A DNA stretch of 45,088 bases, taken from positions 1 to 45,088 of the IMG/VR virus record IMGVR_UViG_3300034631_000024; one strand, 5' to 3'. The notes under the pieces were generated by a model that saw only the letters and a program-made list of their open reading frames with translations, was not told where the DNA came from and did not search any database. The stretch is from a virus. The position numbers were made by a program, and so were the translations under genes. This document shows positions 1-45,088 of the stretch, piece after piece (position 1 is the first letter of the stretch; each line of letters opens with the position of its first letter).

Positions 1-1109
1 GGCGCCGCCGCCCCGTGTCTACAATCTCGAGACGCTCAACACGGCTTCTGTCTGTAAGGATATCCATAGCGACAGTCAGCTATCAGACCGACCGCTTAAG
101 CCAAGGCGGCCTTCAACGGAGGCGTACACTGGTTTGAGGATATTCACAGCAGAAAACTCAGTGCCCGGCGGTCAAGAGAAATCATCGCCTCTGCTCGCCA
201 AGCTCGCGAGTATTTTCGTAGTGCATCAACAGCCTCGTTGGCGGTCCGACCGCTCCTAGCTTTTTACGGCGTTGCGTCACTGTGCAGGGCATTGACGCTT
301 ATGAACAGCCGTGATGCTGGCGAAGAGGGCTTGAAGCAGGGGCATGGCCTCGAAACAGTAGCGTGGTCCGGTACACTATCCGGAGATTTATCAGTCGCTT
401 TGGCCTCTATCGGGAAGCTCCGCATACGGAGCTGCGGAGGCCTGTTTTCAGACCTCCTCAGCGCAACCAGCAAGCAAATGGTGTTGCGCGTATATGACAA
501 CCAAGTGTGCTTTCCCTTCGGCTCCGAACCAAGGATAGGGCACGAAACAACGCTGCAGGACATACTCGACCGACTTCCAGACCTCTTTCGTCAGACGCTG
601 AGCAACGGCTACCGTCGATGGGTGCGCATTAAAAGTCTCGATTATGAGGCAGGTTTGGGGGTCAAGATCGTGGTTCACGAAGTGCCCGACCATCCGGTTT
701 GCAAAGAGTATGCAGCATTGGGATACCGGCTGTCACTTGAGAACGATCCTTACGACAGCAGCGGAACTAGAACCGTTCTTGAGATAGGCGAGGCTGGGTT
801 AAGACAGCATTTTCCTCAACTGCTAGATACCAGGGTCGTCCGCACAATGGGTGGTTCTCGCAAATTTCCCTCACGTACATGCTCTCTTACGTACTGGGCA
901 TGCTCGCTCGGTACTATCCTACACATTGGAGTGCTCTGATGGCCGGGGAAAAAGGAGATGCGATCTGGCCGACGATCAACGCAGCCCAAACATATGTTGA
1001 AGTAGTATTGCCAGACTTAATTTTAGATGCGCTCAACGATGCCATTCCAGCCCCCCTCACTAAGGCGGAGCAGTGCGAGGTATGCGCCGGAGACGATCGC
1101 CTCGAATAA
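1..1109 (+). pseudogene. YaaC-like protein, frameshifted, 5' end outside window
   Basis: Three reading frames together resemble one protein of the YaaC-like family, whose biochemical function is not established. Frame 1 is open from about 100 and reads HWFEDIHSRKLSARRSREII, then a REYF...RPLLAFYG block and a KQGHGLE motif typical of the family. It ends out of register at 939. Frame 3 takes over with SYVLGMLARYYPTHW (from 879) to a stop at 1109, so one base seems to be missing near 850. A second apparent loss lies near 95, because frame 2 upstream (YNLETLNTASVCKDI) looks like the preceding part. No in-frame ATG precedes frame 1; the first possible start is TTG at 238. It faces the lysis module tail to tail. 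It could be host DNA, an older island, or cargo at the phage end. Sequencing error is an alternative to decay. Confidence 0.55.
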
Positions 1110-1135
1110 CCGGGAGGAGTGACCTAGCGCGGCCC

Positions 1136-1471
1136 TCACATCTTATCAGTCATCTGACGCACCTCGCGCCGCAGTTCCTCCATTTCCCTGGCAACTTCCC
1201 TGAGCACCTGGACCAGCTCCGGCCCGCCTTCATCAGCGAGCTTGTTCTGCTCCATCAGCGTGACATTCACCGCCTCCAGGGCGGCGGCAACCTGCTGGAC
1301 GGGCGAACTGTCGAGGGTCAAGGCGGCGAGTTCCGCCTTGCCGTGCCCGCCGCCCTTACGGCTGTTATTGATCGCTGCAACGGCAACGGCGCCCATCGCA
1401 GCAACGAGAGCGGTGATAACACCTATGATGGCGACCTGAGTGGGTGCCTCTAAAACTTGAAACCATTCCAC
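1136..1471 (-). CDS. small membrane protein, end of lysis module
   Basis: This 111-residue protein has one N-terminal hydrophobic segment (about residues 12-35, Ala/Val/Ile rich), a short basic Gly/Lys linker, and a C-terminal half rich in Glu, Arg and Leu that looks like a coiled coil. It starts at GTG, overlapping the 3' end of the preceding four-helix membrane gene by about 20 bases, with GGGAG upstream. Position at the distal end of the lysis genes and one-TM topology suggest an accessory role in lysis or an envelope function, but no family was recognised. It is the last gene of the long leftward transcription unit. Confidence 0.65.
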   Translation of the reverse strand: MEWFQVLEAPTQVAIIGVITALVAAMGAVAVAAINNSRKGGGHGKAELAALTLDSSPVQQVAAALEAVNVTLMEQNKLADEGGPELVQVLREVAREMEELRREVRQMTDKM

Positions 1472-1902
1472 TGCCGCGCGCTCCCGAAGGCCTGATAAGT
1501 GTCGAGACCGCTCCGGGCGGCATTGAAGATGTCGCTCAACGTGAAGGCCAGTGCGAAGAACATGGCGAGCGGCGGCCCATGCTGGTTAGTGGCCAGCGAG
1601 TAGCCGGCGGCGACTGATCCGAAGAGCCCGGCACCCAGGATCGCCACAAAGCATCGCACAGGTGCAGATAAGGTCGGTTTGTGGCCGTTGACGACAAGCG
1701 CACCAACCCGCAGCGCGCCCAGGCACAGGCTCGCAGCCACCCAGGAGCCCACCGGTGCAATGGTGGCGAAACCTGCCAGCCCTGCCCTTTCGAACGCCGT
1801 GGGCCAGATCACCAGGTAGAGCCCTACGATCACCATCATGATGCCGGCGACCCATTCGAGAATACGGGCCGGCATCTTTTCACGGACCTTGATCCAGATC
1901 AT
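1450..1902 (-). CDS. four-helix membrane protein of lysis module
   Basis: About 150 residues with four hydrophobic stretches: after an amphipathic start (MIWIKVREK), helices near residues 12-32, 42-62, 78-98 and 106-125 of the chosen protein. The ATG at 1902 is preferred over the upstream GTG at 1917 because it overlaps the o-spanin stop codon as ATGA. Small multi-TM proteins in this position are often holin, antiholin or regulator candidates, but nothing here identifies which. No family recognised. Confidence 0.6.
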   Translation of the reverse strand: MIWIKVREKMPARILEWVAGIMMVIVGLYLVIWPTAFERAGLAGFATIAPVGSWVAASLCLGALRVGALVVNGHKPTLSAPVRCFVAILGAGLFGSVAAGYSLATNQHGPPLAMFFALAFTLSDIFNAARSGLDTYQAFGSARQWNGFKF

Positions 1903-2129
1903 GGGCGCCCCCCGCACCGGTCGAGCGCGTCATAGTGCTGGCTGAGGTCGATCACCCAGTCTTCGGTGTCTTGATCGCTACGCGCCGCCGCCTCGAGCGC
2001 ATCGAGGGCGGCACCGGGAGGCGCGGCCAGGTTAGGGCAAACGCCGATCGCCGGTACGGGCGCCCGAACGCTGGCGCAGCCGACCAAGAGCATCAGTGAT
2101 GCTGCGATCGTCAGCATGGATTTCATCAT
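1899..2129 (-). CDS. o-spanin-like outer-membrane lipoprotein (Rz1-like)
   Basis: A 75-76 residue lipoprotein: short basic start, hydrophobic core, and lipobox LLVGC with the acylated Cys at residue 18. The mature part is short and Pro/Ala rich, as usual for Rz1-type o-spanins, which join an inner-membrane Rz partner to fuse the two membranes at lysis. The gene begins inside the 3' part of the i-spanin gene in another frame (98-base overlap), the classical overlapping spanin arrangement. There are two adjacent ATG codons; AGGA precedes them. Confidence 0.75.
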   Translation of the reverse strand: MMKSMLTIAASLMLLVGCASVRAPVPAIGVCPNLAAPPGAALDALEAAARSDQDTEDWVIDLSQHYDALDRCGGRP

Positions 2130-2286
2130 AGTCCTGTCGCAGTGCCTCGGCCTGCGCCTCCAGTTCGCGTTGCACTTCGGCCCGACCTTCGCCCCGGGCT
2201 TTCTCGCGGTTCAGCCAGTCCGAAAACATGGCTTTGAGCAGGCCGAGCAATGCCCGACCCACCAGGGAAAGAATGGCGCTACCCAT
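2032..2286 (-). CDS. i-spanin-like protein (Rz-like)
   Basis: The chosen 84-residue product starts MGSAILSLVGRALLGLLKAM, a single short N-terminal hydrophobic helix, followed by a charged coiled-coil-like segment (NREKARGEGRAEVQRELEAQ). This is the organisation of an Rz-type inner-membrane spanin. The frame is open to 2349, but ATG at 2286 is preferred because it overlaps the TAG stop of the holin-like gene (AATGGGTAG), implying coupled translation. The o-spanin gene is embedded in its 3' end. Assignment rests on topology and overlap rather than sequence identity. Confidence 0.65.
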   Translation of the reverse strand: MGSAILSLVGRALLGLLKAMFSDWLNREKARGEGRAEVQRELEAQAEALRQDYDEIHADDRSITDALGRLRQRSGARTGDRRLP

Positions 2287-2821
2287 TGGACGAGGAGGGT
2301 TCGCTGAGAACCAAAGTGGTCTGCGCGCGCTTGGCCGCTGCGGCCTCAAGGATCCAGTTGTGAGACGGCTTGAGCGTCCTCACAGCGTCAGGCACCGAAT
2401 CCAGCACGGACTGGATCACATGCGCGGCCGCCGGCGAACCGACATCGAGCTGCAGGCCTGTGCCGTATTTGGTCACCGCCGATCCGAGACCCGTTGCAAC
2501 GGCCGAGTGCAGCGCCTCCCGGTGCCGGGCCTCAATTGCGCGATACTGCGCCTCGAGGTCGATCTTCCATTTGTCCCGCAGCAGCTTCACGAGCCAGAGA
2601 CCAGCGAGACCGAGGACCGTCAGCACGATCTCGGCGGCGAGCGGCACCAAAGCCAAGAGCGGCCCTGCGAAATCAACGGTAGCCGTTTGGGCCGCCAGTT
2701 CCTGGGCAAAGGCGATCGTCAGCAGCGCCAGCCAGGCAAGGATTGTCAGCCCCACGACGAGCCAGCCGCGGGGAATGGAAAGGGCAAGCGGACGCGCCGC
2801 CTGCAGGTTCTGCAGTCGCAT
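2279..2821 (-). CDS. putative holin-like membrane protein
   Basis: This 180-residue protein has two hydrophobic segments (about residues 19-40 and 50-80), then a cytoplasmic helix with a WLVKLLRDKWKID stretch and a long soluble tail. The order (TMs first, amphipathic tail with an AVATGLGSAV helix) resembles LLH-type and related phage holins, which release or activate endolysins. It lies 28 bases after the endolysin stop, with AGGAGACT before the ATG. Holin function is inferred from position; it could be another lysis accessory protein. Confidence 0.55.
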   Translation of the reverse strand: MRLQNLQAARPLALSIPRGWLVVGLTILAWLALLTIAFAQELAAQTATVDFAGPLLALVPLAAEIVLTVLGLAGLWLVKLLRDKWKIDLEAQYRAIEARHREALHSAVATGLGSAVTKYGTGLQLDVGSPAAAHVIQSVLDSVPDAVRTLKPSHNWILEAAAAKRAQTTLVLSEPSSSNG

Positions 2822-2848
2822 GGGTAGTCTCCTGGTGATGAAAGAGTG

Positions 2849-3610
2849 TCAGACGATGGCGCCGAGCTGATCGAGGCGAACGTCGAAGGAAGGGCACGCC
2901 TTGGCGGCGTACTGGTTGTGACCGGTGACCTTGCGGACACCCTTGTGCTTGGCGGCGAGCTCGCGGACCAGCCACAGGAGCGACGAGCGCTGCCGATCGG
3001 TGCGGGTGTCCTTGGCGGTGCGGCCATCGGTATTCACCCCGCCGACATAGGCGATGCCAATTGTGCCGGTATTGTGCCCCGCCACATGCGAACCGATCTG
3101 GCCGACAGGGCGGCCAGGCAGCACCCGCCCGTCGCGATAGACGACATAGTGGTAGCCGATATCGTTCCAGCCGCGCTGCTTATGCCAGGCGCGGATGTCG
3201 CCAACGGTGAAGTCCTTGCCCTCGGGCGTCGCGGCGCAGTGGACGATAATTTCCGAAATCGGCCGGGCCGTGTCGAGCAGCTTGAGAGCACCCACGTTTG
3301 GCGGCGGCCGAACCGCCACTCGATCGGCTGGCGCACCGCTCACGCCCTCCTGCATCGCCGATTTGTCCGGCTCCGGCCGAGAGGGGTTCGCCGGCTCGAT
3401 CGCCCGGTGCAGCGCCGTCACGGTCTGTTTGCCAGCCAGTCCATCGACCACCAAGCCGAGGCGGTCCTGGGCGGCACGCACGGCAGTCTCAGTTTGACCG
3501 CCAAAGTCGCCATCGACCAGCAGCGCCGGCGAGGCGCCGGCACGGTTGAGCAGTTCCTGCAGAGCGCGCACGGCAGCACCGCGCGAGCCCCGCTTGAGCA
3601 GGGCCGCCAT
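2849..3610 (-). CDS. endolysin: peptidoglycan-binding + N-acetylmuramoyl-L-alanine amidase
   Basis: Cleaves the amide bond between muramic acid and the stem peptide at lysis. Residues 1-70 form a peptidoglycan-binding domain (repeat with VDGDFGGQTETAVRAAQ). A Pro-rich linker follows, then a type-2 amidase domain at 115-250. Zn ligands are H124 (IIVHCAAT), H231 and C239; Y153 and K237 fit the catalytic Tyr and Lys. The spacings (H124-Y153 = 29, H231-K237 = 6, H231-C239 = 8) equal those of T7 lysozyme (H17, Y46, H122, K128, C130). There is no signal peptide, so release depends on a holin. The start ATG has AGGAGA 6 bases upstream. A strong intrinsic terminator lies just before the gene. Confidence 0.93.
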   Translation of the reverse strand: MAALLKRGSRGAAVRALQELLNRAGASPALLVDGDFGGQTETAVRAAQDRLGLVVDGLAGKQTVTALHRAIEPANPSRPEPDKSAMQEGVSGAPADRVAVRPPPNVGALKLLDTARPISEIIVHCAATPEGKDFTVGDIRAWHKQRGWNDIGYHYVVYRDGRVLPGRPVGQIGSHVAGHNTGTIGIAYVGGVNTDGRTAKDTRTDRQRSSLLWLVRELAAKHKGVRKVTGHNQYAAKACPSFDVRLDQLGAIV

Positions 3611-3625
3611 CTCTTTCTCCTATGT

Positions 3626-3657
3626 TGAAAAGCAAAAGCCCCGCTCGAAGGCGGGGC
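3626..3657 (-). terminator. intrinsic terminator immediately upstream of endolysin
   Basis: On the minus strand GCCCCGC-loop-GCGGGGC (arms 3651-3657 and 3638-3644, 6-nt loop) is followed by TTTTGCTTTTC. It is a good Rho-independent terminator for leftward transcription, ending only about 20 bases before the endolysin start codon. Leftward transcripts from the tail genes would have to pass it to express lysis genes. Confidence 0.75.
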
Positions 3658-3798
3658 CGGGGGACGTTCGGGCGGATATGGTGCGTTCGCTGCCCTAGAC
3701 CGGTTTAAAAGCCGATGAGCGCTCGGAAAGCGGCGCCCTGATTGACTCTCCAGAGTTTGTGCGACTTGCTGCTCTGGAGCAATTGAGGGCAGAAGTGA

Positions 3799-4266
3799 AT
3801 GCTACACCACCACCAAGAACATGCAGTGTGGATTGCGAGCTACCTGGCCCTGTTCAACACCGCAGAAGCTTCTGTAGTTGCCGCCTTCGAACGAGCACTC
3901 GGCGGAGATGGCGGTCGGGACGCCATTACCCTTCTGAGCCCCATTGCGAATACCAGCACCAGAATTGCGGTCGTGCGGGATTTCTTGGCTTCAAGAGAGG
4001 GAACCGCCAACTGGATCTATGGGGCTCTGCCGGCGATAAAGACTATCGCAGGATGTGCGGGCTTCCGGAACAGACTTGCCCATGGCCTTTATGCCAGCAA
4101 TGGAGATCAGCTCTCCCTGCTCGACAGTTTCGTTGGCGTCCGCAAAGCGACAAGCACGAATCTAACGATCGATGATCTTAAAGCGGAATATGCGAAGTTG
4201 GAGAATGCTGTGGCTCAGTTGATGTTAGCAACTGCGGCGGGTTTCTCCGGCAAGATCGACACATAG
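3799..4266 (+). CDS. HEPN-like hypothetical protein (cargo gene)
   Basis: A 155-residue, mostly helical protein on the strand opposite to the surrounding structural genes. Residues 88-97 read GFRNRLAHGL, an R-x4-H motif as in HEPN-type ribonucleases (R90, H95), in a helix-rich setting; a preceding helix carries ALFNTAEASV. HEPN proteins often act as toxins or phage-defence RNases, but this one is not matched to a named system, and similar FRNRLAHG motifs also occur in uncharacterised helical proteins. The ATG is preceded by GAGGGCAGAAGTGA. A different frame just upstream (3738-3800) reads LIDSPEFVRLAALEQLRAEV, which looks protein-like, so the original N-terminus may have been longer and later frameshifted. 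Lone orientation suggests a moron. Confidence 0.6.
   Translation: MLHHHQEHAVWIASYLALFNTAEASVVAAFERALGGDGGRDAITLLSPIANTSTRIAVVRDFLASREGTANWIYGALPAIKTIAGCAGFRNRLAHGLYASNGDQLSLLDSFVGVRKATSTNLTIDDLKAEYAKLENAVAQLMLATAAGFSGKIDT
4162..4187 (+). repeat. direct repeat A, copy 1
   Basis: 26-bp segment, ctaacgatcgatgatct then t, then aaagcgga, within the 3' part of the HEPN-like gene (encodes LTIDDLKAE). It recurs at 4524-4549 with one mismatch. Confidence 0.8.
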
Positions 4267-4474
4267 CCACGAAGGCGAGTGCTAGCAGCTGCTGAACATC
4301 GCGAGCACTGCCACTTTGCTCCCAAAGCAATTCTGTTTGGCTGAGCATCTCCCACGCTTCGTGAACCATTTGCCAGCTCGCTGGTGTCAGGACCTCGTCT
4401 ACATCAGCGTAGATGAAGGCATCACGCAATTCCTCGGGGGTGACGAGAGGATCGAGTAGGTCAATTCGTTGCAT
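4178..4474 (-). CDS. hypothetical protein
   Basis: About 98 residues, starting MQRIDLLDPLVTPEELRDAF at the ATG with TGAGG upstream. The first two thirds look like a compact acidic helical protein (VDEVLTPASWQMVHEAWEM). The last 30 residues are encoded antisense to the end of the HEPN-like gene and look unnatural (Cys/Arg/Pro rich), so the gene may have lost its original 3' end when the cargo arrived. No family recognised; it might be a remnant. Confidence 0.4.
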   Translation of the reverse strand: MQRIDLLDPLVTPEELRDAFIYADVDEVLTPASWQMVHEAWEMLSQTELLWEQSGSARDVQQLLALAFVAMCRSCRRNPPQLLTSTEPQHSPTSHIPL

Positions 4475-4500
4475 CTTTGGCCTCATCCTACAGCAAACTG

Positions 4501-4549
4501 CCAGAGCGCGTCGTCGCTCAGACCTAACGATCGATGATCTCAAAGCGGA
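4501..4549. repeat. junction of two duplicated segments (repeats B and A, copy)
   Basis: Bases 4501-4522 (ccagagcgcgtcgtcgctca plus ga) are identical to 4861-4882, which lies in the coding part of the downstream tail-fibre-associated gene. Bases 4524-4549 repeat 4162-4187 with one mismatch. The two copied pieces abut, so this spot looks like a recombination scar. Confidence 0.8.
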
Positions 4550-4594
4550 CGAGATTGCGTTCTTAGCCGAGCGTAGGGCTTCCACCGCTCGCTC

Positions 4595-4831
4595 CTAGTC
4601 GTAGAAGTAGTCGCTCTTTCCACCAAGGGCGTAGGCGTCGTGCAGTGATTGCTTGACGCAGTTTGCTACTTCTTCAGTCTGAAGCCCCAACACAGGCGAG
4701 AGATGTTCCGGCCAGAGCCAAACTGCCCATGTACCGTCCGGGGCGCAGAATACCTCGCGGTCGCATAAAACCGGGCCGCCCTCATTGTTAACTGCGCGTT
4801 CCAGCCAGTCAGGCACGTTAACACTCTGCAC
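4595..4831 (-). CDS. hypothetical protein
   Basis: 78 residues, acidic, with Trp-rich middle (WAVWLWPEHLSP) and a C-terminus ending KSDYFYD. It starts at GTG sharing one base with the stop of the preceding gene (TAGTG), which supports it as a coupled member of the tail-fibre operon. No family recognised. Confidence 0.5.
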   Translation of the reverse strand: MQSVNVPDWLERAVNNEGGPVLCDREVFCAPDGTWAVWLWPEHLSPVLGLQTEEVANCVKQSLHDAYALGGKSDYFYD

Positions 4832-5163
4832 TAAAGTTCTCCCGCGGTGGTTGCGCTCGCCCAGAGCGCGTCGTCGCTCAGATCGGCAGGGATAGGCTCC
4901 ATGGCCTCAATCTCGTTCGACCGCTCACGAAGGCGGTTTATCTCAGTCCAAGCAGCCATTGCTGAGTTCTGCCGCTCCTGGAGCTTCTTTGGCCACTTTG
5001 CGGGGTCGGTGCCATGCTTCATCATGGCGTCCAGAGCAGCAGCCTGCGTAGTGTTTTGCTTATGGATCGGCATGACGTCTAGGATTCGCCGCTCACACTC
5101 GCGCTTTACGTCAACCGAACGGATCGCTCGTGCCTTAGCGGGATTGATCCTGATCTTGCTCAT
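4831..5163 (-). CDS. small tail-fibre-associated hypothetical protein
   Basis: 110 residues with a helix-rich body (RIRPxxx-like start, then RERSNEIEAMEPIPADLSDD). Proteins of this pattern, with a C-terminal IEAMxPIPADLSDDxxW motif, are common directly after phage tail-fibre genes. Their role is unknown; assembly or structural adaptors are possible. ATG overlaps the previous stop (ATGA). The DNA encoding the DLSDDALW motif is duplicated at 4501-4522. Confidence 0.6.
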   Translation of the reverse strand: MSKIRINPAKARAIRSVDVKRECERRILDVMPIHKQNTTQAAALDAMMKHGTDPAKWPKKLQERQNSAMAAWTEINRLRERSNEIEAMEPIPADLSDDALWASATTAGEL

Positions 5164-5501
5164 TGCTGCACCTCTTCAGCCTTGGTCGCGGCCTCAGCCT
5201 CATGCTCTGCCTCGGTCGCCGCCTCTGCCAGCCGCTTTCTCTCTTTCGCCTCTGCCGCGTCCTTCTGCTGCCTCTGTTCAGAAAACCATGCCTCCGGGCC
5301 GATGCCGTGACCGTCCGGCTCGCTGAAATCGACCTCCCAAGCGCTGATCAATGCGCGATCAGGTAGCTCGTCGGCGTCCACGATGATGAAGGGTGCCCCC
5401 TCGGGAACATCCTTGCGCCCTGCCTCAAGAATTGAGAACTCCGGTGCCGGGGTCAGCACGTGAACGCCGCCCTCAGAGTGCTGATAGACTATGGCCTGCA
5501 T
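5160..5501 (-). CDS. tail-fibre-adjacent hypothetical protein
   Basis: 113 residues. The first 70 residues (VHVLTPAPEFSILEAGRKDV, then PFIIVDADELPD and ISAWEVDFSEPDG) match the pattern of small phage proteins encoded next to tail fibres, often annotated as fibre-assembly-like. The last 35 residues are a low-complexity Ala/Glu/Lys helix. Starts at ATG 4 bases before the stop of the fibre gene region and is coupled to the next gene by ATGA. Confidence 0.6.
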   Translation of the reverse strand: MQAIVYQHSEGGVHVLTPAPEFSILEAGRKDVPEGAPFIIVDADELPDRALISAWEVDFSEPDGHGIGPEAWFSEQRQQKDAAEAKERKRLAEAATEAEHEAEAATKAEEVQQ

Positions 5502-5504
5502 GGT

Positions 5505-6719
5505 TCACCTGTGTACTGCAAAGGATAGCGTCGTGGGGCCGTTGTCGTCGGTCCACAGGTAGAACCCTGCGGTGTCGTAACCGTATGCCCCACCCTTCTG
5601 AAGATCGTTCGTGGTCGTGACGCTGTAGTTCGCGTCCGGCATTGCCGTGGAGAAGTTGACCCGGTAGCGGCCAACAGCCTGATAGACGATGGATGATATG
5701 CCTCGTGATGCCCTCAGTAGACCGTTAGAGGGGTTATAGTTGCCCCAGGCGCGGCAGGGGATGTCGAGGAACAGCCCATTGAAGCCCGGTATAACGCTCC
5801 AGAATTGACCATCGAGCGCCGCGTTTAGCAGCTCGATGTCGAAGCCGGTACGCCAGCTGAAGTGTGCGCCAGTGGGGTTCTGATAGAGCGCCCGGAAGAT
5901 CATGCCCCAGGTGGCGTCGGCGTATATGACTCCCGAAACGTAGCTGCCGCCAGCACCAAGGATCAGGGAGCCGCCGAGCCCTAACCCGCCCGACATTGTG
6001 TCGCCAGCTTGATTGACGTAGCGGGCATCTAGTTCAGTGGCCGTCTTATAGACCCGATCCCATTCACCCCAAATCTTGTCCCGCTTATGTTTGCGATAGG
6101 ATTTCGTGTCGCCGGGGCCTGCTGTCACGAAGTCCGAACCTTCGATGACAATGAAGTCTGGCGAGTTGACCGTCACCAGTGCCGTGAACCAGCCGGGAGC
6201 AGGTGCATTGGCGGCGTTGTCTCCGATGTACCAGCCGTTCTCCGTAACGGCGTGCCAGTCGGTGATGTTTTTGGCAACAATACCGAGGCGCCCCAAACCC
6301 CGCAGCAGTTCGCGTGCCGATAGGGGAAGGTCCGTGAGCGCCATCGAGCCGGCGCCATTGAAGTACGGCATCTTATCGCCGCCGGCACCGTTCAGATTTC
6401 CCAGAGAGGTCAGGTTCCCGCCCGTCAGCAGGTTGACCATGCGGGTGAGGTAACTATCAACTCGCGCAGAGTCCGGCACACGATAGACGGTGTATTTGTA
6501 GGGACCCTGGTGAGTGCCAGCGAAGGGCTCAGTCAGAGTGATCGAGGTGTCCGAGTTCACGGAAGCGACCACGGCCATTTGACCCACGTAGTTGAAGATC
6601 TGGTCGCCGGGCATGACGTTGGCCAGCCATGCGGTGCCCTGGCCCGTCACCGTAGCCGATCCGTCGAAGGTTGCTGTTCCAGCGCGGTAATATGGATCGA
6701 TCTGAGTTGAGAGGGACAT
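5505..6719 (-). CDS. tail fibre / receptor-binding protein
   Basis: 404 residues from the ATG with AGGAG seven bases upstream; an upstream in-frame codon at 6755 is less likely. The N-terminal 100 residues (YYRAGTATFDGSATVTGQGT, PGDQIF, DTSITLTEPFAG) match the phage-particle-binding module found on many siphophage fibres. A central region carries NGWYIGDNAANAP and WGEWDRVYK, typical of receptor-binding fibres. Next comes YVNQAGDTMSGGLGL, the repeat unit of fibre shafts. The C-terminus (ANYSVTTTNDL, ending LSFAVHR) is beta-rich, as in fibre tips. It should bind the host surface and set host range. Confidence 0.8.
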   Translation of the reverse strand: MSLSTQIDPYYRAGTATFDGSATVTGQGTAWLANVMPGDQIFNYVGQMAVVASVNSDTSITLTEPFAGTHQGPYKYTVYRVPDSARVDSYLTRMVNLLTGGNLTSLGNLNGAGGDKMPYFNGAGSMALTDLPLSARELLRGLGRLGIVAKNITDWHAVTENGWYIGDNAANAPAPGWFTALVTVNSPDFIVIEGSDFVTAGPGDTKSYRKHKRDKIWGEWDRVYKTATELDARYVNQAGDTMSGGLGLGGSLILGAGGSYVSGVIYADATWGMIFRALYQNPTGAHFSWRTGFDIELLNAALDGQFWSVIPGFNGLFLDIPCRAWGNYNPSNGLLRASRGISSIVYQAVGRYRVNFSTAMPDANYSVTTTNDLQKGGAYGYDTAGFYLWTDDNGPTTLSFAVHR

Positions 6720-6729
6720 GGATGCTCCT

Positions 6730-7536
6730 TTAGCTGCGACGACCGAACCGTCCACGGACGGTCAGCGCATAGGTCGAGGAATAGTCAGGCGATCCGGGGT
6801 AGGAAGCTGCCTCTGAGCCGCCTTGGCGCGTCCGGCCGGCGGCGACCAAGGTGGCATTCGCCCGGAGCGTGGAGTCTGTCTGCCAGACACCCGTTTTTCG
6901 GTACGGGGAGTCGTCCCGCCAATAGACCGGGAGGGCCGGCGTCCCGGTGTTTTCTCCACCGTTGTTTGTACCTGGAGAGCCGGGGTAGGACGGGGGCATG
7001 ATACCCCACTGCCTAAAGTTTCCTGCTACTGGCCCCACCGAATGCTGCAGGATGGCAACGAGGTTACTACCCTCGACATCGATGGTTAGCGCCCGGCTCA
7101 GGCCAAGCGCAGCTTCGACCAGCATCGATCCATTGGTGCCGACGGGTATTCCCACACCTTCAGGCACAACGGGGAAGATAGTCTGTCCTATCCACGTCTG
7201 AGTTGGGCTTGCGGTCCGACTGAGAACCGCTCTGCCAACGAAAAAGTCCGCGCCCGCCGGAGCTGCACCGAGTACCTGGGTGTGGTCCCATTCCTGCGAA
7301 TAGGCGCCACAGACGGACTGCGCAGTGATGCCGATTTGGTAATACGGCCCCGTCTGGTAGGCGGCTTGGTAGGACCATGCATATATTTCCCCCAGTGAAG
7401 CATTGGGGAAGCTGACGCTGGCGGTGAACTCCTGCTCCTCGGTCAGGAACTGCAGCAGCGTCCCGCCTGTCGTTGCCACCTGCCGATCGCCATAGGTGAA
7501 GACCAAGCGCCCATTGGACACTTCGAACCCGCTCAT
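6730..7536 (-). CDS. phage minor structural protein, unknown
   Basis: 268 residues, beta-rich and Gly/Ser/Thr rich, without Cys clusters or TM segments; it starts MSGFEVSNGRLVFTYGDRQV. Located between the tail-tip protein and the tail fibre and joined to the previous gene by ATGA, so a tail-tip or fibre-network component is likely. No named family recognised. Confidence 0.6.
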   Translation of the reverse strand: MSGFEVSNGRLVFTYGDRQVATTGGTLLQFLTEEQEFTASVSFPNASLGEIYAWSYQAAYQTGPYYQIGITAQSVCGAYSQEWDHTQVLGAAPAGADFFVGRAVLSRTASPTQTWIGQTIFPVVPEGVGIPVGTNGSMLVEAALGLSRALTIDVEGSNLVAILQHSVGPVAGNFRQWGIMPPSYPGSPGTNNGGENTGTPALPVYWRDDSPYRKTGVWQTDSTLRANATLVAAGRTRQGGSEAASYPGSPDYSSTYALTVRGRFGRRS

Positions 7537-8372
7537 GGCGCCTGGACCAGGACAGCGGGCTCGCCGATGAAGGTGCCCTTGTAGTTACCATCCGGTCCAA
7601 ACTCAGCAGGACCGAAGCCGAATGATACCCGCAAAGCCGCTGGCACAGGGCTCCGCACCGACCCATCCGGCGATACCGAACAGAAGGTGCCATTGTCGAG
7701 ATCAAGCGTCCGGCCAGTCGGCAAGCCGAATGGTGAGCCGCCAGCCACGATTTGCAGGTAACGCCGATCGGAGCGAAACTTCTCTCGCGCCATTCTGACC
7801 ACCCCAGTATCGGGCTCGAACTCGAACAAAACATCGCCACTAGCGGGGGGCGGCTGACGCAGAACGAGTATCGTGTAACTGACCGTCAGGGCGGGCATGG
7901 CGTTTGAGGTCTGGACGCCAAACTCCCGCAGGAAGATCTGGGAGTTTGTGGCAAAGGCGGTGACGCAGCGGGCACGACCATCGGCACTGTCATACTGCAC
8001 CGGGAAGCCGGGATGGATGACGTGCGAACCCAAGAGCAGCATGAAGTCTGGCACAATACCCAGACCATGATTGAGTAGCACATGGTCAACGGCGTGATTT
8101 CCATAGACCTGTCCAGCATTGACCGTTGCCGCGCCACCTGGTCCCGTGCCGGCCGCTATCTCAGGATGATCGATGCTGATAGGCAGGGGACCAATCGCCA
8201 CTTCCATCGGATCATAGTCTGAGTGGTAGAACAGGTGCTGCAGGTTGCCATTAGGGTTGTTGAGCGGCGCATTGCGAGGGGCGTCCGCTTCCTCCATCAG
8301 GCCCGACCCGTTCGGCTCGGTGAACAGTGCCCACTGGCCCGTGGCCGGATCGTTCATGAAAACATCCGCCAT
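7533..8372 (-). CDS. phage minor structural protein, unknown
   Basis: 279 residues. ATG at 8372 is preferred over GTG at 8375 because it forms TGATG with the end of the tail-tip gene. Sequence is beta-rich, with FYHSDYDPMEVAIGPLPISI and MLLLGSHVIHPGFPVQYD. It probably belongs to the tail-tip complex by position. No named family recognised. Confidence 0.6.
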   Translation of the reverse strand: MADVFMNDPATGQWALFTEPNGSGLMEEADAPRNAPLNNPNGNLQHLFYHSDYDPMEVAIGPLPISIDHPEIAAGTGPGGAATVNAGQVYGNHAVDHVLLNHGLGIVPDFMLLLGSHVIHPGFPVQYDSADGRARCVTAFATNSQIFLREFGVQTSNAMPALTVSYTILVLRQPPPASGDVLFEFEPDTGVVRMAREKFRSDRRYLQIVAGGSPFGLPTGRTLDLDNGTFCSVSPDGSVRSPVPAALRVSFGFGPAEFGPDGNYKGTFIGEPAVLVQAP

Positions 8373-11300
8373 CACGTGGACACCCTTATCAGGCCGGTGA
8401 GCCAGTTGATGAGAACCTTGCCATTGACTGACCGCTGAATGCCGTTCTCATCGAACAGCGCGATCGGCGTGCCGTCAGCCAGGAAGAAGACGGTGTTGTC
8501 GGCGGCAAGGCCAATGCGACTGGTGCCGTCAGCGCGGATGTCCACGAAGATCACCGCCGTGCCCACCACTCCGCCGTCGTTGGTGGTCTGCAGTCGGCAC
8601 GCCCAACGGGCGGTAAAACCGTCGGGCGCCGCAACAACCTCTCCCTTCAAAAGGACTTCGGCCGAACTGTTGCCGATCACCGCGCGCATCTGATCAATTG
8701 AGGTCGCGTGAGCCGCAACGGTCTGGGACACTCCAGCCAAAGTCTGGTTGGTCCCTGCGAGGCTCTTATTAGTTCCTGCAAGACCTTCGTTGGTCTGGTC
8801 GACCCGATGGTCAACCTGCTCCACGCGCGTCTCGGTCGCCTGAATACGCTCGGCGATGTTGGTCTCAATCTCGGCCTGAACGACGTTGATCCGCTGACCG
8901 AGAGCCGTGGTTTTCGTGGTCAGCTCGCCTTCAACGCGCGAAACTTCGGTCTTCGACGTCTCCGATACACTGGCGCTGACAGCAAGCTGGTCGGCGTTCT
9001 CCAGCACCTGCTGCATAGCCTGTTCGGCGTTATGTATGGCAGCAGCCAACAGCGCATTTTGAATGCGCCTGGTGTCCCGCGTCGTCTGGACGATGTTGGC
9101 GCCATTGAGATCGGTCTTGCTCTCCACCTGCTCGAAACGGGCGGTAAAGCCAACGACTGCATCTGCAACGGAAGTGTAGTCACCAACCTTCACCCAAAAC
9201 GCCGGGTTTGTTGGCATCTGGTTGGTGTTGGCGGCAGTGGCTCGGTAGATCACGCCGGAGTAGCGGACGAGATCGTTTATAGCATAGGCGGGGCCGTAGA
9301 CGAAGTTTGGAGCCCCAGCGAGCGCCTCCAAGTCGTTGCCAATGTTCTCCAGCTCATCAACGACGAGGGGCAGTTCTTCATCGAAGAACTGCTGCACGGT
9401 GTCGTACTGTTCTTTAAACTCCGCCGTGAGGTCATCTGGGCCAAAAGGCCCCACGATAACCGCTGGCACATCTCCAAGCGTGAACACGCGCTTGGCCCAG
9501 GACCCCTGCAGCACGCCAATCGCTGCCACCCGAAGCACCAGCTTCTGCGGCAACACCGGGAAAGTGAACCGGTTGGCCATTCCGCTATAAACCGGCGTCC
9601 AGGTCTTTTGCGCTTCGGGCAAGCTATCGTCGTCATAACTGACCTCAGCCACATAACCGCCAATTGCACCAGCCGACGGCTGCCACATGGCGTCGAGCTC
9701 AAGCTGAGCGATTCCAGGACGCAATTCGGCATAGAGACCGAGTAGCAGCGGGCGCGCAGGGTTCTGCGGCGGCAGCACCGGCGGCGTCCAGGGCGACGGC
9801 ATGATCTCCGTACCGTCTGCAAGATAGACCTCCGGGGAGTCGATGACGGCGATCACATCCACCCGGCCGGCACTGTTCGGCACCGCCGACGCCACTAACC
9901 CGTTGAACGGCCGCGTCTCGCCGGCACAGATCAGCACTTGCGCAGGCTCTGACCGTTCATCTGGCAGGATCCCGGTCAGCGAGCCCATAGAGGACTCCAC
10001 AAGAGCGCGGTCAGCAGCATCCAGCGTGAAAACCCTGCCGGCGACACTCGTCACCAGGCATGGCCCCCACTCCTGCCCATTCTTGCCCCGGATGATGAGA
10101 TAGACGTCCCCAGTGATGTCGACCTCGGGCGCCCGGTCGATCGTCAGCTCGTCGCCTGCCCGATCGGCGAGCGCGACAGTCTCGACGCCTTCGATGAAGG
10201 GATGCTGCACCAGGACCGGTTCCCCACGGACGAGGAGCTTGCCCTCCCAGTCGGCGGTGAAGCTCACGAACTCCCGGTTGTAGGCATTGACTGCCGCCTC
10301 GGTGATGCTCTCCCGCCAGGCCTGTGCATGATTGGTGATGCCGAACCATTCGATCTTCTGCGGCAGATCGGAGCCAACCGATGCCAGCGAGGCCCTCACC
10401 TCCCGCTTCTGCCAGATCGCCTCGTCGATAAAGCTGCCGGTGACGCTGTCCGGTTTCTCCTCGTCGAACAGCACCAGCTTGTGGCTGAAGCTACCCCGCA
10501 CCACGTTTCGCGGCGAGAACACCGCCCGCCGGATTTGCTTGGGCTCAAGCCGCACGAACCCGATGCGCCCGCCCATCCGCACCGCCTGTGTCCGCCCGGC
10601 GCGCAGCACCGCCCGTAGCGCCTCCTGCACTGTCCAGGACCGGTCGAAGATGGCGTTGAAGCTGTCGCCGCGAGCCGTCCAGGTTGCCGCAAGAGCGGCG
10701 AGCTGCGCCAGATCGAACCGGCTGGTGGTGAGCCCGATCGAGTAATCCGAGTTCATCAGTAGATCTGCCGCAGCCCAGGCAATCGAGCGCGTCTTCTGCT
10801 CGACCCAGTTCGCACCATCCCACACGGGCAAATACCGTCCCGCCGTGACGCGGATCTGGTTCGACGAGAACTGGCTCAGCTGCTCGTTGGCGCGCACCTT
10901 CATCGCCAGCAACGTGCAATTCGCCGGCGTCACAAAATCGGTCAGGTACCCCCGCAGGCCGGTCCAGACAACGCGGTTCACTGCTTCGGCGTCGTCACTG
11001 TCGAACGGCTCATCGGCGAGGAACCGCACCTGGTAGCGCGCCGGCGCGACATTCACGGCCCGGCTCATGCGCTGCGGCGTACGTGTGGCGGCGCTCACCG
11101 TCTCGGCAAAGAGGTTCATCCAACCGCCGATCGGTGCGCCGGCATTGTCGAGCTGCTGATACTGCGCCCGCAGCGCAATCGAGTTGGTGGAGACGGCCCG
11201 CCCGTCGGCCGTCCACAGCCCGCCAGGGAACGCGAAATCGACAGCCAGGCGGTCAACGGTCGTGCCGGCGGCGTTCACCACGAACGGTCCCAACACCGCT

Positions 11301-12115
11301 GCAGGATCCGGCACCGTCTGCCCGGAGACCTCGCCCGAGGTCACCACATTGGCCGGAAACAGCGTGATCTGCTGCCCGGGCTGGATGATCTCGAACTGCA
11401 GGTCGGAGAAGCTGGCGCTATAGCCGCCGGCCGCACTCCAGGCTTCCGTCTCGCCGATCTCGATACGCTCAAGGTCAGCCTTGCCGGCAGTGACGTGGAA
11501 CAGCTGGTAGAGGTACTGATCGTTCCCCTCATATTCGGAATAGGGCCGGCTGGCATGGCGTGGTGCAAAGCGCAGACGCCCATAGAGCACCGGCAGCGGC
11601 TCCAAGGGCGTGGCCTGGTTGGAGGCAGCCGTCACCGAATAGATGGCCTCGGCCGCAGCGCCAGTTTCCTGCGGCGCCGGCGTCGGCATCAACGCATTGA
11701 GCAGGAGCGAGCCGCCGACGAGCAGCGCACCAGAAACCAGCGATGCCCCCAGTGTGCCGGCACCGAAGATGGCGGCGCCGGCCATGGGCGCGGCGATCGA
11801 CAGGGCCAGGGCAGCGATGAGCCCGACAATTTGCTTGCCGCTGCCGCCACCTTCACCACCCCCGCCACGCGGCACGGCGACGAACGCGATGACCTCACCC
11901 GGTCCAATCACCCGAACCGCCCACACGCCGCGCAGGATCGGCTCGCCGTCGAGCACGGCAATTGTCGGACAGGTGAACTGCAGGTCATGCGCCGCAATGA
12001 TCTCGGCAACCGCCATCGGCCGATCGAGCGCGATCGTGCGCTCGGCGGCACCGAACGGGCCGGTGAGCAGCACGGCTTTGCCGCCCGCAGCCATGTTGGG
12101 GTCGTAAAAGTTCAT
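8372..12115 (-). CDS. tail tip / central fibre protein, lambda J-like
   Basis: 1247 residues, the size of lambda gpJ-type host-specificity proteins that form the tail tip, carry the fibre and contact the receptor. The N-terminal part has a Gly-rich and hydrophobic segment near residues 80-145 (IAALALSIAAPMAGAAIFGA). The middle has typical J blocks (YGRLRFAPRHASRPYSEYEG, SDYSIGLTTSRFDL, WTVQEALRAVLRAGRTQAVR, KPDSVTGSFID). A fibronectin-like stretch follows (LELDAMWQPSAGAIGGYVAE). Residues about 1040-1150 form a long coiled coil that ends in near-perfect 7-residue repeats (LAGTNKS, LAGTNQT, LAGVSQT). The last 100 residues are a small C-terminal domain seen in many J proteins (TARWACRLQTTNDGGVVGTA). 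Follows the NlpC gene, as in lambda (K, I, J). Confidence 0.88.
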   Translation of the reverse strand: MNFYDPNMAAGGKAVLLTGPFGAAERTIALDRPMAVAEIIAAHDLQFTCPTIAVLDGEPILRGVWAVRVIGPGEVIAFVAVPRGGGGEGGGSGKQIVGLIAALALSIAAPMAGAAIFGAGTLGASLVSGALLVGGSLLLNALMPTPAPQETGAAAEAIYSVTAASNQATPLEPLPVLYGRLRFAPRHASRPYSEYEGNDQYLYQLFHVTAGKADLERIEIGETEAWSAAGGYSASFSDLQFEIIQPGQQITLFPANVVTSGEVSGQTVPDPAAVLGPFVVNAAGTTVDRLAVDFAFPGGLWTADGRAVSTNSIALRAQYQQLDNAGAPIGGWMNLFAETVSAATRTPQRMSRAVNVAPARYQVRFLADEPFDSDDAEAVNRVVWTGLRGYLTDFVTPANCTLLAMKVRANEQLSQFSSNQIRVTAGRYLPVWDGANWVEQKTRSIAWAAADLLMNSDYSIGLTTSRFDLAQLAALAATWTARGDSFNAIFDRSWTVQEALRAVLRAGRTQAVRMGGRIGFVRLEPKQIRRAVFSPRNVVRGSFSHKLVLFDEEKPDSVTGSFIDEAIWQKREVRASLASVGSDLPQKIEWFGITNHAQAWRESITEAAVNAYNREFVSFTADWEGKLLVRGEPVLVQHPFIEGVETVALADRAGDELTIDRAPEVDITGDVYLIIRGKNGQEWGPCLVTSVAGRVFTLDAADRALVESSMGSLTGILPDERSEPAQVLICAGETRPFNGLVASAVPNSAGRVDVIAVIDSPEVYLADGTEIMPSPWTPPVLPPQNPARPLLLGLYAELRPGIAQLELDAMWQPSAGAIGGYVAEVSYDDDSLPEAQKTWTPVYSGMANRFTFPVLPQKLVLRVAAIGVLQGSWAKRVFTLGDVPAVIVGPFGPDDLTAEFKEQYDTVQQFFDEELPLVVDELENIGNDLEALAGAPNFVYGPAYAINDLVRYSGVIYRATAANTNQMPTNPAFWVKVGDYTSVADAVVGFTARFEQVESKTDLNGANIVQTTRDTRRIQNALLAAAIHNAEQAMQQVLENADQLAVSASVSETSKTEVSRVEGELTTKTTALGQRINVVQAEIETNIAERIQATETRVEQVDHRVDQTNEGLAGTNKSLAGTNQTLAGVSQTVAAHATSIDQMRAVIGNSSAEVLLKGEVVAAPDGFTARWACRLQTTNDGGVVGTAVIFVDIRADGTSRIGLAADNTVFFLADGTPIALFDENGIQRSVNGKVLINWLTGLIRVST

Positions 12116-12130
12116 GTCTGACCTGATCTC

Positions 12131-12535
12131 TTAAGCCGGTACGTGGAACCGGAACTTGCGCCAGCCGACCGCCTCGAGGCTCGGCAACGTGTCGGCGACA
12201 ACGCCGCAATCTTCGATGGCGTGGATGATGATCCCGCCATCCTCTTCCAGCCAGGTGCCGATATGGTACCCGACGGTGTTGCGGGCCATGGTCACCAGGG
12301 CGCCGTCGACCGGCGCCGGGACTTCGGCCCAGCGCTGCCGTTCCGGATGCGCTGCAATCGCAGCAGCAATGGCGCTGCGGCCGGCCTCGCCGGGAATGGC
12401 GAAGTCAGGCATGGTGCGGCCGAACAGATCCCGCTGCAGAACCCTGGCTGTGCCGTAGCAATCGAGCGTGCCAGCGCGTCGCCCGCCCAGATGGTAAGGC
12501 GTGCCGATCAGCCGGTTTATGATCTCGGTGCGCAT
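12131..12535 (-). CDS. NlpC/P60-family tail assembly protein
   Basis: 134 residues of the cell-wall peptidase fold found in siphophage tail tips (as in the C-terminal half of lambda gpK). The motif LDCYGTARVL supplies the nucleophile Cys (C27 counting from the GTG at 12538), and GYHIGTWL the His (H92); a further His (H106) can serve as third residue. The protein probably opens peptidoglycan locally during DNA entry or processes tail-tip proteins. ATG at 12535 forms TGATG with the preceding gene; GTG at 12538 is the alternative. Confidence 0.82.
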   Translation of the reverse strand: MRTEIINRLIGTPYHLGGRRAGTLDCYGTARVLQRDLFGRTMPDFAIPGEAGRSAIAAAIAAHPERQRWAEVPAPVDGALVTMARNTVGYHIGTWLEEDGGIIIHAIEDCGVVADTLPSLEAVGWRKFRFHVPA

Positions 12536-13101
12536 CACGCCCCTCCGAACAGACCGGGGAAGCTCTGGGCGTCGAATGTCCGGCGCGGAAAGCCCTTGTT
12601 GAGCAGATCCACGAAGGTGGCATTGCCCTCAAGCCGCATTAGGGTGGCGTTCACCACCCGCATGGTCAGCTGATCAATGATCATGTCCGGCGCCTCGCTA
12701 GGCGTATAAACGCCCGTCGAGACGTTTCGGACGGCCACCCACTCGCGATAGATCACCTGCGCCGAGGCGCGAACCCGGGCCGCCGACTGCAGCTTGGGCC
12801 AAATCGTGCGCGGCACGTTGTCGAGCGCGATCTTGAGCGATCCGAACGAAGTCTCGGACTGCTCCGGCAGGCTCACCTGCATGGCAAGCGGCTCGAAGGT
12901 TTTCACCTGACCACCGAACAGCGGCGCGGCCGGCTCATAGCGGAGATCCCAGGCCCGATCGTCGAGCGCCACCCGAATGCTGTCGGCGTTACCGGCACCG
13001 CCCACAAAGGCGGGATGGATCAGTTCAAGCGTGTGCACCACATAATCGTCGGCCGGCGCCACGGCATAGGCTTCAGCAAGGGCAGCTGACCAATTCGGCA
13101 T
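12535..13101 (-). CDS. DUF1833-family minor tail protein
   Basis: 188 residues. The start MPNWSAALAEAYAVAPADDY and the block LELIHPAF match the DUF1833 family, which sits between tape measure and NlpC/J genes in many siphophages and is thought to be a tail-tip assembly part. ATG at 13101 overlaps the preceding stop (TGATG). No catalytic motif. Confidence 0.78.
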   Translation of the reverse strand: MPNWSAALAEAYAVAPADDYVVHTLELIHPAFVGGAGNADSIRVALDDRAWDLRYEPAAPLFGGQVKTFEPLAMQVSLPEQSETSFGSLKIALDNVPRTIWPKLQSAARVRASAQVIYREWVAVRNVSTGVYTPSEAPDMIIDQLTMRVVNATLMRLEGNATFVDLLNKGFPRRTFDAQSFPGLFGGA

Positions 13102-13466
13102 CAATAATCCTCGACGTCGAGAGTGAGGGTCACCAGCTGCCGCCCGAAGCCGTCCGGACCGAACTGGTAGGGATCGCGCCCAGCGAAGGAGCAGGTGCGT
13201 GCCGCATAGGCCTCACCGGTCCAGATCTGCATGGTGAAGGGCAGTGTTCCGTCGACAAGCGTATCGCGCACCCAGATCTTGAAAGTACCGAACTGCGCAT
13301 TGCTCATGCTGATGGCGAACTCGAGCGTGGCGATGTTCTTGGTGGTCGAGCGGCGCCGCCGCTGGTTGCCACCTTCAAACTCGGTGGCGAGCGGCGCGCG
13401 GAAGGGTGTACCTTTGACGCTGTCGTCTTCAGCCGCAAAGGGCACCGAGGCGGGCCAGGCCTCCAC
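13101..13466 (-). CDS. minor tail protein (unknown family)
   Basis: 121 residues, beta-rich, no Cys pairs of note; reads WPASVPFAAEDDS at the start and RQLVTLTLDVEDY at the end. Its size and position after the tape-measure region match the small minor tail protein slot (lambda gpM). GTG start shares a base with the previous TAG stop. Confidence 0.65.
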   Translation of the reverse strand: MEAWPASVPFAAEDDSVKGTPFRAPLATEFEGGNQRRRRSTTKNIATLEFAISMSNAQFGTFKIWVRDTLVDGTLPFTMQIWTGEAYAARTCSFAGRDPYQFGPDGFGRQLVTLTLDVEDY

Positions 13467-13771
13467 TAGACGTCATACTCAGAGGCTGCCCGCGACAGCT
13501 TGACCGATTCCTCCACGTCCTCTTTTTGGAGAACCTCGAGCACAGCCCAAGCTGCGCGGACGAGCTCCTCGTGTGTGGCCTCAAGCCCCTTCTGTCCATC
13601 GACCTCAAAGCCAACCCCCACCCGAACTGACGGCCCGATAAGTGGCCGAGTTTCCGGGCCCGACAGCTTGAATTCAACATCGCCCGACACACGATGCCCC
13701 GTGCTGGTCTTTCGGAAATAGAGCGTGTCCAAGGTCACTGACACCAGACGTCGGTCGGAAAAATCAAACAT
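13466..13771 (-). CDS. hypothetical protein
   Basis: 101 residues starting MFDFSDRRLVSVTLDTLYFR at the ATG that has GAGGAGG seven bases upstream; an in-frame start 15 bases earlier lacks this. The mix of short beta strands and a C-terminal helix (EELVRAAWAVLEVLQKEDVE) does not match a family I recognise. Lies between tape measure and minor tail genes. Confidence 0.6.
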   Translation of the reverse strand: MFDFSDRRLVSVTLDTLYFRKTSTGHRVSGDVEFKLSGPETRPLIGPSVRVGVGFEVDGQKGLEATHEELVRAAWAVLEVLQKEDVEESVKLSRAASEYDV

Positions 13772-13782
13772 ACTGAGCCTCC

Positions 13783-16125
13783 TCAAGATTGTGGTTTGCG
13801 CTGCAGACCATAGACCTGCGCAATTCCAGTCAAGCGGTTTTCATGCGCCGCAGTGTTGACAATGCTCACGACGACAGCATCCAAATTGATCTCGCCGCCA
13901 GGGCCTCGGGATTGCCTCACGCTTTCGGCCTTCATGGGTTGGCCACTTGCATTCGTGAGATTGAAGTTGATCACCGGTGCCGAGTGGCTTTCCCCGGCCA
14001 CATGCACGCCAAGCCGCCCTTGCCGATCCCGCCCCACTGGCATGATGGCTTCAGTACCAGCCTCGCCCATCAGCCCGAACATCCCACCATTGGCAAAGGT
14101 GAAGAGCGTCGGCCGATCGACCATCTGGTTGGACCAGGCCGACAGCGAAGGGCTGTCATAGAGCCCGCCCCTGGCATTCGCCCGCGGCTGGAATAGAGAG
14201 GTGATCCAGCCACCGATCCCGCCGCCGCCGCCCTCACCTCCAGACATAATCTGCTGGAAGGCGGAATTCATCGCCATCGAGGTGAGCGACCGCAGCAGGT
14301 TCTTGATGCCGTCCTCGGCGGACTGCGAACCATCGAGAATGCCCATGAAGAGGTTGCTGAAGCTGCTGGCGAGCGCGCTGTTGATCTGATCAATCTGTTG
14401 CTGCCGCTCGGTCATACGCTCCATTTCGACGGTCGCGGCGGCATAGTTCTGTGCCATCCCGTCGACCTGCTCCCGCAGTGTCGCGGTGATCGGAATGCCA
14501 GCCTGCCGCGCCTGATTGAGCAACTCGAAAGCCGCCCGCTGCCGCTCGATCTCCATAGTCGACTGACCCACAAGGCCAGTCTCCATGCGCTGCTGCTCGA
14601 TCCTCTGCTGGAAGTTTGCGGCGGATTCCTGCCAGCGTTCGGCTGGGGAGGCTTCGCCGCCCCCACGCGAGGCCCGACGAGCATTCTCCTCGACCTCGAG
14701 GCGGTCAATTCCGCCCAGCACCGTCTGCAGATCCTGATCCGCCTGCCGGCGCAAAATGTCGTCGGGCGAGTTCTTGAGCATCCGCTGGTAGCGCTCTTCC
14801 GCCTGGTCGCGCATACGAGTGTAGCGGTCGCGGAAGTCGGGCATGAGCTCGAGCAGATCGCCTTGCGCCTCATTGTACGCCTCCATTTTCACCGAGATGA
14901 TGGTCTCGACGTTCGTGGGAAGGTTACGAAGCGAGGTGTCCAACTCACCCACTTGAACTCGCGCATCTGAAGCATTCCGCAAAAGTGCGAGAAAGGCCTC
15001 CGCGATGTAGACGACATTGTCATCAGCGCCGCTGTTTTTGAATAGTGTCAGCGCGGTGTCTAGTGCAGCGAACTCATCAGCAGACGAGGACGCGGTCAGC
15101 CCCGCCTTGTCGATAACTGCAATGATTTGCTGCAGCCCGGAGATCATGGCCGGATCACCTCCGGCAGCCGTCATGGTGGCAATGTCGCTCTCTACCTCAG
15201 TCCGCCTGGCCGCAAGCGCTTCGAGACGTCGGTTGAACTCCTCTAGCTTCTTGACGCGGTCACTCTCGATGTCCGAGGCCACAGAGGCCTCTGGCAGTTT
15301 GCCAGCTTCCTCGCGATAGTCAGCTGCGGCGCCCTGTGCCCGGTCATAGCCCTCCAATATCTTGTCGAGCCACTCACGGTGCTTCTCCAGGGAAGTGGTC
15401 GCGTCCTTGGCATTGTCATTGGCCGAGGTGAAAAACTGGATGGCCGTCGCGGTGAGCGCCACAAATCCGATCGTCGCCAGCGAGACGGGGTTGAGGATCG
15501 ATACCAGGGCCGTTCCCAGGCCACGGATCGGGTTCTCCATGCTGTTCAGCACGGCGCTGAGCTGCGTGCCCTGCTGCAGCGCAATCATTATGGGGTTCAT
15601 CCCCATCGCGGCCGTTACGCCCACGTCCTGAAACTGCGCGGCAATGTTCGCGGAGTTGCCGCGCATGGCATTGCTCGATGCAGCGAGATTATCGTTGGCA
15701 GCCGCGAGGCGGTGCGCTGCCGCCGTCTGCTCGTTCATGGCCGAGGTCGTGCCCCCCAGCTGCGCTCGCGTTCGCGTCTCGGCCGCCACCAAGCGTTCAT
15801 GCTTGCCCTGCACCAGGGCGAGCGCCTCAGCACGGCGCTCGACCGTGATGTGGCCGCTCTCGAAAGCGCGGTTCACCACCATCAGTTCGCGCTCCAGCTG
15901 CCGCTGCAGATACACCATGCGGTCGCTCCGCTCGATCAGTCGGTCGAAGTTTTTGGCTGATGAGAGCTGACGGCGGGCCGAGGCCTCCGTCGTCTTGGCC
16001 ATTCCCTCCCCGGTCTGGCTCACCTTCTCCTGTGCAGCGCTGACCTTGTTGAGGTCGCTCTCGACCTTTTCCATGCCTTGCGACTGGCCGCGCACGGTCA
16101 GGTTGCGAATGACATTGGCCTGCAT
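13783..16125 (-). CDS. tail tape measure protein
   Basis: 780 residues. The N-terminal 250 residues are coiled coil rich in Ala, Glu and Gln (MEKVESDLNKVSAAQEKVSQ). They include a block NIAAQFQDVGVTAAMGMNPI typical of lambda-type tape measures. A hydrophobic patch follows at about residues 200-235 (ALVSILNPVSLATIGFVALT). The C-terminal region carries NSALASSFSNLFMGILDGSQ and a Gly-rich segment. It sets tail length and forms a channel during DNA injection. Starts TGATG after the GT extension. Length predicts a mid-size tail of roughly 110-120 nm by the usual 1.5 angstrom per residue rule. Confidence 0.93.
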   Translation of the reverse strand: MQANVIRNLTVRGQSQGMEKVESDLNKVSAAQEKVSQTGEGMAKTTEASARRQLSSAKNFDRLIERSDRMVYLQRQLERELMVVNRAFESGHITVERRAEALALVQGKHERLVAAETRTRAQLGGTTSAMNEQTAAAHRLAAANDNLAASSNAMRGNSANIAAQFQDVGVTAAMGMNPIMIALQQGTQLSAVLNSMENPIRGLGTALVSILNPVSLATIGFVALTATAIQFFTSANDNAKDATTSLEKHREWLDKILEGYDRAQGAAADYREEAGKLPEASVASDIESDRVKKLEEFNRRLEALAARRTEVESDIATMTAAGGDPAMISGLQQIIAVIDKAGLTASSSADEFAALDTALTLFKNSGADDNVVYIAEAFLALLRNASDARVQVGELDTSLRNLPTNVETIISVKMEAYNEAQGDLLELMPDFRDRYTRMRDQAEERYQRMLKNSPDDILRRQADQDLQTVLGGIDRLEVEENARRASRGGGEASPAERWQESAANFQQRIEQQRMETGLVGQSTMEIERQRAAFELLNQARQAGIPITATLREQVDGMAQNYAAATVEMERMTERQQQIDQINSALASSFSNLFMGILDGSQSAEDGIKNLLRSLTSMAMNSAFQQIMSGGEGGGGGIGGWITSLFQPRANARGGLYDSPSLSAWSNQMVDRPTLFTFANGGMFGLMGEAGTEAIMPVGRDRQGRLGVHVAGESHSAPVINFNLTNASGQPMKAESVRQSRGPGGEINLDAVVVSIVNTAAHENRLTGIAQVYGLQRKPQS

Positions 16126-16891
16126 CAGCGATCTCCGGTCTTGGGCTCGGGCTTTTGCTTCTTGCGCTGCGCGGCAAACAGCACATCGTCCATCGCCGCG
16201 ATCAAAGCGACGAAGCTGTTGAATTCGTCGGGGTCACTGATCCCGAAGCGGTCTGCGTAGCGGTCGATCGCCTGGAACGGGATCGGTCCGGCACCACCGA
16301 AGCCAATGGGCCGATCAGCGCTGAGCGTCCACCACGCCTCCCACACGAAGCGCAGGTCTGCCGGGAGCTCTGGGCGATCCTGCAGCGCCTTGGGCTCGAC
16401 GCCGTCCTCTTTGGCGACATCGAGCAGCCAGCTGAGTTTGTCGCCCCAGTCCAGCTGCCACTGGAGCGACGCGGCTAGTTTTTTGCCTTGTCCTCTTGGA
16501 CGCCGGTGGTTTCTTCCTCGGCCACCGATCCCGCCCAGCTGACCGCGTTGCGGAAGGCCACATACTCTGGATCCAGCAGCATCTTCTTGGCGATCTCGGC
16601 ACTGTACGGGAGCGGCTTGCCATCGTCATCCTCCAACCCCTCCCAGTCGAGCAGGACAGTGTCGGCTAGCGTCCGGGCAGCTATGCTGGCCTTGACGGCG
16701 TGGTCGATAATGCGCCCCCCACGTTTGGTGTGACGCGGCGCCGTGTCCGTAAGTTGGCTCAGCACCCGTAGATAGTCTGGATTGCCGATCGGCCGCACCT
16801 TGAGGCGAAGATCGCCCATGTCCGGGATGTCGCCAATCCAGACGCCACCTTCGACCTTCGTCATGTCAGACTTGAAGCTGCTCATTTTCAT
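16125..16891 (-). CDS. tail assembly chaperone fusion GT-like, made by -1 frameshift
   Basis: The reading frame ending at 16125 has no convincing independent start but stays open upstream to the end of the G-like gene. Joining the frames at AAAAAAC (minus strand, 16484 to 16478) gives the G-like protein followed by KLAASLQWQLDWGDKLSWLL, then VEPKALQDRPELPADLRFVW, then GFGGAGPIPFQAIDRYADRF. The second half resembles the small phage chaperone family found in this slot (DUF1799-like). In lambda the same arrangement makes G and GT, both needed to wrap the tape measure and recruit tail tube protein. A GTG at 16346 could be a weak internal start. Confidence 0.8.
16475..16891 (-). CDS. tail assembly chaperone G-like
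   Basis: 138 residues, mostly helical (VRPIGNPDYLRVLSQLTDTA, IAARTLADTVLLDWEGLEDD), the size of lambda gpG-type chaperones. The zero-frame end is GCA AAA AAC TAG, so the stop directly follows the slippery heptamer. Located between the tail tube gene and the tape measure as expected. Confidence 0.85.
   Translation of the reverse strand: MKMSSFKSDMTKVEGGVWIGDIPDMGDLRLKVRPIGNPDYLRVLSQLTDTAPRHTKRGGRIIDHAVKASIAARTLADTVLLDWEGLEDDDGKPLPYSAEIAKKMLLDPEYVAFRNAVSWAGSVAEEETTGVQEDKAKN
16478..16484 (-). promoter_or_regulatory. programmed -1 ribosomal frameshift site AAAAAAC
   Basis: In the G-like frame the minus strand reads gcA AAA AAC tag. This X XXY YYZ heptamer is one of the most slippery in bacteria, and the TAG directly behind it adds a pause. 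After slipping, translation continues CTA GCC GCG TCG into the T-like frame. Confidence 0.85.
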
Positions 16892-16897
16892 GGGTCG

Positions 16898-17086
16898 TTA
16901 GTCCTTTTCTTTGGCTGGAGTGCCGGTCCTGGTTGGGGGCGGCACTTCGCGTCCGAGCCCCTTCTCCACGAGAAGATCGGCATAGTCGTTGGAAAGCTCA
17001 GGGCTCTCGCCCTTTGCAAAGTGGCGCTTGTTCTTGCCGTTGGGGTAGCCGGTGAACCCCTTGGTGATTTCGACGCTCTCCTTCAT
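16898..17086 (-). CDS. small phage protein between tail tube and chaperone
   Basis: 62 residues, basic. It reads ITKGFTGYPNGKNKRHFAKG, then SPELSNDYADLLVEKGLGRE. Small proteins with this sort of K-G-E-x-x-E-L-x-x-x-x-A-x-x-L-V-E-x-G pattern are common in head and tail modules, but their role is unknown. Three bases separate it from the tail tube stop. Confidence 0.6.
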   Translation of the reverse strand: MKESVEITKGFTGYPNGKNKRHFAKGESPELSNDYADLLVEKGLGREVPPPTRTGTPAKEKD

Positions 17087-17089
17087 GGA

Positions 17090-18019
17090 TCAAGCCACCG
17101 CGCGTTCGATCTTGAGGGTGCAGTCCTCGGTGGCGTCGAGGAGGCCGCGATAGGGGATCACCGCCATCACGTCGTCATCATTGCCGCCGGCCGTGATGTT
17201 GCCGTCGCCGAACTTCATGTTGGGGATGGTGATCCGGTACTTCTCGTTGGCGGCATTGCCGACCACGAACGAGACCGCGCCGTTGCCATGCGACAGCACC
17301 CGCTCATAGAGCGCCTTGTTCTGGAAATACGCTTCCAGGTTGCCGGTGAGGTTGAACCGGCCCTCGCCGAACTCCTCGGAGAACTTTGAGCCAACCACCG
17401 GCCGCGTGCGCACCCCGTTGTTGATCTCCATCGAGAGGCTCCGCACCTTTGGCGCCGGATCCACCCCCGAGACGGTCAGCGACGCCACATTGGCCGACGC
17501 TGTAGATACCGGGGTGTCCAACGGATCGGCGTAGGTCGCGCCAGTGAGGATCGCTTCGGCCAGCGTTTCAGCGCGGCCCATGATTGACATTGACCCAGTG
17601 ATCGCCGCCCGAGCACCGATATTAAGCGAGAAAGTGTTCACCCGGCAGCCGTCGAAACGGCGGAACGTGTCCGTGGCGCCCAGCTCATAGGTCTCCTCGA
17701 AGGTGAAGTACTTCGGGGTCAGACCGTTTTTGAGCACGTTGGTCGCCCAGTCGCTGCCGAGCACGGCTGCCAGGATAGCGTCGAAGCTGCCATAGCTCAG
17801 CTCGAAGTCATAACTACCGACCACGTCCTGGCCGAGCTCATATTCGTCGCGCACATTGCGGTCGGGCTGGCGCTCGTTGCTGGTGCCGGTCGCCTTCTGC
17901 GTCCGCAGGCCACCACTGGTGACGCGCAGCGTATCGAAGGAAGGGGTGGCGGGCGTCACGCCGAACGTCGTCTCCGCAACCGCGGCAACACGCACGCCGC
18001 TGCCAGAAGCAAAGGCCAT
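17090..18019 (-). CDS. major tail tube protein
   Basis: 309 residues. It starts with a short Gly/Ala segment and VAAVAETTFGVTPATPSFDT. Further on are FELSYGSFDAILAAVLGS and FTFEETYELGATDTFRRFDG, the pattern of phage tail tube proteins of the long two-domain type. These polymerise into the tail tube around the tape measure. Strong AGGAG eight bases before the ATG fits high expression. Placed between the tail terminator and the chaperones, as expected. Confidence 0.88.
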   Translation of the reverse strand: MAFASGSGVRVAAVAETTFGVTPATPSFDTLRVTSGGLRTQKATGTSNERQPDRNVRDEYELGQDVVGSYDFELSYGSFDAILAAVLGSDWATNVLKNGLTPKYFTFEETYELGATDTFRRFDGCRVNTFSLNIGARAAITGSMSIMGRAETLAEAILTGATYADPLDTPVSTASANVASLTVSGVDPAPKVRSLSMEINNGVRTRPVVGSKFSEEFGEGRFNLTGNLEAYFQNKALYERVLSHGNGAVSFVVGNAANEKYRITIPNMKFGDGNITAGGNDDDVMAVIPYRGLLDATEDCTLKIERAVA

Positions 18020-18053
18020 GTCAGATCTCCTGAGTTAAGAGGCTTGGCTGCGA

Positions 18054-18464
18054 TCAGCCGAGGAAGTCGAAGCGGTAGGGCACCGCTACGGCAAGGGTGT
18101 AGTACTGGCCGTTCTCGTTGCTATCGTCCGAGCTGGCCGACGACGGCGTAAAGGTCTGCACGCCGCCGAAGTGCTTCTGCAGGAAAAGCGCCTCGAGCTC
18201 GTCGGCCCATTGGCGCCCCTGGTCCTCCCCGGTGCCGCGCTCGACATTGACGAGGAGACGGAAAGCGCCCTCCTCGCGATGCGTATTGTTCCCTGGCGCA
18301 CCGAAGGTGATCCGATCGCCCGTGGCATAGGGAAACTGCACCTGCAGGAACGGCGATCCATTAGCAGGCGTCGAGCCCGAACTATTGCCATCGAACACCG
18401 GGCAATGGGTCCAGTTCTGCTCGAGGCGCTCCTGCACCGCGGTGACCACTGCCAGTTTTGCCAT
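18054..18464 (-). CDS. tail terminator-like protein (DUF4128-like)
   Basis: 136 residues. The sequence (VTAVQERLEQNWTHCPVFDG, FLQVQFPYATGDRITFGAPG, FRLLVNVERGTGEDQGRQWA) fits the tail terminator family that caps the tail tube and joins it to the head. Order is head completion, terminator, tube, as in other siphophages. Confidence 0.72.
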   Translation of the reverse strand: MAKLAVVTAVQERLEQNWTHCPVFDGNSSGSTPANGSPFLQVQFPYATGDRITFGAPGNNTHREEGAFRLLVNVERGTGEDQGRQWADELEALFLQKHFGGVQTFTPSSASSDDSNENGQYYTLAVAVPYRFDFLG

Positions 18465-18467
18465 CGA

Positions 18468-19061
18468 TCAGCGCCCCAGTGTGATGACGATTGCCGGCGC
18501 CCGATCGGCCTTGCCGCCGGTCAAGCTGCGATAGCTGAAGCGGATCCGGGCCACATTGCCAAACCGGCGAGCCGCAACAGCTGCTACCGCCTGGTAGACA
18601 CCGTCGGGCGCCTGGCTGGAAAGCCCGCGCTCGATCTTGCGCGCATAAGGCTGCACATTGACGAAAGCATATTCGCTGCCCGCCGGCACGATGCCCGAGA
18701 GTTGGGTCTCATTGCCATCAACGAAGAACACGTGGCTTTCCGCATACCGTCCGGAGAGTCGCGGCGAGTTGATCACCAGCTGCGCACCGATCCAGGTGAA
18801 GAGGTCGAGCAGCAGGTCGAACTCGGCAACCACTGTTCCATCGGGTCGCACATCCTCAATCGGCGCATGGCGTCTGCCGTCGACGGTCACTTCATAGTCC
18901 GGCCGCAGGCCCATGGCCGCCGCGTTCTGGTCTTGCGCGGCATGGATCTCCCGCCGGGCGAAACGCGCCAGGGCGTGGCTCTGCGCCTCGGGCGAAAGGT
19001 CCTCGGAGAGGATGAAGGCAATGTCGCGGTCGAGCGTCTCGATCCGGGAAGAGATACCCAT
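18468..19061 (-). CDS. head-tail joining / minor tail protein (HK97 gp10-like)
   Basis: 197 residues. Starts with a helical segment (IETLDRDIAFILSEDLSPEA). The middle includes FVDGNETQLSGIVPAGSEYA and a tyrosine-rich YARKIERGL motif seen in gp10-like neck proteins. Begins TGATG after the previous gene. Confidence 0.6.
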   Translation of the reverse strand: MGISSRIETLDRDIAFILSEDLSPEAQSHALARFARREIHAAQDQNAAAMGLRPDYEVTVDGRRHAPIEDVRPDGTVVAEFDLLLDLFTWIGAQLVINSPRLSGRYAESHVFFVDGNETQLSGIVPAGSEYAFVNVQPYARKIERGLSSQAPDGVYQAVAAVAARRFGNVARIRFSYRSLTGGKADRAPAIVITLGR

Positions 19062-19402
19062 CAGCCACGCACCTGCAGATTGAGCCGCACCAGGACGTTC
19101 AACATTTCGACTGGATCGGCGAACTGAACGTTCCGCCGGCGCCCGCTCACCTCGATCTTGTTGTTGGTGACCGGCAGGTCGGCCTCAAACGGCGTGCCCT
19201 TGAGCTGCGTCGGCGACAGCGTCACGAGGCTATCGCCCTGCTGCACTCCATTCGCCAGCTCCTCAGGCTTGTAGCCGCGCACGAAGGCCCGAACAGTAGC
19301 CTCCACGGCAGGCTGGTTAGGCACCAGGCGCACGAGCTTCACCGTTTGCCCGTGCCGAGCAATCTGCCGGTCCAGCATGGCAATGGCTTGTACCGGGGTC
19401 AT
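19061..19402 (-). CDS. head closure / head-tail connector protein
   Basis: 113 residues, beta-rich after an N-terminal helix (AIAMLDRQIARHGQTVKLVR). Pattern of a small head-tail joining protein with SLVTLSPTQLKGTPFEADLP. Overlaps both neighbours by stop/start codons, so it belongs to the connector cassette. Confidence 0.62.
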   Translation of the reverse strand: MTPVQAIAMLDRQIARHGQTVKLVRLVPNQPAVEATVRAFVRGYKPEELANGVQQGDSLVTLSPTQLKGTPFEADLPVTNNKIEVSGRRRNVQFADPVEMLNVLVRLNLQVRG

Positions 19403-20022
19403 GAGTAGATCCGAAGGCCGGAGAGCCGCCGCTCGATCGCGGCGTTGATCAGGTCAGACGCCACGGTGGAGACTGTGTATTGCATGGTCCCGACACCCTC
19501 GACCTCTTCGGAACGCAGGAACAGGTTCTCGACCCCGATCGAAAGCGCATGCACCACCGAGAGAATGATGGCTTCCTTGACACGCTCAGGCACCGGACCG
19601 GTGCCCCCTTGATCAACAGCGGCACCGTCATAGCCGGCGCGATAGCGGATCCGCACCGCTCCCTCACGGTAGAGCCCGTGCGGCCATTTCTGCCCGTGCC
19701 GAAGCCAGAGCTGGTCATCCCGGTGCTCGTAGAGCGTGTCCGGCGCTGTCTGCTCAACACCGGCAGTGTCGAGATACTTAACCGAGAGAACCTCGATCAG
19801 CGGTGGGCACGGCAACGACATTGCCGCCCAACCGAAGCCGACGGCCGTGGTTTCCAGCGTTTGCGGACCAATAGCACGGCCGAGCCAGCCCTCGGGACCG
19901 TCGATCTCTTCCTGGGCAGCGGCAATCAGGCGCGCGACCCGAGGATCATTGCCGGCATGGCTTCCCGGCACATCGGCCGGGGTTATCAGGGCAGCCGGCG
20001 GGACGATGACACGCGTAACCAT
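19399..20022 (-). CDS. head-tail adaptor protein (gp6-like)
   Basis: 207 residues. It reads TPADVPGSHAGNDPRVARLI, then AAQEEIDGPEGWLGRAIGPQ, then a PPLIEVLSVKYLDTAG block. It ends in the helical ALSIGVENLFLRSEEVEGVG. This matches adaptor proteins of the gp6/gp15 type that bind under the portal. Confidence 0.75.
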   Translation of the reverse strand: MVTRVIVPPAALITPADVPGSHAGNDPRVARLIAAAQEEIDGPEGWLGRAIGPQTLETTAVGFGWAAMSLPCPPLIEVLSVKYLDTAGVEQTAPDTLYEHRDDQLWLRHGQKWPHGLYREGAVRIRYRAGYDGAAVDQGGTGPVPERVKEAIILSVVHALSIGVENLFLRSEEVEGVGTMQYTVSTVASDLINAAIERRLSGLRIYS

Positions 20023-20045
20023 TCAGATCCTCCCGCCGATCTCTC

Positions 20046-20459
20046 TTACTTCTGCGCCTTTGCGAGGTCGGCAGCAGCCTTCTCAGCGGCTGCTTCCGCT
20101 GACTGCACAGTCTCGGCTGCTTTCGCCTTGTCGGCGTCAGTTGTAGCCGCCGCCAGGTTCGCACGAGCGTCGTCCAGCGCCACGTTGGCGCGGGCGTCCT
20201 CATCGACTGCTGCCGCAATTGCCGCCTGGCGTTCGGCGATCTTCTGAGCGGCACGAGCTTCGGCTTCAGCCTTCTTGGCGAGCTTCTCGTCTTCGGCTTC
20301 GCCGATCTTGATCGCGCCTGCAGGTAGGCATTTGGCGGCGACGAGTCGCGCGGCCTGCTCACCGGTGGGTGGCGGGTCAAAAAACTGGCCCTTTTGGAAG
20401 CGCTTGCCCGAGCGGCTATCTACGCACTCGGACAGCACCAGCAGATCCTTGTTCGGCAT
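20046..20459 (-). CDS. Ala-rich coiled-coil phage protein
   Basis: 137 residues. The first 50 residues are compact (LVLSECVDSRSGKRFQKGQF, FDPPPTGEQAARLVAAKCLP), resembling the small ubiquitous head proteins with a RLVAAKCL motif. The rest is a low-complexity Ala/Glu/Lys helix. CAGGAG lies before the ATG. Role unknown; located between decoration-like protein and adaptor. Confidence 0.55.
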   Translation of the reverse strand: MPNKDLLVLSECVDSRSGKRFQKGQFFDPPPTGEQAARLVAAKCLPAGAIKIGEAEDEKLAKKAEAEARAAQKIAERQAAIAAAVDEDARANVALDDARANLAAATTDADKAKAAETVQSAEAAAEKAAADLAKAQK

Positions 20460-20477
20460 TATTCATGCTCCTGGGTG

Positions 20478-20502
20478 GAGCGCCGCCTCAAAGGCGGCGC
20501 TC
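20478..20502. other. GC-rich intergenic hairpin
   Basis: GAGCGCCGCCT (20478-20488) pairs perfectly with AGGCGGCGCTC (20492-20502), loop of 3. It lies between the two head genes without a clear U run, so it is more like an mRNA-stability or processing hairpin than a full terminator. Confidence 0.7.
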
Positions 20503-20528
20503 ATTGAGAGAAAGGGGAAGCTGGCGGC

Positions 20529-20942
20529 CTAAGCCACGGGCCAGTAGCGGGAGCCGCCAAGGATGGCGACGGCAGATACGAAGGCATCGGCTGCATTGCC
20601 GGCTGGCGTGATGGTCAGCCGCAGATACCGCTTCGGCCCGACATACCCGATCTTGCGGGTCTGATTGTCGTCAGCCGCGGTGAAGCTTGCCTCGGCTTCG
20701 GTGCCGGTCAGCTGGCTGTCGGGAACCGCGCCGGCGTCAGAGAGATCCGCCTGGTCGCCGTGCTCCACCAGAACCGTGAAGGTGGCGTCGACATCAACAA
20801 GGCCACCGATCGCAATTGCGAACATGGCCTCGTTGAACCCGGCCAGGTCAACAATTGCAGAGACAATCGGGGCGTCGGTGGCAACAGCGGCAGCCGGGCT
20901 GATCGCCCGCTTGACCGCAAGATGATTGGCGAGGTCGCGCAT
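20529..20942 (-). CDS. putative capsid-associated (decoration-like) protein
   Basis: 137 residues, acidic and beta-rich (FAIAIGGLVDVDATFTVLVE, KIGYVGPKRYLRLTITPAGN). It is located right after the major capsid gene, the usual place of decoration or head fibre proteins, with AAAGGAGA before the ATG. Family not securely recognised. Confidence 0.55.
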   Translation of the reverse strand: MRDLANHLAVKRAISPAAAVATDAPIVSAIVDLAGFNEAMFAIAIGGLVDVDATFTVLVEHGDQADLSDAGAVPDSQLTGTEAEASFTAADDNQTRKIGYVGPKRYLRLTITPAGNAADAFVSAVAILGGSRYWPVA

Positions 20943-20978
20943 GGCGATCTCCTTTCAATGGTGTGTTGAGGGGAGAGA

Positions 20979-21003
20979 GCCCGGCGCGCCGGTGGCGCCG
21001 GGC
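20979..21003. other. GC-rich hairpin downstream of the major capsid gene
   Basis: GCCCGGCGC (20979-20987) pairs with GCGCCGGGC (20995-21003), 7-nt loop. It follows the capsid stop by about 20 bases on the minus strand. The run after it is CU-rich but not a U tract, so partial termination or 3'-end protection of capsid mRNA is possible. Confidence 0.65.
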
Positions 21004-21021
21004 GGAAGCTATGCGCGGCGC

Positions 21022-22467
21022 TTACGCCGGGACGTCGAGACCGATGAAGGGCGAGACCTCGTAGCCGTTCTCTTCCGAGATCGGCGCGTTCAGCCAAGGC
21101 GCACCGTCCACGTTCCAGAAGATCTTGATGACCGTCTTGTTGGAGGTGAACTTGACGTGCTCGGAAGCGGCGACGAACGGCCCGGAACCATCCTTGATCA
21201 GGTAGTAGGACCAGTCGCAGATGATGATGTCCCCCTTGCTGCCCAGGAGAGGGTTGCGGTTGTTCCAGCGCACGGGGTAGCCGAGCAGTGTGCCGGCAAA
21301 GCCGTCGACAGCATTCGCCTTCCAGATGTAGTGCCCTTCCGGATCTTGCAGTGTGGCGATGTGCGGCAATGCCCCCTGAGGCATGGACCAGACCGGGGTG
21401 CCGCCACGCATCAGCAGGCGCGAGACCATGGTCAGCAGGTCGGTATAGGTGACGGTATTGGCCGTGGCGCGGTTGATGTACTTCATCGCGGGGGCATGGA
21501 TTGCACCCAGTGGCTGTGTCTTGCCGTTGCCGCGCAGGAAGGCATAATCCTCGGCCGCACTGACGCCGCCACGCATCAGGTTCTCGATGAATGCCGCCGA
21601 GGCCATCCAGTTGCGCAGCAGCTTGTCCGTGACCGTCACGATGCCGGCGATCTCGTGCGGGGTTAGTTGGATGCCCTTGAGCTGGGCATCAGTCTCCGGC
21701 TTCTCTTCACCTTCCTCGATCCAGCTGAAAGTCATACCGCCGAACATGTGGCCGGGGTTGGTCCCGGACTGGTCGAGCGCCGGCATGGTAATCCCCGCAT
21801 CAGGGGGGTTACCAGCCTCGATGACGGTGGCACGAGGCCGAACCAGCGAGTCCTGCGGCGCCACGCTCATGATGGTCTGGCGCAGCTGCGTGGGGACCAT
21901 GAAGCCGCCCTGCTGGTCATTGTCCATGCGCATCTCGGCAGAGAGGCCGTTTTCGTCGGTCTCAGCACCGACGCCCTCCACGAAGTTCAACCGCTGGTCG
22001 TTCGGATTGAACCGGACAGCATGGAGGAACTGCCCGACGCTCTCGAAGTCGCGAGCAGCTTCCGGGCCGCCGGCGCGGATCGTGGCTTGGCGCGAGCGGG
22101 CCGGCACAACGGCGTTGAGCACTTCATCGGTAGCCGCGAGATCCTCCGCCCGGCTGATACGGGCATCGAGTGTGGCTCGCTCTGCCTTGAGAGCATTGAA
22201 CTTCTCGGTCTCTTCGGCGGTGAGATCGCGCTCGTCCTTCTCAGCCGCTTCTACAATGGCCTTCATCTGGTTGTGCAGATCTAGGCGGGAAGCCCGAAGG
22301 GCGGCGAGCGGGATCTCCGCGAAATACAGACCGTGCTGGTTGTGTAAGTCCATGAGGCTGGCCAGGTGCTGGCCGGCATCGGGGACGGTAAACATCGTCA
22401 TCACCGCAACTGCAGCGAGCGCAAGGAACAGGCCGCCAAACAGAATGGCGGAACGTTTGGTCAGCAT
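21022..22467 (-). CDS. HK97-fold major capsid protein
   Basis: 481 residues from the ATG at 22467, which has GGAG about 9 bases upstream; the open frame to 22533 is unlikely because it crosses a hairpin. Residues about 45-115 form the helical delta (scaffold) domain (RASRLDLHNQMKAIVEAAEK, ERDLTAEETEKFNALKAERA). The shell domain follows (QGGFMVPTQLRQTIMSVAPQ, ITMPALDQSGTNPG, TVTDKLLRNWMASAAFIENL, YAFLRGNGKTQPLGAI). It ends in the usual VKFTSNKTVIKIFWNVDGAP strand. An unusual feature is a hydrophobic N-terminus at residues 7-28 (ILFGGLFLALAAVAVMTMFT). Preceded by a 13-bp hairpin and by the prohead protease gene that should cleave it. Confidence 0.92.
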   Translation of the reverse strand: MLTKRSAILFGGLFLALAAVAVMTMFTVPDAGQHLASLMDLHNQHGLYFAEIPLAALRASRLDLHNQMKAIVEAAEKDERDLTAEETEKFNALKAERATLDARISRAEDLAATDEVLNAVVPARSRQATIRAGGPEAARDFESVGQFLHAVRFNPNDQRLNFVEGVGAETDENGLSAEMRMDNDQQGGFMVPTQLRQTIMSVAPQDSLVRPRATVIEAGNPPDAGITMPALDQSGTNPGHMFGGMTFSWIEEGEEKPETDAQLKGIQLTPHEIAGIVTVTDKLLRNWMASAAFIENLMRGGVSAAEDYAFLRGNGKTQPLGAIHAPAMKYINRATANTVTYTDLLTMVSRLLMRGGTPVWSMPQGALPHIATLQDPEGHYIWKANAVDGFAGTLLGYPVRWNNRNPLLGSKGDIIICDWSYYLIKDGSGPFVAASEHVKFTSNKTVIKIFWNVDGAPWLNAPISEENGYEVSPFIGLDVPA

Positions 22468-22500
22468 GTGCTGTCTCCGTGGGTCGCCGGTCAAAGTAGA

Positions 22501-22530
22501 GCCCCGTCCGCGCCGGCGCGCGGACGGGGC
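22501..22530. other. 13-bp perfect hairpin between prohead protease and capsid genes
   Basis: GCCCCGTCCGCGC (22501-22513) pairs completely with GCGCGGACGGGGC (22518-22530), 4-nt loop. On the minus strand it is followed by TCTACTTTG, only a weak U run. It could lower read-through, or mark an mRNA processing point that protects the capsid transcript. Confidence 0.75.
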
Positions 22531-22558
22531 CAATCGCCCAGGGAGGCGAATTCAGGGT

Positions 22559-23452
22559 CTAGAGATCGAGCGCGGCGCGCTGCCGGCTAGCGCCACGCTT
22601 GGGCGCTGCACCGAACTGGCTGGCGCCGAAGCGCTGCAGGGTTTCCTCGAGCGTGGCGACACGGTCGGCCATGCCTTCCTTTATGGCTTCAGCAGCGTCC
22701 ACCATGCCGCCCAGGCCGAAGCCATTGCGAACGGCGTCGAGCGTCGCGCTGCGGTTCCGGGCTACATCCCGCACGAACATGTCGTAGGCGGCATCGACCC
22801 GAGCCTGCATGCGGGCATGCACATCTTCGGTGAGCGGGGCATAGGGATGCCCTTCCACCTTACGCTCGCCTGCCTTGATGATCGTCTTCTTGAGACCGAC
22901 CTTCTCCATGGCGCCGCTGACATCGTCATGAACCGCCAGGACGCCGATCGAGCCGACGGATCCGGTCTGGGTAACGACGATCTCATCGGCGGCCGAAGCG
23001 ATCCAGTAGGCAGCACTCGCCGCCGTGGCATTGACATGCGCGATGATCGGCTTTGTGCCGCGAGCCGCGAAGACGGCGGCCGAGGCCTCGGCCGCACCGC
23101 TGACGGCGCCGCCGGGCGAATCTACATCGAGGATGATCGCCTTGATCAGATTGTCGCGAAGCGCCCCCTGAAACGCCCGGTTGAAGCCCTCCGAGCTAGT
23201 CCCACCAGAGATGTCGTCGAACATGCCCATGCGGTTGGCAATCACGCCGCGCAGCGGGATGATCGCCACGGCGCCCTCGGCCTGGGCGACTTCCCGTTCC
23301 TGTTGCTTGGTGATCCTCGCCTCGATCTCCTCGGCGGAGAACTTGGCACCCGAGGCCTGCACTTCAAGGAAGTCGAGAATAGCCTGCAGCTTGTCTTCGC
23401 GGAGCGCCCAGAGCTCCTCGGTGACTGCCATCAGCACGTGAGAATACTTCAT
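22559..23452 (-). CDS. prohead protease, S49 family (lambda C / SppA-like)
   Basis: 297 residues. Serine peptidase with a Ser-Lys dyad: S146 in ATAASAAYWIAS and K198 in GERKVEGHPYAPLT. The conserved VDSPGG lies at 110-115. Length fits the single-domain phage version that removes the delta domain of the capsid protein during maturation. The HK97 U9/U35 protease fold is not used here. ATGA overlap with the portal gene. Confidence 0.9.
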   Translation of the reverse strand: MKYSHVLMAVTEELWALREDKLQAILDFLEVQASGAKFSAEEIEARITKQQEREVAQAEGAVAIIPLRGVIANRMGMFDDISGGTSSEGFNRAFQGALRDNLIKAIILDVDSPGGAVSGAAEASAAVFAARGTKPIIAHVNATAASAAYWIASAADEIVVTQTGSVGSIGVLAVHDDVSGAMEKVGLKKTIIKAGERKVEGHPYAPLTEDVHARMQARVDAAYDMFVRDVARNRSATLDAVRNGFGLGGMVDAAEAIKEGMADRVATLEETLQRFGASQFGAAPKRGASRQRAALDL

Positions 23453-24885
23453 GCGGGTTCCTCTTCGCTCTCGGGAGCGCCACCGGCGTCCGGCTCGTCT
23501 GCAGGCTCTTCCCGCTGCACGGGACCTGCCGCACCGGCGGGCGCGTAATTGGGGTCCGTCGCCCGAGCTAGGGTGACCATGTTGGCCGGCACGAAATGGT
23601 GGTCGCCGATGGCACCGATGCCGTCCTCGTCCTCATTGGCCAGGATCATATTGGCCGAGAAGCCACCAACGCCGAACATGTCCTTGTAGAACTGCGATCG
23701 GGCTTTCATGTCGCCGCGCAGCAGCGCCTTCATGTTGAACTTGACGTAGTAGCCGAGCGCCTTCTCTTTCTCGGTGAAGAGCTTCCAGTTGAGCTCCTGC
23801 TCCCAGGCATCGACCCAAGGGTCGATGGTCTGCCGCACAAAGGCGATCATCAGCTGCTCAATGCCGGAGCCGAAGGAGGTCTGCTTCTCCTGGCTCTGCA
23901 GCAGGATCAACGGCACGTCATAAATGCGGGCGATCTCGGCGATCTGGAACTCGCGGCTGCCCAGGAACTGCGCATCCTCGGGCGGGATTGTCGTCTGGAT
24001 GAACTTCATGCCCTCTTCGAGCAGCTTGATCTTATGCGCATTCTCGAGGCCGCCTTGCCGCTCGACGGCAGCTTTAGGGTTTTCTGGTGCGGCACGGGTC
24101 TCCCCATCCTTCCCGCGAATGTTCTCGCGTGCCTTGGTGCTCAAGCGCCCCGGGTGGACGAGGAAGCCACCGCTGCGTGCGTCATTGGCGAAGAACTTGG
24201 AGCCGAACTCTTCCATGGCAAGGCCCCAGCCGACCGCTTGGCGCGCCATAGCGATCTGCGATAGCCCGACATAGCCATCCTGGCTCTGGTCCATGATGTG
24301 GATTACGTCGTCATGTGCGAGCTCCGCTTGACGGCCGTTGATGGTGGTCCGGTAGAAGTGGCGACCATTCTCCCGCACTGGCCGCGTCACATTCGGCTGG
24401 AGCGGATACAGTCCGACTGCCTGGCCGGCTCCGTTGCGCTCGATCTCCAGGTAGCCATTGCCCCAAAGCAGGGCATGCGCCTGGCCGGTCTTGCGCAACG
24501 TGCGCGAGCTCATTTCCTCGTTTGGCCGCAGACCAAGCCGAGCGGCAAATGGATGCTCATCCGCCTGCACAATCCGACGGCTGCCATCTGGCATGGCCCG
24601 ATACATCTTGAGCGGGAAACGCGAGACGGGATTGGCGATCCGGTTCACGCATGCGTAGACCACCGGCAACGCGAGAGCGGTAAATTCGGACACGCGTGGC
24701 CCGGCATTTGTCTTGGGAACAATAGCCTTCGTCAGCCAGCCGCTCGGGCTGCTGAGAGAGTCGCCTTGGACGTAGTCCAGAGCGTTCAGTTCTGCGCTCT
24801 CAGACACAACCGGCTCGAGCCGTTCTTCAGCGGCAGCCGGGCGCCCGCCCTTGAACGTCGACAGGATCTCGCCAAAAAAGCTCAT
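23449..24885 (-). CDS. HK97-family portal protein
   Basis: 478 residues. Typical blocks: ALALPVVYACVNRIANPVSR, LRKTGQAHALLWGNGYLEIE, LYPLQPNVTRPV, YDVPLILLQSQEKQTSFGSG and LNWKLFTEKEKALGYYVKFN. Forms the dodecameric portal through which DNA enters the head. Coupled by ATGA to terminase on one side and protease on the other. Confidence 0.93.
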   Translation of the reverse strand: MSFFGEILSTFKGGRPAAAEERLEPVVSESAELNALDYVQGDSLSSPSGWLTKAIVPKTNAGPRVSEFTALALPVVYACVNRIANPVSRFPLKMYRAMPDGSRRIVQADEHPFAARLGLRPNEEMSSRTLRKTGQAHALLWGNGYLEIERNGAGQAVGLYPLQPNVTRPVRENGRHFYRTTINGRQAELAHDDVIHIMDQSQDGYVGLSQIAMARQAVGWGLAMEEFGSKFFANDARSGGFLVHPGRLSTKARENIRGKDGETRAAPENPKAAVERQGGLENAHKIKLLEEGMKFIQTTIPPEDAQFLGSREFQIAEIARIYDVPLILLQSQEKQTSFGSGIEQLMIAFVRQTIDPWVDAWEQELNWKLFTEKEKALGYYVKFNMKALLRGDMKARSQFYKDMFGVGGFSANMILANEDEDGIGAIGDHHFVPANMVTLARATDPNYAPAGAAGPVQREEPADEPDAGGAPESEEEPA

Positions 24886-26615
24886 AGCTGTTCCAGTTCG
24901 ATTTCGAGGAGTCCGTGCTCCTCGTAAACAGACACGCCCGGCGCTTCCGGATTGGTGCTCATCACCGCAACCGCATCAAACAACGACATGGCGAGATCTA
25001 TCTTGGCGTCGCCCGCGTTCTGCTTTGTCGCGCGGATCGCCGTCGCTGTGGGCTCAATCTTGAGATTGCCGACGCACCAAGCCATCAGCCTGCTGCCACT
25101 ATGCAGAAGGGTGCCGTTGGCTAGTTTCCGCTCGGCCGTCTTGATGGCGTTCATCAGGGAGTAGCCTTGCGGCACGCCCATGAACTTGTCGTTTTCTTGA
25201 GTGATATCCACCTCGGCCAAAGCATCGACCAACTCACCCAAGCCGGCCGGGTCGACCGCAACGGTGTAAAGCAGCCCGAGCTCATCGATCTCGGTGATGA
25301 TCTCGACGATCTCAGAAATGTCGCTGAGCTCGTCATCGACGATCGTCAGCTCGCCGGCCTTCTCGAAATCTCGCAGGGTCTGCTCGATGCTCTGGCGGCG
25401 ATCGAGCACTCCGGAGTGGCACCACCCGTGCGACCACTGCAGCCACTTGCGCGTCTCGCGCACCCGGCCGAGCACTGTTAGGCCGAAAAGGTCATCCAGC
25501 CCGCCGCCATCAATGCCAACAACAACCACTTCGCAGCGATCGAGCAGAGACTGGAGGGCGGCGCGGCTATCAAGCGGAGCCATTTCGGAGTCTACCCGGC
25601 GCTCCCAGAACTCAGCGCCAGGCCAGCGGTCGGTCCGCAGACCAATGCCGATCTCCACATTGAAGTGCTGGGACGCCAGCAACGTCAAAGCCCCGATCCC
25701 CTCCCGCTCAGCACTCGTCAGCTGATCGGCGAGAAATTGCTCTCGGACCGATCGCCCGAAATTTGGGTTGATGAGCGGCCAGGTCCGTCGATCTTTCCAG
25801 CCGCCATCCTTGATGAGCTTTCGCGGCAGCTCGTAGAGGATCGGCAGCAGTGGCAGCTTGACCTTGCCGTCCCGCACATCGCGGGCTCGATGCAGCTCGC
25901 TCCGGAACACGCCGGCCGGCGGCTTCTTGCTCTGCGTGGTCGTCTGCAGCAGGAAACCATCGGGCCGCTTGCCCAGGGCGCCACGGATCTCGATGAAGAT
26001 CTCGGCCGCATTGCCCTTCTCGGCGAAGACGTGCGTTTCGTCGATCATCGTGCCCACCTGCTTGCCGCCGGTGATGACGTCCGTGTCGGCCGCCTTGATC
26101 TGCAGCGTCGCGCCAGTGTTGAAGTGCGTGATGGTGCGGATGTGGTTCTGCGCCCGAAAGATCTTGCTGAGCGCCGGGTCGAGAGCAATCGTGCCCTTGG
26201 CCTGGTTGAACGCGTACTCAGCAATCTTCATGGTCGGCGCGATCAGGTGATATTCCGCCTGCGGCCGTTCGTTCATGATCAGCGCCACGACCATGATGGC
26301 GCCGCCGTAGCTCGTTTTCGAATTGCCCTTTGGTACCAGGAGAAAGAACTCCTGGATCATCCGCTGCTTGGTCTCCGGGTCGAATGACCCGAATAGCGCC
26401 GCGACCAGCGGGAACACCCACTCACCACAAGCCTCCGCCATGGTCGGCGTGCCCGGAATGTCTGGAATGCGCAGCCGCTTGAAAATCCGCAGCGCCTTCG
26501 CGACCTGGTCACTGAACAGCGGCAGGTCCGGCACCAGCGAGGTACCGGAGAGAATGCGGCTTTCCCAATCGAGGCAGGACGTGTCCCAACCTTGGGCGAG
26601 CTCCTCGCTCAGCAT
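24882..26615 (-). CDS. terminase large subunit
   Basis: 577 residues. ATPase domain: Walker A-like VPKGNSKTS at 94-102, and Walker B GTMIDETHVF with D192-E193. The coupling motif TTTQSKK lies near 225. The RNase-H-like nuclease domain starts at VVVGIDGGGLDDLFGL (D369) and ends near AGDAKIDLAMSLFDAV with a further acidic residue. HK97-type TerL; cleaves and pumps the genome into proheads. TGATG overlap with terS. Confidence 0.93.
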   Translation of the reverse strand: MLSEELAQGWDTSCLDWESRILSGTSLVPDLPLFSDQVAKALRIFKRLRIPDIPGTPTMAEACGEWVFPLVAALFGSFDPETKQRMIQEFFLLVPKGNSKTSYGGAIMVVALIMNERPQAEYHLIAPTMKIAEYAFNQAKGTIALDPALSKIFRAQNHIRTITHFNTGATLQIKAADTDVITGGKQVGTMIDETHVFAEKGNAAEIFIEIRGALGKRPDGFLLQTTTQSKKPPAGVFRSELHRARDVRDGKVKLPLLPILYELPRKLIKDGGWKDRRTWPLINPNFGRSVREQFLADQLTSAEREGIGALTLLASQHFNVEIGIGLRTDRWPGAEFWERRVDSEMAPLDSRAALQSLLDRCEVVVVGIDGGGLDDLFGLTVLGRVRETRKWLQWSHGWCHSGVLDRRQSIEQTLRDFEKAGELTIVDDELSDISEIVEIITEIDELGLLYTVAVDPAGLGELVDALAEVDITQENDKFMGVPQGYSLMNAIKTAERKLANGTLLHSGSRLMAWCVGNLKIEPTATAIRATKQNAGDAKIDLAMSLFDAVAVMSTNPEAPGVSVYEEHGLLEIELEQL

Positions 26616-27100
26616 CAGTTCACGACGCCCGGGATCAGGTCATCGCCCCAATCCCCACTTTCGGCGGCTGCGGCTTCTGCGTCGCGCAGCGCCTGTTCCT
26701 TCTTGCCCAGCTTCTCCTGCTTGGGCGCAGTTTCCCGTCGCCGGCTGGTATCAGCTCCAAACGAGCTCGCAAGCTCGGCTATGTCATGGCGGTCAACCCG
26801 CTTAGCGAGCTCCTTGTTGGCCCCGACATCTCCGGCGACTGCCTTCTCGTACAGTGCCGCCCAGAGCTGCATGTCGAGTTGGAGCCGGGCAACCTTGCGC
26901 TGGCTGAGCTGCTGCAAATAATGCTTCCGCAGGGTCGGCTGCGACAACCCCAGAGCCTTGGCTATCTCCGCATTGGTCTTTCCGAAGACCAGCATCATCA
27001 TGATTTTGTTGCGATTTTCGTCAGTCGGCACATGCTCCGGCCGCCCCGCGTCGCGCGGCTCCGGCATTGGCCAGCCAAAGAGGTTCTGATTTTCGGACAT
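26615..27100 (-). CDS. terminase small subunit-like protein
   Basis: 161 residues from the ATG at 27100. An upstream extension to 27301 reads like non-coding sequence overlapping the HNH gene. A helix-turn-helix at about 37-58 (TNAEIAKALGLSQPTLRKHY) fits recognition of the packaging site. A helical oligomerisation part follows (WAALYEKAVAGDVGANKELA) and a charged tail (EKLGKKEQALRDAEAAAAES). Located just before terL. Confidence 0.8.
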   Translation of the reverse strand: MSENQNLFGWPMPEPRDAGRPEHVPTDENRNKIMMMLVFGKTNAEIAKALGLSQPTLRKHYLQQLSQRKVARLQLDMQLWAALYEKAVAGDVGANKELAKRVDRHDIAELASSFGADTSRRRETAPKQEKLGKKEQALRDAEAAAAESGDWGDDLIPGVVN

Positions 27101-27143
27101 CGCGAAAAAAATCTCCGAATGCGACCCCAAGTGGTTGGAGGGT

Positions 27144-27536
27144 CTAGGGGTTCTGAACTTTCGACCCCCCCTCCCCTTCGGGCGTCTCGCCCATGCGGCG
27201 CGCCCGTTCTCGCAGGGTCTTACGGGTGTGCGACGAGCCGCAGCGGCCCATGACATTGGCCGGGTCGAGCGCCGCGCCCCCATCTCGCAGCTCGACGACA
27301 TGGTCGAAGAAGATGCGCTGCCCCAGCCGGTGATCGGCGGCGCAGTCAGGATCCTCGCAGCAATGTCCTTGCTTGATGATGAGCATCGGCCAGCGCTCCT
27401 CCTTGAGGAACTGGCAGAGCTCGCGCCACTCGGGCGTCAGGTAGAAGGGATCGGTCTCTTTGACCCGGGGCATCTGCACCCGTCGAAGGTCCCGCGTGCT
27501 CACCCGAGGGCGCATCGTCGTCACCCGCATGGCCAC
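27144..27536 (-). CDS. HNH endonuclease next to terminase
   Basis: 130 residues. The motif is FDHVVELRDGG (DH), then DPANVMGRCGSSHTRKTLRE (N and H), an HNH nuclease core. Zn-ribbon-like cysteines lie in HCCEDPDCAADH and RCG. HNH proteins of this kind lie beside terminase genes in cos-packaging phages and are needed for cos cleavage in HK97-type phages. Start is GTG at 27536 or ATG at 27530; neither has a strong ribosome site. Confidence 0.82.
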   Translation of the reverse strand: MAMRVTTMRPRVSTRDLRRVQMPRVKETDPFYLTPEWRELCQFLKEERWPMLIIKQGHCCEDPDCAADHRLGQRIFFDHVVELRDGGAALDPANVMGRCGSSHTRKTLRERARRMGETPEGEGGSKVQNP

Positions 27537-27552
27537 ACCCCAGAAACACGAA

Positions 27553-27577
27553 AGGCGCCCCGGTTGCCCGTGCGCCT
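27553..27577 (-). terminator. possible terminator between early and late genes
   Basis: AGGCGC (27553-27558) pairs with GCGCCT (27572-27577), with further CGG/CCG pairing inside. On the minus strand it is followed by TTTCGTGTTT. It would separate the replication-side transcript from the packaging and structural operon, though the U run is interrupted. Confidence 0.4.
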
Positions 27578-27619
27578 GTCTGAAGACCTGTTTTGTTGTG
27601 GTGAAGCTATGTCAAAGTT

Positions 27620-28234
27620 TTACCTCACGTCAACCGATTCGAGATCGACGTAGTGGATTACCCTTGGAGCATCGTTCCAAGGCTCAGCTGAGCGAGATGG
27701 CCCGGTCACATCCCAGCCGACGAGACGCCCCTGCAATCGACGCTGCAGATCCTTCAGCGCCTCCCACCAGGTCACGTACTGCATGCGGATCAGATCCAGA
27801 TCGCTCGGCATGTAACCCTGATAGGTGTACTCCCAGCCCAGCAGCCCTCGACATTGTGCCGGGTCCTGCCAGCGCTTCTTGTGGTTGCCCTTGCGATCGA
27901 GCACCGGCACCCACTGGCCAATACCATCCTCGCCCCATTCGATCGGCGCCATGCTGCGCCCCGCCGCGACCACCAGGGCCGCGGCTTCGATCGGCAGCGC
28001 ATCGATAGCCGCGGCTGCCCGCTGGGCATCCGGTGACACCTTGTGCGATGAGCTTCCACCGCCATCCACCCGCGTCCCGACCGAGAGATAGGCCTCGATC
28101 CGCTCGGTCGCCGACATGCCACCGGCCAGCTGGCGCAACTCCCGAGCGATACCACTGCCCCGACTGACATCAGCATGTTGCTTGGCCAGTGCCCATACCA
28201 CGAGGTTTTCAATGTCGATCTTCACTTTCGCCAT
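27620..28234 (-). CDS. hypothetical phage protein
   Basis: 204 residues from the ATG with AGGAGG six bases upstream, a much better start than the open frame to 28396 that crosses the iterons. Soluble, with helices (ENLVVWALAKQHADV, RRLQGRLVGWDV). There is a Trp-rich tail region (WQDPAQCRGLLGWEYTYQGY, YVTWWEALKDL). No family recognised; its place between origin-like DNA and the packaging genes would suit a late regulator or replication accessory protein. Confidence 0.65.
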   Translation of the reverse strand: MAKVKIDIENLVVWALAKQHADVSRGSGIARELRQLAGGMSATERIEAYLSVGTRVDGGGSSSHKVSPDAQRAAAAIDALPIEAAALVVAAGRSMAPIEWGEDGIGQWVPVLDRKGNHKKRWQDPAQCRGLLGWEYTYQGYMPSDLDLIRMQYVTWWEALKDLQRRLQGRLVGWDVTGPSRSAEPWNDAPRVIHYVDLESVDVR

Positions 28235-28608
28235 AGCCGCCTCCTTTCCTAAGACCTCTTTCTTCTCGCGAGGGTTAGCGAGGGTTGGTTGATAACCATC
28301 GACCGGTAAGAACCTAAGGAAACGGGCCGTGAGCGACGGTGGAGAGGGTGGCGAGGGTATTTCCTCTATGCACATAGACCAGATCGGCCCCCGCACCCCT
28401 CCCCTTTACTTGTATCGTCGAACAACCCTCGCGACCCTCGCAGAATTGGCGCAACACGCTGTTTTCACTGTTGTTTTTAGGTTGCGAGCGTTGCATTGCA
28501 ACCGTCGCTAACCTCTCGCAACCCTCGTGTCGCGCGCGTCAGCGCGGCGAGGGTTGCGACTTCCAATTTGCTTATCCTGAAGGGGGTGCGGGGCGCGCAA
28601 AAGCGCGG
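28235..28608. other. iteron cluster, candidate replication origin
   Basis: This 374-bp gap carries GCGAGGGTT repeated in both orientations. Direct copies are at 28268-28276, 28278-28286 and 28547-28555, and 28351-28358 holds GCGAGGGT. Inverted copies are at 28424-28432, with variants at 28433-28441 (GACCCTCGC) and 28520-28527 (AACCCTCG). The first pair is exactly 10 bp apart. It also holds GTTGCGAG...CTCGCAAC (28481-28488 / 28515-28522) and TTGCATTGCAA. It directly follows the primase-helicase gene. No convincing gene lies inside. Confidence 0.6.
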
Positions 28609-30408
28609 CTAAAGGCCCGAATCGGGCATCCAGCCAGGATCGCCGGCAGGGGGCTGCGGGGGTGCGGGGCGCGGATCTGCGACGCTGGGGACATCGCCCA
28701 GTCTCACGTCGAGATAGCTATAGGTGCGGCCCTTTTTCTTCTTGATGCCCAGCGCATTAAGCCGCAGACCGAAGGCCGTCTGCTGATAGGGTTTGAGACC
28801 GTTGGCCTCGCACCATTTGGTATAGGCGACATACATGTCGCTCGCGTTGACTTCGTAGCCGGGCTTGGAGACCAGGCACGATTCCACGAAAATGCCGACG
28901 GGGTCGCGTTCCTCGCGATAGTCCTCAGTGAATGCCTTCACTGTCGACGGGATGTAAGGGGTCAGACCTGCTGACAGGTAGAGCATCAGCCCGTCCAAAA
29001 GCCAATTGAGGATGCCCGGTCGCTCAGCGTCGAACATCTTCATCATATCGCCGAACGGCCGGCGCTCGCCCTCCGGTACCGTATAGCCCCAGGGAATGAT
29101 CTTGAGGCGGCGCCAGATGCCATAGTCCGTGCCACTGACGCTGGGCATGTCATTGCCACTCATGTTGGTGACAAAGATGGGGTCGAACTCAAAGAACTCC
29201 TTTTGCAGGAAGCGCGCGACCATCTTGGTGCCGCCTGAGGCGGCCTTGATCATGTTCTCTTTGAGACCGATGCCACGCGGGAGCTCTTCGACCGTCACAT
29301 AGCGGCTGTTGACCAGGCGAGCGATATCAGGGCTGGCCTGCTGTCCCTGCTTCTGCTGGTCGCCAGTGAAGGTTTCCGGTGACACCACTGCACGGTAGCC
29401 GCCGGCCATCCGACCAAGCGCTTCAATGAACACCGACTTTCCGTTGGCGCCCGAACCGTAATGGAAGAAAACGACTTGCTCATCATTGCCACCGATCAGC
29501 AGGGCATAGGCCTGCCCCACCTGCAGGAATGTGCGCATCACGGGATCAGGTTGCACCGTTTCCAAGAACTTGAGGAACTGGGGGCACTCTGCCTGGGGAT
29601 CATATGCGACATCGGCAACCCGGGTGATCATGTCGTCACGATCGGGATGGTCTGCGAATTCGATGTGGCCGGCCAGTCGCTCACTGCCCTCTTCCCGCTC
29701 CGGATCCGGAACGCGCGAGAAGGTCAGTGTGCCGTTTAGCACATTGAACTTCATATGGTTGGCGTCGAGCACCTTGGGATCGACTGCCTTCATGCTGGCC
29801 GCCTGCGCGACCATGGCAACGGTCCGCCCGCGGTTCCCTGAGGTAACCGCAAAGTTGCGACGCTTCGACTTCCGCTCTGCCAGGGCGTCGCGGAGGCTCT
29901 CGCCTGTTTTGACCAGCTTCTTTTCAGCAGCGCTGCGCTCGTCGATCGGCTTTTTCTCGGCAGCTTCCGCCGCCGCGAGCAGTTTGATGGCGCCCGGCGA
30001 GTGCTCGAGCACCAGGGCTTCGAGCTTAATCTTGTCCACCACGTACTGCCCGCGCAAGAGCACCTCGAGCTCGGCATCATCACGCACCCAATGCGTGCTC
30101 CGGAACACGAGCCAGCCCATGCCCGGTACATAGGCGAGATCGAGGCCGAACCAGTAGATGAGACGGCGGGCGTTATCGCGGTCGTTCTGGTCATAGCGCG
30201 CACAGAACCGTGCGCCCTCCAGCTCGACGGGGTCATGGTCGATCGGCTTGCCATCTTCATCGAGCGACTCTGGAGGTGGCGCCGGACGGCCGTCGCCGGC
30301 AGGTTCATCGCCTTTGCCGCCATCGACGACGGTGAGCGTCACCTGCCGCTTGCGCTGCATCGCCTTCTTGACCGCTTCGGTCTTTAGGTCCTCGGGGGTA
30401 TCAGTCAC
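28609..30408 (-). CDS. P4/D5-type primase-helicase
   Basis: 599 residues. The central part is a superfamily 3-like helicase: Walker A HYGSGANGKSVFIEALG near residue 318, TVEELPRGIGLKENMIKAAS, then MVARFLQKEFFEFDPIFVTN, and an arginine-finger-like GIWRRLKIIPW. Upstream lies the D5_N region (CPQFLKFLETVQPDP). The C-terminus has the D5-type winged helix (YVAYTKWCEANGLKPYQQTA, then FGLRLNALGIKKKKGRTYSY). It should unwind the phage origin. GTG start overlaps the previous stop (GTGA). A related winged helix stands alone in the gene at 38754. Confidence 0.9.
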   Translation of the reverse strand: MTDTPEDLKTEAVKKAMQRKRQVTLTVVDGGKGDEPAGDGRPAPPPESLDEDGKPIDHDPVELEGARFCARYDQNDRDNARRLIYWFGLDLAYVPGMGWLVFRSTHWVRDDAELEVLLRGQYVVDKIKLEALVLEHSPGAIKLLAAAEAAEKKPIDERSAAEKKLVKTGESLRDALAERKSKRRNFAVTSGNRGRTVAMVAQAASMKAVDPKVLDANHMKFNVLNGTLTFSRVPDPEREEGSERLAGHIEFADHPDRDDMITRVADVAYDPQAECPQFLKFLETVQPDPVMRTFLQVGQAYALLIGGNDEQVVFFHYGSGANGKSVFIEALGRMAGGYRAVVSPETFTGDQQKQGQQASPDIARLVNSRYVTVEELPRGIGLKENMIKAASGGTKMVARFLQKEFFEFDPIFVTNMSGNDMPSVSGTDYGIWRRLKIIPWGYTVPEGERRPFGDMMKMFDAERPGILNWLLDGLMLYLSAGLTPYIPSTVKAFTEDYREERDPVGIFVESCLVSKPGYEVNASDMYVAYTKWCEANGLKPYQQTAFGLRLNALGIKKKKGRTYSYLDVRLGDVPSVADPRPAPPQPPAGDPGWMPDSGL

Positions 30409-31577
30409 TCTTTCACCCGCACCAGGTCGTTGAGATCGCCCCCGCCATCGGGCGGTTCGATGAAAGCAGTTTGAAGCGGCGGCAAGCCGGGGTTGCGTTC
30501 GCGCGCCTGCCGGCGCCGGATCAGCGCGCGCAGCAGCCCACGGATCAGCTTCTCATTGGTGTTGCGCTCAGCCTTTTCCGTCTCGCCGAGATAGACCAGC
30601 TCTTCGCACCAGTCTGGCGGCTGCCAACAGTCGAGATCATCAAGGTCCGGCAAATCCTGCCGCAGCTTGCCGGCATCATCACGCCGCGCCCGCCCGACCA
30701 TGTTGCCGATATCGACGCCTGCCCAGTAAGCGGTGTCGGGCTCGAAATTGCACGCCAGCGGCGTGAGGGTGGTTTCGATTCCCTCACCCATGATGATGCG
30801 GCGCGGGCTCTCGGGCGTGTAGAGCCGGATAGCTCCGCCCTGCTTGATACCCCAAGTCTTCTTTGTTTCCAGCGGCTTGCCAGTGTCGGGGTGCGCCATC
30901 TGCAGGCGCCCCTTGGGACTGTCGAGATCCAACCAGGTGCGGTGCACGGCGCCGAAATGGCCGTCAGGCATCTGGATCGGCGCCAGCATGGCAGGCACCT
31001 TGGCGAGCTGCACCCAGGCCCTTTCTTTGGTGCGATCCATGTAGGGCAGTGCGTCGTGCTGGGCGAGCCGGATCTGCTCGAAGACCAGCATAAGATCCGA
31101 GGTCATCAGCCCCCGGATCCGCAGATATTCCAGCACCAGCACGCGCCGCGGATCCTTCGATCGCGACTTCCAAATCTCGTAACCTTCCCGCCGGGCCTTC
31201 TGCCGGCATTGCTCAGCATCGGCCGCGCGCTGCGCCTCGGCTTCTTCGTTCTGGCGCCGGATCTCGGCAGCCCTCACGGGATCAAAGGGCGCATCGGCCT
31301 TGCGGCCGGTGATGATCTCGCAGGCCTCTGTGAAAGCGACCTGTTGCGTCTCCATAACCAGCTTGATCGCGCCCTCGCCGGCGATATCGCACTGCCGGCA
31401 GCGGAATACGTTCTTTTTGGTGTGGATCGAGAACCGGTCAGTGCCGCCGCAGACGGGGCATGGCCCGGCGCGATCGAGGCCGGGCGACAGCTTCCAGCCT
31501 TGTCGCTTGGCCCAGCTTTCGCAGGACGTCTGCAGTGCTTCATCACGCAATGCCGCTAGGTGGTCGGGCAGGCTCAT
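30405..31577 (-). CDS. DNA primase with CHC2 zinc finger and Toprim domain
   Basis: 390 residues from the ATG at 31577 (ATGA overlap); the longer frame to 31712 is not supported. Zn finger: C40-P-V-C43, H52, C60-R-Q-C63 (CPVCGGTDRFSIHTKKN). Toprim core: IIMGEGIETTLTPLA near 262-276, WAGVDIGNMVG, and a late acidic DLNDLV. Synthesises RNA primers together with the helicase encoded downstream. Confidence 0.9.
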   Translation of the reverse strand: MSLPDHLAALRDEALQTSCESWAKRQGWKLSPGLDRAGPCPVCGGTDRFSIHTKKNVFRCRQCDIAGEGAIKLVMETQQVAFTEACEIITGRKADAPFDPVRAAEIRRQNEEAEAQRAADAEQCRQKARREGYEIWKSRSKDPRRVLVLEYLRIRGLMTSDLMLVFEQIRLAQHDALPYMDRTKERAWVQLAKVPAMLAPIQMPDGHFGAVHRTWLDLDSPKGRLQMAHPDTGKPLETKKTWGIKQGGAIRLYTPESPRRIIMGEGIETTLTPLACNFEPDTAYWAGVDIGNMVGRARRDDAGKLRQDLPDLDDLDCWQPPDWCEELVYLGETEKAERNTNEKLIRGLLRALIRRRQARERNPGLPPLQTAFIEPPDGGGDLNDLVRVKE

Positions 31578-32176
31578 ACGGCGGCAACCCCATCGATGTT
31601 GCCGTGCTGCACGGTGAAGGTGTAGGCGGCGACCCAAGGATTCGCCTCCCACGAGCCTAGGCCATTGATGCTGTTCCAGAGTTGCGCATAGCCCAGAACA
31701 TAGGACCGACACCCGATGTCGCTTTCGTCGATGTATCCGGCGGCCTCTGCACCTTCGGCCTGCGCATCCGCCTCGCTGATGTCTTGCAGCCGCTCCACCC
31801 GCACATCGGTGACGGTGAGCGTTAGGCGCGATGCCCAGCGCGGCATGTGGATGGAGGGAACACTGTTGCGCTCACGACGCCATTGAGTGAGCGGCCAAAC
31901 ATCCTTCCCGTCAGCGGCATACCCTAGCCACCTGACGCACTGATCATTGCTCTTGATCGTGAGGCTTTCGCGAACGTAGAGCCGATCATCTGGTGAGATG
32001 CGCAGCTTGAGGCTCTCGAAGTGGTCGGCACTGTTGAAGCGCCAGCCGTGGAAGGCGTCATAGACGATCTCAGTCGCCCATTCCGGCAACTTGATTGCGC
32101 GCCGCGTCTGCGCCTTGTTGCCAGCGAGCAGGGCGCGGACCATGGGGCCGGAAAAGAGAATGGGCTTGTCGCTCAT
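31574..32176 (-). CDS. ASCH-like phage protein
   Basis: 200 residues. Opening KPILFSGPMVRALLAGNKAQ plus TRR, then DDRLYVRESL, SIHMPRWASRLTLTVTDVRV and ERLQDISEADAQAEG, ending NPWVAAYTF. This set marks a widespread phage family with an ASCH-type (PUA-like) fold thought to bind RNA or modified bases; biochemical role unproven. Coupled on both sides by ATGA. Confidence 0.75.
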   Translation of the reverse strand: MSDKPILFSGPMVRALLAGNKAQTRRAIKLPEWATEIVYDAFHGWRFNSADHFESLKLRISPDDRLYVRESLTIKSNDQCVRWLGYAADGKDVWPLTQWRRERNSVPSIHMPRWASRLTLTVTDVRVERLQDISEADAQAEGAEAAGYIDESDIGCRSYVLGYAQLWNSINGLGSWEANPWVAAYTFTVQHGNIDGVAAV

Positions 32177-33195
32177 GCCGGCACCGGGAAACTATTGTGA
32201 ATAATGCCATCGAGGTGGCGACCTGCTCGGCGCTTACCCATGCGCCAAAGATCCGGCTCGTCATCTAGGTGCATTTCCTCGCTGGCACGCACTGAGACGG
32301 CTCCGAAGTGCCAACCCGGGTTGGTCCAGTCTTCATCATAAAAGGTAGCGACGCGCTCAGTGCTCGTTTGGACGCGGTTTGCTGACTCCCCCGGTGCCCA
32401 CTCCCCCCACTGCTTCAACAGAAAGGGCACGCCGCCCTTGGCGCATTGATCACGTAGGGATCGGAACCAGTCGGGATGTGATGGGCGCGCCTTGGCGCCG
32501 CTCTCGCCCCCTGCGATGACCCAGTCGAGCCCAGAGCGCCCGCGCTCCCAATGCCCGAGCCCTCGCTGGCAGTTGTGAAGGGGGGGATATCCTTTGGAGC
32601 ACCATCCGCAGTCACCCCAGCATTCGACATCAAGGGCACCTTCACCGTGCCAAGCAGTGCCTAGGTCGATTGGCCCCAACAGCGGCTCGCAAGAGACGAA
32701 CCGCACGGCCGCATCATGCTGCAGCAGGTGCGGAATGTTCTGGTCAGCTCGCGTCTGATCCTCAACTGTAGTGCCGAGCCATACATGCCCTTTCACCTCA
32801 TCCCAGAAGACCGGCAGCATCTTGCCGATGTTCTGCGGGCGCTTGGTCAACAGCAGCCAGTCGAGGTCCGGCGTGTCGCGGATCAGTGCCCAGAGATCGA
32901 CCCGCCAGTCGTGAGGCACCTGATTGTCGAACACGTCCGCGAGTGAAGAGCAAAAGACCCTCCGCCGGCGCCCGTACTCCGCCTTGAACTTCGAAGCCGC
33001 ACGTTGCCACCGGTGCGGAAGCTGCCAGTTGACGAGCGAGGTGCGCGAGCGCTCACCGCCCCACTTCACGCGACCATGTCGCGTGTCCATCAGCGCTTCG
33101 GCATAGCAATGGTCGCAGGCCGGGCTGATCTTGGTGCAGCCGATCCAAGGATTAAAGGTGCTATCGCACCATTCGATAGAAGTGCGCTCGCTCAT
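32173..33195 (-). CDS. phage Gp37/Gp68 family protein (DUF5131)
   Basis: 340 residues from the ATG at 33195 (ATGA). The N-terminus is TSIEWCDSTFNPWIGCTKIS followed by PACDHCYAE: C20-x6-C27-x2-C30, a radical-SAM-like Cys cluster. Later blocks are RVFCSSLADVFDNQVP, LDWLLLTKRPQNI, HVWLGTTVEDQTRAD, FVSCEPLLGPIDL and WVIAGGESGAKARP, the hallmarks of the family. Common in phages and islands; its substrate is unknown. Confidence 0.88.
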   Translation of the reverse strand: MSERTSIEWCDSTFNPWIGCTKISPACDHCYAEALMDTRHGRVKWGGERSRTSLVNWQLPHRWQRAASKFKAEYGRRRRVFCSSLADVFDNQVPHDWRVDLWALIRDTPDLDWLLLTKRPQNIGKMLPVFWDEVKGHVWLGTTVEDQTRADQNIPHLLQHDAAVRFVSCEPLLGPIDLGTAWHGEGALDVECWGDCGWCSKGYPPLHNCQRGLGHWERGRSGLDWVIAGGESGAKARPSHPDWFRSLRDQCAKGGVPFLLKQWGEWAPGESANRVQTSTERVATFYDEDWTNPGWHFGAVSVRASEEMHLDDEPDLWRMGKRRAGRHLDGIIHNSFPVPA

Positions 33196-33665
33196 GCCGG
33201 AACCGCCTCCCGAAAATAACCTTCGCCCTGGAGCAACTTGAGCAGGCGCCGGGCCTGCTTCTGTGCCGAGGCATCGACGGCGGCGACGGCGGTCCATTCA
33301 GCCACGGCCGGCAGGATCTCCTCGAGCGCGCGATCGAGGGGCCCGCCCTCCGCCAGGCGGAACAGGCCTTGATCGCGCAGCATCTGAAACAGGTAAAAGA
33401 CCACCAGGCCGAACTTGCCGGCCTCGATCTGCTGCCGCTCGAACTCGGTGACTGCCTCCTGGTAGATCCGCCGCGACCGCCGCAGGATCTTGCCGCGCTG
33501 CTCGGACGTGAGGCCCACCAGCTCGGCCTCCATAGCTTCATCTAGCAGGGCAATGATCGCGGCGTTGTGCGGCGCATCGGGGTCGGCGACGCCATTGACC
33601 ATGACGCTCCAGAAGAACGAGCTGGGCAGGGTCGCTTCGGTGATCTGACGGTCGGAGCGATACAT
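33192..33665 (-). CDS. hypothetical early phage protein
   Basis: 157 residues from the ATG forming TGATG with the zinc-ribbon gene. Starts MYRSDRQITEATLPSSFFWS. Helical, with IYQEAVTEFERQQIEAGKFG and LVVFYLFQMLRDQGLFRLAE. No family recognised. Part of the coupled early operon. Confidence 0.6.
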   Translation of the reverse strand: MYRSDRQITEATLPSSFFWSVMVNGVADPDAPHNAAIIALLDEAMEAELVGLTSEQRGKILRRSRRIYQEAVTEFERQQIEAGKFGLVVFYLFQMLRDQGLFRLAEGGPLDRALEEILPAVAEWTAVAAVDASAQKQARRLLKLLQGEGYFREAVPA

Positions 33666-34057
33666 CACGAGCACCCTGTCGTCTGGCCGCAGGTTTCGCA
33701 GACGAGGCAGGAGCCGTTCCGCTTCACCTGCATGCCTTGGCACGACGTGCAGAGATCGCCGGTGTAGCCTGAGGCATTCGCCTGCTCGCGGGTCATCTTC
33801 GGAGCAGGCAGGATAATGGCCGGAGGCGGCGGCTTAGCTGTCGATGCTGGACGGGGCGCGACTGCGGCTGCTGACATCGGCTCAAACGCCGCGATGCGCA
33901 GCAGCTCGGCAGCCTCGAGCAGACCACTCCCGCCAAGAAAGGTGATACACTCTTCGATCGTCGCGGCCCGCACTTCCGCTCGCTGTAGCGCCAGGCGCGC
34001 TTCGATCTCGGTCCGCACCGACATGCCGCCGAAGGTTTTCATGGGAGCGCGGCTCAT
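33665..34057 (-). CDS. small protein with NrdJ-type C-terminal zinc ribbon
   Basis: 130 residues. An N-terminal helix (EIEARLALQRAEVRAATIEE) and a Pro/Ala linker lead to residues 98-130: GYTGDLCTSCQGMQVKRNGS, then CLVCETCGQTTGCS (C103, C106, C117, C120, C123, C129). This is the pattern that ends adenosylcobalamin-dependent ribonucleotide reductases (NrdJ), where C-terminal cysteines re-reduce the active site. No reductase domain is present. Whether it feeds the host enzyme electrons or is simply a zinc-binding module is unknown. ATGA coupling to the ParB-like gene. Confidence 0.75.
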   Translation of the reverse strand: MSRAPMKTFGGMSVRTEIEARLALQRAEVRAATIEECITFLGGSGLLEAAELLRIAAFEPMSAAAVAPRPASTAKPPPPAIILPAPKMTREQANASGYTGDLCTSCQGMQVKRNGSCLVCETCGQTTGCS

Positions 34058-34938
34058 TCGGCCGCCTGACGAGCTGGGGTCGCGGGCGGCCCGGACATGC
34101 GTTGCGGGAACGTCTTGTCGAGGCCCTCCCCGATCTCAACGGCCGCGATGTCGTGCCGCGATATCCCCGTGTGCCCCTGGCGGCGCTTGACCTTTACGAA
34201 CTCAACTGCGCGGTCGAGAGCAGCGTATAAGTCGAACTTGTCCACGAAGTTCGAGAGGTCCGTGCCCGCAGCCACGAGCCACGGCCGATCGACAACCGCC
34301 ATGAACCAGGGCTTGAGGATTTCGTTGGAGTAGGCCTCGGGCGATGCCCCGAACTCCGAACGACGGATGCTCGAGAGGGCGCAGGTCACCGCAGCCGAGT
34401 GGCCGTTCTCGACGAGCTGGCGAACGAGGGCAACGCAGAAAAGCTCGCCAGCCTTCTTGTTGTCCATTGCAGGGTGATAGGTCATCAACTGGCAGTCTGC
34501 CACAGCGCAAGCCTTCTGTGCCGCGAGAGCCCAGCCCTCACCTGCGGCAAGCGCAGCCTTGAAGATCTGGAACAGCGTCACCTTTGTGACTGTCCCATTC
34601 ACCGCGGCGAAGCTCGCCGCTTGTTCGTTTTGACTCATCTGCACGACTTGGCAGGGAACATCCTCGAACCCGCAGATCGCCGCAGCGTGGGTGCGATGCT
34701 GACCATCGATGATGGCGAACTTGCCACCTTCGACGGGCGCCACGAATACCGGCGAAAAGCGCGACCACTGAAACTGCTCAGCAATGCGGCGAATGGCAGT
34801 CCAATTGGCTCGCTTGAGGTCGCGCTGATAGCTGTCATCGACGACCAGGTCGCCGATCTTGATCCACTGGAGCATGGGAGCTGGACCAGGGCTCACCCCT
34901 GATGGACGCTTTTGGTTTGTAATGTCGATCGATCTCAT
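34054..34938 (-). CDS. ParB-like nuclease-fold protein (DUF6551-like)
   Basis: 294 residues. The N-terminal domain has LQWIKIGDLVVDDSYQRDLK and FAIIDGQHRTHAAAICGFED. The second block is the ParB/sulfiredoxin GxHR-like box (DGQHR). The remainder is helical and conserved in phage relatives (AVNGTVTKVTLFQIFKAALA). Might act in DNA binding, NTP hydrolysis or nuclease function; none is shown. ATG at 34938 preferred (TGATG). Confidence 0.78.
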   Translation of the reverse strand: MRSIDITNQKRPSGVSPGPAPMLQWIKIGDLVVDDSYQRDLKRANWTAIRRIAEQFQWSRFSPVFVAPVEGGKFAIIDGQHRTHAAAICGFEDVPCQVVQMSQNEQAASFAAVNGTVTKVTLFQIFKAALAAGEGWALAAQKACAVADCQLMTYHPAMDNKKAGELFCVALVRQLVENGHSAAVTCALSSIRRSEFGASPEAYSNEILKPWFMAVVDRPWLVAAGTDLSNFVDKFDLYAALDRAVEFVKVKRRQGHTGISRHDIAAVEIGEGLDKTFPQRMSGPPATPARQAAE

Positions 34939-35177
34939 CACCGGATCTCCACGGGTACGGTTTTGCGGTTGTGAAAGTCCGGCCCGCCATCGGCATGGAT
35001 GGTGATCGAGCGGAACTGGTCGATTGCGCGCTCGAGCTGCTGCACCTGGCCGGCGTCATATTCGGCAATCATGATGCCGCCATCGGTCTCCACGACGAGC
35101 CGGTGATCGCCCGAAGGATCGAGGACGACGCGCACATCGACGAGCTCGGCATGATAGCGGGCTGGACGGCGGCTCAT
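34938..35177 (-). CDS. hypothetical protein
   Basis: 79 residues, beta-rich then helical (YHAELVDVRVVLDPSGDHRL, IAEYDAGQVQQLERAIDQFR). ATGA overlaps with both neighbours support translation. No family recognised. Confidence 0.6.
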   Translation of the reverse strand: MSRRPARYHAELVDVRVVLDPSGDHRLVVETDGGIMIAEYDAGQVQQLERAIDQFRSITIHADGGPDFHNRKTVPVEIR

Positions 35178-36538
35178 GCCTCGGCCCTCCGGCGGTTCGA
35201 TGCCGCAACGGCCTCGCGCTGCCGATCGCGGCTGGAGAGGCCGAGCGTGCGCCGCCTGCCTTTGATCTGGTTGACGGTCAGGCCAGTGCGCACCGCAAGT
35301 TCGGCGAGCGCGGTACGGGCGACGTCGCCCTCACGAATGATTGCGTCGATCTCTGCGGTGAAAAGAGGAGACGCGTCGGGACCGGCGCCGACGCTCGCCC
35401 TACTCACATCTCCCGCCACGCTGTCGGCCGGCTCTTTGCCGAGCTCGGTCGCGCCGCCGTCTGCGGATGCTTTCGCTTGGGATTCTTCCGGAGCCTCATA
35501 GCCCCAGCGCGCCCAGCCGGTCCGCGCCGCGCGGGCGTTGAGCTCGATCTTGGGCAGGCTGGGGAAGTAGGCTTCGATGATCTCGTAGAACTTGAGTGGC
35601 TTGGCCGAGTGCCCGCCGAGCGGCGCTTCGATGACCGAGGCGAACTGGTCGCCCATCGCTGGCGCCGGCACATGGCCGCGCGTCCCGATCAGCAGCAGCT
35701 CATGCTTGTTGCGCACCCAATAGCCGGTGCCGATCCGGTCCTTGTGCCAGGAGAAGTGCGACTTGTAGGCAAAACCCCAGGCCTTCATGACCTCGAGCGC
35801 TTCCACCAACATCGGCACGGTCGCCCACAGGAACAGCACGCAATCATCGGCGGCGAGCGAGCCAACATCGCGGCCCTTGATCGTCTCAAGGTCCGAGGTC
35901 GGGTAGTGATTGTCGGCCGACCGATCCATGCCGGTCTCTTCCGAGTAAGTTTGGAACTTCCACTCGGGATCGGCATAGATCACGCCGAACTTGGCCTCCG
36001 GCAGCGCCGCCTGTTTCTTGCCCAGCTCGGCCTCACGCTCTGCGCGCTTCGCCTTCTTGCCAGCAGTCGAAACATCCTTGAGCGGGTTCACCATCACGGC
36101 GTCACCAGAGACGATCTTTTCGCGCATGGCCGCCAGGGTCTGCTCGAACTCACCCTTGCCCAACCGCGCCCACTTCTGCGAGCGCGACGAGAGCTTGTGG
36201 TCTATGCCGGCATCCTTGAGGGTAGCCTTCGAAAATACTTCCACTTCGGTAGCATTATCGTCCTCACCATCGTCGCTCTCTGGTGCGTCCAGGTTGGACT
36301 TGCCAGGGCGACCGACGCCGAACTGCCCCTGTTCCTTGGCATGGGTCAGGAGAACGCCGAGGTGCCGTTCCGCACGCACGTAGATCTCGCTCACATCGGC
36401 GAGCATGGAGCGGTCCTTGAGCTGCCGAGCACGGACCTTGGCCTGTTCCGCCCAGTTGCGGATCTCGAGGACCTCGTCGACGCGCCGGGCTTCGGCCAGA
36501 GCAGCCTTGGCTGCCTCATAGCGGATCATGGACGTCAT
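35174..36538 (-). CDS. MT-A70 family DNA adenine methyltransferase
   Basis: 454 residues. The N-terminal part is helical with a phage-typical YVRAERHLGVLLTHAKEQGQ region. The methyltransferase domain (about 180-345) has GVIYADPEWKFQTYS, a DPEW version of the DPPW catalytic motif. Also present are DCVLFLWATVPMLVEALEVM, KHELLLIGTRGHVPAP and HSAKPLKFYEIIEAYFP. The C-terminus ends in a likely DNA-binding helical segment (VRTGLTVNQIKGRRRTLGLS). Probably adds N6-methyl to phage DNA, perhaps against restriction. ATGA coupling both sides. Confidence 0.87.
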   Translation of the reverse strand: MTSMIRYEAAKAALAEARRVDEVLEIRNWAEQAKVRARQLKDRSMLADVSEIYVRAERHLGVLLTHAKEQGQFGVGRPGKSNLDAPESDDGEDDNATEVEVFSKATLKDAGIDHKLSSRSQKWARLGKGEFEQTLAAMREKIVSGDAVMVNPLKDVSTAGKKAKRAEREAELGKKQAALPEAKFGVIYADPEWKFQTYSEETGMDRSADNHYPTSDLETIKGRDVGSLAADDCVLFLWATVPMLVEALEVMKAWGFAYKSHFSWHKDRIGTGYWVRNKHELLLIGTRGHVPAPAMGDQFASVIEAPLGGHSAKPLKFYEIIEAYFPSLPKIELNARAARTGWARWGYEAPEESQAKASADGGATELGKEPADSVAGDVSRASVGAGPDASPLFTAEIDAIIREGDVARTALAELAVRTGLTVNQIKGRRRTLGLSSRDRQREAVAASNRRRAEA

Positions 36539-37005
36539 GCTTCGCCTCCCGCTTCGGCTTCAACCTGCAGCTTGAGCAGTGCCAGCTTAGCAATCGCGCC
36601 GTGGATCTCGTCGAGGATGCCGGCAGCGTCCTTGCTGCAGATCGCGCCATCAGCGCGGGCGGCGCCCAGCGCCACGAAGACATCACCGATTTCCTTGAGA
36701 GCCTCGGCGCTTACCCGATCGAGCGGCGCGCCATCGAGGGCGACCGCTGGCAGCGGCACCAGGATGTGGTTGCAGAGCAGCGCGAGCTGTTCGGTCACCA
36801 CTGGGCCAGCCTCGGCCTCGAGGTCGGCAACCACGTCGATCGGCATGAACAGCCGGTGATCGGCCTGGCCATATTCACTCAACTGCTGCTGCCGCACCCT
36901 GGTGGCGACGGCCGCTTTGGGGCCACGCCCTGAGGCGGTGACCAGTTGGCGGGTGGCGCCCTTGAGCGCGAAATAGTCGGCGGCGGGAAGCTGGCGGCCG
37001 TTCAT
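36535..37005 (-). CDS. hypothetical early phage protein
   Basis: 156 residues from the ATG with GGGAG upstream. A basic N-terminal region (NGRQLPAADYFALKGATRQL, VTASGRGPKAAVATRVRQQQ) suggests DNA contact. Next comes LSEYGQADHRLFMPIDVVAD and a helical acidic part. First gene of the continuous replication-side chain. No named family recognised. Confidence 0.6.
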   Translation of the reverse strand: MNGRQLPAADYFALKGATRQLVTASGRGPKAAVATRVRQQQLSEYGQADHRLFMPIDVVADLEAEAGPVVTEQLALLCNHILVPLPAVALDGAPLDRVSAEALKEIGDVFVALGAARADGAICSKDAAGILDEIHGAIAKLALLKLQVEAEAGGEA

Positions 37006-37258
37006 GGCGTAGCTCCCCCGGCACATACCGGATGACGGCCACGGTTTGGGCGTGAGACCAAACCGATATGGACAACACCAGAGACGATGAGATCGGGCCT
37101 GAGCTGCGGGAAGCGGTTACCGCCCTGCGCCGCATGAAGCGAACTGCCCGCGCGGGGCTGAGGGAGGCAAACCCGCGCGGGCAAAGTACGGGCGCGCCGA
37201 GGGAGGAGGAGGCCCCCAGCATGAGCAGCGCACCCGATGGGAAGATACGGTGAGCCGG
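37006..37258. other. non-coding or weakly coding leader with two inverted repeats
   Basis: About 250 bp between the early left genes. It holds CGGTTTGG (37042-37049) / CCAAACCG (37058-37065), spacer 8, close upstream of the early gene at 37005. It also holds GCCCGCGCGGG (37146-37156) / CCCGCGCGGGC (37172-37182). A + strand frame 37068-37253 (61 codons) has a poor ribosome site. Function could be a leader, antitermination site or operator. Confidence 0.45.
37068..37253 (+). CDS. possible small protein opposite the early leader
   Basis: 61 residues, MDNTRDDEIGPELREAVTAL and further charged sequence. It runs against the early leftward transcript, has no good Shine-Dalgarno sequence and is low in hydrophobic residues. 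Listed only because the frame is intact and no leftward gene occupies this space. Confidence 0.2.
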   Translation: MDNTRDDEIGPELREAVTALRRMKRTARAGLREANPRGQSTGAPREEEAPSMSSAPDGKIR

Positions 37259-37429
37259 TCATCGCCGATCACCTGCAGGAAGGGTCGAGCGCAGACGATA
37301 GAGGGCGCGCTGCTTGACGCCCGGTGTCAGCACCAGGTCGCGGGGCCGAACGCCCGAGCGCATGATGTGGCGCAAGGCATCAGTGCGGGCACGGCTTTCA
37401 GCAGCGGTCATGCGGTTTGGGCGCTTCAT
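37259..37429 (-). CDS. small basic protein after Cro-like gene
   Basis: 56 residues, Arg-rich (MKRPNRMTAAESRARTDALR, then SGVRPRDLVL). ATG overlaps the Cro-like stop (ATGA). Could be a small DNA-binding regulator made from the early leftward promoter. No family recognised. Confidence 0.55.
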   Translation of the reverse strand: MKRPNRMTAAESRARTDALRHIMRSGVRPRDLVLTPGVKQRALYRLRSTLPAGDRR

Positions 37430-37629
37430 GGCTGCGCCTCGGCTAGAATGAAGTCGTTCGGGGTGACGGCATGGCCGGTAACCTCGGCGATCATGCGCAT
37501 CTGGTCTGGGCGCGGGGTGCGTTCGCCTCGAAGCCACTTTCTGAGTCCCGACACAGAAACGTCCCCGATCTGGGAGGCCATCTGCTCTTCGCTGAGGTTG
37601 TGCATGGTCATGTATGACGCGAGTTTCAT
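37426..37629 (-). CDS. Cro-like helix-turn-helix regulator
   Basis: 67 residues with one HTH (LSEEQMASQIGDVSVSGLRK, then WLRGERTPRP), the size and shape of Cro/YdaS-type early repressors. It is divergent from the CI-like gene, first in the leftward early operon. Expected to compete at the shared operators and commit to lytic growth. Confidence 0.85.
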   Translation of the reverse strand: MKLASYMTMHNLSEEQMASQIGDVSVSGLRKWLRGERTPRPDQMRMIAEVTGHAVTPNDFILAEAQP

Positions 37630-37636
37630 GCGTCAT

Positions 37637-37664
37637 AAGTTACCCAAATTGGGTGCCTTTGCAA
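37637..37664 (-). promoter_or_regulatory. early leftward promoter with operator in the spacer
   Basis: Minus strand: -35 TTGCAA (37664-37659), 16-bp spacer, -10 TAACTT (37642-37637). Operator 37642-37654 fills the spacer. Reads toward the Cro-like gene. The element is nearly the same as the rightward promoter at 38697-38725. Confidence 0.7.
37642..37654. promoter_or_regulatory. phage operator 1
   Basis: ACCCAAATTGGGT, a perfect palindrome around a central A. Covers the leftward early promoter, so binding should block cro and the replication genes. Confidence 0.85.
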
Positions 37665-37677
37665 TCCCAAATTGGGG
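37665..37677. promoter_or_regulatory. phage operator 2
   Basis: TCCCAAATTGGGG; the inner 11 bases match operator 1. Centre is 23 bp from operator 1, and it lies just upstream of the position of the repressor -35 box, where a bound repressor could activate its own promoter. Confidence 0.8.
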
Positions 37678-37702
37678 AGCGCCAGTGCAATTCTGATGCG
37701 CT

Positions 37703-37708
37703 TAGTAT
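37703..37708 (+). promoter_or_regulatory. -10 element of repressor promoter (PRM-like)
   Basis: TAGTAT lies 7 bases before the cI ATG, so transcription would begin at or next to that ATG. No good -35 hexamer stands 16-18 bp upstream and no Shine-Dalgarno precedes the start. This fits a weak, repressor-activated promoter making leaderless mRNA, as lambda PRM does. Confidence 0.6.
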
Positions 37709-37714
37709 CCCGCC

Positions 37715-38326
37715 ATGGGTAACTCACTAAAGATATTGAGAGAACAGCGTCGGTGGACACAGGAACAAGCGGCTGAGAAGCTCGGTTTGTCCAAGTCTGG
37801 CTATGTGAAGCTGGAGCGTGGCGAGCGCGGTCTCAAGGATGAAATGATCGCGAAGGCTGCCCGACTCTATGGAGTGTCGAACGCTGAGATTCTCGGCGAC
37901 AGTGACACGGGGGTTCGCGAGATCCCGGTGATGGGCAGGATTGGTGCCGGCGGGGACATAGACCCGGATTACGAGCAAGTGCCACCCGAGGGCCTTTTCA
38001 CAGTTACGGTTCCCTTTCCTTTGCCTGACGACATGATGGCACTCGAAGTGCAAGGGGATTCCATGCTCCCGCGTTACGATCATGGTGACGTGATTATAGT
38101 GTGGAAGGAGCAACGTAAGCCTGTGGAGGCTTTTTTGGGTACAGAGGTCGCCGTTCTGACCAGCAGCGGCCGGCGCTTTCTTAAGACGCTGCAGAAGGCG
38201 GGGTCTCTTTTTAACCTGCTGTCCTGGAACGCTCGCCCAATCGAAAATGTAGGCGTCCGGTGGGTGGGCGAGATCTACATAGTGGTACGAGCACCCCAAG
38301 TGCAAAAGGCATGGGTGGGACGATGA
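37715..38326 (+). CDS. CI-like repressor, HTH + S24 peptidase
   Basis: 203 residues. XRE-type HTH at 5-60 (WTQEQAAEKLGLSKSGYVKL, RGERGL). Self-cleaving C-terminal domain: likely cleavage site A78-G79 in GRIGAGG, nucleophile S116 in VQGDSMLPRYDHGDVI, general base K157 in RFLKTLQKAG. Maintains lysogeny and should be inactivated by RecA in the SOS response, giving induction. Its operators are predicted at 37642, 37665, 38685 and 38708. The next gene overlaps by ATGA. Confidence 0.92.
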   Translation: MGNSLKILREQRRWTQEQAAEKLGLSKSGYVKLERGERGLKDEMIAKAARLYGVSNAEILGDSDTGVREIPVMGRIGAGGDIDPDYEQVPPEGLFTVTVPFPLPDDMMALEVQGDSMLPRYDHGDVIIVWKEQRKPVEAFLGTEVAVLTSSGRRFLKTLQKAGSLFNLLSWNARPIENVGVRWVGEIYIVVRAPQVQKAWVGR

Positions 38327-38667
38327 AGCAAAAGGTATTTCCCCAAGCGTTCGCTGTTCTGCTGATTAGCGGTATGACCGTCGGGCCCCTCCTCTCCAGC
38401 GAGGGACCAACTGAATTGCTCTACTTATGCGAAGAGGCGATCCACGACGTTCTGCTGGCGCCCTCAACTTATCAACAAATAGCCGTAAGCTATCTTGATG
38501 AGCGCTCGGTCTACATCGAGTACGACTCGGATAACGAGTATGGGGTGCCTGTTCGGGGCCGGGTCACCTGCGAAGCCCCACCGCTTGAGGCGGCCGTAAC
38601 GAGATTCAGCCTTCGGATAAACGGCGGCCCGTACATGAAATGGCTGCACGAGAACCGGTACAACTAG
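38323..38667 (+). CDS. exported small protein coupled to the repressor
   Basis: 114 residues. The N-terminus (MKQKVFPQAFAVLLISGMTV plus GPLLSS) is a signal peptide with likely cleavage before EGPTEL. The mature part has two Cys (LYLCEEAIHDVLLAPSTYQQ and YGVPVRGRVTCEAPP), probably a disulfide. The pattern (C, APSTY, Y/FD..N.YG.PVRG, C) occurs in small periplasmic proteins of unknown role. ATGA coupling to cI means it should be made in the lysogen. Superinfection exclusion or another surface change is a reasonable guess, not shown. Confidence 0.65.
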   Translation: MKQKVFPQAFAVLLISGMTVGPLLSSEGPTELLYLCEEAIHDVLLAPSTYQQIAVSYLDERSVYIEYDSDNEYGVPVRGRVTCEAPPLEAAVTRFSLRINGGPYMKWLHENRYN

Positions 38668-38684
38668 CCCATTGCGGCAAAGCA

Positions 38685-38697
38685 CCCCAAATTGGGT
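38685..38697. promoter_or_regulatory. phage operator 3
   Basis: CCCCAAATTGGGT, 12 of 13 bases equal to operator 1. It overlaps the -35 region of the rightward promoter. Confidence 0.8.
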
Positions 38698-38725
38698 TGC
38701 TAAAGTGACCCAGTTTGGGTAGCTT
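38697..38725 (+). promoter_or_regulatory. rightward promoter with operator in the spacer
   Basis: -35 TTGCTA (38697-38702), 17-bp spacer, -10 TAGCTT (38720-38725). Operator 4 lies in the spacer. Drives the gene at 38754 and those after it toward the integrase. Confidence 0.7.
38708..38720. promoter_or_regulatory. phage operator 4
   Basis: ACCCAGTTTGGGT, 11 of 13 bases equal to operator 1. Centre 23 bp from operator 3, the same spacing as operators 1 and 2. Confidence 0.8.
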
Positions 38726-38753
38726 GCTCTCCAGTTCATCACTGGAGGGCATC

Positions 38754-39455
38754 ATGCTCGCACACACATCCGAACAGCCGGCAGCTGCCTGCCACTGCCA
38801 GATCAACTCCGATCCCGAGATCTTTGAGCCGACTGTCGAGGCGCTCGCCGAGGCGATGCGCAGCCAGTTCCCCAATTGCACCGAAGAGACGCTGCAGGTC
38901 GTAGGCTTTCCGCTTTCGTTCCAGCGTCAGCACGGCGACGCCGCCCGCAAGCTCGCCACCAAGACGTTCGTGCGCCAGCTAAACACGCCCGAGGATCGAG
39001 CCGGCCGCGTCGAGAAGGCCGCCAACATGGCCGCTGGTCTCGTGGCCCATGACGCCATCGCCACGTACCTCCTGAGCAACGGCTTCCGGCCGCGCGAGCT
39101 CGGCGACATCATGCCCGACGTGATCAGCCGCATGTGCGAGATCGTCGTCGGCCAAGCCAACGAACCGACCCAGATGGTTCCACCCCAGGCGTACGACAGC
39201 GTCAGCGTTTTCGCTGAGACCTGCATCGCCAAGGCCGAAGGCGACAAGGTACCTGCTGGGCAGCTCTACCAGCACTATGCCGGGTGGTGCGAGGCAAACC
39301 GCGTCCGGGCCGTTCCGCAGCGCAGCTTCGGTGACCGTTTGCAGGACCTCGGCTTCAAGAAACAGCGCGGCGCCCTCTACTATTATCTGGATGTGTGCCT
39401 ACGCCAGTTTGGAACTCGCGCCACCAGCGCAGCAGTTCGGCAGGCTCACTCATGA
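38754..39455 (+). CDS. orphan D5-type winged-helix protein of the right operon
   Basis: 233 residues from the ATG with GGAGG upstream. The first half is helical, with a conserved-looking KLATKTFVRQLNTPEDRAGR block and Cys residues near the start. The C-terminal 70 residues (LYQHYAGWCEANRVRAVPQR, then FGDRLQDLGFKKQRGALYYY) match the winged helix that ends the phage's own primase-helicase. No ATPase motifs. It could bind the origin or a regulatory site, or act as directionality or copy regulator. First gene after the rightward operators; coupled to the next gene (ATGA). Confidence 0.7.
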   Translation: MLAHTSEQPAAACHCQINSDPEIFEPTVEALAEAMRSQFPNCTEETLQVVGFPLSFQRQHGDAARKLATKTFVRQLNTPEDRAGRVEKAANMAAGLVAHDAIATYLLSNGFRPRELGDIMPDVISRMCEIVVGQANEPTQMVPPQAYDSVSVFAETCIAKAEGDKVPAGQLYQHYAGWCEANRVRAVPQRSFGDRLQDLGFKKQRGALYYYLDVCLRQFGTRATSAAVRQAHS

Positions 39456-39568
39456 GCCGTTTCACGCGCATCGCTTGCTGGCTGGCCGAGGGCGACAACG
39501 CCTTTGGCGTCGCGCTCATGATCTTCATTCCGCCTTTGGCGGCAATCACCGCAATCGGGTTCTTCTGA
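39452..39568 (+). CDS. 38-residue membrane protein
   Basis: MSRFTRIACWLAEGDNAFGV, then a hydrophobic helix ALMIFIPPLAAITAIGFF to the stop. ATGA overlap with the gene before. Short, but the start context and hydrophobic end make it likely to be translated. Function unknown. Confidence 0.5.
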   Translation: MSRFTRIACWLAEGDNAFGVALMIFIPPLAAITAIGFF

Positions 39569-39569
39569 A

Positions 39570-39644
39570 TTGGACCCGGTCTTCTTCGGTCTGGGCTGTC
39601 TCCTGCTCGCCGGTTTCCTCTTCACGCTGGAGCGTCGCAAATGA
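39570..39644 (+). CDS. 24-residue membrane peptide, TTG start
   Basis: (M)DPVFFGLGCLLLAGFLFTLE, then RRK at the end; one hydrophobic helix with a positive C-terminus. It begins with TTG just after the previous stop and ends in ATGA shared with the next gene, so it fills the gap exactly. Very short, so uncertain. Confidence 0.35.
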   Translation: MDPVFFGLGCLLLAGFLFTLERRK

Positions 39645-40216
39645 CCCTGCAGGATGTATTCACCCGCCCGACTGCCCAAGGCGTCGCTTTCAACTATGCG
39701 AAGGTCGCGCCGGCTATGATCACCGAGCGCGACCTGGTGCACCATTTGAGCCGCCGCGAGTGCTGGGGCGGCAACACCGAGCTGCCGAGCTATACTCTCG
39801 CTCAGCACGCTCTCGTGGTCGCCTCGGCATGCCGGCTGCCTAAGGCCCGCGTCTACGCCTTGCTCTCGGCGGCGCCTGCAGCCTATCTCGGCTGGATGGA
39901 TCCGGCGTTCAAGCTCTGGATCTCTGACCAGGGCGCCGACATCATGGCCCTCGAGCATCGCATATACACGGCCACCTTAGACAAGCTGAGCGTCCCACGC
40001 CCATCGTCGGAGATCTTCGCCGACGTGCACGAGGCCGAGCAGCGTGCCCAGGCGACCGAGTGGCGTGATGTCGTTCGCGGCCGAGGCGACTTCTGGACGC
40101 CGAGCGGCAAACCGCTTCCGACAGTGATCCGCTTCAAACCGGTCTTCAAAGTCGAGGAAGAGTTCGCCAAGGCGCTCGAGCGCGAGCTGCGCCCCTTCCG
40201 CGAACGGGCAGCCTGA
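39641..40216 (+). CDS. degenerate HD-domain protein
   Basis: 191 residues that align in pattern with YfbR-like phage HD phosphohydrolases: LVHHLSRRECWGGNTELPSY, then TLAQHALVVA, then ARVYALLSAAPAAYLGWMDP and VHEAEQRAQATEWRDVV. In active relatives the third block has LLHDAAEAYLGD; here the metal-binding HD is S76-A77. The His of the GH pair is N45. The later Asp of the ADxxALATE block is Glu. H34/H35 and H56 remain. So it is probably no longer a phosphohydrolase and may bind nucleotides or a partner. Confidence 0.65.
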   Translation: MTLQDVFTRPTAQGVAFNYAKVAPAMITERDLVHHLSRRECWGGNTELPSYTLAQHALVVASACRLPKARVYALLSAAPAAYLGWMDPAFKLWISDQGADIMALEHRIYTATLDKLSVPRPSSEIFADVHEAEQRAQATEWRDVVRGRGDFWTPSGKPLPTVIRFKPVFKVEEEFAKALERELRPFRERAA

Positions 40217-40381
40217 CCGCCGTGACACCCGCAACAGCCAGCCCCCCGCCATTGACAGCCGCTGCCAGCGGTACGCCTGATAGGCGGGCGGCTGCACGGG
40301 AGGCGCTGCGCGAATTCGTGCGCGCCATGGCCCGCCTCGAGGCGGATGCCGAATATGAGCGGATGATGGGAGCCAAGACTG

Positions 40382-42025
<1,644 letters not shown>

Positions 42026-42091
42026 TCAAACGTCAGCTACTACACCGGTTTGGGCCAAAGCCCGCCGGATCAACGCCGTTGACGTGAGGCG

Positions 42092-42120
42092 TATATAGGG
42101 ACCTCCCGCGCAGACCTCAA
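42092..42120 (-). promoter_or_regulatory. promoter of tRNA-fMet
   Basis: Minus strand: TTGAGG (42120-42115), 17-bp spacer, TATATA (42097-42092). About 65 bases before the mature tRNA 5' end. Rest of 42026-42238 holds a weak 5-bp hairpin (CCCTG...CAGGG) and no gene. Confidence 0.65.
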
Positions 42121-42238
42121 CCCCCAAATGGCTCCCTGTGACGCTTTTTTGACGCAGGGCGTTTTTGTCCTCGCCAGCGCTGTCATTTCGGGCGGGGTTG
42201 AGTAGTGTGGCGCCAGATTTTTAGAGCACCGAGTACGA

Positions 42239-43279
42239 ATGATGAAGCTGAAGCGGTTAGGCAGAACTGATCTTGAGGTCACCGAAATCTGCCTGGGAAC
42301 CATGACCTGGGGCAGCCAGAACACCGAAGCGGAAGGACATGCGCAGATTGACCTGGCGCTCCAGGCCGGCGTCAACTTCATGGACACGGCCGAGCTCTAT
42401 GCCGTCCCTGGCAGCCTTGAAACTTCAGGTCGGACCGAAATCATTATCGGCAATTGGCTGAAGAATACTAGCAAGCGCGACCGCTGGATAATCGCCAGCA
42501 AGATCGCCGGCGGCGGCAATAGCTTCATTCGCAATGGCCAGCGCGCCGACGGCGCGTCAATCCGCATTGCTCTCGAGGACAGCCTTAAGCGATTACAGAC
42601 GGACTACCTTGATCTCTACCAGATCCACTGGGCATCGCGGGGCAGCTACAACTTCGACAATGGCTGGAGCTATGCGCCGCATACGCAGGACACTGCAGAT
42701 GTCATCGACAATATCACCGACATGCTGGAGACGCTCGGTGATCTGGTCAGAGAGGGCAAGATCCGCCATGTCGGGGTTTCCAACGAGACCACATGGGGCA
42801 TCGCTCAGTGGCTTCGCATCGCTGACGAGCGTAATCTGCCGCGCCTCGTATCGGTTCAGAACGAGTACAGCCTGATACGTCGGCAATTCGATCTCGACCT
42901 TGCCGAACTCAGCCACCACGAAGATGTAGGCCTGCTGGCCTATTCGCCGCTTGCAGCCGGGTTGCTCACGGGAAAATATGCCGGTGGACAGGTCCCCCAA
43001 GGCAGCCGCGCCGACTATCAAAAGGCGTTCTGGCGCCTGAACCCGATCTCGGAAGCCGCTGCCAACGACTATGTAACCTTGGCCAAGCGGCACAACCTTG
43101 ATCCGGCGCAGATGGCAATCGCCTTCGCCCTATCCCGTCCCTTCATGACCTCGGTCATTGTGGGCGCCACCAGTACGGCGCAACTCGCGAATGCCTTGGC
43201 AGCACGTGACGTGACCCTATCGCCTGAAATTCTCGACGAAATCGAGGCAATACACCGCCGCTATCCTCGCCCGATCTGA
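42239..43279 (+). CDS. aldo/keto reductase (Tas-like)
   Basis: 346 residues. NADPH-dependent reductase with a TIM barrel. Tetrad D49 and Y54 (FMDTAELY), K88 (IIASKIAG), H130 (DLYQIHW). Further family blocks: REGKIRHVGVSNET, VSVQNEYSLI, LLAYSPLAAGLLTGKY, SVIVGAT near the end. Size and motifs fit the Tas/YghZ-like group. Two adjacent ATGs. Host gene next to tRNA-fMet. Confidence 0.9.
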   Translation: MMKLKRLGRTDLEVTEICLGTMTWGSQNTEAEGHAQIDLALQAGVNFMDTAELYAVPGSLETSGRTEIIIGNWLKNTSKRDRWIIASKIAGGGNSFIRNGQRADGASIRIALEDSLKRLQTDYLDLYQIHWASRGSYNFDNGWSYAPHTQDTADVIDNITDMLETLGDLVREGKIRHVGVSNETTWGIAQWLRIADERNLPRLVSVQNEYSLIRRQFDLDLAELSHHEDVGLLAYSPLAAGLLTGKYAGGQVPQGSRADYQKAFWRLNPISEAAANDYVTLAKRHNLDPAQMAIAFALSRPFMTSVIVGATSTAQLANALAARDVTLSPEILDEIEAIHRRYPRPI

Positions 43280-43331
43280 TCTCTCGCGTAGCGAGCGGAT
43301 CACGCTATAAAGGGACAGATGGAGGCCAGGC

Positions 43332-44030
43332 ATGACGCTGATTTCGACGCTATTCCCGCTGATCTGCTACCTGGCTTACAACATCGTGGTGCCGCAGGTG
43401 GAAAAGCTGCGGCCCTCCCTATCGGTGATCATGAACCTGCAGCGCCGCCGGTGGGTGGCCAATGCGGCCCGCCGCGACACACCATTCGACGCCATTCTCT
43501 CTGGCAACATCATGCAGTCGGTCAGTTTCCTAGCGTCGACCGCGGTTCTCCTGGTGCTGGCGGTGTTCGCCGTCTTCGGGCAATTGCCGGCCCTCATGCA
43601 GGCCCTGGAGTCACTGTCTCTCGATCGCACCTATTCCATCGTCGAGGTGCAACTGCACTTGGTCGTCATGCTGGCCATGTTTGTGCTGGCTTTTTTCGCC
43701 TTCACCCTGTCCCTGCGCCAGTTCAATCACTTCTGCATCATGTTGGGTGCCATGGACCAGGAAACCGCCAACAGCGAGGCGGAGGTGGATGCCATTGCGC
43801 GGATGAACGCGCTGGGGGCGCAGAACTTCAATAGCGGCATTCGCGCCTACTATTTCTCGGTGGCGACGGTCGCCTGGTTCGCGTCCGAATGGCTCTCCAT
43901 CGCGGTTTGTGTGGCCACCATCCTCATCCTTGCCCATCGCGAGTTCTTTTCCTCGGCGCACCGCACAGCCGCCTCGGCGGCCGTGATCGCGGCCCGCCGC
44001 CATGCCGGTGAAAAGCAGAAAGTTTCCTGA
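43332..44030 (+). CDS. DUF599 family membrane protein
   Basis: 232 residues with four main hydrophobic segments: residues 1-20, 55-80 (SVSFLASTAVLLVLAVFAVF), 108-128 (LHLVVMLAMFVLAFFAFTLS) and 180-200. The blocks NIMQSVSFLASTAVL and FAFTLSLRQFNHFCIMLGAM fit the DUF599 family of unknown role. Host gene. Confidence 0.75.
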   Translation: MTLISTLFPLICYLAYNIVVPQVEKLRPSLSVIMNLQRRRWVANAARRDTPFDAILSGNIMQSVSFLASTAVLLVLAVFAVFGQLPALMQALESLSLDRTYSIVEVQLHLVVMLAMFVLAFFAFTLSLRQFNHFCIMLGAMDQETANSEAEVDAIARMNALGAQNFNSGIRAYYFSVATVAWFASEWLSIAVCVATILILAHREFFSSAHRTAASAAVIAARRHAGEKQKVS

Positions 44031-44048
44031 TCGGCAGGAGCGCCCCGT

Positions 44049-44855
44049 TCACTCGCCGAGATGCTCCCGCAGAAACGCGGCAACATCCTTGAGGACAGGA
44101 GCGGTCCAGCGGCCGGGTACGGCAAGCGCCAGCACGGTTCCGGCGTGCTTGAGCTTCTCATAGTGCCGCTCGACCACGGGCACGCCGAGGGTGCGGAGCC
44201 GTTTGGCGAGTGCCACGGTGTTGCGAGGTTGAACCAACCGATCCTGGCCGCCCGTCCCCAGAAACATCGGGGGCACATGGCTGCCGGCATGTTGGATCGG
44301 CTGAGTGTCTCGCGGATCTGGCACGGCACCGAAGGTTCGCAGGGATATCGGACCATCGAAGGGAAAGAAATCGTAGGGCCCAGATAGGCCGACAACGCAT
44401 TTCACCCGGCTGAGCAATCCCGCACGGGCAAGATACGCCTCATCGAGCACCAGCATCAGGGCATTGTAGGCCCCGGCCGAGTGCCCCGCGACTGCAATCT
44501 GGTTGGGATCCCCGCCGAACTGGCCGATTTGCCGCGCCACCCAGCGGAAGGCCTCAAGACCATCCTGGACAAAGCCGGGATATTCCACTTCGGGCACCAG
44601 CCGGTAGTCGGCGATAACGGTTACATAGCCCAGCGCAGCAAGGGCACGGCCGGCAAACTCATAATATCGGCGGTCGCCGTCCCGCCACGAACCACCATAG
44701 ATAAAGAACACCACCGGGCGCGGCTTCCGCATGCGCCTGTGTGCATAGATGTCCAGCTTGTGCCGATCCGCCGGACCATAGGAAATGTCATGGGCTACTC
44801 TGCGCGAACTCAGGTCCTTGGGGACCAACGCATTGGCGATACTGAATAGATTCAA
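44049..44855 (-). CDS. alpha/beta hydrolase (carboxylesterase-like)
   Basis: 268 residues. Oxyanion region FFIYGGSW (HGG-type with Tyr), nucleophile S126 in VAGHSAGAY, acid D205 in GTGGQDRLV, base H237 in KLKHAGT. No signal peptide is clear. Starts at TTG, the only reasonable codon after the upstream stop, with GGAG 11-14 bases before. Likely acts on small esters; substrate unknown. Confidence 0.82.
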   Translation of the reverse strand: MNLFSIANALVPKDLSSRRVAHDISYGPADRHKLDIYAHRRMRKPRPVVFFIYGGSWRDGDRRYYEFAGRALAALGYVTVIADYRLVPEVEYPGFVQDGLEAFRWVARQIGQFGGDPNQIAVAGHSAGAYNALMLVLDEAYLARAGLLSRVKCVVGLSGPYDFFPFDGPISLRTFGAVPDPRDTQPIQHAGSHVPPMFLGTGGQDRLVQPRNTVALAKRLRTLGVPVVERHYEKLKHAGTVLALAVPGRWTAPVLKDVAAFLREHLGE

Positions 44856-44970
44856 GGCAACGATAACTCCGGACAGTCACGATATACGTTCCCAACGGAA
44901 GACCGGTTCAGCGCTTGCACACCGTTGTGAGGAGATCACACTTGTGCGCATGTCCACTTGCGACAATATC

Positions 44971-44985
44971 TGACATTGACAATCA
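44971..44985. promoter_or_regulatory. IRO-type iron box (RirA-like site) before bfd
   Basis: TGACATTGACAATCA fits the TGA-N9-TCA rule for RirA boxes of rhizobia. It overlaps a -35 TTGACA (44976-44981) with a possible -10 TTTATG after 18 bp. About 55 bp from the bfd start, so iron could repress this gene. Rest of 44856-45038 shows no gene. Confidence 0.55.
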
Positions 44986-45038
44986 GCTAATGTGGTCGCT
45001 TTATGCGCCCGATAGCTCCACCGGACCTTTGGGCGCCA

Positions 45039-45088
45039 ATGCTCGTCTGCCAGTGCAACATGATCACGTCGAAAGAGATCGAGGACAT
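45039..45088 (+). CDS. bfd: bacterioferritin-associated ferredoxin, 5' part
   Basis: Only 16 residues are in the window: MLVCQCNMITSKEIED. The C-x-C near the start, followed by a short helix, matches the [2Fe-2S]-binding N-terminus of Bfd, which reduces ferric iron in bacterioferritin. Cut by the window edge. An iron-box-like site upstream supports the call. Confidence 0.7.
   Translation, partial: MLVCQCNMITSKEIED

Follow-up and report, generated by a model that had tools for sequence, protein, structure and literature searches.

A predicted lambda-type CI/Cro immunity region with paired palindromic operators and its alphaproteobacterial relatives

Four copies of a 13-bp palindrome lie in two pairs at either end of a repressor gene region in a prophage, and the question is whether they are the operators of one immunity switch. 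The window, meaning the whole 45,088-nucleotide stretch that was analyzed, is the IMG/VR record IMGVR_UViG_3300034631_000024, a virus record consisting of a lone contig that contains the prophage. The region very probably governs the immunity of a temperate phage and works as a lambda-type CI/Cro switch. It would have one OR-like and one OL-like region and a leaderless cI mRNA, with O2 placed to activate PRM and O3 to shut it off.

Genes and control sites of the window

The minus strand of the window carries lysis, tail, head, replication, and regulatory genes, and the plus strand carries a right operon with a serine integrase. The features of the control region and its flanks are as follows.

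Downstream of the cro-like and CII-like genes, minus strand: MT-A70, ParB-like, primase, and D5 helicase genes
36535–37026, minus strand: CII-like regulator in the cro operon (phrog_101, 4.5e-12; Phage_CP76 slightly under the Pfam cut-off)
37426–37629, minus strand: Cro-like HTH protein, 67 aa (Pfam HTH_3, 2.7e-8)
37637–37664, minus strand: PR-like promoter, TTGCAA (37664–37659), 16-bp spacer with operator, TAACTT (37642–37637)
37642–37654, no strand: operator O1 (OR side), between the -35 and the -10 of the cro promoter
37665–37677, no strand: operator O2 (OR side), centred at about -44 relative to the cI ATG
37679–37708, plus strand: PRM-like promoter between O2 and O3, weak -35 directly after O2, -10 TAGTAT at -12 to -7
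37708–37720, no strand: operator O3, TCCCGCCATGGGT, across the start codon of cI (ATG at 37715)
37715–38326, plus strand: CI-like repressor, 203 aa, HTH and S24 autopeptidase domain (S116, K157, cleavage A78-G79)
38323–38667, plus strand: small ORF without a known family, which overlaps the stop codon of cI and occupies the place that rex has in lambda
38685–38697, no strand: operator OL1, immediately upstream of the -35 and touching it
38697–38725, plus strand: PL-like promoter, TTGCTA (38697–38702), 17-bp spacer with operator, TAGCTT (38720–38725)
38708–38720, no strand: operator OL2, in the -35/-10 spacer of the right promoter
38754–39455, plus strand: first gene of the right operon, Pox_D5 C-terminal domain (Pfam, 2.2e-8), preceded by a GGAGG ribosome site
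40382–41992, plus strand: serine integrase at the distal end of the right operon, Resolvase and Recombinase domains (phrog_95 integrase, 6.3e-92)

The preliminary description had placed the palindromes at 37642 and 37665 and at 38685 and 38708. All four are found there and nowhere else in the window, and the 23-bp spacing given for the pairs is exact in each. Compared with ACCCAAATTGGGT, the sites at 37642, 37665, and 38685 have zero, two, and one mismatches, respectively, and the site at 38708 has two, or one on the opposite strand. In the 45,088 bp, four copies of the 11-bp core CCCANNNTGGG are present, all within the two pairs, compared with a mean of 0.96 copies in Markov simulations of the window. 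Close operator pairs arose by chance in only 1 of 300 window simulations, compared with the two observed.

That description had also counted two sites per region. Each region does contain two strong sites, but the cI side has a third, weaker one, O3, which was absent from the earlier list of sites. The left half of O3 is degenerate in the window, as in most relatives, and the site scores 2.7 compared with 14–20 for the other window sites. On the OL side, a search of the window by eye found no third site, so that the count of two stands here, but some relatives have a third OL site.

The promoter geometry, with an operator inside the -35/-10 spacer, is as described at both pairs. Because a simple sigma-70 scan of the window calls neither the PR-like nor the PL-like promoter, both being poor consensus matches, the promoters were identified by their geometry and by conservation in relatives. 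The geometry of the PR-like promoter is kept in relatives, and many relatives have TTGACA and TAATAT at the PL-like promoter. The cro mRNA is predicted to be leaderless, or nearly so. At the PRM-like promoter, where the -35 of the window itself is weak, the conserved columns in relatives are G-15 (79%), A-12 (81%), and T-8 (77%), a pattern that would fit the extended -10 of a leaderless cI transcript. The cI mRNA is likewise predicted to be leaderless, with a start site placed from the sequence.

The first gene product of the right operon (38754–39455) is 45% identical over 69 aa to the C terminus of the D5 helicase of the prophage (28609–30408), and it is possibly a stand-alone replication modulator. 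Past the integrase, positions 42239–45088 hold genes that look chromosomal (aldo/keto reductase, DUF599, alpha/beta hydrolase), and for this reason the right prophage end is probably near 42.0–42.2 kb. No exact repeats longer than 12 bp were found between the window ends, and therefore no attachment site is proposed.

Operators in relatives and in host genomes

A first scan by operator pair recovered members of a family. As such a scan selects for the result, genomes and viral contigs were then searched by the HTH protein alone, which gave 72 loci. The viral set overlaps partly with the operator-selected set, and the genome set is independent of it except via the query: the 60-aa HTH alone was aligned, from the loci of the operator-pair scan and the window. 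All 21 loci with a named host are from Alphaproteobacteria; the genera include Devosia, Rhizobium, Neorhizobium, Mesorhizobium, Methylobacterium/Methylorubrum, Inquilinus, Aureimonas, and Chelatococcus, and Brucella tritici is also represented. In the genus of the genome that bears locus L083, the search for closer relatives gave just L083 and weak matches, mostly to the S24 domain.

In the 72 loci, CCCANNNTGGG was counted 95 times at -130 to +20 of the cI start, 90 times at +300 to +3500, and 3 times in the remaining ~580 kb; the reversed control pattern gave 0, 1, and 4 in the same three regions. At least one strict site is present at OR in 55 loci and at OL in 45, with variants in most of the others. 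A number of relatives have no OL site at the threshold used, several of them being truncated by contig ends. The right operons of relatives contain RecT, YqaJ, pol III beta, and integrases.

The spacing of the sites takes few values. O1 and O2 are 23/24 bp apart in 25 loci and 33/34 bp apart in 14, with nothing else observed, and O1 is kept at -72/-74 or -82/-84 from the cI ATG. The OL pair is spaced by 22–26 bp in 33 loci and by 32–33 bp in 2. The ten-bp step corresponds to roughly one turn of the helix, which fits a need for the dimers to occupy the same face of the DNA. The layout recurs as well: at OR, the spacer of the cro promoter contains O1, with the cro -35 between O1 and O2, and at OL an operator is followed by TTGACA, by a second operator in the spacer, and by TAATAT.

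In nearly all relatives, the third cI-side operator lies at -6 relative to the cI ATG, over the start codon. CCC at -6 to -4 together with ATGGG makes up this third palindrome. It could instead be incidental, a by-product of two other features, the conserved Met-Gly start and the C-richness of the -10/+1 region, since ATGGG encodes a nearly invariant Met-Gly, and the degeneracy of O3 in the window would agree with this. However, the CCC is noncoding, and it is conserved at 97, 89, and 97% in 49 non-redundant loci; the Methylobacterium clade has it here as well. The O2–O3 distance is moreover fixed at 42–45 bp (36 loci). We regard a by-product as unlikely and an operator on the start codon as the better reading.

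It is less likely still that the palindromes serve mainly Cro or another phage regulator and that CI binds elsewhere. A Cro homologue adjoins cI in 68 of the 72 relatives and is linked to the sites there, and Cro, like CI, is an HTH protein encoded nearby. Yet the cI-side operators are retained in L093, L138, L139, and L141, four loci in which no Cro homologue was detected, and the sites track the HTH of CI: they are absent where proteins have mainly the S24 domain in common and differ in the HTH (L005, L079, L080, and L082). This favors CI as the protein that recognizes the palindromes.

The preliminary description had named many copies elsewhere in the host genome as an observation that would count against such operators. 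Counts were made in hosts of the relatives, in 12 whole genomes (~66 Mb), and gave 13 close pairs, 0–2 per genome. In the eight genomes with a match, every close pair is at the prophage cI region, and the reversed control gave none. Single CCCANNNTGGG sites occur 33–53 times per genome, compared with 18–47 for the control pattern (four genomes). Because the single 11-mer is about as frequent as the control, the pairing is the specific feature. That the pairs are boxes of a general host regulator borrowed by the phage, and not a phage immunity system, is very improbable: single sites do occur elsewhere in host genomes, but they are little above control, and the prophage switch is the only place where pairs occur.

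Many other viral contigs carry the same close pair without a detectable homologue of the window CI or Cro, and these were left uncounted. Some are short fragments, and others probably belong to different phage groups whose operators look similar. Eight contigs (L011, L020, L021, L027, L031, L033, L041, and L063) carry triplets of the form ACCCAAATTGGGT-GCCCATTTTGGGT-ACCCAAGTTGGGT with 22–23-bp spacing; no homologue of the window CI or Cro was detected in them, and their operators are possibly convergent.

The proposed switch and its variation

In the proposed switch, CI, through its HTH and with a self-cleaving S24 domain, would bind the 13-bp palindromes in both regions. At OR it would sit inside the cro promoter (O1) and beside the -35 of its own promoter (O2), and at OL both within and next to the promoter that drives the recombination/integration operon. 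CI on O1 and on the OL pair would keep both lytic promoters silent, and CI on O2 would be positioned to activate cI transcription. When abundant, CI would also occupy the weaker O3, over the leaderless cI start codon, and turn cI off. The same sites probably serve Cro as well, which is made from the opposite promoter. After DNA damage, CI would cleave itself and so release the switch. The sites, their spacing and conservation, their joint change within one clade, the protein families, and the cleavage residues are read from sequence, and from these we infer binding, the leaderless start, the role of Cro, and SOS induction; it is the geometry that suggests cooperativity, activation of PRM from O2, autorepression at O3, and OR–OL looping.

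In 20 aligned CI proteins, G79, S116, and K157 do not vary at all, and A78 hardly varies. The predicted structure of CI has a mean pLDDT of 88.5. Lambda repressor and its RecA complex are among its best structural matches, and Foldseek also matches it to LexA. The agreement is at the domain level, and whole-chain TM-scores against lambda repressor are low (0.34–0.48). Two relatives (L122 and L123, cI at 6001) have a short CI of 115 and 100 aa without an S24 domain and with conserved operators. Going by these sequences, SOS cleavage is not universal in the relatives, and induction in the two must work by a different route.

One clade has a different form of the operator. The Methylobacterium loci have CCCT...AGGG at O1, at O2, and, in five loci, at the OL pair, and this form accounts for a single site in 56 canonical loci. 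HTH positions 39, 43, and 44 differ in the clade; G39 is present in the window too. The full set of operator variants is not separated by any one HTH residue, and as determinants of the variants the three positions may offer only a lead.

The segment between cI and OL, which corresponds to the position of rex in lambda, ranges from 2 to ~2,240 bp in relatives and differs in gene content. Its cargo includes a DRT-type reverse transcriptase, Drt8 (3.3e-130), and the type IV restriction enzyme Mrr, and also an AAA protein (PDC-S59) and a MerR-DUF433/PIN-like pair. Defence-type cargo lies at L113:6700-8310, L130:6641-8374, L109:6908-8128, and L122:7053-8128.

On balance, we favor the view that the loci form a widespread alphaproteobacterial immunity family. 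In it, operator code and repressor HTH would have changed together, across both regions and on one or more occasions (CCCA to CCCT), spacing would shift only by whole helical turns, the cI start codon would double as an operator half-site, and the cI–OL segment would be a swappable slot for defence genes.

Comparison with lambda and with alphaproteobacterial phages

The PR operon of lambda contains cro, cII, O, and P, and its PL operon contains the red genes, xis, and int. Lambda has a weak PRM, a leaderless cI, and a rex slot after cI. It also has three operators per region, a feature that is not common to all lambda-like phages. The layout described here is the wiring of lambda itself, in a variant of the known design. 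As in lambda, cI lies between two operator clusters, cI and cro diverge with operators between them, cII follows downstream of cro, and the operators overlap both lytic promoters. CI has the S24 self-cleavage domain with its cleavage site and Ser/Lys dyad, a "rex" slot follows cI, and a weak PRM precedes a cI that is predicted to be leaderless. The placement of cro and replication on one side and recombination and integration on the other, which had been presented as a departure from lambda, is indeed found, but lambda has the same arrangement.

The differences from lambda are of another kind. The operator is CCCANNNTGGG, and in place of three operators per region there are two strong sites and the weak start-codon site at OR and two sites at OL in the window, OL having a third site in some relatives only. 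On the cI side, the third site is on the start codon, 43–44 bp from O2, leaving PRM free between them; O1–O2 may gain a whole helical turn; and the integrase of the window is of the serine type.

The nearest named system from Alphaproteobacteria is that of Rhizobium phage 16-3. This phage has an operator of a different type from CCCANNNTGGG, and it was not among the matches listed when the window CI or the family HTH was used in tblastn against the phage collection. Like the window prophage, it is an alphaproteobacterial temperate phage with two operators in each of two regions; its C repressor acts with oL1, oL2, oR1, and oR2 (PMC12429752). Operators have been reported as not found in alphaproteobacterial phages (PMC4729917; PMC12429752), and the authors of the BiPBO1 study were unable to predict them (PMC4729917). 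A full-text literature search with the operator strings gave no relevant paper among the matches listed. The operator pair is specific enough to spot these switches by sequence across genera, and therefore prophages that are likely to share immunity can be predicted. The dozens of natural spacing and operator variants also provide a comparative data set for CI recognition and same-face cooperativity.

Bench tests of the model are possible with Mesorhizobium phage vB_MseS-P1, which has been isolated and is inducible (PMC11409702). The words "operator" and "promoter" are absent from the main text of that paper (PMC11409702). The phage belongs to the family, as its HTH is 69.5% identical to that of a family member and its gene order is the same. 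Its sites are CCCCATTTTGGGG-TTGACA-ACACAGTATGGGG at OL and CCCCGCTATGGGA at O3. Unlike the window, it has a tyrosine integrase, and its operators at OR are asymmetric variants.
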